NCBI GenBank assembly: GCA_018711525.1
Contig: DVIF01000013.1
Coordinates: 1 to 33,180 of the forward strand
Direction: 5' to 3'
DNA from: Candidatus Ornithospirochaeta stercorigallinarum
GTDB taxonomy: Bacteria > Spirochaetota > Spirochaetia > Sphaerochaetales > Sphaerochaetaceae
Length of the DNA: 33,180 nt
Made by a program: the position numbers and the translations under genes. This document shows, piece after piece, positions 1-33,180 of this stretch. The number at the start of each line of letters is the position of its first letter. The stretch's first letter is position 1. The notes under the pieces were generated by a model. The model searched no databases, was not told where the DNA came from, and saw only the letters and a list, made by a program, of their open reading frames with translations.

Positions 1-306
1 AGACAGTTCGGTCCCTATCTGCCATGGGCGTTGGATGTCTGAGGGGGTCTTGCTTTAGTACGAGAGGACCGAGCAGGACGGACCTCTGGTGCACCGGTTG
101 TCGCGCCAGCGGCAGGCGCCGGGTAGCCACGTCCGGGAGGGATAACCTCTGAAAGCATCTAAGCGGGAAGCCCGCCCCGAGATTAGACATCCCATGTCTC
201 TAGAAGACACTGAAGGAACCAGGTAGACCACCTGGTCGATAGGCCGGCGGTGCAAGCGCGGCGACGCGTTCAGCCGACCGGTACTAATGAGCCGTGAGGC
301 TTGACC
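1..306 (+). rRNA. rrl: 23S ribosomal RNA, 3' end (partial)
   Basis: This is the last roughly 300 nt of the large-subunit rRNA. It enters from the left edge and contains the conserved sarcin-ricin-type segment (AGTACGAGAGGACCG near 57-71). It closes with the typical CCGGTACTAATGAGCCGTGAGG end near 279-300. The exact 3' end (about 303-308) is set by analogy with E. coli 23S. A spacer of about 70 nt with no tRNA leads to the 5S gene. Open frames inside the RNA are not genes. Confidence 0.97.
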
Positions 307-377
307 ATATTGTCGTTCTCGTCTCCCGAGAGCGGGTTGAGGATGCATGCGAACACTCGCATGAGCACCTGAACCTT

Positions 378-490
378 CCTGGTGGCCATAGCCGGGCTGA
401 AACACACGTTCCCATCCCGAACACGTAAGTGAAACGCCCGCACGCCGATGGTACTGCGGCACGTCCGTGGGAGAGTAGGTAGCTGCCAGG
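378..490 (+). rRNA. rrf: 5S ribosomal RNA, operon-linked copy
   Basis: This 113-nt 5S rRNA follows the 23S gene. The terminal helix I pairs CCTGG (378-382) with CCAGG (486-490). Helix II pairs CGGGC (393-397) with GCCCG (436-440). The conserved CCCATCCCGAACACG and GTGGGAGAGTAGG blocks are present. A T7 run follows the last base at 491-497. It differs at 10 positions from the second 5S gene at 2997-3109, and most of those differences preserve pairing. Confidence 0.96.
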
Positions 491-510
491 TTTTTTTATT
501 TCTTTTCTTT

Positions 511-535
511 CCCTCCTGTTCGAGGGATTTTTTTT
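511..535 (+). terminator. Intrinsic terminator of the rRNA operon
   Basis: The stem is CCCTC (511-515) with GAGGG (522-526), with loop CTGTTC, followed by ATTTTTTTTT. It ends the rRNA transcript before the convergent AAA+ gene. On the minus strand no T-tract follows the stem in a useful position, so it probably serves only the rRNA operon. Confidence 0.8.
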
Positions 536-543
536 CAGATATC

Positions 544-1665
544 CTACTTCCATATCTCTTCTATTTGTTTCTTGATTTCCTCCATTGAAGGAAGCTCCTT
601 CATCTCCTTTTCTTCTCTTTGAACGCTTATGGAGCCTAATTCATCAGGTGTCCTTCCAACTGTGAAGGTGTATTCAAGTTTTGAATATAGTTCCCTTATG
701 TTGCCTTCCCACCTGTAATCGATCCATGGAGTGATGTCCTTGATTTCATAGCTGCCGTATTTTTTCATCAGTTGTGCTTTTTTCTTTTTCATCAGCTCTG
801 GAATGTCTACCTTCCTCTCCCTCAGAGGAGGAAGGGTGAGCGTAATCACCCCTATCCTTGATAGCAGGTCCTTTCTCACTTTTTTCTCAAGTTCACTTTT
901 CTCCAGGCTTGAAGCCGTAATCAGTTTGAAGCTGACTTTAATCTCCCTATCAGAACCAAGGGGGCGCATCACACCATCTTCAAGCACTCTCAGAAGCATT
1001 GACTGGGCACTGTACGGCAGATCCTGCAGCTCATCCAGGAACAGAACCTTTCCATCTGCTTTCCTGCATAAACCCACTCTCTCTGACTCTGCTCCTGTGA
1101 ATGCACCTTTTACATGTCCAAAGAGTGCATCCATCGCTAATGTGCTGTCGAGATAGGAGCAATTTAGAGATATCATCTCCCTTCCCCCTGCTATGTATTT
1201 TGCCAGCAGTGTCTTTCCCGTTCCCGTCTCTCCTGATATATGCACACTTATATTGTTTCTTGTCACCTTTTCCGCTATTTCCCTGATTTCAAGCATCTTC
1301 TGCGTCTTTCCCCAATAGAACTCAGATGCTACCGGATTCCTTTTCTTCTTTATCCCAAGCTGCTTTGCTGCCCTCATAAGGCTGTTGATGCCGAATCTTT
1401 CCGCTGTAATCACTGTTTTATTGATGCATATGGGATTCTCTATCTTTTCTTCTGTGAAATATATCAGGTACAGATCCCTGTCGGAAAACTCCTTCCTGCA
1501 TCTTCTCCTGTCTTTGAAGTCCGATGCTATGATGACCAAAGATCCGTCTTCAATCACAGATAGGTCCGCACCTTCCTTAAGGTGCTCCGACTTACATTTG
1601 AAAATTGCTGATATCAAGGCGGAATCCGATTCCGTCATGTTTTGGCTGAGAAAATATGCTTCCAA
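544..1665 (-). CDS. AAA+ sigma-54-activator-type protein without a visible DNA-binding domain
   Basis: This 373-residue protein belongs to the bacterial enhancer-binding AAA+ group. Residues 115-330 carry Walker A GETGTGKT (145-152), the sigma-54-contacting GAFTGA loop (187-192), Walker B VLFLDE (207-212), an arginine-finger region LLSRIG (267-272) and a sensor-2 block GNIREL (321-326). The N-terminal ~115 residues match no domain I recognise and could be a sensor. After the AAA+ core only about 45 charged residues remain, with no Fis-type helix-turn-helix, so DNA binding is not evident. The chosen start is a TTG at 1665-1663, preceded by AAGGAAGGA at a suitable distance; an ATG at codon 10 is the alternative. 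It is convergent with the rRNA operon and divergent from the epimerase gene. The AAA+ assignment is firm; target genes and signal are unknown. Confidence 0.85.
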   Translation of the reverse strand: MEAYFLSQNMTESDSALISAIFKCKSEHLKEGADLSVIEDGSLVIIASDFKDRRRCRKEFSDRDLYLIYFTEEKIENPICINKTVITAERFGINSLMRAAKQLGIKKKRNPVASEFYWGKTQKMLEIREIAEKVTRNNISVHISGETGTGKTLLAKYIAGGREMISLNCSYLDSTLAMDALFGHVKGAFTGAESERVGLCRKADGKVLFLDELQDLPYSAQSMLLRVLEDGVMRPLGSDREIKVSFKLITASSLEKSELEKKVRKDLLSRIGVITLTLPPLRERKVDIPELMKKKKAQLMKKYGSYEIKDITPWIDYRWEGNIRELYSKLEYTFTVGRTPDELGSISVQREEKEMKELPSMEEIKKQIEEIWK

Positions 1666-1772
1666 CTTGTCCTTCCTTTATCTGAATCTTGCTGGAAACT
1701 GTCTAGGGGCTTTCATACTACCATAATAATTATTTGATGTGAATTTCTTTTTCATGTTTTCTGAAATAAGGT

Positions 1773-1778
1773 TATAAT
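1773..1778 (+). promoter_or_regulatory. Candidate -10 box, leaderless start of the epimerase gene
   Basis: A perfect TATAAT hexamer ends 7 nt before the ATG at 1786, so the expected transcription start falls at or next to the first codon. A weak -35 (TTTTCA, 1749-1754, spacer 18) is possible. The only purine run upstream (AAGG, 1769-1772) lies in front of the -10 box and would not be transcribed, so no Shine-Dalgarno is available. Confidence 0.5.
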
Positions 1779-1785
1779 TTTTTCC

Positions 1786-2619
1786 ATGGTTTCTATAGAA
1801 AATGATTTTATAAAGGCTGAGTTCGACGAGTCTGACGGCATGACATGTACTTCCCTTGTATTCAAGGGTGATGAGTATGTGTATTTTGATGAGAAAAGGA
1901 AAGAGAGCGGAGGGACATACGGCATCCCGATTCTTTTTCCGACCCCTAACAGGGTCCGTGGTGGTTCCTATTCCTTTGGCGGACGTAAGATTGTAGGGAA
2001 CAGACATGGAAGGCTGAGGCATATGCCTTTTATGATCATTGAGAAGAATGATGAAGAGGTGAAAGGAAAGGTCTCTTTCTCTCCTGAGGATGACGATTTC
2101 CCCTATGATGCAGATTTCATCTTATCCCTGAAGGTGGATGGGGCTTCTTTAATTTGGAGGTTTGAAGTCAGGAATAATGGGAAAGAGGACTTGTCATACG
2201 GTCTGGCTCTTCATCCCTATTTCAATAAGAGCGGATGCAGGTTTCTCAGCGTGAATCTAATCAAGCGTATAGACCTTGATGATGAGAAATACCCCAGTGG
2301 CACGGTCAGCGACGAGATAGCCTTGGAGAAAGATGTCTCCAGACTGGACGAGGATGCCCTTTTCATAACGAATGGAAGTATCGATGCTGTTCTCACTTAT
2401 GAGAAGGCTGTGATGCATCTTACAGCAAGTGATGATTTCAACCATGCTGTAATCTATACATCCCCCTCGATGCCATCGATTTGCGTAGAGCCTCAGACAT
2501 GCCTGACTGATGCGCATAACATGTATTTTAGAGGTTATAGGGAACTATCGTCCCTTATAATCTTAAAAGGAAAGGAAATTCATGATAGTATGGTGAGGAT
2601 TGGTTTTACGGAGGTATGA
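1786..2619 (+). CDS. Aldose 1-epimerase / mutarotase-like protein
   Basis: This 277-residue protein of the galactose-mutarotase fold probably interconverts alpha and beta anomers of a hexose or hexose phosphate in the cytoplasm. No signal peptide is visible. Landmarks are substrate-contact FPTPNR (51-56), NRHG (72-75), the catalytic-His block LALHPYFN (140-147) and the catalytic-Glu block CVEPQT (233-238). Length is normal for the short bacterial YihR/YeaD-like branch, and substrate cannot be told from sequence. The start has no Shine-Dalgarno and sits 7 nt after a TATAAT box. The cupin gene begins one base after its stop codon, so the two are co-transcribed and perhaps act on the same sugar pool. 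Confidence 0.85.
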   Translation: MVSIENDFIKAEFDESDGMTCTSLVFKGDEYVYFDEKRKESGGTYGIPILFPTPNRVRGGSYSFGGRKIVGNRHGRLRHMPFMIIEKNDEEVKGKVSFSPEDDDFPYDADFILSLKVDGASLIWRFEVRNNGKEDLSYGLALHPYFNKSGCRFLSVNLIKRIDLDDEKYPSGTVSDEIALEKDVSRLDEDALFITNGSIDAVLTYEKAVMHLTASDDFNHAVIYTSPSMPSICVEPQTCLTDAHNMYFRGYRELSSLIILKGKEIHDSMVRIGFTEV

Positions 2620-2620
2620 A

Positions 2621-2956
2621 ATGGTGGATAACAAATATTTCTGTTTGTCGGAGGAGGTGGAGGAGATATCTCCATCCGAGGGACTTACTCGTAAGGTGCT
2701 TTCATATTCGAAGGACCTGATGGTTTGTGAGCTTCATTTCGACAAGGGAGCATCTGCAGCTCCACATAAGCACGTGCATGAGCAGATAAGCTATGTTGTA
2801 AGCGGAGTATTTGAGGCTACAGTAGGAGATGAGAAATCTATTCTGAAGGTCGGGGATACTGTCTATGATCCGAGCAATGTGATCCATGGTATCGTGTGCC
2901 TCGAGGAGGGTATCCTTCTGGATATCTTCACCCCCATGAGGGAAGATTTCGTATAA
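2621..2956 (+). CDS. Single-domain cupin protein
   Basis: This 111-residue protein is a small cytoplasmic cupin. Motif 1 supplies metal-ligand candidates H49, H51, H53 and Q55/E54 in PHKHVHEQ, and motif 2 (GDTVYDPSNVIHG, 78-90) supplies H89. It resembles the KdgF-like cupins found near sugar and uronate genes (family knowledge), but the ligand is not predictable. The ATG at 2621 is chosen because GGAGG at 2610-2614 sits 6 nt upstream; an in-frame TTG at 2600 lies inside the epimerase gene and is less likely. It is the second gene of a two-gene unit with the epimerase. The orphan 5S promoter starts 5 nt after its stop codon. Confidence 0.82.
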   Translation: MVDNKYFCLSEEVEEISPSEGLTRKVLSYSKDLMVCELHFDKGASAAPHKHVHEQISYVVSGVFEATVGDEKSILKVGDTVYDPSNVIHGIVCLEEGILLDIFTPMREDFV

Positions 2957-2960
2957 GCAC

Positions 2961-2989
2961 TTGCACAAATATTGAAAAACATTCATAAT
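2961..2989 (+). promoter_or_regulatory. Promoter of the solitary 5S rRNA gene
   Basis: TTGCAC (2961-2966) and CATAAT (2984-2989) are separated by exactly 17 nt. The predicted start near 2996 coincides with the 5' end of the 5S gene, so the transcript would need little or no 5' trimming. Confidence 0.65.
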
Positions 2990-2996
2990 CAGGCAG

Positions 2997-3109
2997 TCTG
3001 GTGACCATAGCAGAGTTGAAACACACGTTCCCATCCCGAACACGTAAGTGAAACGCTCTCACGCCGATGGTACTGCGGCCCGTCCGTGGGAGAGTAGGTA
3101 GTTGCCAGC
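2997..3109 (+). rRNA. rrf: 5S ribosomal RNA, solitary second copy
   Basis: This is a 113-nt 5S gene outside any rRNA operon, lying between a cupin gene and metN. The core blocks are identical to the operon copy. Ten positions differ: three Watson-Crick pairs are replaced by other Watson-Crick pairs (385/483 against 3004/3102, 393/440 against 3012/3059, 395/438 against 3014/3057). One C-G becomes U-G (397/436 against 3016/3055). The outermost pair is lost and one change falls in helix IV. It has its own -35/-10 upstream, and a T7 run at 3110-3116 directly after the last base acts as its terminator tail. The pattern argues for a functional gene and not a decaying copy. Confidence 0.93.
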
Positions 3110-3173
3110 TTTTTTTATTTCAGTGCATCTTTTATCGCTCAAGCTGATTTAAAATATATCATCCATTTGATAA

Positions 3174-3179
3174 TATATT
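3174..3179 (+). promoter_or_regulatory. Candidate -10 box, leaderless start of metN
   Basis: TATATT ends 6 nt before the metN ATG at 3186; an overlapping TAATAT at 3171-3176 is an alternative. The 40 nt upstream is AT-rich and contains no Shine-Dalgarno. No good -35 is visible, so this rests on the -10 position and on the same pattern at other genes in the window. Confidence 0.4.
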
Positions 3180-3185
3180 TACACT

Positions 3186-4178
3186 ATGGAAATTACATTA
3201 AAACATCTTAGACGTAACTACGGCGCACTTCATGCCGTTGACGACGTATCATTGAATATACCTTCCAATACGGTCTTTGGAATAATAGGACGCTCAGGGG
3301 CAGGCAAGAGTACTCTTGTGCGTCTCATTTCAATGCTTGAGCGCCCTGATGAGGGTGAGGTCTATTACGATAGAGAAAGAGTTGACAACCTTGATAAGAA
3401 ATCCCTGATAAAGGCTAGAAGAAGAATTGGTATGATATTCCAGAACTTCAATCTTTTCTCTTCCAGGAATGCAGCTGAGAACATCGCATATCCGATGGAG
3501 ATCTGCGGCATGGATAAGAAAGATATAAGGGAGAGGGTTGATGAACTTCTGGATCTTGTCGGCCTTTCAGGGCGTGGGAACGCTCCGATATCCACTCTTT
3601 CAGGGGGACAGAAGCAGAGGGTTGCAATAGCAAGGGCTTTGGCTGTAAATCCGGATATCCTGTTCTGCGATGAGGCTACAAGCGCACTCGATCCGCAGAC
3701 GACGAGGTCGATTCTCTCCCTCATAAAGGAAATCCAGAAGAAGATGAACCTTACCGTTGTAATGATCACCCATCAGATGGAGGTCGTCCGTGATTCCTGC
3801 GACTATGTTGCGGTTCTTGATTCAGGAAGAATAGTGGAAGAGGGTGCGGTGGCCGATGTGTTTGCAAACCCCAAGAGTGCGACGACAAAGGATTTCCTCT
3901 CCAATCTCACGAGTTCTCACGATTCCGTTGTAAGGTGGTCTGAGGATGGAGGAAGATACATCCTTCGTTTCAGAGGCAGTCAGACGGATGCTCCAATACT
4001 TTCTACTGTGTCGAATGAGACCGGCGCAATCTTCAACATCAGGGCCGCTGGTGTACAGACTGTCAATGGTGAGGAGATTGGAATCATGGTCTGTGATATC
4101 GGTCCTGATAAGGAGAGGGAGGAGAAGGCTGTGGCTTCTTTGTTGGAGAAAGGTATTGTCGTGGAGGAGGAGAAATGA
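3186..4178 (+). CDS. metN: Methionine ABC importer, ATP-binding protein
   Basis: This 330-residue ATPase energises methionine uptake with MetI and MetQ at the cytoplasmic membrane. The motifs are Walker A GRSGAGKS (35-42), Q-loop Q86, signature LSGGQ (138-142), Walker B ILFCDE (158-163) and switch H196. The C-terminal ~80 residues fit the NIL/ACT-like domain that in MetN binds methionine and causes trans-inhibition (family knowledge), which separates it from generic polar amino acid ATPases. The stop codon overlaps the metI start in ATGA (4175-4178), so the two are translationally coupled. It lacks a Shine-Dalgarno and is probably leaderless. Transport of D-methionine or related compounds is also possible. 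Confidence 0.93.
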   Translation: MEITLKHLRRNYGALHAVDDVSLNIPSNTVFGIIGRSGAGKSTLVRLISMLERPDEGEVYYDRERVDNLDKKSLIKARRRIGMIFQNFNLFSSRNAAENIAYPMEICGMDKKDIRERVDELLDLVGLSGRGNAPISTLSGGQKQRVAIARALAVNPDILFCDEATSALDPQTTRSILSLIKEIQKKMNLTVVMITHQMEVVRDSCDYVAVLDSGRIVEEGAVADVFANPKSATTKDFLSNLTSSHDSVVRWSEDGGRYILRFRGSQTDAPILSTVSNETGAIFNIRAAGVQTVNGEEIGIMVCDIGPDKEREEKAVASLLEKGIVVEEEK

Positions 4179-4837
4179 GCAGAATGTTTGATATCGTGTT
4201 CTCATCTACTATAGAGACACTGGAAATGGTCTTGTTTTCGACCATATTCTCCGTCCTGATCGGACTTCCTCTGGGCATAATACTGCAGATTACGGATTCT
4301 GAGGAGCACGGAGGACTTATGCCGTCTCCTGTCATCAATACGATCCTGTCGAGGATTGTAAACATCTTCAGAAGCTTTCCTTTCATCATCCTCATCATAT
4401 TGCTGATGCCGCTATCGCGTATCATACTTGGAACAGCTATCGGAACAGAGGCTACGATTGTTCCTCTTTCGATTGCCGCTGCTCCATTTGTGGCGAGGAT
4501 AGTTGAGTCCGCACTCAAGGAGATAGATCCTGGTGTCATTCAGGCTGCAAGGGCGATGGGGTCGACGAACAGGCAGATAATACTGAAGGTCATGATTCCA
4601 GAGGCGATGCCTTCCCTTGTCTCGGGCGTCACTCTTACAATCATAAACCTCATAGGGTATTCAGCTATGGCAGGAGCCCTCGGAGGAGGAGGTCTTGGGG
4701 ACCTGGCAATCAGGTATGGATATCAGAGGTTCAATCCTTCATATATGGTGGCGGCTGTGGTCGTCATCCTTGTTCTTGTCGAATTGATCCAGGTCGCAGG
4801 TAATAAGATCAGCAATCATCTGATTGCAAAACGGTGA
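4175..4837 (+). CDS. metI: Methionine ABC importer, permease protein
   Basis: This 220-residue inner-membrane permease forms the translocation pore with a second MetI copy and docks MetN. Hydrophobic segments lie at about 15-38, 60-85, 92-112, 147-172 and 190-208. The EAA-type loop that contacts the ATPase is at about 111-133 (ESALKEIDPGVIQAARAMG). Length matches the family (about 217 residues). It overlaps metN by 4 nt and is followed after 9 nt by a membrane GGDEF gene, not by metQ, which is about 3.5 kb downstream. Confidence 0.93.
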   Translation: MSRMFDIVFSSTIETLEMVLFSTIFSVLIGLPLGIILQITDSEEHGGLMPSPVINTILSRIVNIFRSFPFIILIILLMPLSRIILGTAIGTEATIVPLSIAAAPFVARIVESALKEIDPGVIQAARAMGSTNRQIILKVMIPEAMPSLVSGVTLTIINLIGYSAMAGALGGGGLGDLAIRYGYQRFNPSYMVAAVVVILVLVELIQVAGNKISNHLIAKR

Positions 4838-4846
4838 TGTTGGGAC

Positions 4847-6478
4847 ATGACGGGCGCTACACTGAAAAGGATTCTGTTTTTCCTCTCTCTGATTCTTCTG
4901 CCTCTTATAGTGTTCCAGCCTGTCTATCTCTTCCATGAATCGAGCTATAACGCTCCGTCTTCCAAAGGCTCAAGATATCTTGATGCTGATTATCATGTCA
5001 TTGAAAACGGCAGTGTGATATCCCGTAGCCTTCCTTTCTATTCCCTATCTTTTCTCAAAGGAGGTGAGTATTCTGTTGAGTTCTCCCTTCCTGTTGTCAG
5101 GGACGGGGAGGCCCTTGCCTTTCAGACGAGGGGCTGCGGGCTACGGGTGTATGTCGATGGAGAAGAGATATACTCATATGTCTATCCTGGAGGCTATGCA
5201 TATCCTTCCGTGAGAATGTATCACTCGGTTCCGCTTTATGATAGGTATTCCGGATCTTCGGTACTTGTCGAATATGAAGGAGGTGCAAGCGGACCTTTGA
5301 TGTTTGAGATCTGTGTCCCTGTGATAGGAAACACAAGTTCCAACTACCATTATTTCTTCGATCCCTATAAATGGCCGTCGGTCCTGTTGATTTCCATGAT
5401 ATCGCTAGGTGTCATGCTGCTGATCCTCTCCTTCCTGTTAAAAGGGGAGAAGAGGAGGAAATTCCTGATTTTCAGCCTTTTTGTCCTTGATATAACACTT
5501 ACGATATTCCTTGAGTCCCTGCTTTCGGAGCTTCTTATAGGGAATCCTCTGTTTTCTTCCCTTTCTGCTGTCTTCCTTCGTACCCTCACCCCTTTTCTAT
5601 GTTTATTGCTGCTTAGAAGCAATTTCTCTGATATAAAGGAATTCGCACCGTACTCGTTCTTAAGTTCTCTTGCCGCCTGCATAACGCTCTTGTTCCCTAT
5701 ATTCTCATTACTGAGCTTCTTCCGCCTTGCGGATTTCAGCATGATCTATCTGTTGCTTGAGCCATGTACGATAATATTCCTGACGGTCGCTTCGATTCCG
5801 CTCTTCAGATTCAAGAGCAAGAAGACAGGGATTTATCTTATCATCATGCTTCTTTTCCTCATAAAGAACTTTCTGCGCCTGATGCTGGCACCTTTCCTCT
5901 CTGAAGGGGTTGTCTTTGATGTGGTGAACATCATCCTCTCCTCTGTCTCATTCATAATCTGTGTCTTTGATGCAGTAAGGACGTATGCGGAGGAGAATGA
6001 GATGATAGTGAATATAAATGCCGTTTTGAGCAAAAGCCATATAGACAGCCTTTCGGGGCTTGAGAATGTCAATTCCTTCAAACTGTATCTGGAGAAGATG
6101 AAGGAGGAGCGTGGCTGCTATTATGTCATGTTCTTCGACCTGGACGGCCTTAAGGCGGTAAACGACAGCCAGGGACATCTCAGGGGTGATGAGCTGATAC
6201 GGGATTTCGGATGCGTGGTGAAAGAAAGGGTGTCGGATGGCATTTCTGCATTCCGTATCGGAGGGGACGAGTTCATTGTCATCATAGAGGGAGGGAAAGA
6301 CGGGGAGAAAATCCTTTCTTCAATTGTTTCAAAATATGAGGCGATGGATGAGAGGTATGGTGTAAGTGGTATGGGAGATGTCCTTGACCTCTCTGCGGAT
6401 CCTGATATAGCAGCTTTTTTCAAAAAGCTTGATGGCAAGGTGCTGCGTATGAAGAGGGAGAAGAATGAAAGCCGATAG
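4847..6478 (+). CDS. Membrane sensor diguanylate cyclase (7TM-type, GGDEF), first copy
   Basis: This 543-residue protein is predicted to make cyclic di-GMP from GTP in response to an extracytoplasmic signal. It has an N-terminal hydrophobic segment (9-29), an extracytoplasmic beta-rich region (about 40-165) with a YVDGEEIYSY-like strand pair, about seven membrane segments (176-378) and a GGDEF domain (about 395-540). The domain has metal-site D431, an NDSQGH block (439-444) and intact GGDEF (472-476). This resembles 7TMR-DISM receptors. No RxxD inhibitory site stands at the usual spacing. The C-terminal part is less typical: the usual ADxAMYxAK block reads LDGKVLRMK. The start has only a weak Shine-Dalgarno, so translation may be coupled to metI. 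It overlaps the next GGDEF gene by 14 nt. Confidence 0.85.
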   Translation: MTGATLKRILFFLSLILLPLIVFQPVYLFHESSYNAPSSKGSRYLDADYHVIENGSVISRSLPFYSLSFLKGGEYSVEFSLPVVRDGEALAFQTRGCGLRVYVDGEEIYSYVYPGGYAYPSVRMYHSVPLYDRYSGSSVLVEYEGGASGPLMFEICVPVIGNTSSNYHYFFDPYKWPSVLLISMISLGVMLLILSFLLKGEKRRKFLIFSLFVLDITLTIFLESLLSELLIGNPLFSSLSAVFLRTLTPFLCLLLLRSNFSDIKEFAPYSFLSSLAACITLLFPIFSLLSFFRLADFSMIYLLLEPCTIIFLTVASIPLFRFKSKKTGIYLIIMLLFLIKNFLRLMLAPFLSEGVVFDVVNIILSSVSFIICVFDAVRTYAEENEMIVNINAVLSKSHIDSLSGLENVNSFKLYLEKMKEERGCYYVMFFDLDGLKAVNDSQGHLRGDELIRDFGCVVKERVSDGISAFRIGGDEFIVIIEGGKDGEKILSSIVSKYEAMDERYGVSGMGDVLDLSADPDIAAFFKKLDGKVLRMKREKNESR

Positions 6479-8096
6479 GAGACATATCATAGCATCATGC
6501 ATATTCCTTCTCTCAATCATAGCATTGATTGCAGCTCTTTCTGTCTCGTCCTATGCTACTCTGAGACCTGTCTCAGGGTATGCAAGGGATTATGATGGCC
6601 CTGTCATGACAACCATAGATGGTGAGTATGTGGGTATGGAGTACACCCCGATCATAAGAAAGTACCTCAGACCTTTTGCCAGACTGATTTATTCGATTAC
6701 GATTCCTGATTATGTGAAAGACGGGGAGGCTGTCGCTATAAGGCTCAATTCGACCAAGTTCAATGTATATCTTGAGCAGACTCTCCTGTATTCATATTAT
6801 CCGGAGGCAGGAGAGGAGGGAAGACCTGAATACGGATATGGAACAACATTCTACATCCCCCTTCCTGATTCATCCGTGAATAAGGAGCTCAGGATTGAAG
6901 CTGTCGTGGAGCCTGCAGTAAGCGGAATCAACCTTGCCTTCATCAAATTCGGTGATTTCGCAAGCTTGGAGGTCGAAACACTGTTCTGGGAGATTGAGCC
7001 TCTGATCATTTCATATACCCTGTCATTCATGGCTTTCATCGCCTTTTTAGCCTTCTGTTTCGCAAAAGAGGCCGATACTCGTAAAAGCCTTCTTTCATCT
7101 GCATTCCTGCTTATGCTGCTCTCCCTATGGCTCTTCTTCCAGTCCCGCTCGAGACAGTACATTGTGGAAAACACAGTCCTGCCTGCAACTGTATCTAATT
7201 TCTGCATATTCTTCCTGCCATATGCACTCTATAATTATTTCATATACAACTATCCCCTGAGAAAGGAGAGAAGGCTCAGAGGGTTCTATTTTACATCCCT
7301 CTTCTTCATAGCCTGCTACTACATAGTGGGAATCCTTTCTTTCATCGGTGTGTATGGTTATTCCGAGTGTCTTACCCTTGCGACGACTTTCGTCCTTGCA
7401 TATGCGGCTCTCCTCTTCCTATATGTCTGCTATCTTTTCTTCGCGGAAAAAGAGAAGGTCGGGATCTTCCTGATAATCATCTCAATAATGATCGTAAGCT
7501 TCCTGATCGAGTGGATTCTGCTGATTCTGAAGATTGGATTGAATACCTCTGTCACCCTTGAGGTGCTTGCATGCTCTACGGTCGCCATCCTTTTCAAGAG
7601 CCTCTCCGTATATCTGCTTGAGACGAAGGAGAGGGCGGAAAAGGAAGCTGCCCTTACTGCGGTCTACAGGGACCCTCTTACGATGCTTAGAAACAGAAGC
7701 AGCTATGACAGCATAATCACTCAGCCATGGCATGGTGAGAGGTTTGTCGATGTATATGTCATAGACGTCAATAACCTGAAACAGGTGAATGACAGTCAAG
7801 GCCACTCTGCGGGGAATATGCTCCTGAAGGAGGTGGCGGAAGCAATAATCGAGACATTCCCGTATTTCAACCAGCTTGGATACAGGACGGGAGGGGATGA
7901 ATTCGTCGTCTTCTCCCCCTCATCACCGGACAGGAGCCCGGAAATCCTGACAGAAAGGCTTAAATCGAAGCTGAGTTCCAAGCATGGGGATGATGTCGTA
8001 TCAATCGGATATGTGCGCATAAATACGAAAAAAGTGAAACTCAGGGATGCTGTAGACCTGGCGGACGGTAGAATGTATGATGATAAAAAAAAGTGA
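6465..8096 (+). CDS. Membrane sensor diguanylate cyclase (7TM-type, GGDEF), second copy
   Basis: This protein is also 543 residues and shares the architecture of the preceding gene. It has an N-terminal membrane segment (8-30), an extracytoplasmic beta-rich domain (about 35-170), about seven membrane segments (180-386), the linker motif DPLTMLRNR (403-411) and a GGDEF domain with D434, NDSQGH (442-447), GGDEF (476-480) and a typical end DLADGRMYDDKK. It looks catalytically complete, with no RxxD inhibitory site at the usual spacing. It starts inside the end of the first copy with GAGGGAG at 6454-6460. Equal length, architecture and overlap suggest an old tandem duplication followed by strong divergence. 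The ligand is unknown; its position within the methionine-uptake locus is suggestive only. Confidence 0.88.
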   Translation: MKADRRHIIASCIFLLSIIALIAALSVSSYATLRPVSGYARDYDGPVMTTIDGEYVGMEYTPIIRKYLRPFARLIYSITIPDYVKDGEAVAIRLNSTKFNVYLEQTLLYSYYPEAGEEGRPEYGYGTTFYIPLPDSSVNKELRIEAVVEPAVSGINLAFIKFGDFASLEVETLFWEIEPLIISYTLSFMAFIAFLAFCFAKEADTRKSLLSSAFLLMLLSLWLFFQSRSRQYIVENTVLPATVSNFCIFFLPYALYNYFIYNYPLRKERRLRGFYFTSLFFIACYYIVGILSFIGVYGYSECLTLATTFVLAYAALLFLYVCYLFFAEKEKVGIFLIIISIMIVSFLIEWILLILKIGLNTSVTLEVLACSTVAILFKSLSVYLLETKERAEKEAALTAVYRDPLTMLRNRSSYDSIITQPWHGERFVDVYVIDVNNLKQVNDSQGHSAGNMLLKEVAEAIIETFPYFNQLGYRTGGDEFVVFSPSSPDRSPEILTERLKSKLSSKHGDDVVSIGYVRINTKKVKLRDAVDLADGRMYDDKKK

Positions 8097-8126
8097 GAAA
8101 AATTTCTGATTTTGCATATTCATGCA

Positions 8127-8155
8127 TTGAATAATGAATTTTTTTAAGTTATAGT
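8127..8155 (+). promoter_or_regulatory. Promoter of the Met leader peptide and metQ
   Basis: TTGAAT (8127-8132) and TATAGT (8150-8155) are 17 nt apart, giving a predicted start near 8162. That lies 20 nt before the leader-peptide ATG. metQ therefore probably has its own transcript, separate from metNI and the GGDEF genes. A weak AT-rich hairpin (ATTCAT 8118-8123 with ATGAAT 8134-8139) followed by T6 overlaps the promoter and could also end the upstream transcript. Confidence 0.6.
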
Positions 8156-8181
8156 TGACTCATCTTAAGAAAAGGAGAGTG

Positions 8182-8250
8182 ATGAAAATGACATATTCCA
8201 ACATTTCCATGATGCACATGCTCTCCATGATGATGCCCGTCAGGGCATAG
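8182..8250 (+). CDS. Methionine-rich leader peptide upstream of metQ (22 codons)
   Basis: This short ORF has a good Shine-Dalgarno (AAGGAG, 8172-8177) and lies between the metQ promoter and metQ. It encodes 22 residues, of which 8 are Met: positions 1, 3, 10, 11, 13, 16, 17 and 18. Codons 10-18 read MMHMLSMMM, and the peptide ends MPVRA before TAG. The high density of codons for the amino acid imported by the downstream gene is the hallmark of amino-acid-responsive leader peptides such as those of trp, his and leu operons (established principle). The stop codon abuts a TGCCC-GTCA-GGGCA hairpin (8234-8247). Function as a leader is inference; it has none of the features of a stable protein. Confidence 0.7.
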   Translation: MKMTYSNISMMHMLSMMMPVRA

Positions 8251-8347
8251 TATTTCATTTATTATCAGGCACATTATTATCTACGTAACTTAAAATAAAG
8301 GCTTCGGCCTTTATGATACTTGAATTTCAGACAATCATCATAAGGAG
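8234..8347 (+). promoter_or_regulatory. Structured metQ leader: two hairpins and a Met-codon/anti-Met-codon pairing
   Basis: Hairpin A is TGCCC-GTCA-GGGCA (8234-8247), at the end of the leader ORF. Hairpin B is ATAAAGGC-TTCG-GCCTTTAT (8295-8314), a perfect 8-bp stem with a UUCG loop but no proper U-tract after it. ATCATCAT (8334-8341) is the exact complement of ATGATGAT in the triple Met codons (8227-8234) and directly abuts the metQ Shine-Dalgarno AAGGAG (8342-8347). These elements could form alternative structures that depend on ribosome position in the leader. Mechanism (translational or transcriptional) is inferred. Confidence 0.5.
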
Positions 8348-8353
8348 AGAAAG

Positions 8354-9163
8354 ATGAAGAAAATATTGGTAACATTTTTGGTTTTAGTTGTTCTGTCTGC
8401 ATCCGTTTTCGCAAACGGAGCCAAGGAGGCTAATGAGATCACAGATACAATCAGGGTTGGAGCTACTCCAGATCCCCACGGGGTAATGCTTTCCCTTGTC
8501 GTAGATGACCTTGCTGCTGAAGGCTACACGCTTGAAGTCGTTGAATTCACAGACTATGTGACTCCTAATGAGGCCCTTCAGTCAGGTGAGATAGATGCTA
8601 ACTTCTTCCAGCATCTTCCTTATCTCGAAAGCTTCAACGCAGAGCGTGGATACAACCTTGTAAGTGCTGGAGGCATCCATATCGAGCCTCTCGCTCTTTA
8701 TTCAAAGACATATTCCTCACTTGATGAGATTCCAGAAGGGGCGATGATTGCAATCCCTAATGATCCTACAAATGAAGGCAGGGCGCTTCTTCTTCTGCAG
8801 TCCGCAGGTCTTATCACACTGGCAGAGGATGCCGGTCTTGAGGCTGTTCCCCAGGATATCGTAGACAATCCCAAGGGTCTTGAATTCAGAGAGATTGAAG
8901 CTGCAACACTCCCAAGAATCCTTGAGGATGTCGATGCTGCTGTAATCAATGGCAACTATGCAATCCCTGCAGGACTCATCGCAACACGTGACGGACTTTA
9001 TGTGGAGGGTGCCGACAGCCCATATGTGAACGTAATCGCCGTTCAGCCTGGGAATGAGGAGAGCCCGGCGATCCAGGCTCTCGTAAGCGCACTTAAGAGT
9101 GACAAGGTCAAGGATTATGTCGCTCAGAGGTATCCTAACGGGGAGGTCGTTCTCGTAGACTGA
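8354..9163 (+). CDS. metQ: Methionine-binding protein of the ABC importer
   Basis: This 269-residue NlpA/MetQ-family periplasmic binding protein delivers methionine to MetNI. A Sec signal peptide (about 1-20) ends in VFA before NGAKE, pointing to signal peptidase I cleavage. There is no lipobox Cys, although MetQ is often a lipoprotein, so it is probably soluble in the periplasm. Family blocks include VGATPDPHGVML (35-46), DANFFQHLPYL, and a C-terminal half with INGNYAIPAGL. The Shine-Dalgarno AAGGAG (8342-8347) sits 6 nt before the ATG. Its own promoter, leader peptide and structured leader precede it, and a terminator follows. Methionine specificity is supported by metN/metI in the same locus. 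Confidence 0.93.
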   Translation: MKKILVTFLVLVVLSASVFANGAKEANEITDTIRVGATPDPHGVMLSLVVDDLAAEGYTLEVVEFTDYVTPNEALQSGEIDANFFQHLPYLESFNAERGYNLVSAGGIHIEPLALYSKTYSSLDEIPEGAMIAIPNDPTNEGRALLLLQSAGLITLAEDAGLEAVPQDIVDNPKGLEFREIEAATLPRILEDVDAAVINGNYAIPAGLIATRDGLYVEGADSPYVNVIAVQPGNEESPAIQALVSALKSDKVKDYVAQRYPNGEVVLVD

Positions 9164-9183
9164 GAACCGCTATCGGTGTTATG

Positions 9184-9216
9184 AAGGGTATGGCATATGT
9201 CGTACCCTTTTCTTTT
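9184..9216 (+). terminator. Intrinsic terminator after metQ
   Basis: The stem is AAGGGTA (9184-9190) with TACCCTT (9203-9209), followed by a T-rich tail (TTTCTTTTT). Confidence 0.8.
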
Positions 9217-9289
9217 TCTGAAAAGTTTTCTTTTTTCATGCTATTATCTTTTTGGTACGGATAACCATCCGTAAGGAGAGCTTGTTTCT

Positions 9290-10711
9290 ATGCAGACATT
9301 GGTATTGGCGCTGATTGCTACGGATTTCCTTCTCATCATAGCATTGATCATTGCTATGGTGACCATAAGGAAGATTAGAAGATCCTCTTCAGAAGGGGAA
9401 GGGGAGAAGCTTATGGCGCTGGAAAGCAAGTTGAGGATATATTTTGAGAACATGGAGAGAGATGGCAACGAGTTCAGGAAAGAGGTTGCATCATATCTTG
9501 AGAAGAACATGGAATCATCACTTTCTGCTACCAGAAACCTTTATTCACAGAGTGAGAGCCAGAGCAAGAGCCTGAATGCTTCCATCTCCACCATGAATGA
9601 GAGGCTCTCTTCCTCCCTGATGGATCTGAAGCTTGCATCAAAAAGTGAGATGGAGGCCTTTTCAAAATCACTTCAGGGGGAGTTTGAGAAGATAAGGGCA
9701 GAGAACGAGAAAAGCATCACCAACATCTCGGAACAGACCAGGACCCTCGTCTCTCTTGTGAGGGCGGATATGGAGAAGATCCGCTCAGATAATGAGAAGA
9801 AGCTTGAAGAGATGAGGAAAACCGTCGATGAGAAACTTCAGAGCACCTTGGAGACCAGGCTCACAGAGAGTTTCAAGCTTGTTTCCAACAATCTCGACCA
9901 GTTGCGTTCGGCTCTGGGGGAGATAAACAAACTCAGCAGGGATGTAAGTGATCTGAATAAGATTTTCGGCAATGTCAAAAGCCGTGGTGTCTGGGGGGAG
10001 GTGCAGGTCGAGGCAATCCTTTCCGATATCCTCTCTCCCGAGCAGTATGTAAGGAATTTCCATCCAAAGGCCAAAGGTTCTGAGGTCGTGGAATTCGCAG
10101 TACGCCTTCCTGGAAAGGATGACGGACAGGTGTACATACCCATAGATTCGAAGTTCCCGAAAGAAGATTATGAGCGTTATGTCGATGCTGTCACAAACGA
10201 GGATGAAGAGGCTGTGAGGCTCTCCCTAAAGGCTTTGAGGGAGAGGGTGAGGAAGGAGGCGCAGGATATTTCCGAGAAATACATCAACCCTCCGCGGACT
10301 ACCGATTTCGCCATCCTGTTCGTTCCCACAGAGAGCCTTTATGCCGAACTCTTAAGAGACCCGGGGTATGTTGACGGCATACAGAACCGCTACAAGGTCA
10401 TCATAAGCGGCCCTACGACATTCTCTGCTCTGCTTATCAGCCTCGGCATGGGATTCAGAACGCTTCAGATCGAGAAGAAGACTAAAGAAGTCAGGGATCT
10501 CTTTGCGAAGATAAAATCGCTTATGGCTAAGTTCTCCGAGGAGCTTGTACAGACACAGAATGCCATTGGAACAGCAGGAAGGAGGATCGAGTCGGTCATA
10601 AAGAGAAACGGCATGATAGCTCAGAAGCTTCAGAACATAGAACTTTCCGATGATGGAAGCAATGGTATAGATATACCTTTAATAGAAGAGAATCCTAGTG
10701 AAACTGAATAA
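9290..10711 (+). CDS. rmuC: RmuC-family DNA recombination protein
   Basis: This 473-residue protein has an N-terminal membrane anchor (about 4-26), a long Lys/Glu/Ser-rich coiled-coil region (about 35-200) and the nuclease-like RmuC domain (about 205-430). That domain shows blocks such as VWGEVQVEAIL (about 233-243) and IDSKFPKEDYERYV (about 285-298). RmuC proteins limit inversion and recombination at short inverted repeats and are predicted nucleases of the PD-(D/E)XK type (family knowledge). The Shine-Dalgarno AAGGAG (9273-9278) lies a little further from the ATG than usual. A TATTAT at 9242-9247 may be its -10. The product is about the usual length and shows no sign of damage. Confidence 0.88.
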   Translation: MQTLVLALIATDFLLIIALIIAMVTIRKIRRSSSEGEGEKLMALESKLRIYFENMERDGNEFRKEVASYLEKNMESSLSATRNLYSQSESQSKSLNASISTMNERLSSSLMDLKLASKSEMEAFSKSLQGEFEKIRAENEKSITNISEQTRTLVSLVRADMEKIRSDNEKKLEEMRKTVDEKLQSTLETRLTESFKLVSNNLDQLRSALGEINKLSRDVSDLNKIFGNVKSRGVWGEVQVEAILSDILSPEQYVRNFHPKAKGSEVVEFAVRLPGKDDGQVYIPIDSKFPKEDYERYVDAVTNEDEEAVRLSLKALRERVRKEAQDISEKYINPPRTTDFAILFVPTESLYAELLRDPGYVDGIQNRYKVIISGPTTFSALLISLGMGFRTLQIEKKTKEVRDLFAKIKSLMAKFSEELVQTQNAIGTAGRRIESVIKRNGMIAQKLQNIELSDDGSNGIDIPLIEENPSETE

Positions 10712-10725
10712 AAATACAATAATAC

Positions 10726-10755
10726 TTGACTGTTTATTGTATAAATATTTAATAT
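10726..10755 (+). promoter_or_regulatory. Promoter region of argF
   Basis: TTGACT (10726-10731) and TAATAT (10750-10755) are 18 nt apart. The AT-rich stretch over the -10 contains TGTATAAATATTTA (10739-10752), which fits the ArgR-box pattern TGnATwwwwATnCA except for one base. This is a weak hint, since AT-rich sequence matches such patterns easily. Confidence 0.5.
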
Positions 10756-10776
10756 TCAAATAAAGGAGGAGGTTTT

Positions 10777-11790
10777 ATGAATCTAAAAGGAAGAAGCTTT
10801 CTGACTCTTCTTGATTTTTCAAAGGAAGAAATTGAATATCTGCTCTCTCTTTCATTTGCACTTAAGGCGAAGAAGAAGGGTTTAAGTCATATCAAAGAGG
10901 TCGATGGAAAACTCTTGGAGGGAAAGAACATCGTACTTCTTTTCGATAAGACAAGTACAAGGACAAGGTGTTCTTTCGAGGTTGCTGCACATGATGAAGG
11001 GGCTTCTGTTACTTTCCTGACCAATTCACAGATGGGGAAGAAGGAGAGCCTTGAAGATACCGCGAAGGTCCTTGGCCGTCTTTTTGATGGAATCGAATAC
11101 AGAGGCTACGAGCAGAAGGTCGTCGAGGACCTTGCATTATACAGCAATGTCCCTGTGTGGAACGGCCTGACAGACATAGACCATCCTACCCAGTTCCTTG
11201 CGGATATGATGACGGCGATGGAGCATACAGGAAAGAATGCGGAGGATATCAAGTTTTCATACGTCGGAGATGGAAGGAACAATGTGGCAAACGCCCTGAT
11301 GATCGGGTGTTCGATTCTCGGCTCTTCTTATTCCGTAGCAACTCCAAAGAGCCTCTATCCGGATGATGCTCTTCTTGATAGATGCAAGGCCAATGCTGCA
11401 AAAAGCGGCGCTGCGATCACTGTCACCACAGATCCTCTAGAGGCTGTCAAAGGTGCCGATGTCATCTATACGGATATATGGTGTTCTATGGGTGAGGAAG
11501 ATAAGATGAAGGAGAGGATTGAGCTCTTAAAGCCTTACCAGGTGACCATGGATCTGCTCGATGCGAGTGGAAATGACGGTGTGATTTTCGAACACTGCCT
11601 TCCTTCGTTCCATGACCTGAATACTGCAATAGGACAGGAAGTCTATGAGAAGTTCTCCCTAACGGAGATGGAGGTGACGGACGAGGTCTTCAGAAGCGCA
11701 AGGAGTGTAGTCTTCGATGAGGCTGAGAACAGGATGCACACCATAAAGGCCGTCATGGTCGCAACGCTCTCAGATACGCTTGAATATTAG
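10777..11790 (+). CDS. argF: Ornithine carbamoyltransferase
   Basis: This 337-residue enzyme catalyses carbamoyl phosphate plus ornithine to citrulline plus phosphate, in arginine synthesis or in reverse in the arginine deiminase pathway. Carbamoyl-phosphate motifs are STRTR (60-64) and HPTQ (136-139). The ornithine-binding SMG loop is DIWCSMGEE (233-241), and the catalytic HCLPSFHD is at 273-280. Length is that of a standard OTC monomer, usually a trimer. A strong Shine-Dalgarno (AAAGGAGGAGG) precedes the ATG. No other arginine gene is adjacent, so an anabolic (argF) or catabolic (arcB) role cannot be decided from context. Confidence 0.95.
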
Positions 11791-11820
11791 AAAAGAAAAA
11801 GCGGCTCCCTTTTGAGCCGC
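11791..11820 (-). terminator. Terminator for the superoxide reductase gene
   Basis: GCGGCTC (11801-11807) pairs with GAGCCGC (11814-11820). Read on the minus strand, the stem is followed by TTTTTCTTTT (11800-11791). It lies between convergent genes. On the plus strand no T-tract follows, so for argF it would be at best a weak stop. Confidence 0.8.
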
Positions 11821-11843
11821 ATACCATGGGATTCGACCTGCAA

Positions 11844-12194
11844 TCAGACTTCCATCTCGTAAAGTCCATGGAGGTTGCAGAACCAATAGAGCTTTCCATG
11901 CTTGTCTTCATCAAGACAGAACCTGACCTCTTCATTCGGTTTGAAGTATCTGATCTTCGTTGTTCCGCATTTGCATTCGAATGCGATGAAGGCGAAATAA
12001 TGCTCGTCTGTCTGTGGATGATGGGATGTGTAGATTCTCTTTCCATTCTCAACCTTCACATCAAGCTGATGCTTCTCATTCGGCTCTCCTGCGACTTCCA
12101 GGGGATTCCATGTCTCTCCGCAGCAGTTCACTGTTGCTTTATTAACTGATGTAAATACGTTTCCACACTCTTTGCAAAAATAAAATACAGCCAT
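11844..12194 (-). CDS. dfx: Desulfoferrodoxin-type superoxide reductase
   Basis: This 116-residue cytoplasmic iron protein reduces superoxide to hydrogen peroxide without making oxygen, a defence typical of anaerobes. The N-terminal desulforedoxin-like centre has C7, C10, C24 and C25. The catalytic domain has the E40-K41-H42 block, H59, H65, C106 and H109 (CNLHG). The H-to-H spacing of 6 and H-to-Cys spacing of 41 match characterised 2Fe-type enzymes, while the first His is about 3 residues closer to the second. The set of five iron ligands (four His, one Cys) is complete. It has its own promoter and AAGGAG Shine-Dalgarno, is divergent from a TetR regulator, and is followed by a terminator. 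Confidence 0.9.
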   Translation of the reverse strand: MAVFYFCKECGNVFTSVNKATVNCCGETWNPLEVAGEPNEKHQLDVKVENGKRIYTSHHPQTDEHYFAFIAFECKCGTTKIRYFKPNEEVRFCLDEDKHGKLYWFCNLHGLYEMEV

Positions 12195-12218
12195 TTAAAG
12201 TCTCCTTATCTATTATAG

Positions 12219-12247
12219 AAGATAGTTGAGTTTCCATAAATTGTCAA
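12219..12247 (-). promoter_or_regulatory. Promoter of the superoxide reductase gene
   Basis: On the minus strand a perfect TTGACA (12247-12242) is followed after 17 nt by TATCTT (12224-12219). A TATAAT at 12217-12212 lies 24 nt from the -35 and is probably fortuitous. The Shine-Dalgarno AAGGAG lies downstream before the ATG at 12194. Confidence 0.6.
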
Positions 12248-12294
12248 TATTTGATATCTGTTATTAAATAATAATTATTATTAATAATTAATCC

Positions 12295-12318
12295 TGACAA
12301 AATACTTTATTTTTGTCA
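12295..12318. promoter_or_regulatory. Inverted-repeat operator upstream of tetR
   Basis: TGACAAAA (12295-12302) and TTTTGTCA (12311-12318) form a perfect 8+8 bp dyad around 8 bp of spacer. It ends 10 bp before the candidate tetR -10 box. TetR proteins commonly bind such a palindrome next to their own gene (family knowledge). A related TGACAA lies in the -35 of the divergent superoxide reductase promoter. Confidence 0.55.
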
Positions 12319-12340
12319 AAATACAGTGTATTATTTTCTT

Positions 12341-12943
12341 ATGCCAAAGAAGATAGATCATGAGATGCGTAAGGAGAACATCCTGAAGACGGCTCTCGAA
12401 GTTTTTGCAGATGTCGGCTACAGGGAGGCTAACCTTTCCCTGATTGCGGAAAAGGCGGGGCTCTCGCGTCCAACCATCTATCAGTATTTCAAAGACAAGG
12501 ATGAAATCTACTATTACGCGGTCAAGCTTGTCACAGGACATCTGTTCACGGAGCTCTCCGCTCTGGCATTTGATGAGACTATCGGTGATGAGATCGACAA
12601 GATAATCGCAATCTGCACCCGTATAATCGACTATGCCATCTCTGCTGAGGCTGAGCTGACACGTCTTATGGAGGTGATGCTCCATGAGAAGGAGTTCAAT
12701 AAAGATTTTTCAGAGATAATATACAAACGTACGGCAAAGCTGTCGATACTTTTCAAAAGGCTTCTTACGAGAGGGATGCAGAAAAAGACTATTTCCCCAT
12801 CCTGCAATGTGGACATGACGTCAAGGCATATATTCTCCCTTATGGAATCGTTCTGTTTCCAGATTGCTTTTTTCAAGAATTTCAACAGAGAGGAGAGCAT
12901 GGATTTCGTAAAGAGCTATTTGAGTTCCTTCAAAAGCTGTTGA
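12341..12943 (+). CDS. TetR-family transcriptional regulator
   Basis: This 200-residue protein has an N-terminal helix-turn-helix (about 12-55), with a recognition helix in AGLSRPTIYQYFKDKDEI, the TetR signature. The ligand-binding domain (about 60-200) has no recognisable specificity. The ATG at 12341 is preferred over an in-frame GTG at 12326. It follows TATTAT (12329-12334) by 6 nt and has no Shine-Dalgarno, so the mRNA may be leaderless. It is divergent from the superoxide reductase gene across a 146-bp region with a palindromic operator and lies 73 bp before clpB. Control of its own gene is likely; control of the superoxide reductase is a guess. Confidence 0.87.
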   Translation: MPKKIDHEMRKENILKTALEVFADVGYREANLSLIAEKAGLSRPTIYQYFKDKDEIYYYAVKLVTGHLFTELSALAFDETIGDEIDKIIAICTRIIDYAISAEAELTRLMEVMLHEKEFNKDFSEIIYKRTAKLSILFKRLLTRGMQKKTISPSCNVDMTSRHIFSLMESFCFQIAFFKNFNREESMDFVKSYLSSFKSC

Positions 12944-13016
12944 TTCTTGCCGATTTCCCCATCTCTTATTACATTACTCCTGTGTGATGATGCTTCCATG
13001 ATGTTTGGAGGTTTAT

Positions 13017-15572
13017 ATGAATTTCGACAAATATACTTTGAAGATGCAAGCGGCGATAAATTCGGCTGTATCAATGGCAGAGGACAAGTCTTCTACTGAA
13101 ATAACCACATTCCATATCCTTTCTGCTCTGTTATCTGATAAAGAGGGGATAATCATCCCTCTTTTTGAGAAAATAGGTGCACCTGTGGAGGATGTAAGGA
13201 ATGAGATTGATTCTTATCTAGAGCGTCTTCCCAAGATCTATGGGGATGTGAACAGAGGTGTATCACGAGCACTTCAGAAGGTCTTTTCAAGGGCCGAGAA
13301 GGTTTCTGTGGAATTCAAGGACGAGTATGTCTCCACAGAGCATTTCCTGCTTGCAGCATTAAGGGAAGACCCGGATGTCAAGAGTATCCTTGAAAAATAT
13401 GGCATCAATGAGAAAAGTGTTCTTGAAGCACTCAAGAGTGTAAGAGGGGATAAGAAGATCACATCAAACGATCCTGAGAGCGGCTATCAGGCACTTGAGA
13501 AGTACTGCCGTGACATGACCCGCCTTGCTATGGAGGATAAGCTTGATCCTGTAATCGGAAGGGATGAGGAGATAAGACGTGTCATGCAGGTCCTCTCAAG
13601 GAGGACGAAGAACAACCCTGTCCTCATTGGAGAACCGGGGGTGGGAAAGACGGCTATCGTGGAAGGACTTGCGGAGAGGATTGCAAAGGGCGATGTCCCA
13701 GAGAGCCTCAAAGACAAGAGACTTCTTTCCCTTGATCTCGGAGCCCTGGTCGCAGGAGCGAAGTTCCGTGGTGAGTTCGAGGAGAGGCTCAAGGGGGTTG
13801 TTAATGACATTGCAAAGAGCAACGGCAGTATAATCCTCTTCATCGATGAGCTCCACACAATTGTCGGAGCAGGAGCTGCAGAAGGATCTACAGATGCCTC
13901 GAACCTGATCAAACCCGCACTTGCAAGAGGGGAGCTTCATGCCATCGGCGCAACTACGCTTGATGAATACCGTAAGTATATCGAGAAGGATAAGGCCCTC
14001 GAAAGAAGATTCCAACCTGTTTATACCAAGGAACCGTCGGTAGAGGATACCATTTCCATATTGAGAGGGTTGAAGAACAAGTATGAGGTACATCACGGAG
14101 TAAGGATAAAGGATGAGGCTCTTGTGGCTGCCGCTGTACTCTCTGACAGATATCTTACCAATCGTTTCCTTCCAGACAAGGCTATCGACCTCGTAGATGA
14201 GGCTGCAAGCCAGATCAAGATCGAACTTGAAAGCCAGCCGGCAGAGCTTGATGGAATAGAGAGGAAGATGCTGCAGCTCAACATTGAGAAGCAGGCGCTT
14301 TCAAAAGAAGATGATGAGGCAAGCAAGGAGAGGCTCAAGAAGATAGAAGAGGAACTCTCTTCTTATAAGGAGAGATACGATGCGATGCATCTTGAATGGA
14401 TGAACGCCAAGACCAGCATCTCGAATCTCAGAGAGAAGAAGGCTGAGCTCGAGAGACTTAATGCCGAAGAGGAGATGGCCGAGCGTAACGGAGACCTCTC
14501 GAAAGCGGCTATGATCAAGCATGGTACTATTCCAAAGCTCCAGAGTGAGCTTAAGGAGGCGGAAGGCAAGGTACAGAGCCTGGGGGGCATTTTGAAAGAA
14601 GAGGTCACGGATGACGATATAGCTAAAGTCGTCTCAATCTGGACTGGGATACCTGTGTCCAAGATGCTGGGGTCGGAGAAGGAGAAGTATCTCAATCTCG
14701 ATAAGACCCTCAGTGAGAAGGTCATCGGACAGGATGAGGCGATAAAGGCTGTAAGCAATGCCATAAGGCGTAACAAGGCGGGAATCTCTGATGAGCACAG
14801 GCCCCTTGGCTCGTTCCTTTTCGCCGGTCCTACAGGAGTGGGTAAGACACTTCTTGCGAAGCAGCTCGCATTCCTTCTTTTCGATGATGAGAAGGCTCTT
14901 ACAAGGATCGATATGAGTGAGTACATGGAGAAGTTCTCTGTATCACGTCTTATCGGAGCTCCTCCAGGATATGTCGGATATGAAGAGGGTGGACAGCTTA
15001 CAGAGGTCGTAAGAAGAAGGCCTTATTCTGTAATACTCTTCGATGAGATAGAAAAAGCCCATCCTGATGTGTTCAACATACTTCTCCAGGTCCTTGATGA
15101 CGGTCGTCTTACAGATGGACAGGGAAGGCTTGTGGACTTTACGAACACGATCATCATAATGACGAGCAATCTCGGATCGGAGTACATACTCCGCGATAGC
15201 GAGCATGCGAAAGAGAATGTGATGAATGCGATAAGAAGTGCATTCAAACCCGAGTTCGTGAACAGGATAGATGAGATCGTCGTATTCAATCCTCTTGGAG
15301 AGAACGAGGTGAGGAAGATTGTCCGCCTTGAGCTTACAAATCTGAAGGAGAGGATGGCGAAAAAAGGTGTCGACCTTACATGGGACGATAGTGTCGAGAG
15401 CAAGATAATGGAGGCGGGATTCGACCCGACATTTGGAGCCAGACCTATCAGGAGAGCCATACAGAACGAAGTGGAGAATCCTCTTTCTGTATTCCTCCTT
15501 GGCTCTTCAGGCGCGGATAGCGCAAAGGATGTCCATCTAACGCTTGTTGATGGTGCCGTCCATGTCGAGTAG
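13017..15572 (+). CDS. clpB: ATP-dependent disaggregase ClpB
   Basis: This 851-residue Hsp100 chaperone threads aggregated proteins through a hexameric pore together with DnaK. The N domain is at about 1-145. The first AAA+ module has Walker A GEPGVGKT (205-212) and Walker B ILFIDE (273-278). The coiled-coil middle domain spans about 405-525 and separates ClpB from ClpA/ClpC. The second module has Walker A GPTGVGKT (604-611), pore loop GYVGYE (651-656) and Walker B VILFDE (672-677). Length is close to E. coli ClpB (857). The ATG at 13017 is chosen because TGGAGG lies 5 nt upstream. No CIRCE (HrcA) element is visible upstream. The last 36 nt overlap the convergent nucleotidyltransferase gene. 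Confidence 0.96.
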
Positions 15573-16103
15573 CTCTTCGTAGCGTTCCTTCGTATCTATG
15601 TCGAAGATACATCCTATGGATGCGGGGTATTGGTATATGCCCTCGTCCTCAAGATAGACTTTGAAAGGCTTTGAGCTTGTCTCAAGGCCTTTTTTCAGTC
15701 TTCTTGGAACGAAAACGGGATGGCCTGCCATGCCGTCGAAAGTTGGACGGGCCGGAAGGTTGAGGCTTATGTACCTCAGTCCCTCCACCCAGTCGTCATT
15801 CCTTAAAAGAGGAAGATCTCCTGGAAGGATTGCAATGTCGTCCCAGATGCCGCATAGCCCTGTGAGTGTGCTTGACTTCTGTCCTTGCTTATAATCCCTG
15901 TTGACCCTTATTTCGATATCATAGCCTTTGAGTGCATCCCTCATCCTCTCTTCTTCATATCCCAGCACCGCTATTATCCTGTCGGAGAATGTCAGTGCTG
16001 ATTCAAGGGTGCTTTCGAAAAGGTATCTGCCATGATAGGGGAGCAGAAGCTTGTTCCCTCCCATTCTCTTTGAGAGCCCTGCCAGAAGAAAAACAGTAGT
16101 CAT
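15537..16103 (-). CDS. MobA/MocA-like nucleotidyltransferase
   Basis: This 188-residue protein has a GT-A/NTP_transf_3 fold. The nucleotide-binding start LLAGLSKRMGGNKLLLP (6-22) is typical of molybdopterin cytidylyl/guanylyltransferases. Other blocks are NRDYKQGQKSS (68-78), the metal-binding PGDLPLL (94-100), GHPVFVPRRL (127-136) and DIDT (168-171). MocA-like enzymes attach CMP or GMP to molybdopterin for hydroxylases such as xanthine dehydrogenase (family knowledge), but no such enzyme is nearby and another NTP-sugar-type role is possible. The ATG at 16103 lies 6 nt after TATAAT on the minus strand with no Shine-Dalgarno. A longer reading into 16508 would run antisense through the DUF554 gene and is rejected. 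Confidence 0.82.
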   Translation of the reverse strand: MTTVFLLAGLSKRMGGNKLLLPYHGRYLFESTLESALTFSDRIIAVLGYEEERMRDALKGYDIEIRVNRDYKQGQKSSTLTGLCGIWDDIAILPGDLPLLRNDDWVEGLRYISLNLPARPTFDGMAGHPVFVPRRLKKGLETSSKPFKVYLEDEGIYQYPASIGCIFDIDTKERYEELLDMDGTINKR

Positions 16104-16155
16104 AGAGCTATTATAATCTTGCTTTTGAAGGCTGGAAAGACTTATTCTCTTTTCC
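16104..16155. promoter_or_regulatory. 52-bp divergent promoter region
   Basis: Minus strand: TTTCCA (16138-16133), 17 nt, TATAAT (16115-16110), then 6 nt to ATG at 16103. Plus strand: TTGCTT (16119-16124), 18 nt, TATTCT (16143-16148), then 7 nt to ATG at 16156. Both starts lack a Shine-Dalgarno, so both mRNAs are predicted to be leaderless, and the two promoters interleave face to face. Confidence 0.5.
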
Positions 16156-16845
16156 ATGATAGCAACGATTATCAATGCATCGGCAGTTATTATAGGGGCT
16201 TTCCTGGGGCTTTTCTTCAAATCCAAGATAAGCAGTGAGTTCAAGACGGTTGTGATGACATCATCGGGTCTCATCACTCTTGTGCTCGGTCTTGATATGG
16301 CCTTTGATGCTCCCGATACCCTCGCCGCACTGTTCTCCCTTATCCTGGGAGGGTTTGCAGGTACGGCACTCAGGATTGAGGAGAGGGTGCTTTCATTGGG
16401 GGAGAGGTTCGCTCCCAAAGGGGAAGGGGATGATGTATCCTTCGGCATCGGCTTCCTGAATTCCAGCCTTCTTTTCTGCTCCGGTGCGATGAGCATAGTC
16501 GGAAGCATAGATGCGGGAACTGTAGGCGACTATGAGCTTATTCTCATAAAAAGCGTGATGGACGGCTTCATGGCAGTCGTCTTTGCTGCGGCCTATGGAA
16601 AGGGTGTGTTCCTATCTGCACTTACGATAATCGTCTATCAAGGGTTCTTCACTCTTGCAGGAGGTTTTTTAAGCCCTATGCTTGGAGATGACGGGATTGC
16701 GATGATTAGTGCAGTAGGCGGATACCTTCTTATCATGCTTTCGCTCTCCCTTCTGGAGATAAGGAAGATAAAGACAGGGAATTTCCTCCCTGCCTTGGTC
16801 TTTGCACCAATTCTCCTTTTCCTGTTCTCATATCTGCCTATTTGA
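16156..16845 (+). CDS. DUF554 family membrane protein
   Basis: This 229-residue integral membrane protein has hydrophobic segments spread along its length (about 2-20, 33-48, 55-73, 97-119, 131-148, 150-173, 180-198 and 208-228). It matches the DUF554 (YdfK/YqgA-like) pattern with FCSGAMSIVGSIDAG (about 107-121), KSVMDGF (about 135-141) and the YQGFF block. Function is unknown for the family. The start has no Shine-Dalgarno and follows a -10-like TATTCT by 7 nt. The last 18 nt overlap the convergent gene at 16828-17433. Confidence 0.83.
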   Translation: MIATIINASAVIIGAFLGLFFKSKISSEFKTVVMTSSGLITLVLGLDMAFDAPDTLAALFSLILGGFAGTALRIEERVLSLGERFAPKGEGDDVSFGIGFLNSSLLFCSGAMSIVGSIDAGTVGDYELILIKSVMDGFMAVVFAAAYGKGVFLSALTIIVYQGFFTLAGGFLSPMLGDDGIAMISAVGGYLLIMLSLSLLEIRKIKTGNFLPALVFAPILLFLFSYLPI

Positions 16846-17433
16846 AGGCTCCCATAGATCAAACCACTCCTCCTCTTGATCCCGTATGATAAGTAAGGTT
16901 GCCAGGAGTTTTCGAGCCTTTTGGGGATCCTGCAGCATTCCGATCAGGCTCTCTTCATGATATTTAAAGTTCCTTCCTTGCCATCTTTCATCCTCCCTTC
17001 CTCTTTCTATGTTGAGAAAAGTCAGGATGAAATTCTCTCCGCTTATCTTATCCCTGAACTCAATGGTGTATGTTGTTGCATCTTTCTCAAACATGTTCCA
17101 CAGCATGAGGTAGAATATTCTCAGCTCCGAGTGCTCTTCGCCTTCCTCATTCCTGATTTGAGATACGAAACACTCCAGGTCCTTTTTCCCTCTGTCCATG
17201 ATCTGCAGAAGTCTCATGTCTGGATTATCGGACCATTTCTGCTCTTTCCTCACCTCCATCTCTTTTTTCTTTGCAATGGCTTTGTTGATGCTGATGTTCT
17301 GTCTGATTTTGTCTATTTTGATTTTACCGTCCTCTCTCATCCAGAGATACACATCAAAATAATCATCCTCGACCTCGGTCTCCGAGCCGAAACTCACAAA
17401 GAGCCTTGCAACCATCCGTTTTCCGTCTTCCAT
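16828..17433 (-). CDS. Hypothetical protein, unrecognised
   Basis: I do not recognise this 201-residue protein. It is soluble, strongly charged (many Glu, Lys and Arg), lacks a signal peptide or membrane segment, and has a Lys-rich helix near 70-90 (AIAKKKEMEVRKEQKW). The N-terminal half looks alternating beta (RLFVSFGSETEVEDDYFDVYL); the C-terminal half is mixed. A good Shine-Dalgarno (AAGGAG, 8 nt before the ATG) and an ORF kept open against neighbours support it as a real gene. Its end overlaps the end of the DUF554 gene by 18 nt. It lies downstream of glgP on the same strand, but the glgP terminator separates them. No function is proposed. Confidence 0.7.
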   Translation of the reverse strand: MEDGKRMVARLFVSFGSETEVEDDYFDVYLWMREDGKIKIDKIRQNISINKAIAKKKEMEVRKEQKWSDNPDMRLLQIMDRGKKDLECFVSQIRNEEGEEHSELRIFYLMLWNMFEKDATTYTIEFRDKISGENFILTFLNIERGREDERWQGRNFKYHEESLIGMLQDPQKARKLLATLLIIRDQEEEWFDLWEPSNRQI

Positions 17434-17499
17434 CTTTTTACTCCTTGCATATAGAAAGCGGAAAGGTCGCAGATGTGTAAAAAATTTTCTGTGGATGCT

Positions 17500-17529
17500 T
17501 AAAAAAAGGCCTGGCTTTTCGCCAGACCT
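17500..17529 (-). terminator. Terminator of glgP
   Basis: On the minus strand AGG-T-CTGGC (17529-17521) pairs with GCCAG-G-CCT (17515-17507) around a GAAAA loop, with one mismatch, followed by a T7-8 run (17507-17500). Confidence 0.85.
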
Positions 17530-17549
17530 CGAAGACTGTGTTTCTCTCT

Positions 17550-20066
17550 TTACTTTACGTCCTTGTTCCTTGCGTCTTCAAGAACCGTATCGTCCTTTGC
17601 CTTCTTCACTTTGCATGGAGAGACATTCCAGATGTCCTTTGCATACTCCTTTATGGTCCTGTCTGAGCTGAACTTTGCAGATGCCGCAATATTGAGTATC
17701 GCCTTCCTGTTCCATTCCCTCTGGTTCTCCTTGTAGAGCTTCTCCGCCTCCTCATGTCTTTCGTGATACATTCTGAGGTCGGCAAACAGGAAGTACTTGT
17801 CGCCGTAGTCGAAGAGGCTCTTTCTGAGAGGTTCGAAGATATTCGGCTCATGGATGTTGAAGTAATCGGACTCGATCAGAGCGAGCATCGATTTAATCTC
17901 ATCGTCTTTTTCAACCCATTCATATGGGTTATATGTCTTTCCCAGTTCTGCAATCTGCTCTTCTGTGTGACCGAAGATGAATATGTTGTCCATGCCGACC
18001 TCTTCTGCCATCTCTACATTGGCTCCATCGAGGGTTCCAAGTGTGAGCGCACCATTGCACATGAACTTCATGTTTCCTGTTCCTGATGCCTCTGTTCCTG
18101 CCGTGGAGATCTGCTCTGAGATGTTTGTTGCAGGAATCACGTTCTCTGCCATCGTCACACGGTAGTTGGGCATGAAGTGGACCTGGAGCACCTTGTTCAC
18201 CTGGCTGTCTGAATTGATTACAGCTGCGATGTTGTTGATGAATTTTATTATGAGCTTTGCGTTCACATATCCAGGGGCTGCTTTTCCACCGAAGAGGAAC
18301 GTCGTAGGTGTAAAGGAGTTCCTATATGCCTCATCATTCTTCATCCTGTTGTAGATCATAAGGATGTTGAGCGCGTTCAGAAGCTGTCTCTTGTATTCAT
18401 GTATTCTCTTGATCTGTACATCTACAAGCGTGTCTGGATTGAGTGTTATTCCGCAGTCTTTCCTGAGGAACTCTGCCGCATTGAGCTTCGCCTTGTACTT
18501 GATCTTGGAGAAATCCTCGATGAATGAATCGCTATCGGCATAGGATGCGAGTTTCCTGATCTCCTCGAAATCCGTAATCCACTTATCTCCGATGGCGCTT
18601 GTAATGAGCTTCGCAAGCTCCGGGTTCGCATCCAAAAGCCATCTCCTCTGTGTGATTCCGTTTGTCTTGTTGTTGAATCTTTCAGGATAGATTGTATAGA
18701 ACTCAGGGAACATGCTCTTCTTGAGCAGCTCTGAATGGAGTGCTGCAACTCCGTTTGTGCTGTGGCTTCCGATGATCGAGAGGTTTGCCATCCTTACCAT
18801 CTTCGGGTTGCTCTCTTCAATCACAGAGACCTTTGCAATCTTGTCGGACTGCATCGGGAAGAAGGAGACTGCCTCGCTGATGAATCTCTGGTTGATTTCA
18901 TAGATTATCTGCATGTGGCGTGGAAGAAGGCTCTCCAGCATAGGAAGCGGCCATTTCTCAAGGGCCTCCGGCATGAGGGTGTGGTTTGTGTAGCCCATTG
19001 TCTTTACTGTGATCTCCCATGCCTCGTCCCATCCGAGTCCTTCCTGGTCGATAAGAAGCCTCATCAGCTCAGGAATTGCCAGTGATGGGTGGGTGTCGTT
19101 GAGCTGGATTGCCGTCTTGTCCGGGAAATCCTTCCATGCGATTCCATCCCTCTTGGCTCTCCTGATTGCATCCTGAAGTGAGCAGGATACGAAGAAATAC
19201 TGCTGCTTGAGCCTCAGTTCCTTGCCCATGTAGAGGGTGTCGTTGGGGTAGAGTACCTGGGAAAGTGTCTCTGCGTTGATCTTGTTCCTTACGGCCTCTG
19301 TATAGTCTCCGCTGTTGAATTCCTGGAATGAGAATCCCTCTGGGCTCATCGCACTCCATAGTCTCAGGGTGTTGATGGTCTTTCCGCCGTAGCCTACGAT
19401 AGGTGTGTCGTAAGCCATACCGTTCACCTGCTCTTTCGGTTCCCAGACGAAGATGTCCCTTCCACTCTCCCTGTATGATTTAACCTCTCCTCCGAAGTAG
19501 ACGGGGAATACGAGGTCTCTTCTCATGATTTCCCATGGATTGCCATCCTTGAGCCAGTTGTCCGGCTGCTCCACCTGCCAGCCGTTCTTGATCTGCTGGT
19601 TGAATATTCCATAGTTGTAGCGGATGCCGTATCCGTATGCAGGAATCTCAAGTGTCGCAAGGGAATCGAGGAAGCAGGCTGCAAGCCTTCCCAGTCCTCC
19701 GTTTCCAAGTCCAGCATCCGGCTCCTGGTCCCTCAGTTCCTCCCAGTCGTATCCAAGGCTCTTGAGTGCTTCTTTCACCTGTGTCTCAAGCCCGAGGTTT
19801 ATGACGTTGTTCGTCATAGCCCTTCCCATGAGGAATTCGAGTGAGAGATAGTAGACCCTCTTTCCCTTCTTTTCCTTCTGGGTCTTTCTCGTTACATCCC
19901 ACTGGTGGATGATCCTGTCTCTGATTGCTAGGGAGATAGCCTGATATCTTGCCTGATTGTCTCTGTGATAGACGTCGGAATCAAATGTATATTTGAGCTG
20001 CTCAGCAAAATCCTGAGCGATGTCCTTGCTGACTCTTCCGTAGCGTGTCTTAGTTTCTGTTGCCAT
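17550..20066 (-). CDS. glgP: Glycogen (starch/maltodextrin) phosphorylase
   Basis: This 838-residue pyridoxal-phosphate enzyme releases glucose-1-phosphate from alpha-1,4-glucans. The family block around the PLP lysine, EASGTGNMKFMCNGA, is intact with Lys667 as Schiff-base residue. The N-terminal block YLSLEFLMGR and GLGNGGLGRLAACFLDS are also typical. Length matches bacterial GlgP/MalP. The ATG at 20066 is chosen because GGAG lies 6 nt upstream; an ATG four codons earlier has no such site. It is a single-gene unit: a terminator follows and a promoter lies upstream. GlgP and MalP cannot be separated by sequence alone. It implies storage or import of glucans in this organism. Confidence 0.95.
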   Translation of the reverse strand: MATETKTRYGRVSKDIAQDFAEQLKYTFDSDVYHRDNQARYQAISLAIRDRIIHQWDVTRKTQKEKKGKRVYYLSLEFLMGRAMTNNVINLGLETQVKEALKSLGYDWEELRDQEPDAGLGNGGLGRLAACFLDSLATLEIPAYGYGIRYNYGIFNQQIKNGWQVEQPDNWLKDGNPWEIMRRDLVFPVYFGGEVKSYRESGRDIFVWEPKEQVNGMAYDTPIVGYGGKTINTLRLWSAMSPEGFSFQEFNSGDYTEAVRNKINAETLSQVLYPNDTLYMGKELRLKQQYFFVSCSLQDAIRRAKRDGIAWKDFPDKTAIQLNDTHPSLAIPELMRLLIDQEGLGWDEAWEITVKTMGYTNHTLMPEALEKWPLPMLESLLPRHMQIIYEINQRFISEAVSFFPMQSDKIAKVSVIEESNPKMVRMANLSIIGSHSTNGVAALHSELLKKSMFPEFYTIYPERFNNKTNGITQRRWLLDANPELAKLITSAIGDKWITDFEEIRKLASYADSDSFIEDFSKIKYKAKLNAAEFLRKDCGITLNPDTLVDVQIKRIHEYKRQLLNALNILMIYNRMKNDEAYRNSFTPTTFLFGGKAAPGYVNAKLIIKFINNIAAVINSDSQVNKVLQVHFMPNYRVTMAENVIPATNISEQISTAGTEASGTGNMKFMCNGALTLGTLDGANVEMAEEVGMDNIFIFGHTEEQIAELGKTYNPYEWVEKDDEIKSMLALIESDYFNIHEPNIFEPLRKSLFDYGDKYFLFADLRMYHERHEEAEKLYKENQREWNRKAILNIAASAKFSSDRTIKEYAKDIWNVSPCKVKKAKDDTVLEDARNKDVK

Positions 20067-20101
20067 AAAAATCTCCATGTCTCTTGTGGAAAATGTGCCT
20101 T

Positions 20102-20134
20102 ATTATATTAGATAATTTTTTATAATATATTCAA
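20102..20134 (-). promoter_or_regulatory. Candidate promoter of glgP
   Basis: On the minus strand TTGAAT (20134-20129) is followed after 18 nt by TAATAT (20110-20105), or after 21 nt by TATAAT (20107-20102). The rest of the 290-bp glgP-tRNA gap (20067-20356) holds only this and the promoter at 20269-20298; no gene is visible in it. Confidence 0.45.
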
Positions 20135-20268
20135 CTGTTCAATTCATGTTTATGAGAATTGATTTACATCCCATCCATTTTTGATGCTGAATAATGTTAT
20201 AAATTCCTTATAAATATTGCTCTCGGGATATGTAATTTCAGACTGGACTGAAAATTGAATGGGATATA

Positions 20269-20298
20269 TTGACAAAATATGCCATCTTTTGCTATCTT
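20269..20298 (+). promoter_or_regulatory. Promoter of the tRNA-Thr/rpmG/secE/nusG unit
   Basis: A perfect TTGACA (20269-20274) and TATCTT (20293-20298) are 18 nt apart, about 50 nt before the predicted transcription of tRNA-Thr. Confidence 0.65.
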
Positions 20299-20356
20299 AG
20301 CTGTTGCATGTTTTATGAACATGGTTTTTGTCCATGGCTGGATATGTGAAGAAGAC

Positions 20357-20428
20357 GCCCTTGTAGCTCAGTGGTAGAGCACCACCATGGTAAGGTGGGG
20401 GTCGCCGGTCCAATCCCGGCCGAGGGCT
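20357..20428 (+). tRNA. tRNA-Thr (GGT anticodon)
   Basis: This is a 72-nt cloverleaf. The acceptor stem GCCCTTG/CGAGGGC pairs with one G-U. The anticodon stem CCACC/GGTGG encloses loop ATGGTAA with anticodon GGT, and the T arm is GCCGG/CCGGC. The CCA end is not encoded. It is first in the unit with rpmG. Confidence 0.95.
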
Positions 20429-20465
20429 CAAAAGAAAATAACGGTTCATACCGAGGAGAGATTTT

Positions 20466-20645
20466 ATGGCAAGTTCAAAGAAGAAAGGACCTGTAGAAAA
20501 GATCGCTTTACAGTGCACAGAGTGCAAGCAGAAGAACTATACAACTGAGAAGAACCGCCGCAATACGCCTAACAAGCTTGAGCTTATGAAGTATTGCCCG
20601 TTCGAGCACAAGCACACCCTTCACAGGGAGACAAAGATCAAATAA
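20466..20645 (+). CDS. rpmG: 50S ribosomal protein L33
   Basis: This is a 59-residue L33, a small 50S protein near the E site. It sits between tRNA-Thr and tRNA-Trp, a common arrangement before secE/nusG. Zinc-type L33 has four Cys in two CxxC pairs. Here C17 and C20 are present and C44 is in [10 protein letters not shown], but position 47 is Glu, so a full Cys4 site is missing; H48 could substitute. Shine-Dalgarno GAGGAG precedes the ATG. The conserved [11 protein letters not shown] end is present. Confidence 0.93.
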
Positions 20646-20675
20646 AATAAGGAGTGGTCGGCTCAAGGCTCGTAC

Positions 20676-20748
20676 AGGTCAATAGCTCCAATGGTAGAGC
20701 GGCGGTCTCCAAAACCGCATGTTGGGGGTTCGAGTCCCTCTTGGCCTG
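20676..20748 (+). tRNA. tRNA-Trp (CCA anticodon)
   Basis: This is a 73-nt tRNA. The acceptor stem AGGTCAA/TTGGCCT has one U-G pair. The anticodon stem GCGGT/ACCGC carries loop CTCCAAA with anticodon CCA, and the T arm is GGGGG/CCCTC-like around TTCGAGT. The 3' CCA is not encoded. It lies between rpmG and secE. Confidence 0.94.
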
Positions 20749-20783
20749 TAGGATCCTTGAGCCTGATGCTCTAAGAGGTTCCA

Positions 20784-20963
20784 ATGAAGAAGATTATCAG
20801 ATATTTCAAGGAATGCTTTGCAGAGATGAAGAAGGTCAGCTGGCCTACAAGAGCGGTTGTCCTTCAGTCAACGGCTGTAGTAATCGTCTCGACAGTCATC
20901 TTTGCTATTGTTCTTGGCCTTGTAGACGTACTTCTCGGTCTCGGCCTCGATTTACTTTTCTAG
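20784..20963 (+). CDS. secE: Preprotein translocase subunit SecE
   Basis: This 59-residue short SecE has an N-terminal amphipathic part with the conserved KKVSWPTR block (16-23) and a single membrane segment (about 26-55). SecE clamps SecY in the SecYEG channel. The short, one-helix form is usual outside enterobacteria. It starts at ATG 20784 after AGAGG and ends 9 nt before nusG. Position between tRNA-Trp and nusG is the standard one. Confidence 0.93.
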   Translation: MKKIIRYFKECFAEMKKVSWPTRAVVLQSTAVVIVSTVIFAIVLGLVDVLLGLGLDLLF

Positions 20964-20972
20964 GATTGGTTT

Positions 20973-21545
20973 ATGGCAAAAGGTTGGTACGTTGTCCACA
21001 CATATTCAGGATATGAGCAGAAGATAGAGAGAATCATCAATAAGCTCAGACAGAATGATCCTGAATTCGAATTATACTGCACAGGCGTTAACGTTCCCAT
21101 GGAGACAGTCGAAGTCCTCAACGAGAAAGGGGAGAGGAAGATTGAGCAGAGGAAGGTCCTGCCTGGCTATATCCTTGTAGAGCTCGACCTGGAGGAAAAG
21201 AACTGGAGGGCGATCACCACGAAGATCATCAGGATCCAGGGTGTTACGGGATTCTTAAGTGCAGATAAGTCAGGACTTGTTCCACCGACACCGCTGAGCG
21301 CAAGAGAGCATCGTTCGATTCTTGAGCGCACCGGAGAGATTGCTCCAGAAAAGACATTCCGTCCAAAGCAGGATTTTGTGAAGGGGGAGGAGGTGCTTGT
21401 TACAAGCGGTCCTTTCGCATCCTTCAAAGGTACTGTGGAGGACATCGACCTGCAGAAGGGCAAGCTTCGCCTTTCTCTCGAAATCCTCGGGCGTTTCACA
21501 CCTGTGGATGTAGATTTCTCACAGGTTGAGAAGACCGTCCAGTAA
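20973..21545 (+). CDS. nusG: Transcription elongation/termination factor NusG
   Basis: This is a 190-residue NusG. The N-terminal NGN domain (about 1-115) begins with GWYVVHTYSGYE, and contacts RNA polymerase and so links it to Rho or the ribosome. The C-terminal KOW domain spans about 135-188 (FVKGEEVLVTSGPFASFKG). Length is typical, and no domain insertion like that of Thermotoga is present. It is downstream of secE and upstream of the rplK leader. Confidence 0.96.
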   Translation: MAKGWYVVHTYSGYEQKIERIINKLRQNDPEFELYCTGVNVPMETVEVLNEKGERKIEQRKVLPGYILVELDLEEKNWRAITTKIIRIQGVTGFLSADKSGLVPPTPLSAREHRSILERTGEIAPEKTFRPKQDFVKGEEVLVTSGPFASFKGTVEDIDLQKGKLRLSLEILGRFTPVDVDFSQVEKTVQ

Positions 21546-21566
21546 AGCTGGATGGCTTTTGATTTT

Positions 21567-21594
21567 TTGCATAGTTTATTTTATAAGCTATAAA
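21567..21594 (+). promoter_or_regulatory. Candidate internal promoter for rplK-rplA-rplJ-rplL
   Basis: TTGCAT (21567-21572) and TATAAA (21589-21594) are 16 nt apart in the nusG-rplK gap. It would allow separate expression of the ribosomal-protein genes. Confidence 0.45.
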
Positions 21595-21596
21595 AA

Positions 21597-21709
21597 CTCC
21601 CTTGCAATAGCAAGGTGGGAGCCTGATCGTAGACAGGCGTTAATACCAGCGCGCGGCCCGAACATTTCCGGTCAACCCAGACCAGGCCGAAAGCGTAAGG
21701 AGATTGAAT
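21597..21709 (+). promoter_or_regulatory. Structured RNA leader before rplK
   Basis: Three stems follow each other: CTCCCTTGC/GCAA..GGGAG (21597-21621), GCCTG/CAGGC (21621-21638), and an outer CGGCC (21654-21658)/GGCCG (21685-21689) holding an inner GGTC/GACC (21670-21683). Such a leader fits ribosomal-protein autoregulation of this operon (by L1 or the L10-L12 complex, established in other bacteria). The gap between rplA and rplJ is only 9 bp, so no leader fits there. Confidence 0.5.
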
Positions 21710-22141
21710 ATGGCAAAGAAGAAGGTTACTGCAATAATCAAGTTGCAGTGTCCGGCACAGAAGGCCACACCAGCGCCACCAGTTGGCCCTGCTCTTGGTC
21801 CTCATGGTGTCAGTGCCCCACAGTTCGTTCAGCAGTTCAATGACAGGACAAAGTCATTCGAAGCTGGACTCATCGTACCAGTTGTCATCACAGTTTATCA
21901 GGACAAGAGCTTCTCTTTCGAGCTCAAGACTCCTCCTGCTGCAGTGCTTATCAAGAAGGCACTTGGGCTGGAGACAGCATCCGGCACTCCTAACAAGGTG
22001 AAGGTTGGAAAGCTTACAGATGCTCAGCTTACTGAAATCGCAACTACAAAACTTCCGGATCTCAATGCAAACGACATCGAAGCTGCAAAGAGGATTATCG
22101 CAGGAACAGCCCGTTCAATGGGTGTAGAGGTGGAGAAGTAA
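21710..22141 (+). CDS. rplK: 50S ribosomal protein L11
   Basis: This is a 143-residue L11, part of the GTPase-associated centre on 23S rRNA. The family start [21 protein letters not shown] is clear, as is the C-terminal rRNA-binding domain (about 72-143). The ATG at 21710 follows AAGGAG (21697-21702) by 7 nt; an in-frame TTG at 21704 is closer to the Shine-Dalgarno than usual and is rejected. A structured leader precedes it, and rplA starts 1 nt after its stop codon. Confidence 0.97.
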
Positions 22142-22142
22142 G

Positions 22143-22838
22143 ATGAAAAGAGGTAAGAAATATCAGGAAGCTGTAAAGAAGATCGACAGAACCAAGACTT
22201 ACACCCTCTCCGAGGCGGTCGCTCTCGTAAAGGAACTCTCTTTCGCTAAGTTCCCTGAGACAGTTGAGGTATCTGTCAAGCTCTCTTTCAAGAAGAGTCA
22301 GTCCGTCAGAGACACTGTAGTTCTTCCAAACCAGTTCTCAGCCCAGAAGAAGATTCTCGTCTTCGCAAAGGGAGAGAAGGCACAGGAAGCACTTGATGCA
22401 GGTGCTGCTTACGTAGGAGATATCGACCTTATCGAGAAAGTCAGAGGCGGTTGGCTCGACTTCGATGTAGCTGTCGCAACTCCTGACATGATGAAGGATG
22501 TCGGTAGACTTGGACCGATTCTCGGACGTCGTGGACTTATGCCTAACCCGAAGACTCACACTGTTACAAACGACATCAAGGAGGCTCTCGCAGAGCTTAA
22601 CAAGGGTCGTGTCGAGTTCCGCTCTGACAAGACAGGTGTAATTCATATGGCTATCGGCAAGGTAAGCATGGATCAAGAGGCGATCGTAGAGAATGCCCGT
22701 GTCACAATCGATGAGATTGTCCGCAGGAAGCCAAGTGATGCTAAGGGGGATTTCGTACTCTCTGTAGCTGTCTCTTCCACAATGGGCCCTGGTGTCCATG
22801 TCGATGTTAAGGATGTTCTTGCATCCAACAATAACTAG
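22143..22838 (+). CDS. rplA: 50S ribosomal protein L1
   Basis: This is a 231-residue L1, the mobile stalk protein near the E site and, in other bacteria, translational repressor of its own operon. The family blocks [16 protein letters not shown] (about 127-142) and the [12 protein letters not shown] region are present. A Shine-Dalgarno GGAG lies in the last codons of rplK. Length is usual. It is followed 9 nt later by rplJ. Confidence 0.96.
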
Positions 22839-22847
22839 GAGTAGAAA

Positions 22848-23378
22848 ATGGAAGATTACAAGACAAGAATCACCCAGGCTAAAGAGGATGCTGTAAAGGC
22901 TCTTCAGAATGAGTTCGAAGGGTACAGCAGCTTTATCTTCACTGATTATAGAGGTCTTACAGTTGCACAGATCACAGACATCAGAAAGGCTCTCCGCCAG
23001 GATGATGCTGCATTCCGTGTCGTAAAGAACCGCTATGCAAAGATTGCCCTCAAGAATATCGATAGAAGTGGAGCCGAGGAGCAGATGATTGGACCGACAG
23101 CGGTTGCTCTTGCAAAAGGGGATACAGCCAATGTCGTCGCAAAGAAGCTCTTCGAGGCAGCTAAGGACAACGGCAAGCTTCAGATCAAAGGCGCTTTAGT
23201 CGACGGGGAGCTCATGACCCCTGCTCAGATCGAGGCACTTTCAAAGCTTCCTACAAAGCTCGAGCTCATTGCATCCCTCATGGGTACGATGAAGGCACCG
23301 GTACAGAAGCTCGCAGCAACACTGCTTGCTTATGTAGAATCAAAAGGTGGAGCAGCAGAGGCTGCTTCAGAAAACTGA
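22848..23378 (+). CDS. rplJ: 50S ribosomal protein L10
   Basis: This is a 176-residue L10, which anchors L7/L12 dimers to the ribosome. The N-terminal rRNA-binding domain has the YSSFIFTDYRGLTVAQ block, with FRVVKNRYAKIAL after it, and the C-terminal helix (about 140-176) carries the L12-binding part. AGGAG lies 6 nt upstream of the ATG. A hairpin separates it from rplL. Confidence 0.95.
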   Translation: MEDYKTRITQAKEDAVKALQNEFEGYSSFIFTDYRGLTVAQITDIRKALRQDDAAFRVVKNRYAKIALKNIDRSGAEEQMIGPTAVALAKGDTANVVAKKLFEAAKDNGKLQIKGALVDGELMTPAQIEALSKLPTKLELIASLMGTMKAPVQKLAATLLAYVESKGGAAEAASEN

Positions 23379-23384
23379 AAACAT

Positions 23385-23418
23385 ACGGTTTTAGTCTACA
23401 AGTAACCTGCTAAACCGT
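23385..23418 (+). promoter_or_regulatory. Hairpin between rplJ and rplL
   Basis: ACGGTTTTAG (23385-23394) pairs with CTAAACCGT (23410-23418) with one bulged base. An A-rich stretch, not a T-run, follows, so it is not an ordinary terminator. It may stabilise or process the mRNA so that rplL is made in excess over rplJ. Confidence 0.5.
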
Positions 23419-23443
23419 TAAAAAAAGATAAGGAGTAGATAAT

Positions 23444-23827
23444 ATGGCTACAAAAGAAGAAATCCTAGAGTCCATTGCAAACATGACAGTAATGGAAGTT
23501 TCCGATCTTATTAAGATGATGGAAGAGAAGTTTGGTGTACAGGCTGCAGCTGCTGCTGTTGCTGTTGCTGGAGCTGCTGCTCCTGCTGAGGCTGCTGCTG
23601 AAGAGCCTACAGAGTTCAACATCACTCTCAAGAGCGTAGATGCTGCAAAGAAGATTGCATGTATCAAGGAAGTCCGCGCTATCACAGGTCTCGGCCTCAA
23701 GGAAGCTAAGGACCTCTGCGAGAACGGTGGTGTGCTCAAGGAAGGAGCCAGCAAGGAAGAGGCTGCATCCATGAAGGAGAAGCTCGAGGCTGCTGGTTGT
23801 GTAGTTGAAGTTGCTGCTGCTAACTAA
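23444..23827 (+). CDS. rplL: 50S ribosomal protein L7/L12
   Basis: This 127-residue stalk protein is present in several copies per ribosome and recruits translation factors. It has an N-terminal dimerisation domain (1-35), an Ala/Pro-rich hinge (about 38-58) and a globular C-terminal domain with the factor-binding block [23 protein letters not shown] precedes the ATG. Spacers with hairpins on both sides fit separate tuning of its level. Confidence 0.97.
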
Positions 23828-23843
23828 GCTTCTATGATTTTCA

Positions 23844-23904
23844 CCTGGGGCTTTTGCCCCGGGAACATGCCATCGGAGACCCCGATGGCATAACGTGTCT
23901 TTTT
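23844..23904 (+). terminator. Double-hairpin attenuator between rplL and rpoB
   Basis: The first hairpin is CCTGGGGC-TTTT-GCCCCGGG (23844-23863). The second is a perfect 10-bp stem, ATGCCATCGG (23867-23876) with CCGATGGCAT (23882-23891), followed 8 nt later by TTTTT (23900-23904). Partial termination or processing here would lower rpoBC relative to ribosomal proteins, as known at the same place in E. coli. Confidence 0.65.
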
Positions 23905-23974
23905 AGATATCATTTATTTTAGTACTTCGGTGCTGAACAAGATGGGATTTTCCCCATCCTATGGAGGTACAGGA

Positions 23975-26900
23975 ATGGGTTCTAATGGTAAACCCTTGAA
24001 GAGAATGGACATCGGCTCTGAACTGCCGGAAGTCTGCACATTACCAAACCTTATCGGAATTCAGACTGAATCCTATAAGAAATTCTTACAGCTGGACAGA
24101 CTTGAAAAAGGTCTGGAGCCAGATCCATCCTACGGTCTGGAGCATATTTTCAGAACTGTATTCCCTATCAAGAGTCCAAACGATGACATGATGGTCATCT
24201 ATAACGGCTACACAGTCGATATGGACGGCATTAAGTACTCTGAATCCGAGTGCAAGAAGAAGGGAAGAAGCTATGGTGTGCCTGTAAAAGCCAAAGTTAC
24301 ATTGAGCCTTAGAAGCGGAGAGATGAGGGAGAAGGAGATCTTCTTCGGTGATTTCCCACTCATGACAGACCGCGGCACATTCATTATAAACGGAGCAGAA
24401 AGGGTAATCGTTTCACAGATTGTCCGCTCCCCGGGAATCGTATTCAAACTCGGAAAGAGAATGGATGCTTCATCTGTTTTCTACGGGACGCTATATCCAT
24501 ATGCGGGAACAAAAGTAGAGTTCGCGCTTACAAGAAAGAACGAGAAGATCGATACCAAGAAGAGTGGTGATGTCTCCTCCAATCAGGAGAAGAAGAGGGT
24601 TAACAACATCATCCAGGTGAGCATCGGAAAGAAGCCTTTCCTCGTAACGTTCTTCCTGCGTGTGCTCGGAATCGACACCCGCGATAAGATCGTCAGTGCT
24701 TTCTATACAAGTCAGAAGATCAGCACTGCGGAAGACTATGGTGACCAGAAGTTCTATTGCTTCAAGGACCTCCGTGTCGAGGATGACCTCATTCACGCAG
24801 CCGGAGATGAGCTTGGCACCATCGAGCTCAGAGAGCTCAACAACATGGGAATCGAGGAGGTTGAGGTCATCGATGCAGGTGGAAAGGATATCGACCATCC
24901 TGAGCTTGCTGTAATCAAGACACTCAAGAGGGAATCCATCCTCTGCCCGCATTACAGGAATGAGGAGTCTGAGGAGTTCCAGAACGAGTATATCAACCAG
25001 ATCGTCGATGCTTGTAAGAACGCTCTTCCCCAGAACCTTAAGACATTCCCTGATCCGAACAGGATCATCAGCTATTTCCAGGAGATGTTCCTGCATTCCA
25101 GAGGTTTCGACCTTTCAAACATCGGTCGCTACAAACTCAACAAGAAGTTCTATGGCATGAACGAGGAGGAGTATAAGACCAGCACCTCTTTACTCCCTGA
25201 AGATGTCATAGAGACAGTAAGGAATCTTGAGCTCTTCTGCGAAGGCGGAATCAAGGAAGATGATATCGATGCTCTTGGAAACAGGCGTGTAAGAACTGTC
25301 GGAGAGCTTCTTCAGAACAATATCATGGATGCATTCTCCAGGATGGCGAAGACTGCCAGGGAGAAGATGAACATCGCCGATGACACTGTGAAGCCACAGG
25401 AAATCATCTCGATCAAACCGATTGTCGGCGCGATCAAGGAGTTCTTCGGTTCTTCCCAGCTTTCACAGTTCATGGACCAGGTGAACCCCCTTGCAGAGCT
25501 TACACACAAGAGAAAGGTCTCTGCCCTCGGTCCTAAGGGAGGACTTTCCAGAAGCAGCGCACGTGCCATCTACGAAGTCAGGGACGTTCACTATACCCAT
25601 TATGGAAGAATCTGTCCTATCGAGACCCCTGAAGGCTCCAACATCGGACTTATCCTCTCTCTTGCGAACTATGCACGCATCAATGACCTTGGATTCATTG
25701 AAACTCCATACAGGAGGGTTGTGAACGGTATCGTTACCAATGAAGTCAAATATCTTGATGCCAACGACGAGGAGAGATGCAAGATTGCTCAGGGAAACGC
25801 AAAGATCGACGAAGATGGTCATTTCCTTGAGGAAGAGGTATCTGTAAGAGAGAACGGAGACTATGGAACAGCACGTCCTGAGGAGATCGACTGGATGGAT
25901 GTCTCTCCTAAGCAGGTAGTATCTGTCGCTACATCCCTCATCCCGTTCCTTGAGCATGATGATGCAAACCGTGCCCTCATGGGATCGAACATGCAGCGTC
26001 AGGCTGTACCTCTTGTATTCCCAGAGGCCCCAAGGGTCGGAACAGGTATGGAGCAGAGGGCTGCATACGATTCTGGAGTCCTGATTAAGGCCAAGAGGTC
26101 TGGAACTGTAAAATACGTCTCTTCTACAAGGATCGAAGTCCTTGTGGATAAGGCCGAGGCTGAAATCGAGGGTGACATCGATACTTACGAAGTTCATAAG
26201 TTTGAAAGGACGAACCAGGATTCCTGTCTCAACCAGAAGCCCATCGTATATGTTGGTGACCATGTTGATGCAGGTGATGTCCTTGCAGATGGTCCTGCGA
26301 CAGACAAGGGTGAGCTTGCACTCGGCAGGAACATCCTTGTAGGTTTCGTTCCTTGGAACGGCTATAACTATGAGGATGCTGTCCTTATCAGTGAAAAGGT
26401 TGTCCGTGAGGATATCTATACATCAATCCATATCAAGGAGTTCAGTGTGGATATCCGCGATACAAAGCTGGGACCTGAGAAGCTTACAAAGGATATACCG
26501 AATACTTCGGAAAAGCTTCTTGAGCATCTCGACAGTGATGGTATCGTCTGCATCGGAACATACGTCCGTCCGGGACACATTCTGGTCGGAAAGGTAACGC
26601 CGAAGAGCGAATCAGATACCACACCTGAGGTCAAGCTCCTCAATTCAATCTTCGGAGAAAAGGCCAAGGAGGTCCGTGACTCCTCCCTCAAGGTCCCACA
26701 TGGAACAGAGGGAACGGTTATCGACATCCAGCACCTGCAGAAGAGCGACAAGGATGAGCTCCAGCCAGGTGTAGAGCATACAATCAAGGTTCTTATCGCC
26801 ACAAAGCGTAAGCTCAAGCAGGGTGATAAGATGGCAGGAAGACATGGAAACAAGGGTGTCGTATCGCGCGTCCTTCCAGAGGAGGATATGCCATACATGG

Positions 26901-27571
26901 AAGACGGCACACCGCTGGATGTATGTCTCAACCCGCTCGGTGTTCCTTCACGTATGAACATCGGACAGCTCATGGAGACTCAGCTCGGATGGGCAGCCAT
27001 CAAGAACGATGTCTGGTACAAGACCCCGGTCTTCCAGTCTGCATCCATGGAGCAGATCGAGGCTGAGATGGTGAAGGCGGGATTGCCGAAGAATTCGAAG
27101 ATCCGCCTTTACGACGGCCGCACGGGTATTCCATTCGTAAATGACGTATTCTGTGGATATATCTATTATCTCAAACTCCATCACCTTGTCGATGACAAGA
27201 TGCATGCCCGTTCCACAGGACCTTATTCACTTGTAACGCAGCAGCCTCTCGGAGGTAAGGCTATGTTCGGTGGTCAGCGTCTTGGAGAGATGGAGGTCTG
27301 GGCATTTGAGGCATATGGTGCTGCGAACACCCTTCAGGAGCTTCTCACAATCAAGAGTGACGACATGAAGGGAAGAGTGCAGATTTATGGTTCTATCGTC
27401 AAGGGTGAGCCTACCAAGACAAGCAGTATGCCTGAGGCATTCAATGTTCTTGTCCAGGAGGTAAGGGGTCTTGCCCTCGATATGTCCGTATATGATGAGA
27501 ACGGCAAGCAGGTTCCACTTACAGAGCGTGATGAGGAACTTATTGCAAAGAAAGAGAAAGGTACTTTCTAG
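23975..27571 (+). CDS. rpoB: DNA-directed RNA polymerase beta subunit
   Basis: This 1198-residue beta subunit is short, as in other spirochaetes, lacking some lineage-specific insertions of E. coli (1342). The rifampicin region [18 protein letters not shown] is recognisable. It carries changes relative to E. coli at 518, 522 and 529 (N to V, S to A, R to K). The fork-loop-2 segment reads [19 protein letters not shown] instead of GPGGLTRERAGFEVRD. The C-terminal [21 protein letters not shown] block is intact. The ATG at 23975 is chosen because GGAGG lies 7 nt upstream; upstream in-frame starts lack this. It is followed after 9 nt by rpoC. Confidence 0.97.
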
Positions 27572-27580
27572 GAGGAGAGA

Positions 27581-30500
27581 ATGAAGGAAAATCAGGATTT
27601 CAGCACCATTAGGATCAAGCTTGCATCTCCCGAGCAGATTCTTGCATGGAGCTACGGTGAGGTTAAGAAGCCGGAGACTATAAACTACCGTTCTCTCCGT
27701 CCGGAGAGGGATGGACTTTTCTGCGAGCGTATTTTCGGTACTACGAAGGAGTGGGAATGCTATTGCGGAAAGTTCAAATCCAACAGATACAAGGGTGTCG
27801 TATGTGACCGCTGTGGTGTAGAGGTGTCTGATACGAAGGTACGTCGTGAGAGGATGGGACACATCACTCTCGCAGCCCCTGTCGCACACATTTGGTTCTA
27901 CAGGTCGACACCATCAATCATGAGCTATCTTCTTGATATCAAGAGGGCGGAGCTCATGGAGATCCTCTCATATGAGAAATATGTCGTAACAGATCCAGGT
28001 ACTCATACCGATGAGCTTAGGAAGAACCAGGTTCTCACAGAGGAGCGTTATGAGGCCCTCTACGACATGTATGGTGATACATTCAAGGCGGCAATGGGCG
28101 CTGAGGCTATCTATGACCTTTTGAAGGATCTGGACCTCAAAGCTCTTTCCGATGAGCTGAGGGCACAGCTGAGTCAGAAGGAAGGTGCGAACAACAAGAT
28201 TGATTCCAAGCTCCTTTCCCGCATACGCTACTGTGAGGATTTCCTCTCAAGCGGAAACAGGCCTGAATGGATGATCCTCAAGGTCATCCCGGTTATTCCG
28301 CCAGATCTGCGTCCTATGGTCCAGCTCGATGGAGGACGCTTTGCCACAACGGACCTCAATGAGCTTTATAGAAGGGTCATCAACAGGAACAACCGTCTTG
28401 ACCGCCTTATAAAGATCCAGGCTCCGGATATCATCATCCGCAACGAAAAGAGGATGCTTCAGGAGGCTGTTGATTCACTCTTCGATAATGCAAAGACCGC
28501 CAATCCTACAAAGGGTTCTTCAAAGAGGGACCTCAAGAGCCTTTCAGATGGTCTTAAAGGTAAGCAGGGAAGATTCAGACAGAACCTTCTCGGTAAGCGC
28601 GTAGACTACTCTGGAAGATCTGTAATCGTTGTCGGACCTGAGCTCAGGATGCATCAGTGTGGTGTTCCTTCAAAGATGGCTTTGGAGCTCTATAAGCCGT
28701 TCATCATGAAGAAACTCGTACAGGATGGCGTTGCACAGAACATCAAGAGGGCGAAACTCCTTGTTGAGAGTGAAGCTCCTGAGGTATGGTCGATTCTTGA
28801 TGATGTAGTAAAAGAGCACCCTGTAATGCTTAACCGTGCTCCTACACTCCACCGTCTGGGAATCCAGGCATTCGAGCCTGTTCTCGTAGAAGGGAAGGCC
28901 CTGAAGCTTCATCCACTCGTATGTCATGCCTTCAATGCTGACTTCGATGGAGACCAGATGGCTATCCACGTACCTCTTACACAGGCTGCACAGCTTGAAT
29001 GCTGGACACTCATGCTCAGTACAACGAACCTTCTCGACCCTGCGAACGGAAAGCCTATCGCATTCCCAAGTCAGGACATGGTTCTCGGAATCTTCTATCT
29101 GACAAAGGAGATGCTTCCTCTTGAGGGCGAGGAGAAGAAGAGATTCAAGCACTTTGAATCGATTGATGAGATCGAAGCTGCAATCGATGCAGAGAGTGTC
29201 ACATATAACGAGAAGATCTACTATCGTTTCAAGAAAGGACTTGAAGTGGTTGATGAGAAGGGAAATGTAACTATAGCCGATGGAAAGAGCTGGACTGCGA
29301 CAACCGCAGGAAGGATCATATTCAATTCCGCCATTCCAAAGGGAATTCCTTTCCAGAACTACTGCTTAGGCGATAAGCAGCTTAAGAAGGTCATTGGAGA
29401 GACGATCAAGAACCATAAGCCGAGCGTTGCTGTAGAACTCCTTGATTCCGTAAAGGACCTCGGATTCAAGTATGCAACCCTCTTCGGTGCTACAATCGGT
29501 CTTTCCGATATGATTGTTCCTGAAGCAAAGAAGGAGCTCATTGAAGAGGCTAATGAGCGCCAGGCACAGGTCGTCGAGCAGTACAACGAAGGTCAGATCA
29601 CCCAGGAAGAGAGATATAACCGTGTCATCGAAGTCTGGACAGAGACCAACGAAAAGCTCACCAATGTTCTTATGGATGAGCTTAAGAAGAGCCAGAGGGG
29701 CTTCAATCCTCTCTTCCTCATGGCGGACTCAGGTGCCCGTGGTAGCAAGACCCAGATTCGTCAGCTTGGTGGTATGCGTGGCCTTATGGCTAAGCCTAAT
29801 GGGAAGATCATCGAGCTTCCTATCAAGAGTAACTTCAAGGAAGGTCTTTCGATCATCGAGTTCTTCATCTCCTCAAACGGAGCGAGAAAGGGTCTTACAG
29901 ATACTGCTCTCAAGACTGCTAAGGCTGGATATCTTACACGTAAGCTCGTCGATGTCGCTCAGGATGTCGTTGTCTCGGAAGAGGATTGCCAGACAATCAA
30001 TGGAATCTGGACAAGTGCTGTTCATGATGGAGACCAGGTCATTGAGTCTCTTGCAAGCCGCATAGCCGGTTCCTGTCCTGTAGAGGATGTCCTCCATCCA
30101 CTTCTCAAGGATGAGAATGGAAGGCCTGTCGTCCTTGCCAAGGCAAATGAGGAAATCAGCGATGAGACTGCAAAACTCATCGAAGATGCAGGGGTTGAGC
30201 GTGTTCTCCTTAGAACTGTTCTCACCTGTGAGAGTGAGCATGGTGTATGCCGCAAGTGCTATGGCAGGAACCTTGCAACCAACAGGACAGTTGAAATCGG
30301 TGAGGCTGTAGGTATCATTGCAGCTCAGTCGATCGGACAGCCTGGTACACAGCTTACGATGCGTACATTCCATGTCGGAGGAACTGCAAGTACATCCACA
30401 AAGGACAACAAGCTCTCATTCGACTATCAGACGATTGTCAGGGAGATCAAGGGACAGGTCATCAGAAGAGCTGATGGCACCAACCTCTTCCCAAGGAAAG

Positions 30501-31984
30501 GTCACATCACAATCTCCAAGGTTCTTGAGGAGATTACAGGACTATACAGCAAGCTTCTTGTTGAGGATGGTTCTTCCGTAGTAAAGGGCTATCCGATGTA
30601 TGTCTCAACCGGTGGTACTGAGGTCATCAGTAAGAACAACGGTAGGCTTACAGTCATTGGAGATAGGACCTTCATCCTCTCAAGTGCCAATGAGTATAAG
30701 GTGCCTGCAGGAGCGGAGCTCCATGTAAGGGAAGGCCAGGTCGTAGATGCAGGTGAGGCAATCATCACATTCGACCCGTTCTCCAGTCCTATAATCACCG
30801 ATGTGAGTGGAACTGTCATCGAGATGTCCGACTTTGTTCTTGACAAGTCATATAGAAGAATTGTCAACGAAGCAGGTGAGTCTGAGCTCCTTGTTGTTCC
30901 ATCTGCACAGCTTGGACAGTTCCATCCTACAATCATCATCGAGGATGCAACCGGTACACAGTACAAGTTCCCGATTCCCGGCGGATCATACATGGTCGTC
31001 AAGGAAGTAGGAGAGGTTGTCGAAGCAGGAGACACACTTGCTAAAGAGGCAATCGACAGTGCGACTACAAAAGATATCGCAGGAGGTCTTCCTCAGGTCG
31101 ACTCCCTCTTTGAAGCACGCCATGGTAAGGTTGCCTCATCCAATAAGGTCAACCCGATCATCCTCTCCCGTGTCAACGGAACAGTCGTCAAGATCGACAC
31201 CAAGGGAGGTGGTGGTTCAACGACCGTAGTCATCCGTGATGTCTTCGGTAAGGACCATCCTCATAAGGTATATACCAAGGATGCACTCCTTTCTGTAAGG
31301 GAAGGTGATGAGGTCAAGGCGGGAGACCAGCTTTGTGATGAGACAGTGACAAGCCGCGAGGTCCTTGATGTCCTGGGTGAGAACGCAGTCCTTTCCTTCC
31401 TCGTCGAGGAGATTCAGAAGGTCTACAGGATGCAGGGCGTTGAAATCAACGAAAAGCATCTTGGAATCATCATCCGTCAGATGCTCAAGAAGGTTGAGAT
31501 CGTACGTGCTGGAGATACGCAGTTCGTAAAGATGCAGAGGGTAGACAAGAACCTCTTCAGGCGTGTCAACGATGAGGCGAAGAGGCAGGGTAAGCAGCCT
31601 GCAATCGCACGTCCTGTTCTTCAGGGTGTGTCGGAGGCGGCACTGAGTGTAGACTCGTTTATTTCTGCAGCTTCGTTCCTAAGTACGACTAAAGTCTTGA
31701 CAAATGCAGCTATTGCAGGTAAAAAGGATGAGTTGCGCGGTCTCAAGGAGAACGTAATCATCGGTCACCTCATTCCGGCTGGAACCGGTATGAAGAGGTA
31801 CAGGGATGTACATCTTGATGATGAGCGTCTCCTCGAACTCCAAGCCGAAAAGGACAAGGAGAAGAGGATGAAGCCAAGTGAGGTCACAAGTGCTGAAGAG
31901 CGCGAGATCGAGGATATCGCAGATATGAAGACTCTGGGAGAAGAAAACGCAGAGGGAATGGAAATCGTTTCCGACGAGGAGTAA
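27581..31984 (+). CDS. rpoC: DNA-directed RNA polymerase beta' subunit
   Basis: This is a 1467-residue beta' subunit. The N-terminal zinc site is C60, C62, C75 and C78. The catalytic magnesium loop NADFDGDQM (452-460) is intact. The second zinc region shows [16 protein letters not shown], and the trigger-loop/bridge-helix region is recognisable ([18 protein letters not shown]). Length is slightly over E. coli (1407). A strong GGAGGAG Shine-Dalgarno lies between the rpoB stop and the ATG. About 120 nt with two hairpins separate it from rpsL. Confidence 0.97.
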
Positions 31985-32030
31985 GGCTTCGTTGCGTCGA
32001 TTCTCATGCTGACCAGAGTTTTAGATATAG

Positions 32031-32070
32031 CCGGTGCCTGTGCACCGGTAGTTCTTCCTCTTTTGTGAGG
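32031..32070 (+). promoter_or_regulatory. Two hairpins in the rpoC-rpsL gap
   Basis: CCGGTGC-CTGT-GCACCGG (32031-32048) is a perfect 7-bp stem, followed by CCTC/GAGG (32057-32070). Neither is followed by a T-tract. They may be an mRNA processing site or a ribosomal-protein leader before rpsL. No clear promoter is seen. Confidence 0.45.
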
Positions 32071-32103
32071 AGAGGGAGGGAAAAATAAGGAGCGTATCGA
32101 AAG

Positions 32104-32478
32104 ATGCCTACTATTAATCAGCTAATTAGAAAGGGTAGACAGAGCTCAAAGAGTAAGACGAAGAGCCCTGCTCTCGAAGGATGCCCACAGAAAAGAGGCG
32201 TTTGTACCAGGGTTATGACAGTAACTCCTAAGAAGCCTAACTCAGCTCTCAGAAAGGTTGCTCGTGTTAGACTTTCAAATGGAATTGAGGTTACAGCATA
32301 CATCCCGGGTATTGGACACAATCTCCAGGAGCACTCTGTAGTTCTCATCAGAGGTGGAAGGGTCAAGGACCTTCCTGGTGTTCGTTACCACATCATCAGA
32401 GGTAGCAAGGATACCCTCGGTGTTAACGACAGAAAGAGAAGCCGCTCTAAGTACGGCGCTAAGAAGCCAAAGGCCTAA
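32104..32478 (+). CDS. rpsL: 30S ribosomal protein S12
   Basis: This is a 124-residue S12 of the decoding centre. [11 protein letters not shown] (41-51) contains K43, and K88 in GGRVKDLPG is present, so the known streptomycin-resistance positions carry the sensitive-type Lys. AAGGAG lies 11 nt before the ATG, slightly farther than usual. rpsG follows after 14 nt. Confidence 0.97.
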
Positions 32479-32492
32479 GGAGGGAGTAGAGT

Positions 32493-32963
32493 ATGTCTAG
32501 AGGTTTGAACGTCCCAAGAAGGTCTACAGCTGCAGATGCCGTATATAACAGCGAAGTCGTTGCAAGATTCATCAACAGGATGATGGTTGATGGAAAGAAG
32601 AGCATCAGCACTGGTATTCTTTACAGGGCAATGAACAAGATTGAAGAAAAATCAGGTGAGAAGGCTCTCGATGTCTTCACAAAGGCAGTTGAGAACGTAA
32701 AGCCTGTCGTTGAGGTTAAGAGCAGAAGAGTTGGTGGTGCAACCTATCAGGTTCCTGTTGAAATCAAGGAAGGAAGAAGGGAAGCACTTGCAATGAGATG
32801 GCTCATTAACGCAGCACGCGCTAGAAACGGAAAGACAATGGCTGACAAGCTCGCAGATGAGCTTATGGATGCATACAACAGCACAGGTGCAGCTTTCAAG
32901 AAGAAGGAAGATACACACCGCATGGCAGATGCAAACAAGGCATTCAGCCACTTCAGATTCTAA
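32493..32963 (+). CDS. rpsG: 30S ribosomal protein S7
   Basis: This is a 156-residue S7, which nucleates the 30S head. The RPRR-type start appears as VPRRSTAAD, with [17 protein letters not shown] and the C-terminal [18 protein letters not shown] block. AGGAGG precedes the ATG. It ends the unit; a terminator follows instead of fusA and tuf. Confidence 0.97.
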
Positions 32964-32982
32964 GAAGTGCTTTCATAGTGGA

Positions 32983-33010
32983 AAAGGTCTCCATAACGGA
33001 GGCCTTTTTT
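32983..33010 (+). terminator. Intrinsic terminator after rpsG
   Basis: AAAGGTCTCC (32983-32992) pairs with GGAGGCCTTT (32998-33007), with one G-U, followed by TTTTTT. Confidence 0.92.
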
Positions 33011-33024
33011 GTTATCATTCATGT

Positions 33025-33180
33025 ATGTACACACCTGATTATGATGAATATTACTCACTGAAGAGTTATGCAGATAGGTTTGTAAGTGACAGCGATGAAG
33101 TGATCAAAGTTTATTTCTCGCGCCCTTCTACATTGAATCTCATTACACTCTGGGAGATGAAGAACGGTAATGAGATGTTC
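33025..33180 (+). CDS. Unrecognised protein, N-terminal 52 residues (runs off the window)
   Basis: An open frame begins at ATG 33025 and stays open to the edge. The 52 visible residues start MYTPDYDEYYSLKSYADRF and match no family I know; they look soluble and acidic, with no signal peptide. There is no Shine-Dalgarno; a TATCAT (33013-33018) lies 6 nt upstream, as at other leaderless starts in this window. It lies behind the rpsG terminator and is therefore a separate unit. An ATG at 33021 in another frame is less likely. Confidence 0.5.
   Translation, partial: MYTPDYDEYYSLKSYADRFVSDSDEVIKVYFSRPSTLNLITLWEMKNGNEMF

Follow-up and report, generated by a model that had tools for sequence, protein, structure and literature searches.

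The window, the whole stretch of 33,180 nucleotides that was analysed (from a draft genome of Candidatus Ornithospirochaeta stercorigallinarum, 83% complete), carries a metQ gene with a short methionine-rich open reading frame in front of it. The features are as follows.

3186..4178, + strand: metN-like ATPase gene of the same transporter as metQ (profile match)
4175..4837, + strand: metI-like permease gene (profile match)
8127..8155, + strand: candidate sigma-70 promoter TTGAAT-17-TATAGT, with -35 at 8127-8132 and -10 at 8150-8155 (from sequence)
8171..8179, + strand: leader Shine-Dalgarno AAAGGAGAG, also the 5' strand of helix P1 (from sequence and covariation with the anti-Shine-Dalgarno)
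8182..8250, + strand: leader ORF, MKMTYSNISMMHMLSMMMPVRA and stop (from sequence; Met codons conserved in relatives)
8209..8220, + strand: Met cluster 1, codons 10, 11 and 13 (from sequence and comparison)
8221..8226, + strand: anti-Shine-Dalgarno CTCTCC, codons 14-15, the 3' strand of P1 (from swap tests)
8227..8235, + strand: Met cluster 2, codons 16-18, the last AUG forming the base of hairpin P2 (from sequence and comparison)
8229..8254, + strand: possible P2 extension GATG:TATT over a 2-nt bulge of stop-codon purines (weak in swap tests)
8233..8248, + strand: hairpin P2, ATGCCC-GTCA-GGGCAT (stem nearly invariant and compensated in some leaders, loop free)
8255..8262, + strand: U/C-rich tract 3' of the extended hairpin, without G in the window (from base composition of 95 leaders)
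8294..8314, + strand: second hairpin between leader and metQ, no U tract after it, different in relatives (by eye)
8342..8349, + strand: metQ Shine-Dalgarno AAGGAGAG, no sign of sequestration in pairing swap tests
8354..9163, + strand: metQ, methionine-binding protein of an ABC transporter (Pfam, NCBIfam)

metQ starts 103 bases 3' of the leader stop. Its product matches Pfam Lipoprotein_9 with 308.6 bits and the NCBIfam MetQ model with E 1.3e-68 and 231 bits, below the cut-off of 374. In the window species, two GGDEF-domain genes separate metI from the metQ leader. These genes (4847-8096) are equal in length and, judged by eye, are seemingly absent from this place in several genus members. The leader lies directly 3' of the end of the metI-like gene in several other members of the genus (by eye), and in the inspected rows from other genera metQ mostly follows metI directly. 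The window also contains the end of a 23S rRNA gene (1-308) and two 5S rRNA genes (378-491 and 2997-3110), the second about 75 bases 5' of metN. An Rfam scan of the window gave no family at the leader and no T-box, both at gathering score.

The initial annotation had described an ORF of 22 codons with eight Met codons including the start, six of them within codons 10-18, and this is what positions 8182-8250 hold. The Shine-Dalgarno assigned to it is likewise present, and a similar site precedes the start in 81 of 83 leaders, the exceptions being those of genomes G011 and G108. As for an own promoter, a candidate TTGAAT-17-TATAGT sequence is there, but across 93 leaders the promoter-like score is just above that of shuffled sequences (8.18 vs 7.95). 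The density of Met codons, which had been considered too high for chance, is indeed no accident, as Met clusters recur in the corresponding position upstream of metQ across many species, within a peptide that is otherwise free.

Comparison of the regions upstream of metQ, proposed beforehand as a check, found a short ORF of 17-28 codons with kept Met codons and otherwise free sequence in 46 of 48 genus genomes. The exact end-of-leader pattern occurs once each in 41 of these 48. Five of the seven genomes lacking it carry a variant leader before metQ (G011, G020, G021, G027, G031); the two misses, G016 and G034, are genomes 75% and 83% complete with no MetQ match at E 1e-30. A leader precedes metQ in a further 35 genomes of other genera. 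MetQ was found in 131 of the 139 genomes of the order, and a script detected no leader in 49 of the 131 stretches upstream of metQ. A covariance model places the element in 83/139 genomes and in 8 of the 22 genera of the order, seven of them beyond the genus of the window. Model R2 matches 38 of the 40 genus genomes given. A sample of 392 genomes of the phylum, searched under stricter filters, gave 27 matches, 25 of them in this family and the remaining two weak and chance-like. The leader also occurs in records titled uncultured Spirochaetales bacterium, uncultured Spirochaetaceae bacterium, Candidatus Ornithospirochaeta stercoravium and Candidatus Aphodenecus pullistercoris, and in genome G106 it is found at up to three places. 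We conclude from this comparison that positions 8182-8250 hold a genuine ORF that chance does not explain.

In total 97 leaders were collected from draft genomes, 81 before the main metQ and 16 before other genes, of which 94 are distinct. Their relatedness inflates the counts; P1 alone was checked with 57 dissimilar leaders and with swaps within genera. Start codons are inferred, by hand for L010, G106 and G108. Fifteen model matches with no Met-rich ORF joined to the hairpin were left out (L280, L287, L288, L311-L319, L320, L307, L308). Among them are L280 on contig 63 of G076 (E 0.02 with R1 and 7.8e-4 with R2), L320 (E 0.0093) and L307 and L308 (E about 0.009). L309 (E 0.0055) and L310 (E 0.42) stay in the set, with ORF, hairpin and MetQ paralogue all present. 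Within a collection of 81 loci, those with no MetQ nearby were counted as chance except L065, L069 and L088, where the stretch stops short of metQ; L106, counted among the chance loci, carries a Spirochaetota title.

Met accounts for 494 of the 1901 internal residues (26%) in the 94 distinct leaders, with 3 to 8 per leader. Upstream of P2, ATGs lie in the frame of the ORF 400 times and out of frame 12 times. The Met codons form two groups that flank a mostly serine-rich codon pair, and leaders differ in this region by whole codons (MMMSSMMMP, MSMFSMMMP, MCMSSMMMP, SMQMMMP, MCMP). Residues 2-8 of the peptide drift. ORF, frame and Met codons are thus conserved while most other residues drift. 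The conserved non-Met exceptions, Ser between the clusters and Pro directly after the last Met (80 of 83 leaders), coincide with the two RNA elements P1 and P2.

P1 is a helix formed by the leader Shine-Dalgarno and the codons that separate the two Met clusters. Cognate partners pair with -12.95 kcal/mol and swapped partners with -10.01 kcal/mol, and none of 5000 swaps was as good. The same holds for the 57 dissimilar leaders (-12.82 vs -9.88, 0/5000 swaps), and the cognate preference persists within genera. The loop of P1 is free in sequence. Once transcribed and free of ribosomes, P1 would close the ribosome site of the leader. It would thereby admit about one ribosome per leader, favouring a single reading per transcript, so that sensing would take place during transcription. 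Leader L195 of G108 has no Shine-Dalgarno, a start codon at about the expected transcription start, and weak P1 pairing; its mRNA may be leaderless.

The 5' arm of P2 consists of the last Met codon and the codon after it. The exact ATGCCC/GGGCAT stem with a four-base loop is present in 83 of 94 leaders, and 38 different loops occur among the 94. Both arms are changed together (CGC:GCG) in five of the 94, all of them upstream of the same type of MetQ paralogue, in G102, G103, G104, G105 and G140. In G020, G021, G104 and the CGC type the stop codon lies inside the P2 loop. RNAalifold on 58 leaders gave four P2 pairs only, none changed on both sides, with a covariation term of 0.04; the compensated stems come mostly from loci that were added after these first 58. 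With almost no covariation in RNAalifold, the argument for P2 therefore comes from its free loop and from the five stems with compensatory changes. We take P2 to be conserved as RNA, because loop, stop position and encoded residues vary while the stem stays. A conserved C-terminal peptide of the type MPVRA was also considered and is rejected for the same reason, as the residues vary with the hairpin kept.

From these elements we propose that the ORF is a sensory leader. When Met-tRNA is scarce, the ribosome would slow on the Met codons, lingering on the two groups ahead of the hairpin, and metQ expression would rise. We regard this as very probably correct. The comparison of relatives supports the leader-peptide interpretation of the initial annotation, and copies before metN, metA, metY and MetQ paralogues add functional evidence. 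Helix P1, hairpin P2 and the set of further target genes go beyond that annotation. Sensing by the Met codons is well supported by the comparative data; the output step is the most tentative part of the proposal.

The high conservation of P2 and its flanks would also fit a new riboswitch for SAM or methionine, with conserved bases that spell AUG by accident. SAM-I riboswitches do occur elsewhere in 22 of the 139 genomes of the order, with 19 of them above the cut-off, and in 15 of 48 in the genus. SAM-I (RF00162) has no match at gathering score in the window, nor under stricter filters in the 83% complete draft genome of the window. A riboswitch is at odds with AUGs that hold one frame, with Met codons that vary by three-base steps (MMP, MMMP, MMMMP, MQMMMP, MCMP), with a kept start, stop and Shine-Dalgarno, and with free loops in both P1 and P2 and no Rfam match at the leader. 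We consider it highly improbable. Since SAM-I is present elsewhere in the order, the leader is not its sole methionine-related control, and both can coexist.

The nearly constant Pro after the last Met raises the question of an arrest peptide, in which a nascent Met/Pro peptide would stall the ribosome from the exit tunnel in response to methionine or SAM. Yet what follows Met-Pro is V, A, D, E, G, W, S, L or others (VRA, ARA, GRA, DRA, ERA, VWA, LGA and further endings), or an immediate stop (MMMP-stop), and residues 2-8 are free. The CGC-type leaders end in MMMR-stop, so that the hairpin is kept rather than the Pro. An arrest peptide is accordingly a most unlikely explanation of the conserved Met codons.

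For the sensory leader proposed here, the sequence behind P2 bears on the output. The tract after the extended hairpin has 0.5% G and 64% T (760 bases, 95 leaders). Its tail score counted from the extended hairpin is -2.46, compared with -1.02 at random downstream places. Counted directly after P2 it is -0.64, no better than the random value of -0.96, and on this count we reject P2 as a canonical terminator. The extension, four pairs into the preceding Met codon, is weak, since 132 of 5000 swaps match the cognate pairing energy. A terminator after metQ, taken as one example, scores -4.67, and the leader tail is weaker even from the extended hairpin. A free P2 with its U/C-rich tail might act as a weak terminator.

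The same tract allows a different output, in which a processing or Rho-loading site is shielded or uncovered by the ribosome on the leader, so that mRNA stability or Rho termination would be regulated. Positions 5-15 after P2 have 0.7% G, and G stays mostly under about 11% up to position 34. Rho is encoded, and a G-poor tract would suit it. Rho sites after terminator-less cysteine leaders are also considered in the accessible part of a 2005 study of Actinobacteria (PMC1262725). A ribosome on the Met codons, however, should not reach the tract, which leaves the direction of the effect ambiguous, and its U-richness suits a terminator tail equally. This alternative concerns the output only and is compatible with sensing by Met codons; we judge it rather unlikely.

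A search for alternative pairings downstream compared cognate with swapped partners for 16 segment pairings besides P1. It showed no clear cognate preference, and no antiterminator was found among these pairings. The pairing of one downstream half with the other reached p 0.044 within genera, as one of 17 tests. The two Met clusters pair with downstream sequence slightly beyond shuffles (mean z -0.42 and -0.33), and for the stretch downstream of P2 the gain in folding over shuffles is small (mean z -0.22). A downstream GGGAYAUC motif that by eye looked like an attractive partner of the Met codons was rejected, since cognate partners are no better and pairing is only slightly above shuffles; the arm hardly varies, which gives this test low power. 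In part of the genus, a small hairpin of the type GGTCCCTnAGGGAYAUC lies downstream of P2 and a hairpin of the ACGG..CCGT type recurs nearer to metQ (for both types e.g. L010, L015, L023, L033, L017, L026).

The anti-Shine-Dalgarno of the leader is able to pair with any GGAG and could in principle mask the metQ Shine-Dalgarno until a stalled ribosome relieves it. There is precedent for such translational control in mycobacterial cysteine leaders, which are said to act by a stalled ribosome that unmasks a downstream ribosome site. At metQ, cognate pairing is -7.16 and swapped pairing -7.41 (p 0.943, 2000 permutations), and segments downstream of P2 pair less well with their cognate metQ Shine-Dalgarno than with swapped ones. 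The metQ Shine-Dalgarno thus lacks cognate pairing to the leader, and we therefore consider translational masking quite unlikely.

For the proposed sensory leader, two arrangements can be drawn. In the first, P2 is the off-element and cluster 2 the effective stall site: a ribosome held on cluster 2 would cover the 5' arm of P2 and block the weak terminator. The position of cluster 1 does not fit such a simple block, as a ribosome there leaves P2 free. In the second, cluster 1 is the stall site, and P2 would form in shortage as an on-element, similar to an antiterminator.

Genes other than the main metQ also carry the leader. Of these 16 copies, 15 stand before genes of methionine or peptide uptake or of methionine synthesis, and one before an oxidoreductase. 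Ten precede MetQ paralogues (L277, L278, L279, L284, L285, L289, L290, L291, L309, L310); profile scans of the L277 and L284 products gave MetQ models as best matches, below their cut-offs, and the other eight are assigned by likeness. L281 lies before a MetN-like ATPase with NIL domain (TIGR02314, 399 bits, below the cut-off of 499.7), L283 before MetY (TIGR01326, over cut-off) and L286 before MetA (NF047918, 399 bits, below the cut-off of 460.5). L192 and L194 precede a family-5 peptide-binding protein, of which only that of L192 was scanned by profile. L282 lies before the oxidoreductase (NF007880, over cut-off), divergent from the leader-metQ pair in the same genome. We take NF007880 to be of the E. 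coli YbdH type, and ybdH adjoins a methionine aminotransferase gene.

Targets such as MetQ paralogues, MetN, MetA and MetY are separate evidence for methionine as the signal, and they point to a methionine regulon read by ribosomes. We give an even chance to the fuller version of this idea, namely that the leader copies form a ribosome-run regulon of uptake and synthesis across the family in which the control codons lie in one arm of the regulatory hairpin, so that the stalled ribosome sits on that arm and a separate antiterminator is unneeded.

Two observations were made beside these targets. The MetQ paralogue of L277 seems circularly permuted: its residues 29-157 match the C-terminal half (131-257) of the MetQ profile, and its residues 194-298 match the N-terminal half (28-132) of the closely related NlpA model. 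Those of L278, L279, L289, L290 and L291 appear alike, the profile scan covering L277 only. Among the matches left out, L318 (contig 10 of G104, about 260-400) contains an Ile-, Leu- and Val-rich ORF of 39 codons upstream of a putative acetolactate synthase small subunit gene; it may encode a leader peptide for branched-chain amino acids within this spirochaete family.

Trp, His, Phe, Thr, Leu, Ile/Val and Cys are the textbook cases of leaders with codon runs. Control of methionine genes, to our knowledge, seemed to be the preserve of riboswitches, T-boxes and MetJ. The enterobacterial leaders (trp, his, phe, thr, ilv, leu) are similar to the Met leader in having a short ORF with codon runs for the amino acid of the downstream pathway and the speed of the ribosome as sensor, and in the trp leader the ribosome site is closed by pairing within the leader, as P1 would do here. 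In contrast to them, the Met leader senses methionine, no alternative set of hairpins was found among the pairings compared, and the last control codon is itself part of the 5' arm of P2, the one hairpin that is well conserved. Mycobacterial polycysteine leaders share runs of codons close to the stop, a spread over several operons within one pathway and possibly a pyrimidine tract after the stop, and the G108 leader may be leaderless as well. They differ from the Met leader in amino acid and phylum (here methionine and spirochaetes) and in its Shine-Dalgarno and P1/P2 structures. The SAM-I riboswitch, the methionine T-box and MetJ also control methionine genes in other bacteria. SAM-I reads SAM, the T-box reads uncharged tRNA and MetJ is a SAM-bound repressor, whereas the apparent sensor of the Met leader is the translated ORF.

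In its accessible text, the 2005 survey of Actinobacteria describes cysteine runs close to the stop codon together with possible Rho tracts, reports that a conserved terminator hairpin is lacking, calls its own Rho-site prediction weak, and finds no conserved RNA structure before methionine operons (PMC1262725). A 2010 survey, as far as its accessible text goes, covers leader peptides in Proteobacteria and Actinobacteria, adds one in Firmicutes and notes a T-box before a methionine transporter (PMC2965389). Further related literature, likewise consulted in its accessible parts, is PMC1183508, PMC13236596 and PMC9031893. Among the papers listed by searches of the open-access PMC literature no Met-codon leader turned up, a scope that most subscription papers fall outside. 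What is new here is apparently methionine as the sensed amino acid within the known principle of leader-peptide attenuation.

Methionine is a natural gap among codon-run leaders because scarce methionine also limits initiation. Low methionine would presumably slow initiation in general, that of this leader included, which counts against the proposal. A Met-codon leader makes it testable how a sensor functions when initiation and elongation both need the sensed amino acid. It would extend leader-peptide control to spirochaetes, and the compact P2 hairpin may represent an unusually simple attenuator layout.
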